NCBI GenBank assembly: GCA_009782495.1
Contig: WRIX01000003.1
Coordinates: 1 to 49,671, forward strand
Origin: Treponema sp.
GTDB lineage: Bacteria > Spirochaetota > Spirochaetia > Treponematales > Breznakiellaceae
Length of the DNA stretch: 49,671 bases
Direction of reading: 5' to 3'
The position numbers and the translations under genes are program-made. Each line of letters starts with the position of its first letter. Position 1 is the stretch's first letter. This document shows positions 1-49,671 of the stretch, one piece after another. A model generated the notes under the pieces. The model did no database searches, had not been told where the DNA came from, and worked only from the letters and a program-made list of their open reading frames with translations.

Positions 1-384
1 TACACTCCCATAATTAAATTCGTACTTAGCGTGGAGTCCGTTTATGCTAAAAATAAACCAGGGTTTAATTTTAGCTCAACATGGTTACGTAGGAAACACC
101 AGCAATGTAAGAATAATACCATAGAATTTATCACTTTTCAAGTAAGATTTTACCTTTAAAGTAGATAAATTCAGTCAAAAAGATGCAAAAATCACCTGCC
201 AGCTATCATTCATACAGTACCTCAGTTTTCATCATAATCCGCTATAAATAAACACTCCTTTTTTTCTAGCACCTCACGGCTTTTGTCAGCCAATGGCAAG
301 CATGCTTGCTAAGTAATTATTAATACAAACAAGAGGCAAAAAGGAAACTAGGTATTTACCTAGTTATTGCATAGGTTTACCCAA
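1..384. other. AT-rich intergenic stretch without a recognisable gene
   Basis: No open frame with a recognisable product and no tRNA-like fold was found here. The stretch is visibly richer in A and T than the gene that follows. It holds two perfect palindromes: a 14-bp one at 296-309 (GCAAGCATGCTTGC) and a 20-bp one at 346-365, listed separately. It lies downstream of the minus-strand LuxR-GH43 gene, so it contains that gene's 3' region. Confidence 0.6.
346..365 (-). terminator. candidate weak terminator hairpin behind the LuxR-GH43 gene
   Basis: AACTAGGT and ACCTAGTT form a perfect 8-bp stem around a 4-nt loop, starting about 20 nt past the stop codon at 385. Read on the minus strand, the hairpin is followed by TTCCTTTTTGCC, a broken T-tract. 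The stem is not GC-rich and the tract is interrupted, so this would be a weak intrinsic terminator. An operator is the other reading. Confidence 0.35.
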
Positions 385-1773
385 TTACTGGTCTTTTCCG
401 TCAATTTGCCGGATTGATCCGTCAGGAAGGTGCTGTAACCTGGTTACCTTCATGCTCCGCAGGTGGTTTTTCCCGCCGGAAGGGCCTGCATCGTGATAAA
501 AGAGGTACCATGTGCCGTTAAACTCGACAATTGAATGATGCGTTGTCCAGCCGGAAACTTCCGTAAGAATAACGCCCTGGTAGGTAAACGGCCCGTACGG
601 ATTGTCGCCGACAGCGTAACATATCGTATGGGCATCGCCTGTTGAATACGTAAAGTAATACTTCCCCTTGTACTTGTGCATCCACGAAGCCTCAAAAAAG
701 CGCGTTTCTTTATCAGCCTGGGTAAAGGGGCGGCCGGCGTTGTCAAGAAGCTCTACCGCTCTGGGGGGTTCCGCAAACTGGAGCATATCGCTGCTCAGTT
801 TGGCTACCCGCGGCGCTATGGTTTCGCCCGCGGTAACATAGGGCATATTCATCCTTTCCGGCGCGTATTCATACGTGTTGTCGTTATAAAGCTGCAGCTG
901 TCCGCCCCAGAGTCCCCCAAAGTACATATAATAACTGCCGTCATCTTCGAGCACGCAGGGGTCTATGCTGTAGCTTCCGTGCATCGGCTCAGCCTGCGGT
1001 ACAAACGGGCCTTCGGGTCGGCTTGCAATGGCAACGCCGATACGGAAGATGCCGTCCGGGTCCTTTGCCGGGAAGTACATGTAATACCTGCCGTCTTTGT
1101 GCGCAACGTCATTGTCCCATAACTGACCGTGCGCCCAGGGGATATCGGACAGCGCCAAGACAACCCCGTGATCGGTTACGTCTCCGTGTGCAACATCGTC
1201 CAGCGAAAACACATGGTAATCGACCATATCGTATTCGCCGCCGTTATCCTTGTTGCCCAGATAACCGTCTGTGTCCCTGTCGTGGGAGGGATACACATAC
1301 AGCCTTCCGTTAAAGACACGGGCTGCCGGATCGGCCATGTAATCATCGGGAACCAAATACCGCGGCTTAAACCGACTGTCGTCAGCAGACGTTCCGCACG
1401 CCGCCGGCATTAAAGGTATTGTCGATGATGGCTTGGCAAAAAAGTACCCCGCACAAAACATTAACACGCCAAGAAACGCTATTCCGGCAAAAAGCAGCAC
1501 CCGGAACCGCCTATGTTTCCTGACCCTGTCCTCAACGGGCGCAGCCTCCGGCCCGGCAGCATTTACGGCGCCGTCTTTCCCGTATGTGGCAAGAAGCTCC
1601 TGAATACTGTGGATACCCAGCTTGCTGTATAAATTAGACCGGTGGTAATCGACCGTAGAATACCCAATATTAAGCTTAAAGGCTATCTCTTTAGGCGAAC
1701 TGCCCTTAAGCAGCAAGTCGAAAATTTCCTGTTCACGGGAAGACAGCTTTTCCTGCACAACAGGGATTATCAT
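385..1773 (-). CDS. membrane-tethered LuxR-type regulator fused to a GH43 glycoside hydrolase domain
   Basis: This 462-residue protein has three parts. Residues about 9-63 form a LuxR-type helix-turn-helix (SSREQEIFDLLLKG, then STVDYHRSNLYSKLGI). Residues about 90-112 are one membrane helix preceded by a basic stretch (VRKHRRFR), which predicts a cytoplasmic N-terminus and an outside C-terminus. Residues about 137-455 form a complete GH43 five-blade propeller. The GH43 triad is present: Asp148 (MADPAARV) as general base, Asp271 (SIDPCVLED) as pKa modulator and Glu361 (FFEASW) as general acid, with His413 in TTHHSIV. GH43 enzymes cleave arabinose- and xylose-containing glycans. The layout is that of a ToxR/CadC-like one-component regulator whose sensor is a sugar hydrolase or a binding domain derived from one. 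That role is inferred. A promoter over the 5' end suggests the true start may be the GTG at codon 6 (1758). The gene is divergent from the next one. Confidence 0.88.
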   Translation of the reverse strand: MIIPVVQEKLSSREQEIFDLLLKGSSPKEIAFKLNIGYSTVDYHRSNLYSKLGIHSIQELLATYGKDGAVNAAGPEAAPVEDRVRKHRRFRVLLFAGIAFLGVLMFCAGYFFAKPSSTIPLMPAACGTSADDSRFKPRYLVPDDYMADPAARVFNGRLYVYPSHDRDTDGYLGNKDNGGEYDMVDYHVFSLDDVAHGDVTDHGVVLALSDIPWAHGQLWDNDVAHKDGRYYMYFPAKDPDGIFRIGVAIASRPEGPFVPQAEPMHGSYSIDPCVLEDDGSYYMYFGGLWGGQLQLYNDNTYEYAPERMNMPYVTAGETIAPRVAKLSSDMLQFAEPPRAVELLDNAGRPFTQADKETRFFEASWMHKYKGKYYFTYSTGDAHTICYAVGDNPYGPFTYQGVILTEVSGWTTHHSIVEFNGTWYLFYHDAGPSGGKNHLRSMKVTRLQHLPDGSIRQIDGKDQ

Positions 1774-1795
1774 ACCTACTTTAAGACGATGTCAA
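1766..1795 (-). promoter_or_regulatory. sigma-70 type promoter of the LuxR-GH43 gene
   Basis: On the minus strand a perfect TTGACA (1790-1795) is separated by 18 bp from GATAAT (1766-1771), which overlaps the annotated ATG. Transcription would start near 1759, one base before the in-frame GTG at 1758-1756. The mRNA would then be essentially leaderless and start at codon 6, leaving the helix-turn-helix intact. Confidence 0.5.
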
Positions 1796-1845
1796 GGGTA
1801 GGGGAAATATGAATGATTGAAGGAAATGCTAAATATACCGATACT

Positions 1846-1851
1846 TATAAT
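1846..1851 (+). promoter_or_regulatory. TATAAT -10 element of the divergent TPR gene
   Basis: A perfect TATAAT lies 8 bp before the ATG at 1860, so transcription would start about 2 nt before the start codon. No ribosome binding site precedes the ATG, which fits a leaderless message. A good -35 is missing: TTGAAG at 1817-1822 is 23 bp away, which is too far. Confidence 0.35.
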
Positions 1852-1859
1852 GTAAAGCT

Positions 1860-3014
1860 ATGAACAGGAAACCGGATTCCGCCTTTCAAATTTCTGTCTT
1901 TCGATTAACCCTTCGTTATTTAGCTGTTCTGCTGGGTCTGTTTGTTCTTTTTCCGGCGTTTGCTGCCGCCCAGCAGCGGAGGAACGATCCCTGGTGGATT
2001 ACCCTGGAAGAAGGGAAACGGTATTTCAGGAACGGCGCTTACGGCGATGCCCTGCGCCATTTTGAAGATGCCCGGGAAAGCAGAAAAACCTACTATGCCA
2101 AAATGGAACGGGATCTTATTACTGTTCTTTCTCTCCATGCGGTACGGGGGCTTAGGGATGACCTGGGCCTTTTGGAAAAATACATAGAAAGGGAATTCCG
2201 TGTAGACGCTGCGGACGCCCTTAAAGAGCTCTATTACCGTGTGCCAAAAGCAAGGCTTAACAATTCTTCAAATGCCGCTTTAACCGAACTGGGCCGCCTT
2301 AAAAACTACCCCGAAGCTGAATTCTGGCTGGGAGAAGTATACCGGGTGGAAGGGGAATTCAGCATAGCCCTTAGTCAATACCAAAAGGCTTACGACCAGA
2401 GAACGCAGCTGGAAAACCCGGAATTCGGCAGGGAGATACTGTACAAAATTGCAGGAATCCGGCAGCTGCGCCGTGAATATACGGAAATGGCCAAAGTCCT
2501 GGATGATGTTCTTAAAACAGATACCTTGTGGAGCCGGGAATCCTTTACCCGGTCCAATTTGTTAAAGAGTCTGGAAACCAATGGGGTAAACAGGTTTTTG
2601 CTTCTTTTCCGGCACAACGAACCGTATGTGGAAAAAGCCCACAGAACAATGGGGTTTTATTATTACAACAGCGGCAGGCACGAGCGGGCTGTAGAAAACC
2701 TGCTGTTTGCGTTCTTGATTCAGAATTCAGTTATTATTGATGCGCTTCTCCACGCCCAATACGATTATACGTTTACAAGCCTTTCCGGTCTTATGAACGA
2801 CATAGGGCGGAGACGGGATCTCCTTGCCTACCTGGAAGAGATTGAATACTTTAAGACCGTATATTATCTTGGCAATTCACTTTATGCCGTAAACCGCCGG
2901 GGCGCCGCCAGGGAACTCTGGACTTTTCTCCGGGATAACGCAAGCGGAGAATTAAGGGGCAGGGCGGTTTCTCAACTGAACAATCCGCGTCTGGACTCCG
3001 TACCCGAACGCTGA
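1860..3014 (+). CDS. secreted TPR-repeat protein
   Basis: The 384-residue product starts with a basic stretch and a long hydrophobic segment ending in FAAAQQ, a signal peptide with a likely signal peptidase I site near residue 38. The rest is helical with TPR-like repeats: GKRYFRNGAYGDALRHFEDA, then EFWLGEVYRVEGEFSIALSQY, then GFYYYNSGRHERAVENLLFA. Such repeats bind partner proteins, and the place of action would be the periplasm. It is divergent from the LuxR-GH43 gene and is followed after 22 bp by the phosphoribosyltransferase-like gene on the same strand. No enzymatic motif is visible and the specific role is unknown. Confidence 0.8.
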   Translation: MNRKPDSAFQISVFRLTLRYLAVLLGLFVLFPAFAAAQQRRNDPWWITLEEGKRYFRNGAYGDALRHFEDARESRKTYYAKMERDLITVLSLHAVRGLRDDLGLLEKYIEREFRVDAADALKELYYRVPKARLNNSSNAALTELGRLKNYPEAEFWLGEVYRVEGEFSIALSQYQKAYDQRTQLENPEFGREILYKIAGIRQLRREYTEMAKVLDDVLKTDTLWSRESFTRSNLLKSLETNGVNRFLLLFRHNEPYVEKAHRTMGFYYYNSGRHERAVENLLFAFLIQNSVIIDALLHAQYDYTFTSLSGLMNDIGRRRDLLAYLEEIEYFKTVYYLGNSLYAVNRRGAARELWTFLRDNASGELRGRAVSQLNNPRLDSVPER

Positions 3015-3036
3015 CGTATTGCAGTATTAGCCGCAC

Positions 3037-4122
3037 ATGAGTACAATAAATTCATCTATGAATAAAATTGTACTAAAAGCGGAAGACCTTGACGGTTTTC
3101 TTACAGAATCAGACAAGAAAAATCTTTCACGCATGGACAGTCTTTACCGGGAAGCTCTTGCATGTTTTAATATTCTTTCCACAACCCGGCTTGTAACCGA
3201 ACAAAAGCGCGAAGAAGATAACCTTATCAGACTCTACAACGAAATGGGAACGACAATGCAGGAACTGTGCAGGGATGAACAGGGACTCCGGGTTTATTCT
3301 TTTCTTACTCCCCAGGAAAGCCACAGCGAAGCATCCAGGGTTATAGCCAAACTCAGGGATTACCGTACAGAAAACGAAGAATTTGTTTATTACATACAAC
3401 GGGCTTATGAGATGCTTTTTAAGCTGGCCTACGGAGTTATGCCTGCATCCAACAAAAACTACCTGTTTATACAAACTCCGGTAAATGTGCCCGTGCAGAA
3501 TTTTGCTGTTCATAAGATAAACAATGTAGACGAAAAAATCGAAAACACCGTTATGTGCGTTATGTTACGGGGAGCATTGCTTCCTTCTATGATTTTTTCC
3601 AAGGAAATTGAAGAATATTCTTCGCACGGCTACGTTACTCCTTTTGCACTGTTTAAAATCACCCGTGATGACTCAAAGCACGAAAACGATATGGAGTATA
3701 TTCTGGATTTGGATAAATCGTATTTTAATCTGGAATTACTGAACGATAAAGATTTGATTTTTGCCGATCCAATGAATGCAACAGGCGGAAGCCTTGTAAC
3801 GGTTGTTAAGTACCTTTTGGGAGAAGGCATTAAACCGCGATCCGTCAGTTTTGTTAATGTAATCGCCGCCTTAAAGGGTGCGCTCCGTGTAGTTCGTGCG
3901 CTGGAACATTGTACTGTCTATACACTGTGGATGGACCCTGTACTGAATGAACTGGCTTATATTTTGCCCGGTCTTGGCGATGCGGGAGACCGTATTAACG
4001 GAAGAGACCAGCCTGAACAGCCGCGTGATATTATCCAGCTTATTGCGGATTACGGTGCAAATATTGCCCGGTTGTACAGGGAACAGCTTCGTGAAATTGA
4101 AGATACTGTTTTAAGAACCTGA
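3037..4122 (+). CDS. uracil phosphoribosyltransferase-like protein with N-terminal extension
   Basis: The 361-residue protein carries the two signatures of the Upp family. The PRPP-binding loop is DPMNATGGS at 244-252 and the C-terminal uracil-binding segment is [12 protein letters not shown] at 308-319; [10 protein letters not shown] near 175-184 resembles the third family motif. Upp makes UMP from uracil and PRPP and is usually about 210 residues. Here about 130 extra residues precede the core, a charged and apparently helical region I do not recognise. It may be a salvage enzyme or a specialised paralogue, and I leave the symbol empty for that reason. A second ATG at codon 8 (3058) is possible, since neither start has a clear ribosome binding site. 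The TPR lipoprotein gene follows after 4 bp. Confidence 0.8.
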
Positions 4123-4126
4123 AAAA

Positions 4127-4897
4127 ATGGCAATACGCAATATATTAAAAATAAAGAAGTATTGTGCTTTAGCGGGATTATTGTTGCTTCTTTTACCGGT
4201 TGCATTATCCTTTTTATCCTGTATTACTTCTGATGCAAAAGCGGAAGAATACTATGCCATTGGTGATGCATATCTGGAATTAAAAAAATACATCGAAGCG
4301 GAAACCTGGTTTAACAAGGCAAAATTCAATAAATCTACAAAAATGGCTTGCGAATATAATCTGGGCCGTATTGCCTATGAAACAGGCCGTTACAGAGCCG
4401 CTGCGGAATATTTTGAACACGTTATTAAAGCGGACGGAGAAAACATAGCTGCCCTCAGAGCTGCAGCCTATACGTATATTAAACTGGAAAAACCGGAAAA
4501 GGCAGTTTCCTATTACAGGATAATTCTGGATCTTGTGCCGGAAAGTTATGACGAAGGCTACAACTATGCTCTTGTTTTAATGGCGCTGGGAGAAGCTGAA
4601 GAAGCCGAAAGAATACTTGTTAAATTCAACAATACCGAAAGTCCGGAAGCGCTGCTTGTTCTGGCCCGATCCCGGAGACGGCAAGGCAAAGCAGAAGCCG
4701 CAGATGCCTATAACAACAGCCTTCTGAAACAGGACAATCCGCTGGTACGCGCCGAATATGCGGCATATCTTGCGGAAGTTGGCTTGCCTGCAAAAGCCCT
4801 GGAAGAATACCGTAAGGTTTTGGAAAACGGCACATTGAGCGAAGAAAAAAAAGAGGAAATAGAAAAAGCTGTTGAACAATTAAAAACTGATGCTTAA
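4127..4897 (+). CDS. TPR-repeat lipoprotein
   Basis: The 256-residue product has a basic N-terminus, a hydrophobic stretch and a lipobox-like LSFLSC with Cys near residue 32, so it is probably a lipoprotein on the outer face of the inner membrane or in the outer membrane. The mature part is built of TPR units: EEYYAIGDAYLELKKYIEAE, CEYNLGRIAYETGRYRAAAE, AAAYTYIKLEKPEKAVSYY and others to about residue 240. It starts 4 bp after the phosphoribosyltransferase-like gene and is probably co-transcribed with it. Its 3' end overlaps the convergent barrel gene by 18 bp. It is a scaffold or adaptor by family; its partner is unknown. Confidence 0.82.
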   Translation: MAIRNILKIKKYCALAGLLLLLLPVALSFLSCITSDAKAEEYYAIGDAYLELKKYIEAETWFNKAKFNKSTKMACEYNLGRIAYETGRYRAAAEYFEHVIKADGENIAALRAAAYTYIKLEKPEKAVSYYRIILDLVPESYDEGYNYALVLMALGEAEEAERILVKFNNTESPEALLVLARSRRRQGKAEAADAYNNSLLKQDNPLVRAEYAAYLAEVGLPAKALEEYRKVLENGTLSEEKKEEIEKAVEQLKTDA

Positions 4898-7800
4898 AGT
4901 GGTTCCGAAGCTGAGCAGCAAGCTGGTCGTATCATATCTTTCATTCCTTTGAATGCCAAGCTTGGCAAAACCCGTAAGTGTAAGTCTTCCGATTATTCTG
5001 ACAACCGATTCATGGCCCAGAAACAGGGAAAAAGCGCCGTATTCATCCGAATAATCCAGTACCAGTTCCAAAGATTCCCTGATAAGCCGTTCGTGTTCGC
5101 TTGATGCCAATTCAGACAGAGATGGAAAATTATCCTTCCCAATCAATCTTTTCATGCCAGAATTGTACAGTGACGAAAGGAGGGTGTTTTCTCTGGGCAC
5201 TGTCCATAAAAGCATAAAACTGTCTATCCATCCTGTCCTGATGCTGTGGATAATGGTATATGTGTTTTTTAAATCCAGTTCAGCTCCGTTAAAGCCGAAT
5301 AATCTTAGATTTTGCTCAGCCTGTACTCTCCATAATGGATCTTCATTGCGCGGAAAAGAAACGATTCCGGTTATTGAATGGCGCAGCTCGTCATTCCGGT
5401 AAAAATTAAATACCGGCTTTGTACCCATTGCACCGAAAAGGTTGATCGAAGAAAACCCAAAACCGGAACTGATCGTAAATACATCAAGCAGCGTATCCAT
5501 GCGCTGTTCCATAGTTCTGTCAAATTGGGTAAAATGGCTGACCGGAACGATAAGGGAATAAACATCGTATCGTTCGGGAAAAACAAGGTTAAGCGCCAGC
5601 AATTCATGAAAACGGATGTTTTCCGGTCTAAAGCCGCTGCTGATGAAGTTTGACCGGGAGTTTTCCATAGAGGAATTAAGCCGGGGATCAAAAAGGGCGT
5701 ATAGCGGAACTGTTTGCCAGAGCCGGGAAGTTTCGGAAAAGCCTTGTCCGTAATGAACCAGGTCATCGCCAAGTGTAACACCGGCGACGTTCAGGGTTTG
5801 GGAAATATTGCGCTGTGAACGAAGCCGGCCCTTTATTCTGCCCAAACCGAACGGCGCTTCGATTCGTGCGATGGAACCGGATCGCGTATATTCAAAAGGA
5901 ATCGAAGCTGCGCTGTTTCCTTCAAAAGAAAGCTCCGCTCCTACCGGCGAATAGTCAAGATTAAAATTAACCCGCCCGCGCATATCCCGGTTTTGTATGG
6001 GGCTTTCCGCAGAACCTGAACCGCTGTCCGGAACCATAGCAGTCCAGCTTTGAGCCCAGGTTTCTGCATAGTTGGGCATCCAGTCCCGTACTTTTTCGGT
6101 CTTTTCCAGATAGTTTATGTTTCCTTCCAGAGAAAAACCGGGACGCCCGTTTTTTTCGCTCTGCATGCCTGTAGAGGCCGTCCATTGCCGCATTAACCGG
6201 CGGTACTGGTAATTGATCGAAGACGAAAAGTTTCCGTAAACCGGTGTGTTCAGCCTGAAAGAAAGCAGGTGATTCATCGTTTCGTCATTGGGAGGCGGGG
6301 CAGTGTTGTAATTTTCGGTGATCGACAAGGGACCGAAAGAGCGGTTTATCCCATGTCCCGCACTCCAGTATTTGATGTCGTTGGAAACAGTAAAATTTAA
6401 ATTTCCCGAAAGGCGGGTATCCAAAACCGTTAATTCTCCGCGTGATCTTGACTGGAATCCGGCAAACGTTTCTTCACTGTTTTCGAAAGGATTACCCACA
6501 ACGGCGCTTTCAAAAGCCGTGTTAACGACAGCTCCGGAAACAACTTTTGTATCCCCGATGCTGACAAGCGCATCGGGATGCCGCCAGTCCAGCGTCGCGC
6601 CGCTGTTTAACCTGTACGATGGAGACGGGTCTTCCAGACATATTTCGTCAATAGAAAACGTGCCGTCAGAATTTACGCCAGCATTGTTTACAATATACGC
6701 AGCGATATAGTGGGATTGTCCGTCTCCGACAAAATCTCCGTTCCCCTGGTTTTGCCGTAAAGCGCCGGGATTATAATTAACGCTGGCTGATACAGATTGG
6801 CCGTTTACAAGGACTTTTTTATCACGGTAATTGATTTCAACAGTATTCCAGGCAGCACTTAAACAACTTGTATCTTCGATTATCACTTCCAATGCCGGAT
6901 TGGTATTGGGCCCCTGGGAAACCAGAAAATGAAAACCTGGATTGCCGGAAGGAGTGGTTTCTTCAACCGGCCCTTTTAAATAAAAACTTAAAACCCGGTA
7001 ATCGGAAAGAGGAATGGTGGATGTTCTGCCGTCCGTTCCCGCCGACTCCATACCATTCCACTCTACTTTCAGAACATGGTTTACTCCGCTTTCGTGGAGC
7101 CGGCTTATCCTGCCGGTTTGAAGGGACGAATCAGTCCGTTCTGTTACCGATACACCGGCAACCACTGTATCCTGAGCAGCCTTAATTATACCAGCTTCAA
7201 GTGTAATAGCTCGCCAGCCTGCTCCAAGGATGTAAGGTTTGGCAACCAGGACTCTGCCCGAAAAACTTGAACTGCCTGTATTGATGATAAGTATCCGCAT
7301 ATGATTTGCGCTTTGAAGTTTGCGGCGCATGTCATCGGTCAGGGTAATAGCAATGGAATTTCCGTTCGATGGATCCGGCATTCCAATCAGGCCTCCGGGT
7401 AAAGTCCAGCCAGGGCCTGTATTGTAAAAAATCGGAGCTTCGATCATCAATCCCGGATTTTCCGTACTATTTGAATCTTCATCCGGAAAAACACCAAATT
7501 GAGCGACTACCAGAATATCGGGGGAATTTGTTGAAAAATCATAAAAACGCAGTGGTATAACAATTTCTCGTGCCTGTTCAAGCAAGTCCCCGTCTCTGCC
7601 AAGGGGCGCCTGAAAACCAGTCCATGACTGAGAGCCGGTTAATTCAAATTCTGCAACATAGACATCTCCTACTGGTGATTCATTGGCCGGATAAGGTCCT
7701 TCCAAGCCGGAAATAACAGGAGCGGACCATTCAATGGATTTTAGTTCAACACTGCCCAGAAAATTTGACTGCCGGTAATTCCGGTAAACCAACGATGCCC

Positions 7801-9868
7801 GGTTTGATGCGGTAAGCGGGAAGGCAGTAGGGGGTAAAACAACCGTAGGAGGAAGAACGGGGTTTTCAGCAGGTATTTTTGTAAGAAACCCTGCTGTCGT
7901 TGACATCCCAAGAACTATTTCAGAGTTTCCTTCCATACCTGCAATGCGGTACAGCCCTGTTGTATCCGGCTGTTCAAAAGCAAGTCCCAGAGAAAGACTT
8001 GCCTTTAGCCTGTCGTAGTTCCAGGAAGTCTTTGCGCTCAGGCCAACGGTGCCGGGACTGGTTGCCCCTTCTTCGGTATACGCTTCCTGCGAAATGTTCC
8101 AGCGCATACCCAGAGCTGCTTCGGCGCTAAAGGGGCTGTTTTCCGGTTTGTAGATAAGCCCCACTCCGGCGGCAAGGCTTCCCAGTCTGCGTTCTTCGCT
8201 TCGTTTTAAATAAGAGATACGTATAACTTCACTGAACCCAACAGGACTTGTCAGGGTAACATTTCCGCTTCCGGGATCGTAGTTTACCTGTGAATCGATA
8301 ATACCGGCACGGTAGACCATTACCGAGCCGGGTATTATGTCCGTTCCAATATAATAGGCTCCCGCTGCTCCATAGCTTGTAAAGCGCAGCCGTATATCTT
8401 CATTAAAAACCGGAGAACCGGGTAAATAAAGCTCAGGGTAATCGTCGGCTAAAGGCCAGCAGGAATAGGGCTCTCTTCTTGCACGTCCATAGTTTTGGTA
8501 AACAATTTCAAATATATTCCGGCCGGTATTGTCTCCGGCAAGGATATACATGGCGATATCCATAGAAAGCGTGTTGGCCGGCAGCACATCAAAATTGACT
8601 AGACGTTCTCCGCTGGAAAGACGGATCAGTGCCGCATCTTCGGTCGTATTTGAAGGCGACATATACCTGCTTTGCCGTTCAAATGGGGAAAAAGTTCCCG
8701 GTTCGTAGATAGGCAGGGCTGTAATACCATTAATAGTAATAGTATTCGGAACACCTGCGCCTCCGCCCGGTTGGGGGTAGGCTGACAGATCTATATCACT
8801 GCCAAAGTGTTCTTGTACTTTTCCGAGAAAACTGGACGTTGAGGTATAGGTACCCAGAGAATATCCGCCAACATAACTTACCGCTACCATCCCCTGCGGT
8901 TCTCTGACCAATTCAACCAAACCATCAAAACTGCTGACTGCAGCTTCACTGGGACCGGCTATTCTCCATCGCCGGCCTCCTCCTGACAGAGAACCGTCTT
9001 TATCTTCAAGGTAAACAACAGGAATGGAAGCTATATTATCATCGGGCAGGACAAATGATCGTCCGCGCAAAGGCTTGTCGGGTATGGTGGTGGAAAAACT
9101 CCGTTCACGATTGCCTACAAATGTTCTTTCTTCCCTGGCTGCTGCATCGTAACGTACCATTGTATGGAAGGTTAGTTCTTCGGAACCAAAACGTCCGTAT
9201 ACACCGAATGACGAGGTAGAGTCTCCTCCCAGATCCAGGTAAGAAAAAACCGGAAAGTCCAGACCTGTATTGCCTATGCCTACATACTGAATTGTTTCTC
9301 CGGGAAACCCCTGGTACCCTGCCCGGTAGGTGTTTAAATTGTAATCATCAATAAATGAAACTTCCAGAAACCATTTCTGCCATATCCACAGGGACAGTGT
9401 CAGGTCCGCTTCCTGGGTAAAAAGCAGGGGGGAATCTTTTGTTTCAGGAGCCGTGCCCATAGGTGAATTGGCAAGGCCCCAATTGACACTCAGGGAGCCT
9501 TTCCAGTAACCGTTTAAAAAAAGTGAAACATTGGTGTCCCAGATATTCATATTGATAAGCTGGGCGCTTGCTTCTTCCGCTATTTCCCTGCGGTGTTTTT
9601 CTGCGGCTGTTTCTGCGGTGTTCAGCGCTCTTTGAGTAGTCCGGTTAGGGGTAGCATCATCTGTTTGGCCGGAGGAATATTCATTCTCTTGCGGAGCAAT
9701 CAGAGCTTCTGAATGGGTTAAGTTTCTTTCTCCGTCAGGTTCGGAAGTCAGTTCCTGGGCGCCTGCGATAAACAGTGTTCCCAGAAAAACCACTGTCAGA
9801 GTTATCCTTTTTTTCAAGGCCGGTTTTGTGCTAAAGCGCTTTATGCTTCGCAAAACCACGTTTTGCAT
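4880..9868 (-). CDS. very large putative outer-membrane beta-barrel protein
   Basis: The 1662-residue protein starts with a signal peptide (basic start, TLTVVFLGTLFIAGAQ, cleavage near residue 38). It ends in a beta-rich stretch closing with SISF, the aromatic end typical of outer-membrane barrels, so it is most likely exported to the outer membrane. It is rich in Ser, Gly, Asn and aromatic residues and shows many alternating strand patterns. Near residues 520-570, PGSVMVYRAG, an ordered strand pair and IRISYLKRSEER resemble short segments of SprA-type giant barrels, a weak likeness from memory. Residues about 940-1090 look like a jelly-roll domain (LSDYRVLSFYLKGP, SIDEICLED). The remaining C-terminal part looks like barrel strands. 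The function is not known. It is divergent from ylxP with only 21 bp between the starts. Confidence 0.75.
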   Translation of the reverse strand: MQNVVLRSIKRFSTKPALKKRITLTVVFLGTLFIAGAQELTSEPDGERNLTHSEALIAPQENEYSSGQTDDATPNRTTQRALNTAETAAEKHRREIAEEASAQLINMNIWDTNVSLFLNGYWKGSLSVNWGLANSPMGTAPETKDSPLLFTQEADLTLSLWIWQKWFLEVSFIDDYNLNTYRAGYQGFPGETIQYVGIGNTGLDFPVFSYLDLGGDSTSSFGVYGRFGSEELTFHTMVRYDAAAREERTFVGNRERSFSTTIPDKPLRGRSFVLPDDNIASIPVVYLEDKDGSLSGGGRRWRIAGPSEAAVSSFDGLVELVREPQGMVAVSYVGGYSLGTYTSTSSFLGKVQEHFGSDIDLSAYPQPGGGAGVPNTITINGITALPIYEPGTFSPFERQSRYMSPSNTTEDAALIRLSSGERLVNFDVLPANTLSMDIAMYILAGDNTGRNIFEIVYQNYGRARREPYSCWPLADDYPELYLPGSPVFNEDIRLRFTSYGAAGAYYIGTDIIPGSVMVYRAGIIDSQVNYDPGSGNVTLTSPVGFSEVIRISYLKRSEERRLGSLAAGVGLIYKPENSPFSAEAALGMRWNISQEAYTEEGATSPGTVGLSAKTSWNYDRLKASLSLGLAFEQPDTTGLYRIAGMEGNSEIVLGMSTTAGFLTKIPAENPVLPPTVVLPPTAFPLTASNRASLVYRNYRQSNFLGSVELKSIEWSAPVISGLEGPYPANESPVGDVYVAEFELTGSQSWTGFQAPLGRDGDLLEQAREIVIPLRFYDFSTNSPDILVVAQFGVFPDEDSNSTENPGLMIEAPIFYNTGPGWTLPGGLIGMPDPSNGNSIAITLTDDMRRKLQSANHMRILIINTGSSSFSGRVLVAKPYILGAGWRAITLEAGIIKAAQDTVVAGVSVTERTDSSLQTGRISRLHESGVNHVLKVEWNGMESAGTDGRTSTIPLSDYRVLSFYLKGPVEETTPSGNPGFHFLVSQGPNTNPALEVIIEDTSCLSAAWNTVEINYRDKKVLVNGQSVSASVNYNPGALRQNQGNGDFVGDGQSHYIAAYIVNNAGVNSDGTFSIDEICLEDPSPSYRLNSGATLDWRHPDALVSIGDTKVVSGAVVNTAFESAVVGNPFENSEETFAGFQSRSRGELTVLDTRLSGNLNFTVSNDIKYWSAGHGINRSFGPLSITENYNTAPPPNDETMNHLLSFRLNTPVYGNFSSSINYQYRRLMRQWTASTGMQSEKNGRPGFSLEGNINYLEKTEKVRDWMPNYAETWAQSWTAMVPDSGSGSAESPIQNRDMRGRVNFNLDYSPVGAELSFEGNSAASIPFEYTRSGSIARIEAPFGLGRIKGRLRSQRNISQTLNVAGVTLGDDLVHYGQGFSETSRLWQTVPLYALFDPRLNSSMENSRSNFISSGFRPENIRFHELLALNLVFPERYDVYSLIVPVSHFTQFDRTMEQRMDTLLDVFTISSGFGFSSINLFGAMGTKPVFNFYRNDELRHSITGIVSFPRNEDPLWRVQAEQNLRLFGFNGAELDLKNTYTIIHSIRTGWIDSFMLLWTVPRENTLLSSLYNSGMKRLIGKDNFPSLSELASSEHERLIRESLELVLDYSDEYGAFSLFLGHESVVRIIGRLTLTGFAKLGIQRNERYDTTSLLLSFGTTLSISF

Positions 9869-9889
9869 CTATAATTATTATCGGGGAAT

Positions 9890-10177
9890 ATGATTATATC
9901 CATGATTCAGCTTATTTTTGAAATTCCCGAAGCGGTAAGCCTCAAAGATAAGCGGCGAATAGTAAAATCCTTAATCGAAAGGTTAAAAAACCGGTTTCAC
10001 CTGAGCGCTGCCGAGGTGGATCTGCAGGATTCCCTTTCTTTTGCACATATTGGAGGAGCTTTTGTGTCAAATTCCAGTGTATTTGGCGAATCGGTCTTGA
10101 ACAAAGCACTAAAAATGATTGAAAATGAAATAGGGCTTCGTATTCAGGATGTAAAAATCCATTCAGAGGAGTTTTAA
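9890..10177 (+). CDS. ylxP: YlxP-like DUF503 protein
   Basis: The 95-residue product matches the DUF503/YlxP family in length and pattern: MIQLIFEIPEAVSLKDKRRI at the start, then LIERLKNRFHLSAAEVD and a last strand VKIHSEEF. YlxP proteins are small ferredoxin-fold proteins, often encoded near infB and rbfA and thought to act in ribosome-related processes; the molecular role is unsettled. GGGGA lies about 5 nt before the ATG. A TATAAT at 9870-9875 sits in the short divergent gap. The lipoprotein gene follows after 3 bp, so this looks like the first gene of a tight operon running at least to 12689. Confidence 0.85.
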   Translation: MIISMIQLIFEIPEAVSLKDKRRIVKSLIERLKNRFHLSAAEVDLQDSLSFAHIGGAFVSNSSVFGESVLNKALKMIENEIGLRIQDVKIHSEEF

Positions 10178-10180
10178 TAT

Positions 10181-10837
10181 ATGTCAGGAAACAATAAGAG
10201 ATATGGTGGATTCACACTGTATATTCTGACGCTTATTCCTGTTTTTTTGGTTTCTTGTATCGGGGCTTCTTCGCAGATTAAAATTAATGGCGATGGGTCG
10301 GGTACCATTTCTCAGGAATACCGGATTTCCCTTGAATTGTACAACATGGGAAAAACCGAAGGAAATGAAGGAATGCTTCCGCTGCCGGCAGGAAAGGAAG
10401 ACCTGGAACGGACTGTTGCCCGGATTCCGGGACTTCGCATGGTATCCTTCTCGTCACGGCAGGACGAAAAAGATTTGATCGTTAATGCAGATTTTGCCTT
10501 TGATTCACCGGAAGCTCTGGCGGCATTAATGGAAAACGGGGATCAGCAGTTTCAGGTTGATTTAAAAGGCAAAAAAATAACCCTGCGCTTTCCTGCCGGA
10601 GAAAACAGCGAGCCTGCATTCAAAGAAATGATTGAATCAGCTTTTCTTGGTTATAATTTTTCTTTTTCTTTATCGGTTCCGGGACCGGCAAAAACCGCAT
10701 GGTTTGACGGCAACGGAAAAAGCGTTCAGCGGTATCCGGGAACTTGTTCCGTACGGAATAATACGGTGGATTATACCGTGTCAATGGGGGATCTTGTTTA
10801 TCTTGACGCCCCTCTGGACTTGGAAATCGGTTGGTAA
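10181..10837 (+). CDS. lipoprotein of unknown function
   Basis: The 218-residue product has an N-terminal hydrophobic segment and the lipobox FLVSC (Cys near residue 26), so it is a predicted lipoprotein. The mature part has the strand-rich pattern KINGDGSGTISQEYRISLEL and, near the end, SMGDLVYLDAPLDLEIGW. It recalls LppM-type lipid-binding beta domains, but I cannot confirm this by eye. AGGAG at 10167-10171 gives a good ribosome binding site 9 nt before the ATG. Its stop codon overlaps the next start (TAATG), which implies translational coupling. Confidence 0.8.
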   Translation: MSGNNKRYGGFTLYILTLIPVFLVSCIGASSQIKINGDGSGTISQEYRISLELYNMGKTEGNEGMLPLPAGKEDLERTVARIPGLRMVSFSSRQDEKDLIVNADFAFDSPEALAALMENGDQQFQVDLKGKKITLRFPAGENSEPAFKEMIESAFLGYNFSFSLSVPGPAKTAWFDGNGKSVQRYPGTCSVRNNTVDYTVSMGDLVYLDAPLDLEIGW

Positions 10838-12012
10838 TGGCAGCAAACGAACGGAAACAGTTAATATCACTTCCCCTTAAATTTGTTTTTACGGAAGCCG
10901 GATCTTCCGCAATGTTCCGCCAAAATGTAAAAATAAACCGCCTTAAAATGGGAGATCAGACAGAAGATTACGGAGTGTTTCTGGATAAAATTACTGCGGA
11001 TTTTCTCCAGCGCATGGTAATGATGAACTATATCTCCAAAATCGAAGTTTCCGGAGTTGAGCCTGTAGAAAACCGGACAGATATTATTGAACTTTCAAAA
11101 CTCATTGTATTCAGTATATTATTCCGCAATTTTGCAGAGACATCTCTGGAACAACTCCTGTCGTCGGAGTCGCTGAAACAGTGGAACCGTCAGAATCCTT
11201 CTATGGTTATTGATGAAAAAACCCAGTTTAAAGAAGGGATGCTCCAGTCATTTATAGAGCGCCATACGGAGGAATTAACGGAAATCCAGACGGAACTGCT
11301 GGATCCGATATTAAAAAATATTGAAAACGATACTTCCCTTGAACAGGACGAAAAGAAAAATCGCCTGGAAATATTGCAAAGTATGGTTTCTTCGATTTAC
11401 CCGCTGGCATGGTTTATTATACTAAAATTTAATAAAACCCGTGATTTTTTAGCATTGCTCAGACCGGTACGGCTTTGTTTGGTTGAATTCCTTAAGAAAA
11501 CAAACATTGCCGAATATTCTTCTTTAATGCTTATGGAATTGGCTTCCAATATTGCAAACCTGAATATCCAGAAAGAAGCAAAGCGGCTGTACGGGAACGA
11601 GAATCTTGATGTAAAACATGTGATTCGGGATCCGCAATTAAGGCTCCCCGTTATTGATTCTTTGCGGAAAAAAAACAACCTGCTTACATTTTCCTGGAAG
11701 CTGGGGGGAATAAGTTCGGCTATGGGAACCAGAGGAAAATTCCAGGTGGTGCTTTACGATCAGGATATAAATTTTACCGCAACACGGGAAAGCATGGCTC
11801 AGACAAAAAATGTTGATGCAAGACGATTTAATCTTTCGGAATTCTACAAAAAACTGAACAAAAGCGGGAATGATCTGGATCTTGGAATGTTTTATCTTTC
11901 GTTCCTGGACGAGGCATGCAGCAATATGGGAATCCGGTTTGAATCCATGGTAAATCAAACACAGTCTTCCGGTATGGGTCAAACTATCACCACGCTTACT
12001 TTTATTCTTTAG
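10837..12012 (+). CDS. conserved spirochaetal-type protein of unknown function
   Basis: This 391-residue soluble protein has no signal peptide or membrane helix. I chose the ATG at 10837, which overlaps the upstream stop as TAATG; an in-frame TTG lies at 10831. The N-terminal 200 residues are helical and charged. The C-terminal part has an LMELASNIANLN segment near residue 232, then strands, and ends in MGQTITTLTFIL. This order recalls the N-box and last strand of a GHKL-type ATPase fold, but the glycine-rich ATP-lid boxes are not evident, so the likeness is only suggestive. It lies between two lipoprotein genes in one operon. Confidence 0.75.
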   Translation: MAANERKQLISLPLKFVFTEAGSSAMFRQNVKINRLKMGDQTEDYGVFLDKITADFLQRMVMMNYISKIEVSGVEPVENRTDIIELSKLIVFSILFRNFAETSLEQLLSSESLKQWNRQNPSMVIDEKTQFKEGMLQSFIERHTEELTEIQTELLDPILKNIENDTSLEQDEKKNRLEILQSMVSSIYPLAWFIILKFNKTRDFLALLRPVRLCLVEFLKKTNIAEYSSLMLMELASNIANLNIQKEAKRLYGNENLDVKHVIRDPQLRLPVIDSLRKKNNLLTFSWKLGGISSAMGTRGKFQVVLYDQDINFTATRESMAQTKNVDARRFNLSEFYKKLNKSGNDLDLGMFYLSFLDEACSNMGIRFESMVNQTQSSGMGQTITTLTFIL

Positions 12013-12020
12013 GTACAGCC

Positions 12021-12689
12021 ATGCTGTTTTTTAGGCTGAAAACAGTCAGTTTTTGTTTTATACCTCTTTTTTTGATACTCTGTTTTTTTTCCTGTTCTCA
12101 GGCCGCTCCGGAAATCGTTCACGGTTCATTGGAACTTGTTTATTACGAAAACGGCGGGAGACCGGCGGAACGGTTTACTTTTTTCATCTTGCCTCATGAT
12201 AATGACGGAATAGAAGACCTGGAAGATCTATGGCTGTATCACGATTGGGAAGGCCTTTCATGGCATTTAACCGGCAAAGATTGGGTTAAGGAAACTGCAG
12301 GTAATGATACCTGGATTGGAAGCAGGACTATTGCAATGGAAGACTCCTCCAGCCTTCCAAGAGGGCAGTTCAGGGCTGTTCTGACCGACAAAGGCGGAAA
12401 CCGTGCAGAACGGCTGTTTAGTTTTGATACTCCTCAGGAAAGTGAACGGCTTTTTCCCCGTCTTACCATAACCGGAGACCGGTACAGTATAGACTCGCGG
12501 TTTCCCGAACAAAACCTGCTTGTATATGACAATGCGGGGAATTATCTTGTTACCGTAATACCGCTTTCTCAGGAAGGAAATCTTTCTGCCCTGGGACTTC
12601 CTTCTCAGGCAACATCATTGGCCCTTTGGGCAAGGGATCCCGCCCGTTCTGTTTCTGCATTTACCGACATTGTTCCGCTGCGTGATTAA
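12021..12689 (+). CDS. lipoprotein of unknown function
   Basis: The 222-residue product begins with a hydrophobic segment ending in a CFFSC lipobox (Cys near residue 25), which predicts lipid attachment. The mature part is strand-rich (GSLELVYYENGGRPAERFTF) and contains LPRGQFRAVLTDKGGNRAER, a pattern like an immunoglobulin-type domain, and it ends without a membrane segment. AGG in TTTAGGTACAGCC lies about 7 nt before the ATG. It starts 8 bp after the previous gene and is followed by trmB after 24 bp, so it is probably in the same transcript. No function can be assigned. Confidence 0.78.
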   Translation: MLFFRLKTVSFCFIPLFLILCFFSCSQAAPEIVHGSLELVYYENGGRPAERFTFFILPHDNDGIEDLEDLWLYHDWEGLSWHLTGKDWVKETAGNDTWIGSRTIAMEDSSSLPRGQFRAVLTDKGGNRAERLFSFDTPQESERLFPRLTITGDRYSIDSRFPEQNLLVYDNAGNYLVTVIPLSQEGNLSALGLPSQATSLALWARDPARSVSAFTDIVPLRD

Positions 12690-12713
12690 TCTGCATTCCG
12701 GTGAATAGGGTAC

Positions 12714-13391
12714 ATGACAAATACCAGGCAAATCAAAAGTTTTGTTCTTCGGTCGGGCAGGATGAGCCAGGCTCAGGAAAAATCCTACAAAACAGGCGGA
12801 CAATACCTTGTTCCCTTTTCTGATAACATTACCGAATTTGCCGGATTTTTCGGCAATGATCATCCTTTAACGGTGGAAATAGGTTTTGGAATGGGAAAGG
12901 CAACTGCGGATATTGCGGAAGCCAATACCGGCAATAACTATTTGGGAATTGAGGTTTTTCGGGCAGGGATTGGAAAGCTGCTCTGGGAAATAGAACAGCG
13001 TTCCCTTTCCAATGTCCGGATCGTTGAACACGATGCGGTTGACGTAATCGGAAAAATGATCAGGCCGTTTTCCGTATCGGCATTTCATATTTTCTTTCCC
13101 GATCCATGGCCCAAAAAACGTCACCATAAGCGAAGACTGGTGCAAAAACCTTTCGCGGAACTTCTTGTTTCACGGCTTATATCAGGGGGGTATATTTACA
13201 TGGTAAGCGATTGCGAAGACTATGCAGAGGATACACTGGCGCTGTTTTCTTCAATGCCGGAACTTTATAATCCCAACGGAGAATTTTTTGCCAAGGGTAT
13301 TTCCTGGCGTCCCATGACCAAATTCGAAAAAAAAGGTATTGATAAAAATCACCCAATAAAGGAAATTTATCTGGTTAAGCAAAATGCCTGA
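12714..13391 (+). CDS. trmB: tRNA (guanine-N7-)-methyltransferase
   Basis: TrmB makes 7-methylguanosine at position 46 of the tRNA variable loop, using S-adenosylmethionine. The 225-residue product has the SAM-binding motif TVEIGFGMGKATADIAEAN (about residues 56-74) and the family signature FPDPWPKKRHHKRRLV (about 130-145), whose Asp and basic residues serve catalysis and tRNA binding. Length matches the family. It is cytoplasmic. It follows the lipoprotein gene after 24 bp and precedes ligA by 33 bp on the same strand. Confidence 0.95.
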   Translation: MTNTRQIKSFVLRSGRMSQAQEKSYKTGGQYLVPFSDNITEFAGFFGNDHPLTVEIGFGMGKATADIAEANTGNNYLGIEVFRAGIGKLLWEIEQRSLSNVRIVEHDAVDVIGKMIRPFSVSAFHIFFPDPWPKKRHHKRRLVQKPFAELLVSRLISGGYIYMVSDCEDYAEDTLALFSSMPELYNPNGEFFAKGISWRPMTKFEKKGIDKNHPIKEIYLVKQNA

Positions 13392-13424
13392 AAATAATTT
13401 TCAGAGCCGGGGGAGTCAGTTGTT

Positions 13425-15377
13425 ATGAAACAAAGCGCCGAACGTATAAAAGCCCTGGAAAGACTTATTACAGAATACCAGCGCTCTTACTATAACGGCG
13501 AAGCTGAAATTTCTGATGTTGAGTTTGACCTTCTTTGGGATGAATTAAAATCACTTGATCCAAAGAACCCTGTCTTTGCCAAAGTAGGAAAGGACAGCGC
13601 CGACGGTTTTCCCAAGACTAAACATCTAATTCCTATGGGCAGTCAGGAAAAAGCTGCCAATCCGGAAGAATTCAGCTTATGGGCCGAAAAAATCGGTAAG
13701 AACCGGGATTTCGGCGGGTTTTTGGTTCAGTATAAACTGGACGGTGCGAGTCTGGAACTCCAGTACGAAAAGGGTGCGCTTGCAAAAGCGGTTACACGCG
13801 GAGACGGAACCACAGGCGATGAGATAACTGCTAACGCCCGGCTGATGCAGGGATTAGTACCTGTTTTAAAAACATCTTTTTCCGGGGGTATCCGGGGTGA
13901 AGTAATAATGACCCGCGATGTTTGGCGGAAAAAATATTCGGATAAGGCAAATTGCCGCAACGCAGCCAACGGCTTAATGCGCCGTAAAGACGGCAATGGC
14001 TGTAAAGATCTTACCCTGATTACCTACGATGTTTCTGCAGCCGGGGACGATAATTTTTTTAAGGATGAAAGCGAAAAAATCAGATGGCTGCAATACAATG
14101 GCTTTGATGTTACCGAATCCAAAGAATTTCCTGACGTTCCGTCTATAATTGCATACCGGGAAGAAATAGCTGGTATAAGAGAAAAGCTTTCTTTTGATAT
14201 AGACGGCCTTGTAGTTAAAGATAAGACTACCGATCCCGCAGACCTCCGTCGTGCCCGCCCTGAACGGCAGATTGCCTTTAAATTTGAACTGACAACGGCA
14301 TTCAGCATACTCAGGGAAGTGGAATGGAGTGAATCAGGCGCCACCTATACACCTATCGGTATAATTGATCCGGTCAGGCTGGCCGGGACAACAGTTCAGC
14401 GTGCAAACCTTAATAACCCGGACATGATCAGGGCAATGGGACTGCAGATAGGCTCTGCCGTTTCAGTTGTTAAACGCGGAGAGATCATACCAAAAATAGA
14501 AGGGCTTGCGCCTCCCGAAGCGCTGGAGACAGGAAAGCTCAGCGAAATTGAATTTCCCGATATCTGCAGGAGCTGCGGTACGGCGCTTCAGGACGAAGGA
14601 ACCAGACTTTTTTGCCCCAACGCAGATTGTCCCAAGCGGCTTCATCACAGGCTGGAAAAGTGGGTTTCCGTCCTCGACATCCGTGAGCTGGGAGAAAAAC
14701 TGTTACTGCAGTTATTTGATTCACTAAGGGTCAGGAATATTTCCGATCTCTATACATTAACGGCCGAAGAACTTTCCGGATACGAACGTATGGGTGAAGC
14801 CTCTGCCGCCAAAGTGATTCGTAATATCAGAGCAAAACGGGAACTTCCTCTGCAGGTCTTTACGGCAGGACTCGATCTGGAAGGAGTAGGGGAGCTGATC
14901 ATGGAAAGGGCTGTATCTGCCGGGTACAATACCCTTGACAAACTAAAGAACGCCGAAGAACAGGAATTGTCAAAAATCTGGGGTATCGGAGAAATTACCG
15001 CAAAAACAATAGTCAGCGGTATAGCAGAACTCGCTCCGGAAATCCAAAAGATCCTTGGCGCAGGAATTATCAGTATAGCTACGCCCAAAAGTGAAGAAGA
15101 ACAACCGCTAAGAGGTATTTCTTTCTGCTTTACCGGAGAATTAAAAACAATAAAACGCAGTACTGCAGAAGAAACGGTAAAGACATTGGGCGGTTCTGTT
15201 AAATCGTCTGTGGTAAAGGATCTTTCTTACCTTGTAACCAATGATACAGAATCGGGGTCGGCAAAAAACAAAAAAGCGGGCGAAATGGGAATAGCCATTA
15301 TTGATGAACAGGCTTTTCTTGCAATGGTAAAAAAACCGGAACAGCCTAAAAAACCGCTGCAGGGGGATTTGTTTTAA
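13425..15377 (+). CDS. ligA: NAD-dependent DNA ligase
   Basis: LigA seals nicks in DNA using NAD. The 650-residue product shows the family layout: the Ia domain at the start, HLIPMGSQEKAANPEEF near 67-83, and catalytic Lys104 in KLDGAS. FDIDGLVVKDK and RQIAFKFE carry further active-site lysines. An OB fold, a four-cysteine zinc finger (CRSCGTALQDEGTRLFCPNADC), HhH repeats and a C-terminal BRCT domain (about 565-640) follow. The hallmark NPRNAAAGSLRQ is changed to NCRNAANGLMRR, although both arginines of the motif are kept. The protein ends in QGDLF, which matches the sliding-clamp-binding consensus. GGGGGAG before the ATG is the ribosome binding site. Its stop overlaps the convergent gene by 4 bp. 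Confidence 0.95.
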   Translation: MKQSAERIKALERLITEYQRSYYNGEAEISDVEFDLLWDELKSLDPKNPVFAKVGKDSADGFPKTKHLIPMGSQEKAANPEEFSLWAEKIGKNRDFGGFLVQYKLDGASLELQYEKGALAKAVTRGDGTTGDEITANARLMQGLVPVLKTSFSGGIRGEVIMTRDVWRKKYSDKANCRNAANGLMRRKDGNGCKDLTLITYDVSAAGDDNFFKDESEKIRWLQYNGFDVTESKEFPDVPSIIAYREEIAGIREKLSFDIDGLVVKDKTTDPADLRRARPERQIAFKFELTTAFSILREVEWSESGATYTPIGIIDPVRLAGTTVQRANLNNPDMIRAMGLQIGSAVSVVKRGEIIPKIEGLAPPEALETGKLSEIEFPDICRSCGTALQDEGTRLFCPNADCPKRLHHRLEKWVSVLDIRELGEKLLLQLFDSLRVRNISDLYTLTAEELSGYERMGEASAAKVIRNIRAKRELPLQVFTAGLDLEGVGELIMERAVSAGYNTLDKLKNAEEQELSKIWGIGEITAKTIVSGIAELAPEIQKILGAGIISIATPKSEEEQPLRGISFCFTGELKTIKRSTAEETVKTLGGSVKSSVVKDLSYLVTNDTESGSAKNKKAGEMGIAIIDEQAFLAMVKKPEQPKKPLQGDLF

Positions 15378-16000
15378 TCGTTCGGTCCTTCCATTGCCTG
15401 GAATTGCTCGCGGACTGTATAAAGCATGGCCAATTCCCGATCGATGGTTTTGCCGTAATTCAATGTGCCCAAGTCAATAATCCTGTATGCTTCATCTTCC
15501 CAGAATTGCACATTGCCAAGTCTCATAAAGCGGAACCGTTTTTCCCGGACTTTTTCCGCCCAGGATAATGTTTCTTTCCAATAGTACTTTGCAATTTCAA
15601 AATATTTTTCTGCAATATCAAGACTTTTCAGGTTTTCTTCTTTCCAGGGAGCATTGTAAAAATAGGCATGACGTTTGTTGAATTTATTGGCCAAGTACAG
15701 GTATTGTTCAATCATTTTCAGGTTAAGATGCATCATAAACAGATAGCAATACTTTTCGTACTGTTCTCCTGTTTCAATCCGGGCCAGAGCGTAGAGTGGG
15801 TTGCAAAAGTCGGCCTTAAGAGCCATTTCAAGCCAGAAAATATTTTCCATAGTATCGTCGGGATATTGCTGGTGATGTACATGGTACAGTTTATAGTACT
15901 GTTCCTTGTACATAATTATGTAGGCTCCGGCTTCCGGCGGGATAAACAAATTAACTGATGTAACGAGCAACAACACAATAACAAAGACGCTTTTGGGCAT
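15374..16000 (-). CDS. small secreted protein of unknown function, coupled to tmk
   Basis: The 208-residue product begins with a signal-peptide-like segment (MPKSVFVIVLLLVTSVNLF, possible cleavage after PEAGA near residue 26). The mature part is helical and rich in Tyr, Trp, Lys and Glu (EQYYKLYHVHHQQYPDD, FEIAKYYWKETLSWAEKVRE), as in TPR-like helical bundles. Its ATG overlaps the tmk stop by one base (TAATG), so translation is coupled. I recall a hypothetical gene beside tmk in T. pallidum, which would make this a conserved treponemal pair. No function can be given. Confidence 0.8.
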   Translation of the reverse strand: MPKSVFVIVLLLVTSVNLFIPPEAGAYIIMYKEQYYKLYHVHHQQYPDDTMENIFWLEMALKADFCNPLYALARIETGEQYEKYCYLFMMHLNLKMIEQYLYLANKFNKRHAYFYNAPWKEENLKSLDIAEKYFEIAKYYWKETLSWAEKVREKRFRFMRLGNVQFWEDEAYRIIDLGTLNYGKTIDRELAMLYTVREQFQAMEGPND

Positions 16001-16677
16001 TACTTATTCATTATCGGCATTTTACCTACTTCATTCCAGATTTCAAGAGCCAATTCGGACGGTTCTTTTGTTCCGTCAAGACAGAGAACCCTGACTCCGG
16101 CTTCTTCATAAAACGGAAGGAGTTCCAGATAAGCAGAGCGGACACGGCTTTGAAATTCCAAATGATCGTAAATTTCCCGTTGTTCTTTACGTTTTCCAAT
16201 GCGTCCAATGGCTGCTTCGCTGTCCAGGTCAATATAAACAAGGAGCTCCGGATAGGGAAATGCAGAATTAAGAAGTTCCGGCAGTTCCCTGCCGCATTCC
16301 AATCCCTGGTAGACCAGAGATGAAGGTGTATACCGGTCGGAAACTACAAGTTCACCCTGGTTACAGCGTGTTACAATACCCTCCGGGCCATAAAGATGTT
16401 CCGCCCTGTCTGCCGAAAAAAGCCTGGCCAGGGTTTCTTTTTCTGCGGGTATTTCTCTTTTCAGTATGCGCCGTATTAAAGTTCCAACGGGACCCTGTGT
16501 TGGTTCGCAGGTTACAAAATATGGAATTAAACTGTATTTCGCTTTTGGTTCCGCAGCCGAAAAACCGGCAGTTTTTTGGTTTTCCTTTGATTTTAATTTG
16601 TTTTCCAGGAGTTTTGCCTGTGTAGTGGTGCCGCTCCCATCGCATCCCTCTATGACGGCAAAGTTTTTTAAGATCAT
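16000..16677 (-). CDS. tmk: thymidylate kinase with atypical Walker A
   Basis: Tmk phosphorylates dTMP to dTDP with ATP. The frame is open upstream to 16872, but the family begins at MILKNFAVIEGCDGSG. A promoter lies inside the upstream extension, so I place the start at 16677 (225 residues, normal length). The P-loop reads GCDGSGTTTQ: Thr17 stands where the Walker A lysine is expected. Other motifs are normal: EPTQGPVGTLIRRIL for dTMP binding, DRYTPSSLVYQG (the DRY/H motif), and a basic lid region IGKRKEQREIYD. The gene is divergent from tamB and is followed by the coupled secreted-protein gene. Activity must rely on a substitute for the missing lysine, which I infer exists because the rest is well conserved. 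Confidence 0.9.
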   Translation of the reverse strand: MILKNFAVIEGCDGSGTTTQAKLLENKLKSKENQKTAGFSAAEPKAKYSLIPYFVTCEPTQGPVGTLIRRILKREIPAEKETLARLFSADRAEHLYGPEGIVTRCNQGELVVSDRYTPSSLVYQGLECGRELPELLNSAFPYPELLVYIDLDSEAAIGRIGKRKEQREIYDHLEFQSRVRSAYLELLPFYEEAGVRVLCLDGTKEPSELALEIWNEVGKMPIMNK

Positions 16678-16706
16678 GCCCGCACCGCAGCTCCGAAAAT
16701 TACTGG

Positions 16707-16725
16707 TATACTTTTGTAAAGTATA
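16707..16725. promoter_or_regulatory. palindromic operator candidate over the tmk -10
   Basis: TATACTTT and AAAGTATA form a perfect 8-bp inverted repeat with a 3-bp spacer. One arm contains the tmk -10 hexamer and the other covers the predicted transcription start. A dimeric repressor bound here would block RNA polymerase. No candidate regulator is encoded beside it. Confidence 0.35.
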
Positions 16726-16748
16726 TTTTGTAATCAGGTGTTTGTAAA
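16720..16748 (-). promoter_or_regulatory. promoter of tmk
   Basis: On the minus strand TTTACA (16743-16748) is spaced exactly 17 bp from TATACT (16720-16725); each box has five of six consensus bases. Transcription would start near 16713, giving a leader of about 35 nt before the tmk ATG at 16677. This argues against the longer tmk reading frame. Confidence 0.55.
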
Positions 16749-16813
16749 TAGCTGCTACAATATAGATAGAAATATCACGTTTTTGCCGATATAGATAATG
16801 GGTAGTACTATCC

Positions 16814-16856
16814 AAAAAGTTGAGCTTTTTCCAAAACTCTGTTAGTTTTGAAAAAG
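16814..16856. repeat. inverted repeat with two alternative stems before tamB
   Basis: CTTTTTCCAAAACT (16825-16838) pairs with AGTTTTGAAAAAG (16844-16856) in a 13-bp stem with one bulged C and a 5-nt loop. The same CTTTTT can instead pair with AAAAAG at 16814-16819. The right arm includes TTGAAA (16848-16853), a possible -35 for tamB with TTTTAT at 16872-16877. It could be a degenerate dispersed repeat or a regulatory structure. Confidence 0.45.
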
Positions 16857-16887
16857 ACTTGCTTATGATCATTTTATAGGGATAAAG

Positions 16888-19800
16888 GTGTATACCGCTC
16901 GTACCAAGCGTCTCGTGCTTGTAGAATTATTCATTTTTTTGACCCTTGCGGGAACCACTGCCCTTGCGTTTCGGCCCATTATGGCGCTGATCAATGAAAA
17001 CATAGTTGTTGTTCGTGAAAGAATAATTAAGCAGGCAGAAGAAATCCTGAATCGTCCCATACGCTATGGTTCGCTGGCGCCTTCGATAATCAGTAAAATA
17101 GATATTCGGGAATTAACCGTTGGAGATGAAATAAACCCTCTTATAGCCGCCGGTCATCTTTATATTGAATATTCACTATGGGATATTATCCGGGGAAAAG
17201 GCATAGGAGCGATCCGTAACCTGAGTTTGGACAGACCTGAATTTTCTTTTGATACCGAAAGGGACAGGGATCTTCAGGATCTCTTTAGCGGGTTTTCTTC
17301 TGAAAAAGAAAAACAAGGGCGGTTTTCTGATAATCCCAAAAGACTTACCTTGCCTCCTGAATGTCTTTTTGATATTCGCAATGGAAAAGTTTCGTTTGCA
17401 AACGGAAATACAGTTCTTTCTGTGGTTGGTGTTTTCCTTAATGGGGAGATTCGGGAAGGTCAGATTACCTTTAATGGTGTTTGGCAAAAAGATCCTTTTA
17501 TGGACGGAGCTATTACCCTGGAAGGGAATGCTAACGGTTCGTTTTCAGAAGAACTTGATCGGGGAAATGCTGTTATTAGAATAGATTCAATTGAGGGCAG
17601 AGGCTTTACGGCAGACAGAATCGGTTTTATCCTTTCTTTTTTTGAGGACAGAATTGTCCTTGAAAAGGAAGATGACGGCCTTCCCCTGGAGCTTTCCGCC
17701 GTATACCACCATAATACCGGCAGGTTTTCGGGTTTTTTTAAGGCAGACCGCTTTGTACCTTCCAGCATCGTTCATTTCAGAGGGCCGCTTGAAATGTTTG
17801 CTCCTGTTCTCTCTTTAAAGTTTTCCGGAAACGCAGGCCTTTTTACAACGGAAAACAGCGGAGTACATGATGGTTCTGAAAGTATCACATCCTACAATTT
17901 TATAATTTCCGGGGATGTTCCGGATACTATTCGGGAAAGCCCGGTTCGCAGCTTTATCTTTGAAGGTAATGGGAATGATAAACAGCTCAATTTTTCGCAG
18001 TTTGTTATTAATGCATACAGAGGTTCTGTCCGGTATACGGGGGATATCCGGTTTTCTCCCTTGCTTTCTGACGGATCGCTGGTCTTTTCGGATTTCAGCC
18101 TTACCGGAGACACCGGTGTAAACGGCTCCCTGTCCTTTATTAGGACAGCCCGGGGGCAGACGATAAATTCATCCTATTTGTCTATGGGCAATACGGTTCT
18201 TGCTTTTTTTGGAGGAGAAATAAACAAAAAACCGGGCGGCGCAGATTATTTTTTGGGATTTGAACGCTACCGTGAAGGTGTTTATAAGACGTCTTTTGAA
18301 TGCCGTGGTTTCTTTGCCGAAAAACCCGGTTATTTGGAAGGAACAGCGGTATTAAACAATATTTTTGCTGACGATCTCTGCAATATGGCCCGTCCTTTTA
18401 TAACAATGAATTCTTCGTTTATCGGAACGGCGCAAAAGATAGCTGTAACTACGGAAATTGATTTTAAGACTGACTTCAGAAGCTTTAACTATAACACCGG
18501 GTATTTTAGAGCTGTTTACGGGACAGGTACTAATGTCCTGGTTTCTGTCACAGGTAACGAAAATCACCTGGAATTACACGAAGGGTTGATTCGATGGAGT
18601 CAGGGACAGGTATCGTTTGATTTTAGTACGGATTTTGCAAATACAGAAGATATCCTTTTTCAGTGTAATTTGGGCTACCTTGATTTTAACTATGATTTTG
18701 AAGGAAGAATCAGAAACAAAAACAATTTTATCCTGAGAAACGATCAAGGCCTTTCGGTTGAGGTTATGAACGAAGGGGGGCGCTGGTCCGGTTCTGCGCT
18801 GGGCAGAGTTATTCCAATACCTTATCGTGGCAGACGGTCATATATGAGTTTTGATACCAGATTGGAATATCGTAATCCTGATGCATGGAATCTTAGCCTG
18901 GGCCGCTTTGAAATTCAGGAACTGAATGGCAGAACAGAGCTGTTTGCGCAAGGTCAGGCCAATCAAAACGGTATGAATGCAGACCGAATCTTCTATACCG
19001 ATCAGGCAGGCCCTCTTTCCGGTTCTGCAGCTGCTGTCTGGAACAATAATTTTTCTTTTATTGATGCTTCGTTTATTCTTACCGATCCGGATGAAACGGA
19101 AAAAATAGCCGGTGATTTATTTTATGAATCCGGAAATCTGGAATTTCACGGAAATATAGCAAACTTTAAAGGAGAAAGAATTGCCGCTGCAGCAGACAAT
19201 TTACAGATTTCGGGAGAATTGTCCGGGGGCATGTCTTTTGACGGGTATTATTTGATAAACCTTTCCCTGACATCGCTTACCGGCAGGGTTGGAGAAAAAG
19301 ATTTTGCCCTGACAGGCCGTGCTCTGCTTGATCCGGAAAAACTTGTTTTTTCACAGCTCATTTTTTCTATAGGAGGAATACAAAGCAATATACCTTATAT
19401 TTCCTTGGACAGAAACGATGGTCTCCTGAGAACAGAAGCCCTGGTTTTTGGCATTGTAAATAATCATCAATTGGGAATGCTTTTATCTTTGGGGATAAAT
19501 TTCCAACCCATGAAAACCTGGTTTGATTTTGAAAGCCTGAATACACTTTCCGGAATTATTGACATCCCGTATGCATATATCAATGATCTTGAAACGGCCG
19601 AACCGCTAAGTTTTGCCTTTACCCGGACTCCGGTAAATGAACCGGGAGCGGCAGGTAGTCAGACCCCTTCTGTTTATCATGTTTCGGGCGGTTTCCAAAA
19701 CCAAAATATGCTTAACGCCGAATTCCGGGAAAACAAAGCCGGGAACGGTGTATTTTCTGTCTCATTAAGAAATCCTTCTCCCGTACAGGGATATATCTCA

Positions 19801-21279
19801 GGATTTCTGGAAGGAACAACCATAGATGCTTTTGCTTCGGAAGTGTTTATTGATCTTGCAGGGCTATGGAATATTCTTCCGATGAACAAGATTGTCTACT
19901 TTACGGACGGCATAATAACCGGAGAAACACGCTTATTTGGTTCAATTTACGATCCGGAATTTGACGGGATTGCCTGGGGTACGGGGATAACCCTTTTGGT
20001 GCCTGACTTTATACCTGTAGAAATAGGTCCCGGATCGGGGGTTATTACCCTGGAAGGCAGCGGGTTTTACTTTGGGCCTGTAAATGCCCCCTGCGGGGAT
20101 GGTCATGGAATAGTAAATGCTTCAATCAATTTTAACCGCTGGCTCATGAGCCTGAACCTTACTGTTGATGTAGACAGGGAAATTCCGTTTGATCTTAACA
20201 TTTCAGGTGTTTTGGCAAACGGAAATGCCAAAGGTACCCTTAATTTTGACTATGAAGAAGAGGAAGTCTTTACAATAACCGGGCAGGTTGATGCTTCTGA
20301 TACCGAAATAACTCTGAACAAAGATGAAATAGAAGGCGCTATGTCCGGGACAAGAAGTACGGATGGGCCGGATTTTGTAGCTGATGTTCTGATCAAAACC
20401 GGAAAAAGAGTTGAATTCTTCTGGCCGAATGCCAGAACTCCCTTACTGCGTACATACGGCGAGTCTGTCACAGGAGTACAGATTATATTGGATACCCGTA
20501 TATCGTTATTTGCGATGGACGGAAATATTGCTCTCCGCGGCGGAGAATTGTTCCACATCTCAAGGAGTTACTATATTCGTGAGGGGTTACTTGAATTTAA
20601 CCGAAACGACCCAACGCTGAACCCTCTGATTAGTGCAAGGGGGGAAATTCGGGATAATAACGATGAAGGGCCGGTTACTATCTATATGATCATGGACAAA
20701 GTGCCATTAAGTGAACTGGAAAATACCATCCCGCGTTACGAATCTATTCCCTCCCTTTCTTTGCTGGAAATTTACAGTTTATTGGGTCAGGCTCCTCCTA
20801 TGGACAACGTTGCTCCCCTGAATACATTTAATCCAATGATTAGATCAATAGCTGATGCCACAGTTATTCTGCAGCCGGTGGTTTTCCGCCCGATAGAACA
20901 GAGAATAAGGAACATTCTGGGGCTGGATATGTTCTCTTTAAGGACCCAGATACTCCAAAACGCTGTTTTTGAGACCGCCCGGAACAGGGAGCCTGATGAG
21001 CAGCCGGCCACTATGGGTAACTATTTGGACAATACCGCTGTTTTTATGGGTAAGTACTTCGGCCCTTATCTTTTTGGTCAGGCAATGCTGGCATTCCGGT
21101 ATGATCCGTACCGGACAGAATACGGAGGGATGAGACCTGAACTGAATATAGGGCTAGACCTCAGATCGCCCTTGTTTGATGTACGCTGGAATGCCGGGCC
21201 TCTGTATCTGGAGAATCTCTATGTGAACGATTTTGTGAGTAATCAGTCCATTTCTATTATTTGGCGCTGGTCCCTTTGA
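16888..21279 (+). CDS. tamB: TamB-like translocation and assembly module protein
   Basis: The 1463-residue product has an N-terminal membrane anchor (about residues 8-30), then a very long beta-rich body of repeated amphipathic strands. The C-terminal 400 residues look like the DUF490/TamB domain (LFAMDGNIALRGGELFHISR, then LEIYSLLGQAPPMDN) and end in SIIWRWSL. TamB-like proteins span the periplasm and are linked to outer-membrane protein insertion and phospholipid transport. The start is a GTG with TAGGG six nt before it. The bamA gene directly behind is the classic context and matches the T. pallidum order as I recall it. A promoter for bamA lies at its 3' end. Confidence 0.88.
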   Translation: MYTARTKRLVLVELFIFLTLAGTTALAFRPIMALINENIVVVRERIIKQAEEILNRPIRYGSLAPSIISKIDIRELTVGDEINPLIAAGHLYIEYSLWDIIRGKGIGAIRNLSLDRPEFSFDTERDRDLQDLFSGFSSEKEKQGRFSDNPKRLTLPPECLFDIRNGKVSFANGNTVLSVVGVFLNGEIREGQITFNGVWQKDPFMDGAITLEGNANGSFSEELDRGNAVIRIDSIEGRGFTADRIGFILSFFEDRIVLEKEDDGLPLELSAVYHHNTGRFSGFFKADRFVPSSIVHFRGPLEMFAPVLSLKFSGNAGLFTTENSGVHDGSESITSYNFIISGDVPDTIRESPVRSFIFEGNGNDKQLNFSQFVINAYRGSVRYTGDIRFSPLLSDGSLVFSDFSLTGDTGVNGSLSFIRTARGQTINSSYLSMGNTVLAFFGGEINKKPGGADYFLGFERYREGVYKTSFECRGFFAEKPGYLEGTAVLNNIFADDLCNMARPFITMNSSFIGTAQKIAVTTEIDFKTDFRSFNYNTGYFRAVYGTGTNVLVSVTGNENHLELHEGLIRWSQGQVSFDFSTDFANTEDILFQCNLGYLDFNYDFEGRIRNKNNFILRNDQGLSVEVMNEGGRWSGSALGRVIPIPYRGRRSYMSFDTRLEYRNPDAWNLSLGRFEIQELNGRTELFAQGQANQNGMNADRIFYTDQAGPLSGSAAAVWNNNFSFIDASFILTDPDETEKIAGDLFYESGNLEFHGNIANFKGERIAAAADNLQISGELSGGMSFDGYYLINLSLTSLTGRVGEKDFALTGRALLDPEKLVFSQLIFSIGGIQSNIPYISLDRNDGLLRTEALVFGIVNNHQLGMLLSLGINFQPMKTWFDFESLNTLSGIIDIPYAYINDLETAEPLSFAFTRTPVNEPGAAGSQTPSVYHVSGGFQNQNMLNAEFRENKAGNGVFSVSLRNPSPVQGYISGFLEGTTIDAFASEVFIDLAGLWNILPMNKIVYFTDGIITGETRLFGSIYDPEFDGIAWGTGITLLVPDFIPVEIGPGSGVITLEGSGFYFGPVNAPCGDGHGIVNASINFNRWLMSLNLTVDVDREIPFDLNISGVLANGNAKGTLNFDYEEEEVFTITGQVDASDTEITLNKDEIEGAMSGTRSTDGPDFVADVLIKTGKRVEFFWPNARTPLLRTYGESVTGVQIILDTRISLFAMDGNIALRGGELFHISRSYYIREGLLEFNRNDPTLNPLISARGEIRDNNDEGPVTIYMIMDKVPLSELENTIPRYESIPSLSLLEIYSLLGQAPPMDNVAPLNTFNPMIRSIADATVILQPVVFRPIEQRIRNILGLDMFSLRTQILQNAVFETARNREPDEQPATMGNYLDNTAVFMGKYFGPYLFGQAMLAFRYDPYRTEYGGMRPELNIGLDLRSPLFDVRWNAGPLYLENLYVNDFVSNQSISIIWRWSL

Positions 21280-21303
21280 TTATTTGTTTGATTTTTGTAT
21301 AAT
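21276..21303 (+). promoter_or_regulatory. candidate bamA promoter
   Basis: TTGATT (21276-21281) is separated by 16 bp from a perfect TATAAT (21298-21303). It begins in the tamB stop region, and transcription would start near 21310, just before the TGAGGAG ribosome binding site. The skp gene behind bamA would be covered too. Confidence 0.5.
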
Positions 21304-21320
21304 AAACTGAGGAGTCGTTG

Positions 21321-23858
21321 TTGGCACGTTCAATTTTTGCAGCATTTTTGTTAATAATAACTGTTTTTTGCTTTGCCCAGGAAGAATCCGCCCCAACTGA
21401 CTGGTACCAGGGTAAACCTATTCGGGATATACGTTTTGAAGGATTGGTACACATAAAAAAATCGGAAATGGAAGGTGCTATTGAATCCTATCGCGGTAAA
21501 ATATTCACTTATGAGCTATTTATGGAACTCCAGGGAAGGTTATATGCTCTGGAATATTTTGAATTTATCACTCCTACAGCAATACCGGCGGATCAGGCGG
21601 GTAATGAAGTAATTCTTATTTTTAAGGTTGCGGAACGTCCCACCATATCAAAAATTACCTTTATCGGTAACAGCGGAGTAAAACGGCGTGATTTAACCGA
21701 TGCGATTTCCAGTAAAGTAAACGATGTTGCCAACAGTATGCTTATCAGCGCTGATGAATCGGCAATTCGCAATAAATATTCGGAAAAAGGGTTTCCGGAT
21801 ATTCAGGTGCGATCGGAAACAAGGCCCGCAAAGAACGATACGGTTGAACTCGTTTTTTATATAACCGAAGGAACAAAGGTCGTTGTTACTCAGATTTTTT
21901 TTGAAGGTAATACCCTTTTTTCTGACAGTACCCTGAGAGGGCAGCTTTCCATGAAAGCCAAAGGTATTGGGCCGGGAAGGAGCGGTGCATATCAGGATGT
22001 CAAACTTATAGCTGACCGGGATGCCGTTGCTCTTTATTACCACAGTAAAGGATATCTTGATGCAGAGGTAACCGATGTAGTCCAGGATGTAGTCAGAGAC
22101 GCCAAAGGTAATAATAATATGACCATTACCTACCGTCTTTTTGAAGGACGTATCTATACTTTTTCCGGTTTTAGTTTTGAAGGTAATGATATATTTACAG
22201 ACGATCAGCTTCAAAAACTTGTTCGTTCCGAAATCGGAAAAACAGCCAATGCTTTGATTATGGAAGCGGACTTCCAGAGAATTGTCAATATATACCTGGA
22301 AAACGGCTATATTTATAACGATTTGCGCCGCGATGAATTCAGGGATATGGAAGACGGTACCATAGCCTATAAAGTAATGATAGTGGAACGGGGCAGGGCT
22401 CATATAGAAAATATCATTGTCAGGGGAAATAAAAAAACCAAAGATCATGTGATCCTGAGAGAAATACCCCTGGAACCGGGGGATATTTATTCCAGTTCCA
22501 AAGTTATGTCCGGTTTTCGTAACCTGATGAACCTTCAGTTTTTTACCACTGTTTTTCCGGAACCTGTTCCGGGCAGCGAAGAAGGTCTGATGGATTTGAT
22601 TATTAATGTTGAAGAAGGACATACTACGGATATTCAGTTCGGCCTTACATTTTCCGGTTCTTCCGATCCGGAAGATTTTCCTATTTCAGGTCTTCTGAGC
22701 ATTACCGACAGAAATTTTTTTGGTTACGGAAATCAGGCGCGGGCAGAAATCAATTTTTCGACAGCTCAGCAAAGCCTTGCACTTTCTTATTCTCAGCGCT
22801 GGTTAAAAGAAATACCGCTGTCTTGGATGGTCGATCTGACCATAAGTCACGCCAGGCGCTTTACCCCGATAAATAACGGCCCTGGGCCTATTTTTGAAGG
22901 CGATGAAGAAGATGCCTTCCCCGATGGTTACTGGAGCTGGGAAGAATATTGGCGTGATAATAAAATGCCTCCCCGTGAATTCCTTATGGAATATCAGCAA
23001 TGGTTTATTTCAGTGGGTCTTTCTGCCACCTATCGCTGGGGTACCAAGTTTGGCATTCTGGGAACCGGAGGAGGAATTCGCACAGGTTTTATTAACAATT
23101 CCTATGATGATATGCTGCGTCCTTTTGATCCGGTTATTCGGGAAAGAAACAATGAATGGACACCGGTTAATTCATTCTGGACAATTGTGTACCTGGATGA
23201 TCGTGATCTGTTCTATGATCCTTCAAAAGGATATTACGCAAGCCAGCGTTTTTCTTTTCATGGCATTTTCGCTATTGAATTGGAGCATTATATCCGCAGC
23301 GATACCAAGGCGGAAATCTTTTTTACACTTTTTGATATTCCCATAACGGAAAAATGGGGTTTTAAAGGCGTCCTGATGCTTCATTCAGGGCTTTCGTTTA
23401 TTTTCCCGCAGTTTAACCTGGAAAAGCCCATTATAGAAGATGTAAGTAAACTCTATATTGACGGCATGTTCATCGGGCGGGGCTGGTACGATGCCAGAAT
23501 GGACAGAGGCTATGCACTTTGGGAAAATACCATGGAATTACGTATTCCGCTGGTACCTGGTCTTTTGGCCTTTGACCTTTTCCTTGACGCCGTTGCAGCA
23601 GCAGCAGGAAAAGGTTATATTACAAACCAAAGGGCTCTCGAATTTTTCAGCAGTATGGGAGAAGAAAACTGGCGTTTTAGTTATGGTGCAGGACTGCGTT
23701 TTACAATTGCCCAGTTTCCTTTTCGTTTCCTCTTTGCAAAAAGATTCGTTATTCAGGATGGACGTTTGGAACGAATGCCGGGAAGCCTGTTTAAGTCAAG
23801 TGATGATCCTCGTTCAGGGGTTGATTTTGTTATTTCTTTTGCAATACCGACAAATTAA
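21321..23858 (+). CDS. bamA: BamA outer-membrane protein assembly factor
   Basis: BamA inserts beta-barrel proteins into the outer membrane. The product of about 845 residues has a signal peptide (SIFAAFLLIITVFCFAQ), then five POTRA domains (about 25-430; for example IRDIRFEGLVHIKKSEMEG, ITKITFIGNSGVKRRDLTD-like repeats, and HIENIIVRGNKKTKDHVIL). A 16-strand barrel follows from about residue 430 and ends in SGVDFVISFAIPTN. Two TTG codons lie in frame at 21318 and 21321. I prefer 21321 because AGGAG ends at 21314, leaving 6 nt rather than 3. T. pallidum TP0326 (Tp92) is the homologue by context. It is followed by skp after 9 bp. Confidence 0.93.
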   Translation: MARSIFAAFLLIITVFCFAQEESAPTDWYQGKPIRDIRFEGLVHIKKSEMEGAIESYRGKIFTYELFMELQGRLYALEYFEFITPTAIPADQAGNEVILIFKVAERPTISKITFIGNSGVKRRDLTDAISSKVNDVANSMLISADESAIRNKYSEKGFPDIQVRSETRPAKNDTVELVFYITEGTKVVVTQIFFEGNTLFSDSTLRGQLSMKAKGIGPGRSGAYQDVKLIADRDAVALYYHSKGYLDAEVTDVVQDVVRDAKGNNNMTITYRLFEGRIYTFSGFSFEGNDIFTDDQLQKLVRSEIGKTANALIMEADFQRIVNIYLENGYIYNDLRRDEFRDMEDGTIAYKVMIVERGRAHIENIIVRGNKKTKDHVILREIPLEPGDIYSSSKVMSGFRNLMNLQFFTTVFPEPVPGSEEGLMDLIINVEEGHTTDIQFGLTFSGSSDPEDFPISGLLSITDRNFFGYGNQARAEINFSTAQQSLALSYSQRWLKEIPLSWMVDLTISHARRFTPINNGPGPIFEGDEEDAFPDGYWSWEEYWRDNKMPPREFLMEYQQWFISVGLSATYRWGTKFGILGTGGGIRTGFINNSYDDMLRPFDPVIRERNNEWTPVNSFWTIVYLDDRDLFYDPSKGYYASQRFSFHGIFAIELEHYIRSDTKAEIFFTLFDIPITEKWGFKGVLMLHSGLSFIFPQFNLEKPIIEDVSKLYIDGMFIGRGWYDARMDRGYALWENTMELRIPLVPGLLAFDLFLDAVAAAAGKGYITNQRALEFFSSMGEENWRFSYGAGLRFTIAQFPFRFLFAKRFVIQDGRLERMPGSLFKSSDDPRSGVDFVISFAIPTN

Positions 23859-23867
23859 GGAGATTGT

Positions 23868-24401
23868 ATGAAACGTTTTATTTTTATGATCGTATTTTGC
23901 TGCGGGCTCCTCTTTTCTCTTTCTGCACAAAGGGTTGTTACCAAAGTTGCCGTAGTAGACATGAACCAGGTTGTTTCAATTGCTGCCGAGAAGTTTCCTG
24001 AACTTAAAGCTTTTAACGAAAAGCAGGAAAAGCTCAGGACGGAAACCGATAAACATAACAAAGAAATGGAAGAGCTGACTGCCAAATTTTCCGAAACCAA
24101 AGAAAGCGGAAATCAAAGCCAAATCAAGAATCTGGAAAACCAGATACGGACAAAAGTCCAGAATTTTCAGAATTATTATAGTAAAACCAAAACAGAACTG
24201 GAACGGGAACGGGAACAGATCATGACAAGGAACAGCGAAGTTATGTCCTGGATTACCGGCATTATTCGTTCAGTGGCGATAAGCGAAGGCTGCAGTATTG
24301 TAATAAACAGGGATAATCCGGCAATACTCTGGAGCAGTCCCGATCCCGAGGTTGATATTACCAGAAAGGTTGTTGAGCGGGTCCGTTCTACAAGGCGCTG
24401 A
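23868..24401 (+). CDS. skp: Skp/OmpH-like periplasmic chaperone
   Basis: Skp trimers hold unfolded outer-membrane proteins in the periplasm and deliver them to BamA. The 177-residue product has a signal peptide (FIFMIVFCCGLLFSLSAQ), the family start VTKVAVVDMNQVVSIAAE, a long coiled-coil hairpin (about 50-125, rich in Lys, Glu and Gln) and a last strand with SEGCSIVINRDNPAILW. Length and pattern fit the family. AAGGAG lies 6 nt before the ATG and 4 nt after the bamA stop, so the two are co-transcribed. Confidence 0.92.
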   Translation: MKRFIFMIVFCCGLLFSLSAQRVVTKVAVVDMNQVVSIAAEKFPELKAFNEKQEKLRTETDKHNKEMEELTAKFSETKESGNQSQIKNLENQIRTKVQNFQNYYSKTKTELEREREQIMTRNSEVMSWITGIIRSVAISEGCSIVINRDNPAILWSSPDPEVDITRKVVERVRSTRR

Positions 24402-24423
24402 TTCGTTTTATTCAGGAATTACA

Positions 24424-27135
24424 TTGACCAGCAGCGCAAGTCCAATGCTGGATCAGTACCGCCGGATTAAGCGGGAACACCAGAACAGTGTATTATTTTT
24501 CAGGCTGGGTGATTTTTATGAAATGTTTGCCGAAGATGCCCGTGAAATATCTTCGCTTCTTGGCCTGACGCTTACAAGCCGCAGCGGTATTCCAATGTGC
24601 GGAGTACCGTACCATGCAAGTCAAAATTACATCGCACGGCTTTTGGCGCTTGGGAAAAAAATTGCTGTATGCGAGCAGGTTTCGGAACCCGGCAAAACAA
24701 AACTCATGGAACGCCGGGTTGTTGAAATCATTACCCCCGGAACTACTGTTGATGAAGATTTCCTGGATAAAAGAAACGCCAATTACCTTTCATCCCTTGC
24801 CTCTAAAGGAGAAGTCCTTTCTTTTGCGTATATCGATCTGTCTACCGGTGATTTTTATGCAACTTCCTTTCCTATAAACAAAGGCTCTTTTTTTCTTGGA
24901 CTGGAACTTGAAAGGCTTGAAATCAGAGAAATTATTGCGGCTGAATCAATTTTAGAAGAAAACCCCGGCCTGACCCAACGGCTTCAGGGAAAGGCCAATC
25001 TTGTAATTAACCGTTGGGCGGACTGGCTTTTTGACAGTGAAAAATCCTTTGATCTTTTATGCAAGCAGTTTGGCACCGCCAATTTAAAAGCTTTTGGCCT
25101 GGAAAAAAATTCACCTGAAATTATTGCAGCCGGAGCGTTATTGGATTATCTTCGCGATACTGCAAAAAGCCTTATTCCCCATATTCGATCTATAAAGATA
25201 TACGGGGACAATGACTATATGGCGATGGATGAAGCGACCCAGTGTAATCTGGAATTGGTGCGAAATATCCGTGACGGATCTGAACAATATTCGCTGTTTC
25301 AGGTGTTGAATGAAACAAAAACAGCTATGGGTCAGAGATTATTAAAACGTCGTCTGCTCCATCCGCTTAAAAATAAAACTTTGATACAAAATCGTCTTGA
25401 ATTGGCAGAACGATTCTATCATGATCAGGATGAACTTGGAGCAATAAGATCGCTTCTTTCCGGGATTCCGGATTTGGAAAGACTTACTTCACGGCTTGCA
25501 ATGGACAAAGCCCACGGAAAAGATCTGGTTTCAATCATGAATGCCCTGGAGAGATTTCAGAATATTCAAAAAACAGTTTGGGATAAGACAACCGGTCTTT
25601 TTGAGTCGTCCGAAGCAGCATCATTTTGCAAAGAAGATTTCCTGGAACTTGCTTCGGTTATTTCTCTTCTCGGACAGGGACTGTGTGAAAATCCTTCTGT
25701 GCTTCTTTCCGAAGGAAATTTGATTCGGGAAGGTTATAATACAGACTTGGATAAACTTCATGCACTTAAAAAACATGGAAGGGCCATGCTGGAAGCCTAT
25801 CTTGAAGAAGAAAAAGGGAATACCGGGATTGCCAATTTAAAGCTAAGTTACAACAGATTAATCGGCTATTATTTTGAAGTTTTAAAAAAGGAACTTGCCA
25901 AGGTTCCGCCGTACTTTATCCGCCGTCAGGGTATTGCTTCCGGCGAACGGTTCAGCACCGAACGTTTGGCAGAACTGGAATCGGAAATTAACGGAGCTTC
26001 AGACCGGATTATTGAACTGGAAAAGCAACTCTTTCTTGGATTACGTGAAAAAACCAAGGCTCAGCTTGGACGAATTGCCTCTTCTGCAAAACTTGTTGCT
26101 GAATTGGACACATGCCAGTCTCTTGCCTGGGCTGCCACTATTCGCGGATGGGTACGGCCTGAACTTGAAGAAGAAATAAAAACAATTATTTGCGAAGGCC
26201 GCCATCCGGTGGTTGAGGCCCAGCTTCCAAAGAGTGAATTCATCCCCAATGATGTTCATTTGGAAAGGGAAGGGTTTTATTTTGCCCTTATTACGGGACC
26301 CAATATGGCCGGTAAATCAACGTATCTACGTCAGACGGCGCTTATTACCATTATGGCGCAGATTGGCAGCTTTGTACCTGCAAGCCATGCCTTCGTAGGA
26401 ATTACCGACCGAATCTACTGCCGTGTGGGCGCTTCGGACAACCTGGCCCGGGGAGAATCAACATTCCTTGTAGAAATGAACGAAACTGCCCATATACTTC
26501 ACACCGCAACAGAACACAGTCTTGTAATTATGGACGAGGTAGGCAGAGGTACGGGGACAATGGACGGCCTTGCAATAGCCTGGGCAATATGCGAAGACAT
26601 TTTAAACCGGATAAAGTGCAGGACCCTTTTCGCAACTCATTTTCATGAACTTGCACTGTTGGAACATCCCGGTCTTGTTAATCGTTCCATGGAAGTACTG
26701 GAACAAAACAACAAAATAATTTTTTTACGAAAGTTAAAAGAAGGTCCCGGCGCCGAATCGTACGGACTCTATGTGGCAGGTCTGGCAGGACTTCCTGCGG
26801 AGGTACTAAGAAGAGCCGGGAATATTCTGGAACTGATCAGGAAAAAAGACGGAGCTATGAAGACCTTCGGTCCGCAGGTGCAGAAAAGTAATAATAACTC
26901 ACCGGATAATCCCTATTATAGCGAAAAAAGTTCCACAGCCGAAAACTGTGTGGTAGAAGAATTATTTTCTCTGGACACAAATTCCATCACGCCGCTTGAT
27001 GCTCTGAATATGATAAATCGCTGGAAAGAACAAATTAACCAAAATACCATTGGGTATGTAAAAATGCAGCGTGCAGAGCCAAGACCAGCCAGGCAGCATG
27101 AAGATCCTTTAAACGAACCGTCTCTTTTTGATTAA
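24424..27135 (+). CDS. mutS: DNA mismatch repair protein MutS
   Basis: MutS recognises mismatches and recruits MutL. I take the TTG at 24424 as start because AGGAA lies 6 nt upstream and the family begins shortly before MLDQYRRIKREH; the longer frame from 24352 would run into skp. The 903-residue product has the mismatch-reading Phe-Tyr-Glu at 31-33 (GDFYEMF), connector, lever and clamp domains, Walker A GPNMAGKST at 625-633 and Walker B with DEVGRGT at 704-710. The C-terminal dimerisation stretch SITPLDALNMINRWKEQI follows. The end reads NEPSLFD, a degenerate form of the clamp-binding motif. It lies 22 bp behind skp, the order I recall from T. pallidum. Confidence 0.95.
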   Translation: MTSSASPMLDQYRRIKREHQNSVLFFRLGDFYEMFAEDAREISSLLGLTLTSRSGIPMCGVPYHASQNYIARLLALGKKIAVCEQVSEPGKTKLMERRVVEIITPGTTVDEDFLDKRNANYLSSLASKGEVLSFAYIDLSTGDFYATSFPINKGSFFLGLELERLEIREIIAAESILEENPGLTQRLQGKANLVINRWADWLFDSEKSFDLLCKQFGTANLKAFGLEKNSPEIIAAGALLDYLRDTAKSLIPHIRSIKIYGDNDYMAMDEATQCNLELVRNIRDGSEQYSLFQVLNETKTAMGQRLLKRRLLHPLKNKTLIQNRLELAERFYHDQDELGAIRSLLSGIPDLERLTSRLAMDKAHGKDLVSIMNALERFQNIQKTVWDKTTGLFESSEAASFCKEDFLELASVISLLGQGLCENPSVLLSEGNLIREGYNTDLDKLHALKKHGRAMLEAYLEEEKGNTGIANLKLSYNRLIGYYFEVLKKELAKVPPYFIRRQGIASGERFSTERLAELESEINGASDRIIELEKQLFLGLREKTKAQLGRIASSAKLVAELDTCQSLAWAATIRGWVRPELEEEIKTIICEGRHPVVEAQLPKSEFIPNDVHLEREGFYFALITGPNMAGKSTYLRQTALITIMAQIGSFVPASHAFVGITDRIYCRVGASDNLARGESTFLVEMNETAHILHTATEHSLVIMDEVGRGTGTMDGLAIAWAICEDILNRIKCRTLFATHFHELALLEHPGLVNRSMEVLEQNNKIIFLRKLKEGPGAESYGLYVAGLAGLPAEVLRRAGNILELIRKKDGAMKTFGPQVQKSNNNSPDNPYYSEKSSTAENCVVEELFSLDTNSITPLDALNMINRWKEQINQNTIGYVKMQRAEPRPARQHEDPLNEPSLFD

Positions 27136-27201
27136 GAACAACCCTGTTTTTACTGCTCCAGCCCTTCCAAAAATGTACTGAAGCTGGTATATTAAGGCTG
27201 T

Positions 27202-27987
27202 ATGGACAGTCCAGTCGTATATTCTGGCAGTGCAACAGAATTTAAGGAATCTGCAACCGGCCGGAGCATCAAGGTTAAGGAATTTGAAGGCCCTCTGGAT
27301 CTGCTCCTGTTTCTGGTTAAAAAAAACGAAGTAAATATCTATGATATACCCATTGCAGAAATTACAGAACAATATATAGCCTATCTGAAATATGTTACCG
27401 AGCTGGATTTGGATGACATTACCGAATTTCATGCACTTGCGGCGGCTTTGTTGTATATCAAAAGCCGTATGCTCCTTCCGGTGGAAATTGATCTGGACGA
27501 AATTGAAGATCCCCGTCAGGAATTGGTAGAAACCCTGATCGAATACCAAAAATACAAAAAGCTAACCGGGCTGATGGAAGAGCGGAGCAGGGAAGCGGAA
27601 TGGGTAATTGAACGGAAAAAACTTCAGCGGCCTCTGCCTTTTAAAGAAAATGAACTTTGGGAAGAACTGGATGTTTGGGAACTGGTAAAAACCTTTTCTG
27701 CATTGATGAACGGCATTCAGGGCGGACAGACCCTTATTGATCTTTATGAAGAAGTGTCAATCAATGAAAAGATTACCCTTCTGTCGGAATTGATGGAGAC
27801 CCGTGGAGAATGCAGTTTTACCGACCTTATTGCAAGAAAAGGATCTCTTATGGAGATTATTTGCGCTTTTTTGGCTTTATTGGATGCGGTAAAAGCCGGA
27901 ATGGCAACAGTGTACCAAAACCGAATGTTTGGCGACATTATGATTCGTAGAATAAGAAAAGACGAGGACAATATAAACAATGGCTGA
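27202..27987 (+). CDS. scpA: segregation and condensation protein A
   Basis: ScpA is the kleisin that bridges the SMC dimer and binds ScpB, shaping and segregating the nucleoid. The 261-residue product has the family start IKVKEFEGPLDLLLFLVKKN (about 22-41), then NIYDIPIAEITEQYIAYL and ALLYIKSRMLLPVE. The C-terminal winged helix is ECSFTDLIARKGSLMEIICAFLALLDAVKAG, given here as positions about 203-233. About 20 residues precede the conserved start. AAGG lies before the ATG. It overlaps scpB by 8 bp. Confidence 0.95.
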   Translation: MDSPVVYSGSATEFKESATGRSIKVKEFEGPLDLLLFLVKKNEVNIYDIPIAEITEQYIAYLKYVTELDLDDITEFHALAAALLYIKSRMLLPVEIDLDEIEDPRQELVETLIEYQKYKKLTGLMEERSREAEWVIERKKLQRPLPFKENELWEELDVWELVKTFSALMNGIQGGQTLIDLYEEVSINEKITLLSELMETRGECSFTDLIARKGSLMEIICAFLALLDAVKAGMATVYQNRMFGDIMIRRIRKDEDNINNG

Positions 27988-28558
27988 AAAAAACGATTCA
28001 AAACAGGAAAAAAAATTAATTCAAAAAAAAGAAACAGCCCTCATCGAAGCAATACTTTATCTGGAAACAGATCCATTGGATTTTAATACCCTTGCCCGTA
28101 TTTCCGGTCTTTCCAGGGATGCGGTTAAAAAAGCGGTAGAAAAACTGGAAGAAAAGTACAGCCTGGAAGATTCCGGAGTCGAGCTTTCCCGTATTGGCGG
28201 CGGGATTATGCTGTCGGCCAAACTGGAATATTGGGATACGCTAAAACCGTACTACGGCAAAAAAAATGAAATTCGGTTTTCCAGGGCTACATTGGAAACA
28301 TTGTCTATCATTGCCTATTCACAGCCGGTTACCCGCAGTGAAATTGAGTCCATACGGGGAGTTCAGGCTGTAGACTCGGTAATACGTCTTCTGCTGGAAA
28401 AATCCCTTATTCGGGAAGTCGGAAAAAAAGACATACCGGGTAAACCGGCTCAGTACGGTACTACCAGGGAATTCCTTCGTTTTTTCAGATTGGAAAGTAT
28501 TGCTGATTTGCCAAAACTCAACGAAAGTGAGGCTGCCCGCTTTGAACTTGAAAACTGA
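27980..28558 (+). CDS. scpB: segregation and condensation protein B
   Basis: ScpB dimers bind ScpA in the SMC condensin complex. The 192-residue product carries two winged-helix domains: ALIEAILYLETDPLDFNTLA with GLSRDAVKKAVEKLEEKY, and LSIIAYSQPVTRSEIESIRG with VDSVIRLLLEKSLIREVG. GKPAQYGTTREFLRFF is the conserved end. Length fits the family. The start overlaps scpA by 8 bp and the rRNA pseudouridine synthase gene begins one base after its stop. That scpA-scpB-rluB order is common in bacteria. Confidence 0.95.
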   Translation: MAEKNDSKQEKKLIQKKETALIEAILYLETDPLDFNTLARISGLSRDAVKKAVEKLEEKYSLEDSGVELSRIGGGIMLSAKLEYWDTLKPYYGKKNEIRFSRATLETLSIIAYSQPVTRSEIESIRGVQAVDSVIRLLLEKSLIREVGKKDIPGKPAQYGTTREFLRFFRLESIADLPKLNESEAARFELEN

Positions 28559-28559
28559 A

Positions 28560-29306
28560 ATGGGAGATAGTACTGTCTTTCCCATCAGACTTCAGGTTTA
28601 TCTGGCCCACGCAGGTATTGCGTCACGGCGGGCATCAGAAGAACTTATTCGGGCCGGACGGGTAACAGTTAATGGTCTTTCCGTTTCTGTTTTGGGAACC
28701 AAAGTACAGGAAGGAGATATAGTTTGCTTTGATGGAAAAAAAGTTTTGCCGGAAAAACTTTTTCACTACCTGGTCTTAAATAAACCTCCGGGTTTTCTGT
28801 GCAGTTCATATGATCCGCAAGGAAGGCCCCTTGCACTGGAGCTTTTGCCAAAAACCATAACCGAGCGGCTTTACAATATAGGGCGTCTTGATTATTTTTC
28901 TTCGGGCCTTGTTTTTTTTACCAATGACGGTGATTTTGCGGCAAAACTCAGTCATCCGAGTTCAAATATAGAAAAAGAATACCTTGTTGAATCTACAGTG
29001 CCCATTCCTGATACTGCTGTAGAAGATTTTCTTTCAGGTATAACTATTGAAGGAGTGCGGTACAAAGCTTTGCGTGTTATACGCATTGAACGGAAAAGCC
29101 TTCGTATTGTTTTAATTGAAGGAAAAAACCGGGAAATTAGAAAGGTGTTTTCTTATTTTCATTTACATCCTGCTCTGATTCGCCGTATTCGTATAGGGAA
29201 TGTGGTGCTTGGAGATTTACCTGAAGGAAAAACCAGACCGCTTTCTGCAGAAGAAATTATCGTTTTATACGGACACCGGAAAAAAGTCCGTGAACCGGTA
29301 ATCTGA
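28560..29306 (+). CDS. rluB: RsuA/RluB-family rRNA pseudouridine synthase
   Basis: This family converts a uridine of ribosomal RNA to pseudouridine, in RluB at position 2605 of 23S rRNA. From the ATG at 28560 the product has 248 residues: an N-terminal S4 RNA-binding domain (LQVYLAHAGIASRRASEEL to about residue 60), then the catalytic domain with GRLDYFSSGLVFFTNDGD. Asp111 is the catalytic aspartate. KNREIRKVFSYFHLHPALIRR completes the family pattern. The frame is open to 28500, but that would overlap scpB. RluB is favoured over RsuA by the scpAB context. Target specificity cannot be read from the sequence. Confidence 0.88.
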   Translation: MGDSTVFPIRLQVYLAHAGIASRRASEELIRAGRVTVNGLSVSVLGTKVQEGDIVCFDGKKVLPEKLFHYLVLNKPPGFLCSSYDPQGRPLALELLPKTITERLYNIGRLDYFSSGLVFFTNDGDFAAKLSHPSSNIEKEYLVESTVPIPDTAVEDFLSGITIEGVRYKALRVIRIERKSLRIVLIEGKNREIRKVFSYFHLHPALIRRIRIGNVVLGDLPEGKTRPLSAEEIIVLYGHRKKVREPVI

Positions 29307-29346
29307 TAGTTGTGCAGCATGACCAATGGCTGGAAAGGAGTAACAA

Positions 29347-29997
29347 ATGGTAATTGCAATTGACGGTCCGGCAGGCACCGGTAAAAGTACCATTGCAATG
29401 ATGCTGGCAGAAAAACTGCAGGGAAAAGATAATAAACCATTTACCTATATCAATTCGGGAAACCTTTACAGGGCAATAACATTGGGCTGCCTCAGGATGG
29501 GTATAGACTGTTCTGATCACGAAAAAGTGCTGGAATATGCCAGGAGCGCCCTTCTTGAATACCGGGAAGGCAGTCTGCATTTAGGAGAGGAAATGATTGA
29601 AGATCTTCTCCATAGTGATGAAATCGACAGGTATGTTTCACCTGTTTCTGCTGTAGTACCTGTTCGTCATGTGGTAAATGATCTTGTCCGGAAAATCGCT
29701 GCAGGTCTGAATGCGGTGGTGGAGGGGAGAGATATGACTACTGTAGTATTCCCCAATGCCGAATATCGTTTTTATTTGGATGCATCTATCAAAGAAAGGG
29801 CAAAACGCCGCCATACACAGGGAGTTTCCAGGCTCAGTTTGGAAGAAACAGAAAAAGCTATCGAAGAACGTGATTCTATAGACAGAAACAAACCGGAAGG
29901 AAGTCTCTATATTGGCGAAGATGTTATTTATATGGACACATCGGGCTTGACCTTAAATCAAGTTTATGCCACATTACTAGAGAGAATACAGTTGTAA
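29347..29997 (+). CDS. cmk: cytidylate kinase
   Basis: Cmk phosphorylates CMP and dCMP with ATP. The 216-residue product begins MVIAIDGPAGTGKST, with the P-loop at residues 7-15, then YINSGNLYRAITLGCLRMG. AGLNAVVEGRDMTTVVFPNA is the CMP-binding region, and RAKRRHTQGVSR and ERDSIDRNKPEG complete the family signatures. AAGGAG lies 7 nt before the ATG. The rpsA gene follows directly, an order conserved in many bacteria. In T. pallidum I recall the two genes as fused; here a stop codon and a ribosome binding site separate them. Confidence 0.95.
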   Translation: MVIAIDGPAGTGKSTIAMMLAEKLQGKDNKPFTYINSGNLYRAITLGCLRMGIDCSDHEKVLEYARSALLEYREGSLHLGEEMIEDLLHSDEIDRYVSPVSAVVPVRHVVNDLVRKIAAGLNAVVEGRDMTTVVFPNAEYRFYLDASIKERAKRRHTQGVSRLSLEETEKAIEERDSIDRNKPEGSLYIGEDVIYMDTSGLTLNQVYATLLERIQL

Positions 29998-30008
29998 GGA
30001 TGAAGCAG

Positions 30009-31835
30009 ATGGAAGTGGATACGGACACTAATTCCGGCGATGTTCAATCACAATTACAGGAAGAATATTTAAAATCACTTGAACAGCTTGAAGAAGGCCA
30101 GTTAATAGACGGCCGTGTTATTCAGGTTACCCAGGAACAGGTCTTTATTGACGTTGGGTACAAGTCGGAGGGAAAGATCCCTATTTCTGAATTTTCCGAT
30201 ATTCCGGAAATTGGAGATACGGTTTCGGTAATACTTGTCAGCAAGGAAAACAAACACGGCGAAGTGATTGTTTCCAAGCAGAAGGCAGATGTTAAACTCT
30301 TTTGGAAGAATCTCCGGCAGGCTTTTCAGGATCATACTCCGGTGGAAGGAATCATAGAAAAGCAGGTTAAGGGGGGCTTTGATGTTAATCTTGGCGCCCA
30401 GGTTCATGCTTTTTTACCCATAAGCCAATCCTCTACACAAAAAGTGGAAAAACCGGAAAATCTTATCGGTCTGAAAGCCAAAATGCTTGTAGAACGAATT
30501 TATTCCGACGGTAAGGTTAATATTGTTGTAAACCGCCGTAAATGTATGGAAGAAGAAGTCAGCCAAAAACAAAAGGATTTTTTTGATAACACTTCGATAG
30601 GCGACGAAATTAACGGAGTTGTCAAAAGCTTTACTTCATTCGGCGCTTTTATTGATTTGGGGGGCTTTGACGGGTTGCTCCATATAAATGACATGAGCTG
30701 GGGGCATGTTGCCAGACCCAAAGATTTTGTAAAGAAAGGCCAGGAAATAAAGGTTAAGGTTATACGTATTGATCCGGAAGAAAGACGAATAAACCTTTCG
30801 CTTAAGCATTTTACCGATGATCCCTGGGTTCACTTTGAGGATAAATACCAGATTAACAGCATCGTAAAAGGCCGGGTTACAAAGCTTGCCGAATTCGGCG
30901 CTTTTATTGAACTGGAAGAAGGAATCGAAGGGCTTGCTCATATCTCTGAGTTTTCATGGGTAAAGAAAATACAGTCTCCGGGTGAGCTCCTTTCCATTGG
31001 GGACGAAGTGGAATGTATGATACTTGGCTATGATCTCCAGGCGGGACGGGTATCACTCGGACTCAAACAGGTTAATGCAAATCCCTGGGCTACAATTCAG
31101 GAAAAATATCCTGTTGGAACAAGGCTTACCCGCAAGGTTGCAAAAATTACCAATGCAGGAGCCTTTATAGAGCTGGAAGAGGGGATTGACGGCTTTCTTC
31201 ATGGAGACGATATTTCCTGGACCAAGAAAATTAAGCATCCCGGCAGCGAGCTTTCTCTCGGTCAGGAACTGGAAGTAATGGTAATTGCAATAGATCGCAA
31301 TAACCGGAACATAAAACTGGGGATCAAGCAGCTTACCGAAGATCCCTGGCAGAACTTTGCCGCAGCATACAAACCGGGATCCCAGGTAGAAGGAGAAATA
31401 TCCTCAGTAACTGATTTTGGTGTATTTGTAAAGGTACCTGGCGGAATAGAAGGGCTTATCCATAAATCCAATCTGAGTGAAAACAGGGAAGAGAGTCCCG
31501 AAGATGCCTTAAAACGCTGCCACGCGGGAGATAAAATAACTGCTGTGGTACTGGAATTGCAGCCTGAAAAGCAAAAAGCTTCTTTTTCCATTCGCGATTA
31601 CAGAAAAAAAGTACAGCGGGATGAGATTTCCCGCTATATGGCGGAAGAAGAGTCCGGCGATTCCACATTTACCCTGGGAGACATCTTAAAATCCAAAGGG
31701 GCAGCTAATGATGCTGAAACCGGCAAGGAGGCAGTAACCGGCAAGGAAACCGGCGCAGAGCGGAAAGCGGAAGAAACAGCCGCCTTAAAGGAAAATCCGC
31801 CTCAACCTGATAACGGATCCGGTGTTGCTTCTTAA
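30009..31835 (+). CDS. rpsA: ribosomal protein S1
   Basis: S1 binds mRNA on the small ribosomal subunit and aids initiation. The frame opens with ATG at 30000, but AAGGA at 29996-30000 is placed 8 nt before the ATG at 30009, so I choose the latter (608 residues). Six S1 domains follow one another: GQLIDGRVIQVTQEQVFIDV, then VEGIIEKQVKGGFDVNLG, INGVVKSFTSFGAFIDLGG, VKGRVTKLAEFGAFIELEEG, LTRKVAKITNAGAFIELEEG and VEGEISSVTDFGVFVKVPGG. The tail after about residue 545 is rich in Glu, Ala and Lys and likely disordered, with short EAVTGKETGA-like repeats. The gene follows cmk. A strong inverted repeat lies behind it. Confidence 0.95.
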   Translation: MEVDTDTNSGDVQSQLQEEYLKSLEQLEEGQLIDGRVIQVTQEQVFIDVGYKSEGKIPISEFSDIPEIGDTVSVILVSKENKHGEVIVSKQKADVKLFWKNLRQAFQDHTPVEGIIEKQVKGGFDVNLGAQVHAFLPISQSSTQKVEKPENLIGLKAKMLVERIYSDGKVNIVVNRRKCMEEEVSQKQKDFFDNTSIGDEINGVVKSFTSFGAFIDLGGFDGLLHINDMSWGHVARPKDFVKKGQEIKVKVIRIDPEERRINLSLKHFTDDPWVHFEDKYQINSIVKGRVTKLAEFGAFIELEEGIEGLAHISEFSWVKKIQSPGELLSIGDEVECMILGYDLQAGRVSLGLKQVNANPWATIQEKYPVGTRLTRKVAKITNAGAFIELEEGIDGFLHGDDISWTKKIKHPGSELSLGQELEVMVIAIDRNNRNIKLGIKQLTEDPWQNFAAAYKPGSQVEGEISSVTDFGVFVKVPGGIEGLIHKSNLSENREESPEDALKRCHAGDKITAVVLELQPEKQKASFSIRDYRKKVQRDEISRYMAEEESGDSTFTLGDILKSKGAANDAETGKEAVTGKETGAERKAEETAALKENPPQPDNGSGVAS

Positions 31836-31841
31836 TAGGAG

Positions 31842-31886
31842 GGCCTGACCACATAGCCATTTTAGCAAAAATCATGTGGTCAGGCC
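31842..31886. repeat. 13-bp inverted repeat, relative of the RNase P insert repeats
   Basis: GGCCTGACCACAT (31842-31854) and ATGTGGTCAGGCC (31874-31886) are perfect reverse complements around a 19-nt loop that can itself pair partly (ATTTT with AAAAT). It starts 7 bp after the rpsA stop and ends 12 bp before the sigma-54 activator gene. No T-tract follows. It may end or slow transcription. Its CCTGACCAC core is shared with the two inverted repeats inside the RNase P RNA gene. Confidence 0.75.
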
Positions 31887-31898
31887 AAACCGCATTGT

Positions 31899-33410
31899 AT
31901 GCTGTCAAAAATTGATGCAAAAAGATTTAATACTCTAATAGAAATAAATTCCCTGATTAATTCAAATAACACCGATGTTCATTCTTTGTTATCCCAGATA
32001 CTCGATTCAGCCACTAAATTTTGTAAAAGCGAGGCTTCCAGCCTGATACTGATTAATAAGGAAACACAGGAACTGCATTTTGAAGCAACTACAGGATCGA
32101 AAGGAACGGAAGCGGCGAAGTATACCGTTGAATTAAATGAGGGGTTTGCCGGTTGGGTAGCAACTCACAATAAATCACTCATTGTAAACGATGTAGAAAA
32201 CGATGAACGGCGTTCAAAAAAAATACAAAATATAATCGGTTTTTCGTCCAAGACAATAATAGCCGCTCCCATGCGTATCCAGGATGAATGTATTGGTGTT
32301 ATAGAGATGCTTAACAAAAAAGGTAATACCAATTTTTCCCAGGACGATCTTGAATGGCTTCAAATTTTTGCAAATATGGCCGCTTTGGCGGTAAGAAATA
32401 CCCAAAATTTTCAAAAAGTAACAGGTGAAATCAACCAGCTTCAGGAAGAACTCTTCCGCAAAAAAGGGTATCATACACTTGTTGCAAAAAGTCCATTAAT
32501 TCTGGAAAAACTTGATATCATTCAGCGGGTGGCGCAGACCGATTCTTCGGTATTAATTCTTGGTGAAAGCGGTGTAGGAAAGGAGCTTTTTGCGGAACGA
32601 ATTCATTTCCTGAGTGCCCGCAGTGCAGAGCCCTTTGTCAGAATTAACTGTGCTGCCCTGCCGGAAAATCTTCTGGAAAGCGAACTCTTTGGTCATGTTA
32701 AAGGGGCTTTTACCAGCGCAATTCAAAACCGTCCGGGCCGTTTTGAATTTGCCAATGGAGGAACGGTATTTCTTGACGAAATCGGAGATATGCCTCTTTC
32801 TCTTCAGGCAAAGCTTCTTAGGGTACTTCAGGAAAAAAGCTTTGAAAAAGTCGGCTCAGATGTTTCTCAGACTGTAGACGTGCGTATTCTGGCGGCTACC
32901 AATCGTGATATTGAAGCAATGGTAGAAAAAGGAGAGTTTCGCAGCGACCTCTACTACCGGATTAATGTATTGCCCATTTATATCCCCCCGCTCAGGCAGC
33001 GGGCCGAAGATATTCCCGAATTGGCTCAATACTTCCTGAAAAAATACCAGGATGAAACAAAAAAGCAATTTAACGGCTTTTCCGGCGAGGCGATGGAATT
33101 TTTGCTTTCTTATACCTGGCCGGGGAATGTCCGTGAATTGGAGAATGTTATTGAGAGGGCATGTGTTATAAGCAAGGGGAATATAATCCAAAAAGACGAT
33201 CTGTTTATGCGGACAGCTTCGGCAATGGTTGACGGGAACGGGGAGGGTAGCCGTAATCTGAAAAATGCGGTAAATAATTTTAAGGTGCATTTTATACAAA
33301 AAGTATTGGAAGAAAACAATTGGAACCAAACCGAAGCGGCAAAAGTTTTGGATATTCAACGGACATATCTTTCCAGACTTATCAAAGAATTGTCCATCAA
33401 GGAGCATTGA
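31899..33410 (+). CDS. GAF-domain sigma-54-dependent transcriptional activator
   Basis: Such activators use ATP to open promoters held by sigma-54 RNA polymerase. The 503-residue product has an N-terminal GAF sensor domain (about 10-170; LNEGFAGWVATHNKSLIVND) and a short coiled linker. The AAA+ domain has Walker A GESGVGKE at 222-229, ESELFGHVKGAFTSA at 260-274, Walker B GGTVFLDEIGD at 287-297 and FRSDLYYRINVLPI as the R-finger region. A C-terminal Fis-type helix-turn-helix follows (WNQTEAAKVLDIQRTYLSRL). The sigma-54 contact loop reads GAFTSA instead of GAFTGA. There is no receiver domain, so it is controlled by a ligand or partner and not by phosphorylation; this is inference. The TPR gene follows after 2 bp. 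Confidence 0.93.
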   Translation: MLSKIDAKRFNTLIEINSLINSNNTDVHSLLSQILDSATKFCKSEASSLILINKETQELHFEATTGSKGTEAAKYTVELNEGFAGWVATHNKSLIVNDVENDERRSKKIQNIIGFSSKTIIAAPMRIQDECIGVIEMLNKKGNTNFSQDDLEWLQIFANMAALAVRNTQNFQKVTGEINQLQEELFRKKGYHTLVAKSPLILEKLDIIQRVAQTDSSVLILGESGVGKELFAERIHFLSARSAEPFVRINCAALPENLLESELFGHVKGAFTSAIQNRPGRFEFANGGTVFLDEIGDMPLSLQAKLLRVLQEKSFEKVGSDVSQTVDVRILAATNRDIEAMVEKGEFRSDLYYRINVLPIYIPPLRQRAEDIPELAQYFLKKYQDETKKQFNGFSGEAMEFLLSYTWPGNVRELENVIERACVISKGNIIQKDDLFMRTASAMVDGNGEGSRNLKNAVNNFKVHFIQKVLEENNWNQTEAAKVLDIQRTYLSRLIKELSIKEH

Positions 33411-33412
33411 AC

Positions 33413-34084
33413 ATGGAAAAAGAACAAACCGAACAGGCGGGCACAGGGGACAAAATTGCTTATTTTATTCAAAAACACCGAAAAGCGCTTTTGGCACTGG
33501 TCATAATTATTGCATCCGGCATTGCATTTTCAGTTACTTTTTTTACTATACACGGTACATTGGAAAAAAAAGCCATAGCCAAAGTGGAAGTTTTTGAAAG
33601 GCGAATGAATGAACAGGGTATACCAAATGGCGGTACAGATTCTGCAGAAGCAAACGCCCTTTTGGGAGAATTAAATGACTTTGCACCTTCAACATTTGGT
33701 TATGCTGCCGCACGGGCTTATTCCTTAGCAGCGGATATTTATTTTTCACGTTCTGAATGGAGCAGGGCCGAAGAATCCTGGGTTAATGCAGCACGAAAAG
33801 CACCGAAAATATATATGGCGCCGGTATCTTTGTTTAATGCAGCTGTTGCTGCGGAAGAGCAGGGGAAGCTTGACGCAGCCATCGGTTATTTTAAAGAAAG
33901 CCTGGACTATTCGGGAGTTTATCCAGCCGCCGCCAGGGCTCGTTTTAATATTGGCAGGATCTATGACCAACGGCGCGAATATGATAAAGCAAGGGAAGCA
34001 TACCTTGAGCTTATTGAAAAAAGCCCTGAATCCCCCTGGGCAAACCTTGCCCATAACAGGCTAATTATACTTGAAAATAACTAG
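33413..34084 (+). CDS. membrane-anchored TPR protein
   Basis: The 223-residue product has a soluble N-terminus of about 25 residues, one membrane helix (ALLALVIIIASGIAFSVTFF, about 27-46), and a periplasmic part with TPR-like units (SLAADIYFSRSEWSRAEESW, LFNAAVAAEEQGKLDAAIGY, ARFNIGRIYDQRREYDKARE). The architecture is like YfgM-type tetratricopeptide proteins. I place the start at the ATG at 33413, with AGGAG at 33400-33404 eight nt before; a longer frame from 33320 would overlap the regulator. Its end overlaps the lipoprotein gene by 14 bp, so the three genes 31899-34793 probably form one transcript. Confidence 0.85.
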   Translation: MEKEQTEQAGTGDKIAYFIQKHRKALLALVIIIASGIAFSVTFFTIHGTLEKKAIAKVEVFERRMNEQGIPNGGTDSAEANALLGELNDFAPSTFGYAAARAYSLAADIYFSRSEWSRAEESWVNAARKAPKIYMAPVSLFNAAVAAEEQGKLDAAIGYFKESLDYSGVYPAAARARFNIGRIYDQRREYDKAREAYLELIEKSPESPWANLAHNRLIILENN

Positions 34085-34793
34085 CAGGTTTTTCATTGCA
34101 TTTTTAATATATGTTTTATGCATTTCCTGCGGACTGGAAACCTATGTTTATTTAAATCCGGTAGAAATTGTTTCTGTTACAGAGGTAACCAGGGCTGAGA
34201 TTGTATTACCTTCACAATCTGCCGCAGAATTCCGTAATTACACCATTTTTTACCGTATTTATTTAAGTAGTTTTCTAGTGTCTGCAAGTGTTGAAAGCCA
34301 GCTAAGCGACATCAATACCACACTTGCAAGCCATTACAGAACATTGGCTCCATATACCATTGACGACAATGTGTCTCCCGCTTCCATTGATTCGGTTTTT
34401 AGAAATTTAAGATATTATTATATTAGTTTAAATGATAATCTGAACAATGAAAAACAGCTCTACAAGGTGCTTAATTCTCCTTCGTGGGGAACCATAAAAC
34501 TTGATTTTTCATCTCGCGACCGGCCTCCGTTTTTAACTGACACAAACGGTTCCGATGAATATGATTTACTAAGAGCCAATAGTTTTACTTCCCAGCCCGA
34601 TCGTTTATTTATTTATACCACCGAACTTGAAAGCTCCATCTCTGATACGGTTAACATTGACGTTCAAATGAATCCAAATGGACAATCATATGCATATGTT
34701 TCCATGTATATTCTTGCAACCGGAATTAACGAAAACTATTCCCCACTTTATTCCCGCCCAAAACATATAGGAATATTCAGGCTACCTAACTAA
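34071..34793 (+). CDS. lipoprotein of unknown function
   Basis: The 240-residue product starts at a TTG, the only in-frame start before the signal sequence. It has a basic start, a hydrophobic segment (RFFIAFLIYVL) and a CISC lipobox with Cys at residue 20. The mature part is rich in Ser, Tyr and Asn and shows no known motif (NYTIFYRIYLSSFLVSASVE, SYAYVSMYILATGINENYSP). AGG lies 10 nt upstream of the TTG. It overlaps the TPR gene by 14 bp and is followed by a 66-bp gap to the convergent radical SAM gene. It probably lies in the envelope; its function is unknown. Confidence 0.75.
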   Translation: MKITSRFFIAFLIYVLCISCGLETYVYLNPVEIVSVTEVTRAEIVLPSQSAAEFRNYTIFYRIYLSSFLVSASVESQLSDINTTLASHYRTLAPYTIDDNVSPASIDSVFRNLRYYYISLNDNLNNEKQLYKVLNSPSWGTIKLDFSSRDRPPFLTDTNGSDEYDLLRANSFTSQPDRLFIYTTELESSISDTVNIDVQMNPNGQSYAYVSMYILATGINENYSPLYSRPKHIGIFRLPN

Positions 34794-34859
34794 TCATGCA
34801 ATTGAGCCGTTTTACTATAGATAATGTAGATTCTGTCTACCAATTTGATTACAGGGCTG

Positions 34860-37262
34860 TTATTTTGCTTTACAATTATTCGGGTACAATTTTCGATAAA
34901 GCTCAAAATAGTCTGTTTTTTCATCATTTATTGGATTTTTCGCCAACATTCCTCTGCGTATAATGCCAAAAAGATTATTTTCCGAAATTATTGAACTGCG
35001 GTAGGATTTTTCTTCCCTGAATGGAATTGAAATATCATCACCATAGCAAAATCCCCATAATAACGCAGCTGGAGAGTGTTTTTTGGCGCCTCCGGGAATG
35101 ATAAATAGCTCTGCCTCTGTAACAGTAATGCCATTGGGCAAAAATTTGTTTAGATGTTTTATAAATTGCTCTCTTTTAAGGATTTCATGAAAATCAATAC
35201 ATGCAATTTCTGAACTACATTCAAGACCAACAGGGGCCGGAGAAGCAAAGTCAATTTTTAACAACGGATTGAATCCTTTTGTATACAGCGCATTCAGGCC
35301 GGAACGAATTATTGCAGAAGAAAAAACTTCAATAACGCTTAAGTGCGGAACAAAAACTGCAGGGCCGGTTTTTGAGAAAGCAAAAAGCATCCTAAAAGTA
35401 TCCACATCGGGCGAGATACCAAGACCTGGTTTTTCATTATGCGTACCATGAAACTTTAGATCATGATTATCTTGGCCAGCCGACACTTCATCATGTATGA
35501 TATTTTTGACAATGCCTTTGCCAGTGATGCAGGTGCCGCAATGGTGTGTACAATTTTCTGTACATGGCAAAGTCGTTTTTGCTGAAACAGAGCATTGGTG
35601 TTCGCTTTTTAAAAAAGATTCCCCTACCCCGCTTTGGATTACTGACCAAGGCAAAAAATCATTTTCTTTCCTGACATTGAAAGATGTTTTAACCAAAGAA
35701 TCATTTTCTTCAATAATTTTTCTCCATTTTTTTGACTGAAAAAAATCGGACCATGCATCAAGGCGGCAACCTTGCTCATATGCGGTTTCAGCCAATAATC
35801 CGGAATCTTCGGTACCTCTGGAAAAAATCCCTTCAAGAAGACTCATAAAAGGATTATGAACACTGACTTTATGGCCTTTTGGTTTTAACTTATCCTGTAT
35901 TTGATGAAACTTTTGCCATGCTGTTTCTTCATCAAGTTGAGAAGCCCATTGATATGGGGTATGAGGTTTTGGAACAAAAGTACCAAGATTTAAGTGAAAA
36001 TGGGAACCGGTGGCTTTTCCGGCTTCAAGCACAAAGTCTGCAATGAGCGCTTCTTCTGTAGTATCTACATCGTGATGGAGAGGTAATCCGACCATAAAGT
36101 AAAATTTAATTCCGCGCCAGCCGTATTTTTTTGCTTCGTTGATAATGGAAATTACTTCGTTAAGGGTAACCTTTTTGTTAATGGACAATTGATCGGCTTC
36201 TCTTGGGGTTTCTACAGCAAAGGTTAGGCCGCTTTTTCTGACTTGGGAAACTTTTGCCAAAAGAGGCAGAGAAAAACCGGATACCCGCAGGGAAGGAAGC
36301 TGGAAAGAAATATGCCGTCCGCTGTAACGTTCGTTAAGCGATGCTATTAAACTATTGATATGGCAATAATCGCCCGTAGAAAGGGAAGAAAGACTGATTT
36401 CTCTATAACCGCCTTTTTTTATAAAAGCTTCCGCTTCTTCCAGTATTAAATCCGCACGTTTTTGCCGCATTGGACGGTACCACATACCGGCCTGGCAAAA
36501 ACGACAGCCATTGGGACAACCTCGCATTATTTCCACTGCTCCATGATGCTGCACAGTCCTGATGCTGGAAATTGGAAATACTGCGGCTTCCTGTTTTATG
36601 CTGCCAAACTCTGTCTGTATCGCCCGTTTTACGCCGGTTTTTCCCGGCGCCCAGATATGGGGATGGGCAATTATTTTTTCAAGCATATCTGAACGCGCCG
36701 CCCCTTGTTTTTTTAAATCCAGGAGTTCTTTGGCAAGATCAAAAAAACCGGCTTCTGCTTCTCCAATCCAGAAAGCGTCTACAAAAAAGCTGTATGGTAA
36801 AGGGTTGGAAACACAAGGGCCTCCCATAATTACAATAGGATCGCCGGAATTTCGCTGCATAGAACGCAGGGCAATATGGGAACAGTCCAATACGGAAAGA
36901 AGCCCTGTAATTCCCAATTCGTAACCAAGGGTAAAAAGAAGAAGGTCTGTGTCACCAAGCGCTATGCCGGTGTCCAGACCGTAAAGGGGAACTCCTGTTT
37001 CTTTAAGGAGTTTTTCAAAATCCGGAGCGGGAGCAAAGGCTCTGTCGCAGGAGATATCTTCCATCCGGTTAAGGCCGTTATAAATGATCCTGAAAGCCTG
37101 GTTTGACATACCCAATTCATAGAGGTCGGGAAATACGATTGCCGTTCGCAGTATTCCCTCTTTGGCATAGATCCCATATTCACCACCGGTATATCTGGCC
37201 GGTTTTTCAATGTTTAAAAGAGCGGAACCAAAATCCTGTAAGGGATTAACGTAATGGATCAT
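34860..37262 (-). CDS. radical SAM protein with DUF2344 C-terminal domain
   Basis: The 800-residue product looks like the TIGR03960-type family: an N-terminal region of the B12-binding-like class (about 40-180), then the radical SAM core with CPNGCRFC. Cys249, Cys253 and Cys256 would bind the 4Fe-4S cluster that cleaves S-adenosylmethionine. LSSLSTGDYCHINSL and EVNNE-like core motifs such as FAVETPREADQLSINK follow. A second cysteine cluster (CTENCTHHCGTC, near 565-580) precedes a C-terminal DUF2344 domain (about 630-800; LFAFSKTGPAVFVPHLSVIE). In other bacteria this family often sits next to the RNase G gene; its reaction is not known. Here it is the last gene behind rodA, 6 bp after its stop. 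Confidence 0.88.
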   Translation of the reverse strand: MIHYVNPLQDFGSALLNIEKPARYTGGEYGIYAKEGILRTAIVFPDLYELGMSNQAFRIIYNGLNRMEDISCDRAFAPAPDFEKLLKETGVPLYGLDTGIALGDTDLLLFTLGYELGITGLLSVLDCSHIALRSMQRNSGDPIVIMGGPCVSNPLPYSFFVDAFWIGEAEAGFFDLAKELLDLKKQGAARSDMLEKIIAHPHIWAPGKTGVKRAIQTEFGSIKQEAAVFPISSIRTVQHHGAVEIMRGCPNGCRFCQAGMWYRPMRQKRADLILEEAEAFIKKGGYREISLSSLSTGDYCHINSLIASLNERYSGRHISFQLPSLRVSGFSLPLLAKVSQVRKSGLTFAVETPREADQLSINKKVTLNEVISIINEAKKYGWRGIKFYFMVGLPLHHDVDTTEEALIADFVLEAGKATGSHFHLNLGTFVPKPHTPYQWASQLDEETAWQKFHQIQDKLKPKGHKVSVHNPFMSLLEGIFSRGTEDSGLLAETAYEQGCRLDAWSDFFQSKKWRKIIEENDSLVKTSFNVRKENDFLPWSVIQSGVGESFLKSEHQCSVSAKTTLPCTENCTHHCGTCITGKGIVKNIIHDEVSAGQDNHDLKFHGTHNEKPGLGISPDVDTFRMLFAFSKTGPAVFVPHLSVIEVFSSAIIRSGLNALYTKGFNPLLKIDFASPAPVGLECSSEIACIDFHEILKREQFIKHLNKFLPNGITVTEAELFIIPGGAKKHSPAALLWGFCYGDDISIPFREEKSYRSSIISENNLFGIIRRGMLAKNPINDEKTDYFELYRKLYPNNCKAK

Positions 37263-37268
37263 GTTTAT

Positions 37269-38597
37269 TTAACGATCAAATCTGCGTATGTGGATACTCA
37301 TGGCAAGCCCTATACCTATCATTGCAGAAACCAGGGCAGACCCGCCGTAAGACATAAAGAGCAGCGGTATTCCCGTGATGGGCATGATCCCCATGGCCAT
37401 ACCGGTATTAACCAGAAAATGAAATGCATACATTGCCGTTAAACCCGCTGTAATATATGCCCCAAAGGTATCGTGGGTGGTTTTCATTAATCTTATGAGC
37501 CTTAAGCAAATCAGAAGGAATAGTGCCATTACAAAAAGCCCTCCGAAAAAACCCCATTCTTCCGTATAAATCGAAAAAATAAAATCGGTGCTTTGGGTAG
37601 GAAGAAAACGATAATGGCTTTGTGTGCCCTGAAGAAAACCCTTGCCCGAAAGCCCTCCGGAACCTATAGCGGTCATGGACTGAATGATGTGCCAGCCCGA
37701 ACCTCTGGGATCCACATTTGGATCGAGGAACACAATAAGGCGCATCATTTGGTATTCTTTCAGCACTTTGTGGGAGAAGAATGAAGCTGCAAAGGAAAGC
37801 GCCAGCATTATGGAAAAATAACAAATCCAGTAAAAATACTTTTTTTTGTAACGTGTATATCCTGTATAGGCAATTAAACCGATTAAACCAAAAACCAGCA
37901 CACTAACCAGGATAAAGCGGAAATTCATCAGGATCATAAGAGCGGGGTATTCGCCTCGCAGTATTATTTGCTGCCAGAGCGGAAGAAGCGTCATTATGCT
38001 GGTTAAAACGACAAAACCTCCCAGAAAAGATACATAACGCATTTCAATTCCGCCTATAAAGGTCATTACAAGCAGTATAGGAATAAAAACAAGGGCGGTG
38101 CCCAGATCAGGCTGAATCATTGTGATTAACATAGGCGCCAATACAATTAAACTGGCCAGAGCAAAACGGATTAACCCATTCCGGCTGTGCTTTGTGGAAT
38201 CCAGGTAACGGGCCAGAAAAAGGATCGTACTGATTTTTGCAAATTCGGAAGGTTGTATACTGAAATTCCCAAATCCCAGCCATCTTCCCATGCCAATCCA
38301 GGATCGTGAGCCGCTTACCATACGTCCGAAAACACAGGTATAGATAAGGAGCAGGAGTATTACAATGTAAATGTATACTGAAAAATCGTAGACCCGTTTG
38401 TAATTAAGCAGAGTAATTATAAGAGCGGTTATTAATCCGCCCACAGCCCATATTATTTGCCTGGTATATTCACTTGAAACTACGGCTCCCGATGAAGTGA
38501 CTCCCGAAGAATAAATAAAGAGTATACCGAATACCGTAAGGATCAGAGAAGCAAAGAACAGAGGAAAATCAATTTCCAGATAATCCTTTATTCTCAT
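37269..38597 (-). CDS. rodA: RodA peptidoglycan glycosyltransferase
   Basis: RodA polymerises glycan strands from lipid II during cell elongation, together with PBP2. The 442-residue product has about ten membrane helices and the SEDS-family stretches GSRSWIGMGRWLGFGNFSIQ (the conserved RW-IQPSE region), MIQPDLGTALVFIPILLVM, DPRGSGWHIIQSMTAIGSGG and the ending INTGMAMGIMPITGIPLLFM-like segment, here NTGMAMGIMPITG. Its start overlaps the PBP2 stop (ATGA), so the two are translated together. It is an inner-membrane protein of the elongasome. Confidence 0.95.
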   Translation of the reverse strand: MRIKDYLEIDFPLFFASLILTVFGILFIYSSGVTSSGAVVSSEYTRQIIWAVGGLITALIITLLNYKRVYDFSVYIYIVILLLLIYTCVFGRMVSGSRSWIGMGRWLGFGNFSIQPSEFAKISTILFLARYLDSTKHSRNGLIRFALASLIVLAPMLITMIQPDLGTALVFIPILLVMTFIGGIEMRYVSFLGGFVVLTSIMTLLPLWQQIILRGEYPALMILMNFRFILVSVLVFGLIGLIAYTGYTRYKKKYFYWICYFSIMLALSFAASFFSHKVLKEYQMMRLIVFLDPNVDPRGSGWHIIQSMTAIGSGGLSGKGFLQGTQSHYRFLPTQSTDFIFSIYTEEWGFFGGLFVMALFLLICLRLIRLMKTTHDTFGAYITAGLTAMYAFHFLVNTGMAMGIMPITGIPLLFMSYGGSALVSAMIGIGLAMSIHIRRFDR

Positions 38598-40471
38598 TCA
38601 CGGCGCCCCTGTACCGGCGCAAGATACTGCCAGCCAAGAGTTGCCAGAGCTTCTTCGTAAGTCTGGTCGGCAAAGATACCCTGGAAAATTATCGCTGTTG
38701 CATAGGGAGACCACCAGTCCCATGGGTTCGAAGCTTCTACAAGAACCGTTACTATTACCTGTTCATCGGGATCTGTTGAATTGTACGGGCCGTAAGCTGT
38801 AAACCAGCAATGCCAGCGATCGGGAAGTCCTACCTCGGCTGTTCCTGTTTTGCCGGCCAGTTCCACCGCCCTGATATTGTCAACCCTGGCAGAACCCTGG
38901 GTAACAACGGATCTCATGTTGTAACGGACTGTTTCAAAAACCTGCTGTGGTATTTCGTTTTGCATATTGTGGATAATTTCCGGTTCTACAATTTTTTCGA
39001 TGGTTCCAGAAACAGGATCCCGCACTTCTTTGAGTACATGGGGTTTGTAAGCAATCCCGTCATTTATTACCATTGCTATTAAATTAGTCATTTGCAGGGG
39101 TGTAACCAGTGTATAACCCTGACCAATGGACATATTCATCGTATCCCCCGCAAGCCATCGTTCGTGGAAACGTCTTTCTTTCCATTGTGGATAAGGAATA
39201 AATCCACTGATTTCACTGGGCAGATCTACACCGGTTAATTCTCCGTACCCGAAACCTCTGGCATAACGATTGATCCTGTCTACTCCTACATAATCCCTGC
39301 CGGTTATCCAGAAATAAATGTCACAGGAAACAGCAAGTCCTTCCTGGAGGTTTACCCAGCCGTGGCCTCCCCTTGCCCAGCAGCGCCAAAGGCGCTGACC
39401 ATAGTCAATACCGCCGGTACAGCTGATCCGCATTGCAGGGTTAACCAGATTTTCTGTCAACAAGGCGGTTGACATAAGAATTTTAAAGGTTGATGCCGGC
39501 GGATAACTGGATTGGACAGCCCTGTTCAGAAAAGGTTTATTGGGGTTTTGGCTTAATGCCGAATATTCTGCGGCCATGGTTTTTCGGTTAAAAAGATTCG
39601 GATCGTACCAGGGGTAGGAAACCATTGCCAGAATTTCACCGTTTGGTTTCATTACCAATGCTACTCCCATTCGTTGTCCAAGGGCTTTTTCTGCCAAAAT
39701 CTGGATATCCTTGTCCACTGTAAGAACCAGGTTTTTCCCCATTGAAGGAGATTCACGCTGTAAATCTCTGGAAATGTGCCTGCCCCTGACATCTACCGTT
39801 CTTGTTTCCAGTCCGTCTTTGCCGCGCAGTATGTCATCGTATTGCCGTTCTATGCCAAGTTTACCGATGATATCTCCCTGCTGGTATCCTTCATTGTAGA
39901 GCATGGTCAGCTCTTCCCGTGTAATATTTCCCACATAACCGATAATGTGTGAAAGGCTGCCAATCTCCCCGTAATTCCGAACCGGTTTGGACTGCCAATT
40001 CAGTCCCGGTAATGTATCAAGATTTTCTGCCAACGAAGCCACTGTTTCAAAGGAAACGCTGGAAGCAATTTCCAATGGCTGATAAAGCCTGTAGTACTGA
40101 AGAGGTATTTTTTCGTCAACTTCACGTCTGGGCACTCCAAGCAGCTCTGCCGTTCTTGTGATCAGATCTTCCATTGTGCCTTCGGGCACTTCTGCAGGTG
40201 TTATAGTAACCGCAAAAGTGTCGTCGTTTATAACCAAAGGGTCGGTAAAATTCCGGTCGTATATTTCCCCCCGCCGGGCAGGAAGTATTGTTGTGCGTTT
40301 TGCTATGTCCAGTGACATACGGCGGTATACTTCGCCGCTCATTACCTGCATGGTAAAAAGCCTGATCCCATAGAGCATAAAAAAAATGATTAATAGCCAC
40401 CGGAACAATTGCAGTCTTCCGCTGTGGTGTTTATTGTTAATGGTTGGATCGGAAACAAATACGGAAGCCAT
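38594..40471 (-). CDS. mrdA: penicillin-binding protein 2 (transpeptidase)
   Basis: PBP2 cross-links peptidoglycan made by RodA in the lateral wall. The 625-residue product has one N-terminal membrane helix (about 22-42), the PBP dimerisation (pedestal) domain and a transpeptidase domain. Its active-site Ser327 lies in STFK, the second motif is SCD at 382-384 and the third is KTGT at 541-544. Length is normal for class B PBP2. It overlaps mreD by one base (TAATG) and rodA by four. The catalytic domain lies in the periplasm. Confidence 0.95.
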   Translation of the reverse strand: MASVFVSDPTINNKHHSGRLQLFRWLLIIFFMLYGIRLFTMQVMSGEVYRRMSLDIAKRTTILPARRGEIYDRNFTDPLVINDDTFAVTITPAEVPEGTMEDLITRTAELLGVPRREVDEKIPLQYYRLYQPLEIASSVSFETVASLAENLDTLPGLNWQSKPVRNYGEIGSLSHIIGYVGNITREELTMLYNEGYQQGDIIGKLGIERQYDDILRGKDGLETRTVDVRGRHISRDLQRESPSMGKNLVLTVDKDIQILAEKALGQRMGVALVMKPNGEILAMVSYPWYDPNLFNRKTMAAEYSALSQNPNKPFLNRAVQSSYPPASTFKILMSTALLTENLVNPAMRISCTGGIDYGQRLWRCWARGGHGWVNLQEGLAVSCDIYFWITGRDYVGVDRINRYARGFGYGELTGVDLPSEISGFIPYPQWKERRFHERWLAGDTMNMSIGQGYTLVTPLQMTNLIAMVINDGIAYKPHVLKEVRDPVSGTIEKIVEPEIIHNMQNEIPQQVFETVRYNMRSVVTQGSARVDNIRAVELAGKTGTAEVGLPDRWHCWFTAYGPYNSTDPDEQVIVTVLVEASNPWDWWSPYATAIIFQGIFADQTYEEALATLGWQYLAPVQGRRE

Positions 40472-40977
40472 TAATTTTTTTCCTCAGACATCAGCAAAGG
40501 TTTAAATAGTTTCAGGAAACCGAAAAGAAAAGGCGCCAATAAGGTATTGAGGAGCAATTCCACCCAAAAAACCGGAGTTGTCAGGGGCGGATAAGCCGGT
40601 ACGGTTCCCGAAAAGACAAAATGCAGGCCAAAGATCATGGATGCTTTGAGTATGGTGGCGCTGGCGCAGAGGAGCATGGGAAGCATTACCTTATCAAGAA
40701 AAAACATTCCCCGTAAAAGACCTCCCAATGCTCCAATGATTGTTCTGATGAATGTATAAAGACCCAGGGGAGAGATAGACAGAAAATCATAAAAAAGGCC
40801 GGAAAAAAAACCTGTAACCTGTCCGCTCATTGTTCCGTTTACATAGGCGCTAAAAACAAGTATTCCCAAAGAAATATCCGGAACAGCGCCGTAAATTGTC
40901 AGACGGTAAAGAAGTACCGATTGCAAAAGCGCCGCAACAGTGGAAAAAACCACAGCCCAGATACAGTTTTTTACCAT
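40471..40977 (-). CDS. mreD: rod shape-determining protein MreD
   Basis: MreD is a small inner-membrane protein of the elongasome that works with MreC and the PBP2-RodA pair. The 168-residue product is hydrophobic with about five helices and contains ISLGILVFSAYVNGTMSGQV and GFFSGLFYDFLSISPLGLYT, which matches the family pattern of a conserved Asp in a helix followed by the loop with PLG. Identity rests on pattern and on its place between mreC and PBP2, with overlaps on both sides (7 bp and 1 bp). Confidence 0.92.
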   Translation of the reverse strand: MVKNCIWAVVFSTVAALLQSVLLYRLTIYGAVPDISLGILVFSAYVNGTMSGQVTGFFSGLFYDFLSISPLGLYTFIRTIIGALGGLLRGMFFLDKVMLPMLLCASATILKASMIFGLHFVFSGTVPAYPPLTTPVFWVELLLNTLLAPFLFGFLKLFKPLLMSEEKN

Positions 40978-41906
40978 TGCTGTTCAGCCTCGTTTTCTTC
41001 ATCTGCCGGGTGGTGCTGTACGACCGAATGTGCATCGATCACGAATACATATTCAAGCCGTGAAAAATCGGCGCTGCTTTCCAGTTCAATTTCAATGGAT
41101 GTATCGGTATCCTGGTAAAGCACTCTGCTTACTCTGCCTATTAATATTCCCGAAGGAAATACTCCTCCTAAACCGCTTGAAATGACCTGCTCACCAATGC
41201 CAATTTCACCGCGGGTCTGGCGGCGAACAAAGCGCAGGAGAAGCGGTGCATCCGGGCTCCCCTGCCCTTCAACAATACCTTCAATTCTGGATTCACCAAG
41301 CCTGGCAGAAATATACGATGTGGAATCATAAATGGGAATTATCAGGCTTTCAAATTGTGCAGCCTGAACAACTTTACCTACCAGAACAGTGCCGGCAGGC
41401 GCCATATCTCCGGTTCGTGATTTTTCATTTTTTTGATAGGCAATTACCGGCATGTTTACAGAAATGCCGTCTCTTTTGCCTTTATTGATTACCAGGGCGG
41501 AAAAAAGATTGTCCGGGTCGTTGCCGATTATTTCCGCAGTAATATGACGGTAAGAAATATCCCGGGAAAAACCCAGTTGTTCCCTGAGTCTGTTGTTTTC
41601 CTGCCTGATACCGGCTGCAGTTTTTTCCAGTTGTTCATAGCGGCTAATGCGCTCTGCCAATTCATCATATTGATGTTTTAGTATTGCCAGTTCCTGTATG
41701 GATAATATTGTACCGGAAACAAGCCTCTTAAGCCGGTAAACACTGGCCCGCAGACCCGAATACATGGTAAGGCCCGACTCTTTAACGTTTGCTGTAAAAT
41801 TTCTGGCGGAAAGGAAAAGCATGGAAAAAGATACCAGACAGAGTATGATAAATACGTAGGAAGCAGAATTTATGCTTCGCCTTTTCTCTGGTGCTTCCCG
41901 AATCAT
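40971..41906 (-). CDS. mreC: rod shape-determining protein MreC
   Basis: MreC is a membrane-anchored periplasmic protein that activates PBP2 and links it to the elongasome. The 311-residue product has a cytoplasmic start, one membrane helix (about 16-36; SYVFIILCLVSFSMLFL), a coiled coil (about 70-110; QYDELAERISRYEQLEK) and a C-terminal beta domain with SALVINKGKRDGISVNMPVI and VISSGLGGVFPSGILIGRVS, both typical of the family. It lies 29 bp behind mreB and overlaps mreD by 7 bp. Confidence 0.94.
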   Translation of the reverse strand: MIREAPEKRRSINSASYVFIILCLVSFSMLFLSARNFTANVKESGLTMYSGLRASVYRLKRLVSGTILSIQELAILKHQYDELAERISRYEQLEKTAAGIRQENNRLREQLGFSRDISYRHITAEIIGNDPDNLFSALVINKGKRDGISVNMPVIAYQKNEKSRTGDMAPAGTVLVGKVVQAAQFESLIIPIYDSTSYISARLGESRIEGIVEGQGSPDAPLLLRFVRRQTRGEIGIGEQVISSGLGGVFPSGILIGRVSRVLYQDTDTSIEIELESSADFSRLEYVFVIDAHSVVQHHPADEENEAEQQW

Positions 41907-41935
41907 AACTCCCCAACTATAAAGTGAAAGTGCAA

Positions 41936-42964
41936 TTACCCGTTTAAACTGTCGTAAATACTTCGGGAACTGTCAAAGCCCTTGGCATATTCAAAGTATT
42001 TCCCTGCCCCAAGAGCAACACAGTCCAGCGGCTGTTCCGCCAATATTACCGGAACCCCTGTTTCCTTGGAGATAAGCTTGGGTAATCCCTTTAACAGGGA
42101 ACCGCCGCCTGTCATAACAATGCCGCGTTCAACAATGTCTGCAGCCAGTTCCGGCGGTGTCTGTCCTAACGTAGCTTTTATTTCGTCGATAATCTGGGTG
42201 ATGGGCTCTTTTAAAGCTTCCCGGACTTCTACCGAATCAATTTCAAGCCTTCTGGGAAGGCCGGTAATGGCATCGGTTCCCTTTATTTCAACTTTTTCAA
42301 TGGTTTTATCCGGCGATGCATTGCCGATTTCTATTTTTAGCCGTTCTGCGGTTTGTTCCCCGGTGATCAGGTTGTGAACATTCCGAACATGCTTGATAAT
42401 TGCTCCGTCAAATTCGTCTCCACCAAGCCGTATAGCATTGGTTACTACCATCCCGCCCAGCGAAATAACAGAAGTTTCCGTTGTGCCGCCGCCAATATCA
42501 CAAACCATGTGGCCGGCAGGTTCAAAGATAGGAATGTCTGCTCCAATTGCGGCAGCCAGGCTTTCTTCTATAACCCGCACATCCCGGGCGCCGGCTTTAA
42601 AAGCGCTTTCTTCCACTGCCCGCTTTTCTACTTCGGTTATGCAGGAAGGAATACCTATAACCATCCGGGGTTTAATAAACCGGTACCGCGGAAGGATCTT
42701 GGTGATAAAGTACCGGATCATTTTTTCGGTAGATTCAAGATCGGCAATGACCCCGTCCCGGAGGGGCCGAATAGCCTGAATGTTGCCCGGCGTACGCAAA
42801 TACATACGCTTGGCCTCTTCGCCAACGGCAATTACTTTTCTGGTACCCCGTTCAACCGCTACAACCGAAGGTTCATTTATAACAATACCTTTGCCGCGAA
42901 TAAAAATAAGGGTATTACAGGTTCCTAAATCAATACCTATATCCGATGATTCAATTCCAAACAT
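41936..42964 (-). CDS. mreB: rod shape-determining protein MreB
   Basis: MreB is the bacterial actin that guides lateral wall synthesis. The 342-residue product has the actin-fold nucleotide motifs: phosphate 1 [14 protein letters not shown] (about residues 7-20), the phosphate 2 motif [18 protein letters not shown] and the adenosine motif [17 protein letters not shown]. Length is normal for MreB. GGAGG (42969-42973 on the plus coordinates) lies 4 nt before the ATG. A 12-bp palindrome lies upstream between it and the TPR gene. Confidence 0.97.
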
Positions 42965-43004
42965 AGATCCTCCAAGTTCTCTTTTAGCAAGCGGTTTTCT
43001 TCCG

Positions 43005-43016
43005 GTAAACGTTTAC
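43005..43016. promoter_or_regulatory. palindrome between the TPR gene and mreB
   Basis: GTAAACGTTTAC is a perfect 12-bp palindrome covering the stop codon of the TPR gene, 41 bp before mreB. Its CG-centred form resembles LacI-family operators. About a dozen 12-bp palindromes are expected by chance in a window of this length, so I give it low weight. Confidence 0.15.
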
Positions 43017-43954
43017 ATGGCATTAAGCCGGGTCAGCACAGGTGCATAATTCGGATCGGTGCGGTAAGCCCTGCGCCAGGCAGCTCTTGCCCGTGTGGTT
43101 TCCCCCTGCTGTGTATAAACTTCACCCAATTCAAAAGCAGCTTCCGCGTTTTCACCGCCTGTTTCCAGTACATATTCGAAAGCAGCAATGGCTTTGTCCA
43201 AATTTCCTTCATAAGCAAGAGCCTTACCCAAAAGCAAATGAGCTTTAAGCACAAGATCCATATCTCTGGAAGATTCGGTACAGCGAACCAGGTATGCCTT
43301 GGCAGCTTCCCATTCTTCAAGGCCTATATATGATTGGGCAATGTGTAAAAGCAGCAGGTCAGATCCTTCATTGGAATTAGGGTCAAGAGAGGCTGTAAAA
43401 GCTTCGATGCTCTTTTGGTAATCTTTTAATGCCGCATATGAAAGGCCCAGATATTCATTTAAATCTGTTGCGCTGAAAGAGAGGCTTCTGGATGCCTCCA
43501 GGTATTTTACAGCCAGGTCGGCATAATCCTGTCCTTTGGCATAGTAAGCCTTGCCGAGGACATAACGTATTCTGCCGTCCTTGTCTGCGTTTTTTCCCAG
43601 AAGGGCTTTCCGCAGGGAAAGAATACAATCTTCGATATACTTTAATGCTTCTTCGTTGTTTACCTGGGCGAAAGCTGTCTGATATGCAGAAAAGCCGTTT
43701 ATTGTCAGGAAAAACGAATCCATGGGTTTTGTTGTCAGATTTTCCTGACTGTTTTCGTATGCTGTTTCCCAATTACCAGTTTCCCAGTACTCAAGCAGAT
43801 TTTTTTTTACTTTGGCTTCCGAAATTTTTGACCTAAAAAGAAAAATAAACAACGTTCCCAGTATAATTAGAACCAAAAACAGCAAAATACCCTGAAAAAC
43901 CTGTTTTTTAAAGGCTTCAGTGCTTATTTCGGACCTGTTTTTGGGTTTTTTCAT
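43013..43954 (-). CDS. membrane-anchored TPR protein upstream of mreB
   Basis: The 313-residue product has a short basic N-terminus, one membrane helix (about residues 18-40; VFQGILLFLVLIILGTLFIF) and a periplasmic domain of TPR units: LGKAYYAKGQDYADLAVKYL, LGLSYAALKDYQKSIEAFTA, IAQSYIGLEEWEAAKAYLVR, LGKALAYEGNLDKAIAAFEY and LGEVYTQQGETTRARAAWRR. In T. pallidum I recall a TPR protein (TP0495) at the same place. It lies directly before mreB, which suggests a link to the elongation machinery, but no direct evidence is visible. The start has only a weak ribosome binding site (CAGG). Confidence 0.85.
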   Translation of the reverse strand: MKKPKNRSEISTEAFKKQVFQGILLFLVLIILGTLFIFLFRSKISEAKVKKNLLEYWETGNWETAYENSQENLTTKPMDSFFLTINGFSAYQTAFAQVNNEEALKYIEDCILSLRKALLGKNADKDGRIRYVLGKAYYAKGQDYADLAVKYLEASRSLSFSATDLNEYLGLSYAALKDYQKSIEAFTASLDPNSNEGSDLLLLHIAQSYIGLEEWEAAKAYLVRCTESSRDMDLVLKAHLLLGKALAYEGNLDKAIAAFEYVLETGGENAEAAFELGEVYTQQGETTRARAAWRRAYRTDPNYAPVLTRLNAM

Positions 43955-43964
43955 CCTGAAAGTG

Positions 43965-43993
43965 ATTTAATACTGTTTGCCGTAAAAAGTCAA
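43965..43993 (-). promoter_or_regulatory. candidate promoter of the TPR-mreBCD-PBP2-rodA operon
   Basis: On the minus strand TTGACT (43988-43993) is spaced 17 bp from TTAAAT (43965-43970); TATTAA with 15 bp spacing overlaps it. Transcription would start only a few bases before the ATG at 43954. It lies between the RNase P RNA gene and the TPR gene, where an operon promoter is expected. Confidence 0.35.
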
Positions 43994-44384
43994 TAATAAT
44001 ATGGAAGAATAAAAAAAGCGATGAACCATAAGCCGGATTCTGTTGCCTTATGCCTTAACCACACCATTACGTATGTTTTCAGCGAAAGGCTGTGATCATC
44101 TGTCTGGGGCAGCCGTTACCGGTTGTCTCCATGCAGTCCACCCACGGTTAACCAGCGGACCACTGGTATGGAATTTTACCTGAAAGGTAAAACTGCCAAA
44201 TAAACAGTTTAACTGCTTATTCCGTTGTTTGACTTTGCTCCCAATGAGGCTTGCCATTCCAGCTTTACTGAAATTGCCCTGAAATTTCGCAAGCGAAACT
44301 CAAGACAATCCCGGCTTGTCTGGTCTTTCCGGCAATGTTGCCATTGCCGAGGTGAGCTCTTACCTCACCGTTTCACCCTTCCCC

Positions 44385-44461
44385 GGCCGCCTGACCGCTT
44401 AAAATGTCAGCAAAATACTGTTTATTTTAAAAACCGTTAACATTTTAAGCGGCCAGGCAGC
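44385..44461. repeat. inverted repeat forming the P12 arm of the RNase P RNA
   Basis: CCTGACCGCTTAAAATG (44390-44406) pairs with CATTTTAAGCGGCCAGG (44441-44457), 17 bp with one G-U in the RNA, around an AT-rich loop of 34 nt. It lies between the ACAGAAAATAAACC block and AGGGTGAAA, where P12 is expected. The core CCTG(A/G)CC(A/G)CTTAAA is shared with the P3 repeat. Confidence 0.75.
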
Positions 44462-44560
44462 AAGGAGGTTTATTTTCTGTTGCGCTGTCTGTTAAAAGGT
44501 TTTTACGCCTTCTACCCGGGTGTTACCCGGCATTGTGCCCTGCGGAGTCCGGACTTTCCT

Positions 44561-44642
44561 CCTGACCCTCCTGACCACCTAAAATGCCAATAAAATATGC
44601 TTGCCTTTAAAGAGCTTAGCTTTAAGTGGTCAGGCGGCCAGG
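44561..44642. repeat. inverted repeat forming the P3 arm of the RNase P RNA
   Basis: CCTGACCACCTAAA (44570-44583) pairs with TTTAAGTGGTCAGG (44621-44634). Outside it, CCTGACC (44561-44567) pairs with GGCCAGG (44636-44642) with one wobble, so the arm consists of a doubled CCTGACC unit. It lies between P1/P2 and the GAGGAAAGTCC block, the position of P3. The unit also occurs in the hairpin behind rpsA. Confidence 0.75.
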
Positions 44643-44661
44643 CGATCGCCTGATTCATCGC

Positions 44662-45504
44662 CTATTCTTCGTATTCTATACCGGCGCCTTCTTCGTCCTC
44701 TTCTTCATCATCATATTCATCTTCGTCAAGATCATCAAGATCGGATAGGCTTCCTGCATCTTCGCTGTCAAAGTAATCTTCTCCGTCTTCTCCGCTTTCT
44801 TCAAAGAAAAGTATACGCGAACAATACGGGCAAAAGCGTATATCTTCTCCCTGGCGAACCATGTTGGTAAAATGAACCGGAAGAACCATATGGCAGCCCA
44901 TACAAACTCCACCTTTAATTGCAACGATACCGCGCCCCATTTTATTACGGATAATACGTTCAAATTTAAAAAGCAAGTCAGGATCGAGGCCGTCTATAAG
45001 GTCTTGCTCGTCTTTTTCCAGTTTCCCGATCTGGTCTTTCTTGCCGGAAATGCTTGCTTCTATACCTTTGCGCCGTTCTTCCAGATCTTTTTCCTGCTGT
45101 TCAATCATTGCGGTATTCTGTTTAATCTGTTCTTCCAGGTCGGTTAAAAGCCGTTCTTCCCGCTGGAGTTCTTTCCGGTACTGCTGCTCCCTTTCTGCCG
45201 CTTCCCGAATCTCCTTGTCCAGCGCTTCATATTCCCGTTGAGTGCTTATTACATCCATGTTTTTTTCGGATTTCTCCCGCATGGATGCGGCTTCTTCAAG
45301 CAGGTTACGGTACTCAGCTTCGGCTCCCCTGCATTTTTCATATTCCAGGTTTTTGTCAATAAAGGTTTTTTTTAGTCTGGCCAGGAGTTCTTCCTGGGTA
45401 ATCAGAATTTTGGGGATTTCTTCCACTTCGTGTTCCAGTTTTATTTTTTCAGACAGAATTTCCTGGAGCGTCCTGAGCTTTTCAAATTTTTCTTCTATTG
45501 CCAT
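44662..45504 (-). CDS. coiled-coil protein with C-terminal zinc ribbon
   Basis: The 280-residue product is a long charged coiled coil (about residues 1-170; EREQQYRKELQREERLLTDL) followed by a C4 zinc ribbon: Cys201, Cys204 (CMGC), Cys225 and Cys228 (CPYC). The tail from about 235 is almost purely acidic (DEDEYDDEEEDEEGAG). Proteins of this type (COG1579, zinc-ribbon family C4-type; CdsZ in Chlamydia) are thought to bind nucleic acid or act in regulation. T. pallidum TP0494 is the homologue by position. GGGGG lies 10 nt before the ATG. It sits between rpoD and rnpB. Confidence 0.88.
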   Translation of the reverse strand: MAIEEKFEKLRTLQEILSEKIKLEHEVEEIPKILITQEELLARLKKTFIDKNLEYEKCRGAEAEYRNLLEEAASMREKSEKNMDVISTQREYEALDKEIREAAEREQQYRKELQREERLLTDLEEQIKQNTAMIEQQEKDLEERRKGIEASISGKKDQIGKLEKDEQDLIDGLDPDLLFKFERIIRNKMGRGIVAIKGGVCMGCHMVLPVHFTNMVRQGEDIRFCPYCSRILFFEESGEDGEDYFDSEDAGSLSDLDDLDEDEYDDEEEDEEGAGIEYEE

Positions 45505-45518
45505 TTTAGCAAATCCCC

Positions 45519-47351
45519 CTAGTGATCTAAATAATCTTTTAGTTTTCGGCTTCTTTTGGGATGCCGTAACCGGCGCAGGGCTTTTGCCTCTATCTGCCTG
45601 ATACGTTCCCTTGTTACATTAAAGTACAGTCCTACTTCTTCCAATGTCAGTGAATAACCGTCGTCAAGACCAAAACGCATTTTTAATACTTCCTGTTCCC
45701 TGGCCGGCAGTGTGGAAAGTACGCCGGAAAGCTGTTCCTGCAGCAGGGTAAACGCTGTCTGGCTGGCGGGATTTTCAACATCCTTGTCTTCGATAAAGTC
45801 TCCCAACAGTGAATCTTCTTCTTCCCCAATGGGAGTTTCGAGGCTTATGGGTTCACGGGCTACGTTCTTAACCATCTTTACACGAAGGGCAGTCCAGCCA
45901 AGCCGCTCTGCAATTTCTTCGTCTGTAGGTTCCCGCCCCATAACCTGCATAAGCTGCCTGGATTCCCTGACAACCTTGTTGATTTGTTCAATCATGTGAA
46001 CCGGTACACGAATGGTTCTGGCCTGATCGGAAATGGATCGTGTAATTGCCTGCCTGATCCACCATGTAGCATACGTGGAAAACTTGTAGCCTTTGCGGTA
46101 TTCAAATTTTTCTACAGCTTTTATAAGTCCGATGTTTCCTTCCTGTACAAGATCAAAAAAATGAAGGCCGCGGTTGGTATATTTCTTGGCTATAGATACA
46201 ACAAGACGCAAATTAGCCTTTATTAGCTTATCTTTGGCATTCTTCATCATTACACGGCCCCGGTTAATTTCCTTTGCCATGCTGTTGATGCTGTCTATGG
46301 TTTCTTCAAATTCAGCTTCCATTTGCCGGAGCTTTTTTTCCGTTACCTGGATATGGCGAATCAGTTCTTTTATTTCATCGGAAGAAAGGCCCAGTTCTTT
46401 TTCCAGTCCTTCACGTTCTGTTTTTATGGTAAGCGCACGACCCAGTGTCCTTAGTTCTTTTAGCGAAGCGACCCGCAGGCGTTTTTCTATACGTTCCTGT
46501 TCTTTTTTATATCGCTTAATTTTTTTGGCAGCCTGAACGAATTTTTCCGAAAAACTGCTTATTTCATCCTGATGGATTTCACTTTGTACAACTATGTTAA
46601 GGATCTTTTTCCGTAAAGCTGCCAATTCCTTGTCTTCGTAAATATCAGTACCGCGGTTTAAAAGCTGGCGCTTTATTTCCATATAATTTTTTAATTCTGT
46701 TCCTGCAATGCGCAGTGTATCTTTGTAAAATTGATTAAGCCGCCGCCTTTCGGTCATGTATTCTGTTATTTCTTTTTTGGAAAGGGAAAGTTCTCTTGGA
46801 TCTTTTTTGGAAAATGCTTTCTGGGCAATGTGATAAAACTCCGGAATAATAATGCCGGAGTTTTTAATTACTCCCTTAATGATGTTTTCCCCTTCCTCCA
46901 TCAGTTTGGAAAGTTCCACTTCCTGTTCAGCGTTTAAAAGACTTTCTCTGCCTATTTCCCGCAGGTACAAACGTATTGGATCATCTGCAGATGATTCTTT
47001 TTCGTTATAAACGAGCCGTTTCTTTCCGGTTTCTGTTTTTCGGGAATCTGCTTCTTCGTCTTCATCTCCCTGTGTATCTTCTTCTATCAGCTGAACATTG
47101 TTTGCTTCTAGGAGTACCAGCACTTGTTCTATTTTGTCACTGTTGGCAATATGTTCGGGTAAAAAATCCTGAAGTTCGTCGTATGAAAGGATCTTTTTTT
47201 CCCTTGCATATTCCAGCAGTTTAAGCACAGCAGGATCATTGGGAACATCTGTTACGGTATTATCTGCGGTGATTCTGGCTGAAGTGTTTTTGCCGGTTCT
47301 TTTTAATCTGGAGTAACGAGGTTTCTGTACAACTGCGGATTTGTCACTCAT
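45519..47351 (-). CDS. rpoD: primary sigma factor RpoD (sigma-70)
   Basis: RpoD directs RNA polymerase to housekeeping promoters. The 610-residue product has region 1.1 at the start ([20 protein letters not shown]), region 1.2 ([12 protein letters not shown]), a non-conserved helical insert, and region 2 with [20 protein letters not shown] and the -10 reading [20 protein letters not shown]. Region 3 ([20 protein letters not shown]) and region 4, with [20 protein letters not shown] and [16 protein letters not shown] reading the -35, follow. It overlaps dnaG by 8 bp, the macromolecular-synthesis order without rpsU. The TTGACA and TATAAT boxes found here suit this factor. Confidence 0.97.
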
Positions 47352-49212
47352 TCGTTTCCGGTCCCTTTTGTATGTGCCTGGAATTGGTGCCAGGGTTTTT
47401 TAATCTGGTTAATTCTGCGTCAATATAGACTTTTTCGGCAAGCAAATCAGCCTGCCGCGGTGCTTGATTTTGCTGAGAATCGCCATGTGATGTATTACGC
47501 AATCCCCGGATAAGCTCCCTTCGTTTTTTTTCCAGAATTTTGATTTTCATCCTGAGCATCCCGTCTTCCAGGAGTTTTGCCGGATTGGCAAAAGAACCCA
47601 AGGCTTCCTGTCTCAGAATAAAATCCCGTAAATTACCGTCCTGTATCCGATCCAGGAGTTCTGATGAACACCCTGACCGCTTTTCATGATCCGTCACTTC
47701 GGTTTCGCGAAACCATTCTTCCAGAATGATATACAGCTCCCTGGCGCTGCTCTCTTCCAGGTCTTCCGGAAGAAAACCGGAACGAAGTTTCCTGAACAGC
47801 CCGGGGTTTACAAAAACCGCTCCAAGCAGATATAATTCAAAACCTGTCCGGACAGGTTTTGCCGCAATCGGCTTTTTCACCTGCTCCGTTGCAGAACCAT
47901 CAGTCCGGCCGGAACCTGTGATTTTTTGCCGCTTATAATCTTCCCAAACAGCCCGTCTTTCCACTCTGAATGCGTCGGCAATGGTCCCAATAACGCCATC
48001 CCGGGCAACTTCAGAATCCAAGGCATCCAAATACGGAAACAGGAAAGCCACGGATTGTGAACTCTCCTTTAGCGCCTTGCTGCGGGAAATCATAAAATCA
48101 ACATCAAATATACATTTTTTTAGACTGTTTTTCAATGTTTCCGGACCGAATTTTTGTAAAATTTCAGCAGGATCTTTCGGAATTTCCTTTTTTTCCTTAA
48201 AAAACGACACGGTATCAACTATAACACACTCCAAACCATTCCTTCGGCAGCAAAGAATTGCCTTTTGAGCCGCATTTTGGCCGGCTTCGTCATTGTCGAG
48301 CATCAAATAGACTTTTTCCGCCCATCTTTTTAAGATTTTTGCCTGTTCATCAGTAAAGGCTGTACCCAAAGGGGCGATTGTATTGGTGATTCCCCCCTGA
48401 TGGAGGGCTATTACATCCATATATCCTTCGGCAAGATATACTTCTTTAGTACGCTTTATTTCACCCAAAGCAAGATCGAGGGCGAAGAGAGTTCGCCCTT
48501 TTTTAAACAGATCCGAATCGGATGAATTGATATATTTGGGCCCTTCGGTTTCCAGGCTCCGGCCTCCAAAGGCAATGGTTCTGCCATTCTTGTCGGCTAT
48601 AGGAAAAATGAGTCTATTGGAAAAAAAGGCATTTTGAGGATAACGCCTGGAAAAAAGGCCCGATAAAGCCAAAAAATCGGCGGAAAATCCCTTTTCGCTA
48701 AGAAAACGGTAAAGCCATGAGCGGTCTGCCGGAGCGAATCCCAGGCTGAATTTTTCAATAGCCGGCAATTCAATACCTCTGTTTAAAAGATATTGTTTTG
48801 ATTTTTCTCCTTCGGTTGTTTTAAGAAGTATATGGTGAAAACTTGCCGTTACCCGACGGTACAGTTCCGCCAATTCATCGGTTTTCCCTTCCTTCTTTTG
48901 TGAAACTCCGCCGCCTTCATAGAATAGAGGAACACCAAAACGTTTGGACATGGCTTCCATTGCTTCCGGAAAGGAAAGTTTTTCCATTTCCATAACAAAA
49001 CTGACAATGGAACCGCCTTTATGACAGCCGAAGCAGTAATAGGATTTTTTTTCCGGATCTACGGTAAAAGACGGGGTTTTTTCATGGTGAAAGGGACAAA
49101 GTCCCCAATAGCGTCCGCTTTTTTTTTCCAGTCGGAGATGATCTTCTATTACAGCAAGCGTATCTATACTGTCGACAACTGCTTCTTTTGAAGCTTCGGT
49201 AAACCGGGCCAT
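47344..49212 (-). CDS. dnaG: DNA primase
   Basis: DnaG makes RNA primers at the replication fork. The frame extends to 49293, but AAGGG lies 6 nt before the ATG at 49212, and that start is one base from the mltG stop, so I choose it (622 residues). The N-terminal CHC2 zinc finger has Cys39, His42, Cys60 and Cys63 (CPFH and CFGC). The TOPRIM core has [16 protein letters not shown] and [10 protein letters not shown], and the C-terminal helicase-binding region follows from about 440. Length is normal. It overlaps rpoD by 8 bp. Confidence 0.96.
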
Positions 49213-49213
49213 T

Positions 49214-49671
49214 TTAGCCCTTGGTAAAAAGAGCGCCTGCTTTGATATGGGCGTCCAGTGTCTTTGAAAAATAGTGCCGTCCCGCTCTTTCATCGATCAG
49301 CCGGAAAAAGAGGTAGTCGGTTTGGGCCGGATGGAAAACGGCATTGAGTGCGGCTCTGCCCGGAAATGATATGGGGCCCGGCGGGAGTCCGGGGTTTACG
49401 TAAGTATTGTACGGATCTTTAATTTCAATATCCGCGAAGTACAAAACAGTTGGATGTTTCTTTCCCTGAATTTCGGTAATAATGTATTCAACGGTAGCGC
49501 AGGATTCAAGCGACATGTCGATCTTCATCCTGTTGTAAAACACCCCTGCCATAACGGCAGCTTCTTCTTCCACCCGGTATTCCCGTTCTACAATGGAAGC
49601 AAGAATAACGGCGTCGTTTATTTCTTTGGGGCTCAGGTTTTTCGATTCTGGAGCAATTTCCCAAACCTTGT
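49214..49671 (-). CDS. mltG: endolytic transglycosylase MltG, C-terminal part
   Basis: The gene runs off the right end of the window; the last 152 residues are present, beginning KVWEIAPESKNLSPKEIND. MltG cuts nascent glycan strands and so may set their length. The catalytic motif LASIVEREYRVEEEAAVMAG carries the family's catalytic Glu (the Glu of SIVE), and GVFYNRMKIDMSLESCATVE and NTYVNPGLPPGPISFPGRAA are typical of YceG/MltG. The usual LQSDPTV is changed to LESCATV. The stop is one base from the dnaG start. The N-terminal membrane anchor lies outside the window. Confidence 0.93.
   Translation of the reverse strand, partial: KVWEIAPESKNLSPKEINDAVILASIVEREYRVEEEAAVMAGVFYNRMKIDMSLESCATVEYIITEIQGKKHPTVLYFADIEIKDPYNTYVNPGLPPGPISFPGRAALNAVFHPAQTDYLFFRLIDERAGRHYFSKTLDAHIKAGALFTKG

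Follow-up and report, generated by a model that had tools for sequence, protein, structure and literature searches.

The open reading frame at 1773 to 385 on the minus strand of the window (the whole stretch of 49,671 nucleotides of Treponema sp. contig WRIX01000003.1 that was analysed) encodes a 462-aa protein in which a LuxR/GerE-type helix-turn-helix (HTH) is tied through one membrane helix to a glycoside hydrolase family 43 (GH43) domain. Comparison with a sister species points to a young in-frame fusion, apparently a recent one, in which an HTH-transmembrane (HTH-TM) module took the place of the signal peptide in a GH43_1 xylosidase lipoprotein, with the native promoter left on one side and the lipobox on the other. 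Joined to this origin, the proposal that the protein is a membrane-bound transcription regulator using a catalytically competent GH43 domain as a sensor of xylo-oligosaccharides has, in our judgement, an even chance of being correct.

Reading frame, start codon and promoter

On translation, the frame is uninterrupted from ATG 1773 to the stop codon at 387-385, and ORF inspection found the plus strand of 385-1773 to be riddled with stops. The first-pass annotation had pointed out that a frame error joining two genes would undermine its reading. This can be ruled out, since the HTH and the GH43 domain lie in a single open frame with conserved residues on either side of the junction. The true start is likely the GTG at 1758-1756 (codon 6) rather than the listed ATG at 1773, because ATG 1773 lies inside the probable -10 element and the start of a paralogue in the same genome (contig C38) aligns with codon 6. 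From this GTG the window protein reads MQEKLSSREQ, and the paralogue starts MQEKLTSREQ. The promoter-like element, CTTGACATCGTC...GATAAT (1766..1796, minus strand), has the layout TTGACA, 18 bp, GATAAT, with ATG 1773 overlapping the -10. A start at GTG 1758 would therefore make the message almost leaderless; this codon is at or adjoining the expected transcription start, and a clear Shine-Dalgarno sequence is absent, as it is from the two closest paralogues. The element is common to the window gene and the lipoprotein GH43 gene of the sister species, where the shared sequence is CCCTTGACATCGTC...GTAG.TA..ATAATCC. Its 12-mer is present as a single copy in both genomes, so that a role as a regulon motif is not supported.

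The divergent neighbour is a TPR protein gene (1860..3014, plus strand; Pfam TPR), which anchors the synteny with the sister species (blastn, 88% identity to contig C28). No glycoside hydrolase (GH) gene was seen adjoining the fusion gene, and the contig ends 384 bp past it. Elsewhere in the window, 4880-9868 on the minus strand encodes a protein of 1662 aa that Pfam does not match at E ≤ 0.001; its N-terminus resembles a signal peptide, and it may be a large surface protein. By its gene content and relatives, the source bacterium resembles a gut spirochaete.

The HTH, linker and membrane helix

The HTH occupies aa 8-64 (1582..1752, minus strand). Pfam PF00196 (GerE/LuxR HTH) matches aa 9-60 with E=4.8e-15 and 55.4 bits against a curated cut-off of 23.5, and the AlphaFold model shows a four-helix fold (helices 12-22, 27-33, 38-52 and 57-64). 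At E ≤ 0.1 Pfam lists only GerE, Sigma70_r4_2 (below its cut-off) and GH43 for the protein. The HTH differs at 3 of the 23 conserved columns of its family, as sibling proteins do likewise. Over 62 HTH codons compared with the own-genome paralogue, dN was 0.14 and dS 1.36, a ratio that suggests constraint, most of it predating the fusion.

The linker (aa 65-90; 1504..1581, minus strand) ends in a basic stretch, RVRKHRRF by translation (also given as RVRKHRRFR). The single membrane helix follows at about aa 92-112 (1438..1500, minus strand), where hydropathy reaches its maximum of 2.31 and the sequence aligns with the TM helix of the paralogue; the AlphaFold model has a helix at 81-111, at low confidence (mean pLDDT 76 for the whole protein). 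Six Lys/Arg residues are found on the N-terminal side of the helix versus one on the C-terminal side. By the positive-inside rule an N-in/C-out topology is therefore predicted, with the HTH in the cytoplasm and the GH43 domain in the periplasm. The order given by the first-pass annotation (N-terminal HTH, basic stretch, one membrane helix, complete GH43) was borne out by Pfam, hydropathy and the model. The structure prediction that it had proposed returned an HTH, a helix and a propeller, and its placing of the two domains on opposite sides of the membrane agrees with the predicted topology.

The GH43 domain

Pfam, the PDB match and the tree define a GH43_1 catalytic domain at aa 137-459 (397..1365, minus strand). 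Pfam GH43 covers aa 207-452 (E=2.5e-23). By phmmer against the PDB, the beta-xylosidase RS223-BX (4mlg, E=9e-139) aligns over the whole of aa 136-459, and CoXyl43 (5glk) is the next match; both structures belong to subfamily GH43_1 (PMC6887791). The top PDB matches of the modelled propeller in Foldseek were 4mlg, 5glk and 6xn0, all GH43_1, with a TM-score on target of about 0.88-0.95, an identity of 50-62% and an rmsd of 1.6-2.6 A. D148 (1330..1332), D271 (961..963) and E361 (691..693), all on the minus strand, are aligned with the GH43 catalytic base, pKa-modulating Asp and catalytic acid, respectively. All three columns are invariant, so the triad that had been read as intact is indeed so in the alignment. 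The domain keeps 102 of the 105 columns that are conserved at ≥95% among 89 relatives. The three exceptions are S375T, P405E and Y448H, the last of which is common to its lipoprotein relatives. The GH43 part is a complete beta-xylosidase/arabinofuranosidase domain and is most likely catalytically competent.

A tree built from 90 GH43_1 proteins groups the window protein with four proteins of genus g71 (L212, L213, L214 and L248; support 100/97). These four nearest relatives are lipoproteins: three have obvious signal peptides, ending LMSC, ALSC and AVSC, and that of the fourth ends VVNC. More distant relatives from the family, and nearly all of those from Bacteroidota, begin directly at the catalytic domain and therefore look cytoplasmic. 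For one Bacteroidota relative (L044) the open frame spans 737 aa, a long N-terminal part preceding the domain.

The sister locus and the origin of the fusion

Contig C28 of a sister species in the same genus (genome G004) is collinear with the window through a UPRTase-like gene and the TPR gene, where the DNA is 88% identical, and it breaks off within the orthologous GH43 gene. This orthologue begins MKKNLFSGILPLILTLMPAACGSSSDDNRFKPRYLVPDDYMADPAAR and is a lipoprotein. The window protein reads ...GYFFAKPSSTIPLMPAACGTSADDSRFKPRYLVPDDYMADPAAR at the point where DNA homology to G004 begins, which is the lipobox. The junction lies around codons 119-120 (1414..1420, minus strand), as blastn of the sister locus against the window gives 96% over 152 bp starting ACC-TTTAATGCC. 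Directly after it, aa 121-126 (1396..1413, minus strand) read LMPAAC, for which the orthologue has MKKNLFSGILPLILTLMPAACGSS..., and this motif is a retained lipobox, a relic of the lipoprotein signal peptide. Between promoter and lipobox, then, the window carries the HTH-TM segment where G004 has a leader and a signal peptide. In the sister species the TPR gene is separated from the GH43 promoter by an insertion of a ParE-type toxin gene (2663-2977, minus strand of the C28 locus) and a likely antitoxin gene, both absent from the window.

The lipoprotein is probably ancestral and the fusion derived, because the lipobox is retained and the nearest relatives are lipoproteins. An ancestral fusion later lost in G004 is less likely: a full lipoprotein signal peptide would have had to arise de novo, and all four of the nearest GH43 relatives have one. 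The age of the fusion can be approached through the neighbouring DNA. Between the window and G004, dS is about 0.06 in the GH43 gene, a figure from the small sample of 47 comparable codons in its 5' part, against 0.54 and 0.64 in the flanking genes. Moreover, the window at about 1260-1366 is identical to the end of the sister contig over about 106 bp, and the flanking genes differ by 12%. These values suggest that the GH43 allele was probably exchanged between the two species after their split, and recently; in that case the fusion would postdate the exchange.

The first-pass annotation had proposed looking for the same domain order in relatives, and it was found in the window genome only. The HTH-TM-GH43 order was not seen elsewhere among 200 genomes of the family or among 393 of the phylum, no GH43_1 match in either set reaching into an HTH, and 0 of 75 GH43 ORFs from other phyla and relatives had an HTH. 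With no second case in these three sets, an established HTH-TM-GH43 family is ruled out. The unfused lipoprotein orthologue in the sister species argues for a young fusion in a single lineage rather than for an established system. The earlier claim of a novel one-component glycan-sensing system has to be narrowed to this extent, and the general kind of regulator is known. A regulatory role itself is plausible, because a family of LuxR HTH-TM-(CBM-like) proteins exists, some of them encoded beside glycosidase genes.

The HTH-TM-X family and its gene neighbours

At least 20 proteins consist of an N-terminal HTH, one TM helix and a variable C-terminus (HTH-TM-X). They come from genus g1, to which the window genome belongs, and from the related genus g71, and HTH relatives, present in 34 of the 200 family genomes, are concentrated in the same two genera. 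The N-terminal module of the window protein has 56-60% identity to the best HTH-TM-X members over HTH and TM. The own-genome paralogue (E=5.7e-35, 56-58% identity over this part) is a 256-aa protein (2926-3693 on the minus strand of contig C38) with an unrelated, unassigned beta-sandwich-like C-terminal domain, and its gene is directly upstream of a same-strand GH5 cellulase gene. By alignment, the C-terminal domains of the family were sorted into three types, CIA30-like, type A and type C, the last recognised by eye; Pfam CIA30 matches 6 of the 21 members aligned, the strongest match being 6e-8. Only the window protein has GH43 as its C-terminal domain. It lacks the CBM-like beta-sandwich of the family and has GH43 in its place, the other members carrying CIA30-like or other beta-sandwich-like domains.

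The same sensor types occur in enzymes. Type A plus CIA30 makes up the C-terminal part of a 686-aa secreted GH5 cellulase in genome G205 (953-3010, plus strand of locus L250), and in G215 the product of a gene beside another GH5 includes a CIA30 domain. Because type A and CIA30 are shared with a secreted cellulase, the HTH-TM-X regulators seem to have been assembled from the accessory modules that secreted glycosidases carry. In L145 (1483-2664, plus strand) the order, read by eye, is A-CIA30 after the HTH, with no TM helix. This protein and those of L130, L141 and L184 have the same N-terminal HTH, one or two sensor-type domains and no predicted TM helix, and would seem to be soluble counterparts of these sensors. 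A comparison of the type A and CIA30-like sensors with solved structures gave no significant relative, the best being a weak match to BtSGBP-B (E=0.1). A literature search returned no paper joining LuxR with CIA30, nor termite or Treponema with LuxR and glycoside hydrolase, and no existing name was found for the HTH-TM-X family of g1 and g71.

Genes for GH5, GH10, GH113, GH8, GH30 or GH141-like enzymes lie within two places of HTH-TM-X genes at no fewer than 7 of about 20 assignable loci (18 regions). When protein families were counted, the 60 neighbours no more than two genes away included at least four GH5, at least two GH141_M, at least one GH113 and at least one GH10, and the 53 genes four or more places away included at least one GH10; no significance is claimed for these counts. 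From such surroundings, the members of HTH-TM-X look like regulators of glycan genes.

Proposed function and alternative explanations

As a one-component transmembrane transcription regulator, the window protein would have its HTH in the cytoplasm and its GH43 domain in the periplasm. Xylo- or arabinoxylo-oligosaccharides would occupy the propeller and would probably be cut by it. Occupancy may alter the self-association or the position of the bitopic protein, and this in turn may change the DNA affinity of paired HTHs at promoters near the membrane. Because all GH43 catalytic residues are kept, the protein should both bind and cut. A wider proposal, which we put forward as a speculation that is rather unlikely to hold in full, is that this is the first one-component membrane regulator with a fully catalytic glycosidase sensor, one that signals the presence of xylan fragments to DNA and at the same time breaks down its inducer, so resetting itself. 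It would have been caught soon after a module swap, amid an undescribed family of LuxR HTH-TM regulators derived from glycosidase accessory modules.

The same protein may instead be an anchored enzyme, the fusion having exchanged a lipid anchor for an inner-membrane anchor and the HTH being a passenger with no regulatory role, in a gene that is maybe a transient accident. The balance is somewhat against this explanation, although it has to be taken seriously. It accords with the very young age suggested by the 5' dS of GH43 (about 0.06 to the sister allele versus 0.54-0.64 in flanking genes), with the occurrence of the fusion in a single genome in the family and phylum searches, with the retained enzyme promoter, and with the full set of catalytic residues, from which enzyme function appears to be maintained. 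The HTH and the TM helix are intact at family-conserved positions, which argues against an idle module, but weakly, as a recent passenger would also be undecayed; the module's family of origin also appears to consist of glycan-gene regulators.

It is improbable that the gene yields two products, a lipoprotein-like GH43 and a separate HTH, through cleavage near the retained LMPAAC or through internal initiation at GTG codon 92. This codon stands just before the helix and V92-C126, as read from the sequence, is signal-peptide-like, but at about 8-13 residues past the hydrophobic helix the lipobox would be poorly positioned for signal peptidase II. Least credible, with very little probability, is a chimera in which metagenome assembly joined an HTH-TM gene to a GH43 gene. 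Both genomes are fragmented drafts, and the G004 contig breaks in the same GH43 gene, within a stretch of about 106 bp in which it does not differ from the window. However, the HTH-TM segment is flanked on both sides, at promoter and lipobox, by stretches syntenic with G004, so that two false joins would be needed. Furthermore, 18-mers spanning the junction occur in none of the other loci compared, and several bases in the lipobox region are not those of G004, which places the junction outside the identical stretch.

The two species let a possible route to a membrane sensor be studied by comparison, with an unfused enzyme and a fusion at the same locus and behind the same promoter. Should the fused protein signal, it would allow a direct test of catalysis versus binding as the driver of sensing, which the nearly inactive GH10 of RsgI6 does not give. 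The HTH-TM-X family provides candidate glycan sensors for bacteria whose glycan regulation is little known.

Comparison with known systems

ToxR and CadC carry winged HTHs. The ToxR/CadC-like layout described by the first-pass annotation holds as a layout, but the window protein is not a member of that family, having a LuxR/GerE HTH instead of an OmpR-type winged helix. With a DNA-binding domain and a TM helix in one protein, it is a candidate member of the transmembrane transcription regulators (TTRs). Like ToxR, CadC, TcpP, TfoS and ChiS, it would be a one-component protein with a cytoplasmic HTH, a membrane helix and an outside sensor. It differs in its LuxR/GerE HTH and in having an intact GH43 enzyme, not a binding domain, as the putative sensor. 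TTRs are widespread and are enriched in Spirochaetota (survey PMC10269533), and TfoS and ChiS are required for responses to chitin oligosaccharides (PMC11856585).

RsgI6 of Clostridium thermocellum has a membrane-tethered GH10 sensor, which is reported to keep its binding ability and to have very little catalytic activity (PMC4711584). The window protein, if a regulator, would share with it the layout of a membrane-tethered regulator with an outside, xylan-related glycoside hydrolase domain. In contrast to the window protein, RsgI6 holds a sigma factor, does not itself bind DNA and has an unrelated N-terminal domain, whereas the GH43 catalytic residues of the window protein are all kept. The window protein as an RsgI anti-sigma factor is ruled out, as Pfam at E ≤ 0.1 finds no RsgI N-terminal anti-sigma domain.

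The Eggerthella LuxR regulators with 10-12 TM helices (DadR and relatives; PMC9734109) share with the window protein a LuxR HTH on a membrane protein and activate metabolic genes, but their HTH is C-terminal, they have a multi-TM domain, and they lack an enzyme or outside sensor domain (PMC9734109). The window genome also encodes, on contig C108 (786-2213, minus strand), a multi-TM protein with a C-terminal LuxR HTH that resembles the Eggerthella 12-TM LuxRs. It is followed by a small HTH-only protein of 80 aa (398-637, minus strand), and the same pair is present in G004 (L116).

The enzymes RS223-BX (4MLG), CoXyl43 (5GLK) and the Xanthomonas GH43_1 (6XN0) share with the window protein the whole catalytic domain and the triad, at 50-62% identity, but are free enzymes without an HTH or a TM helix.
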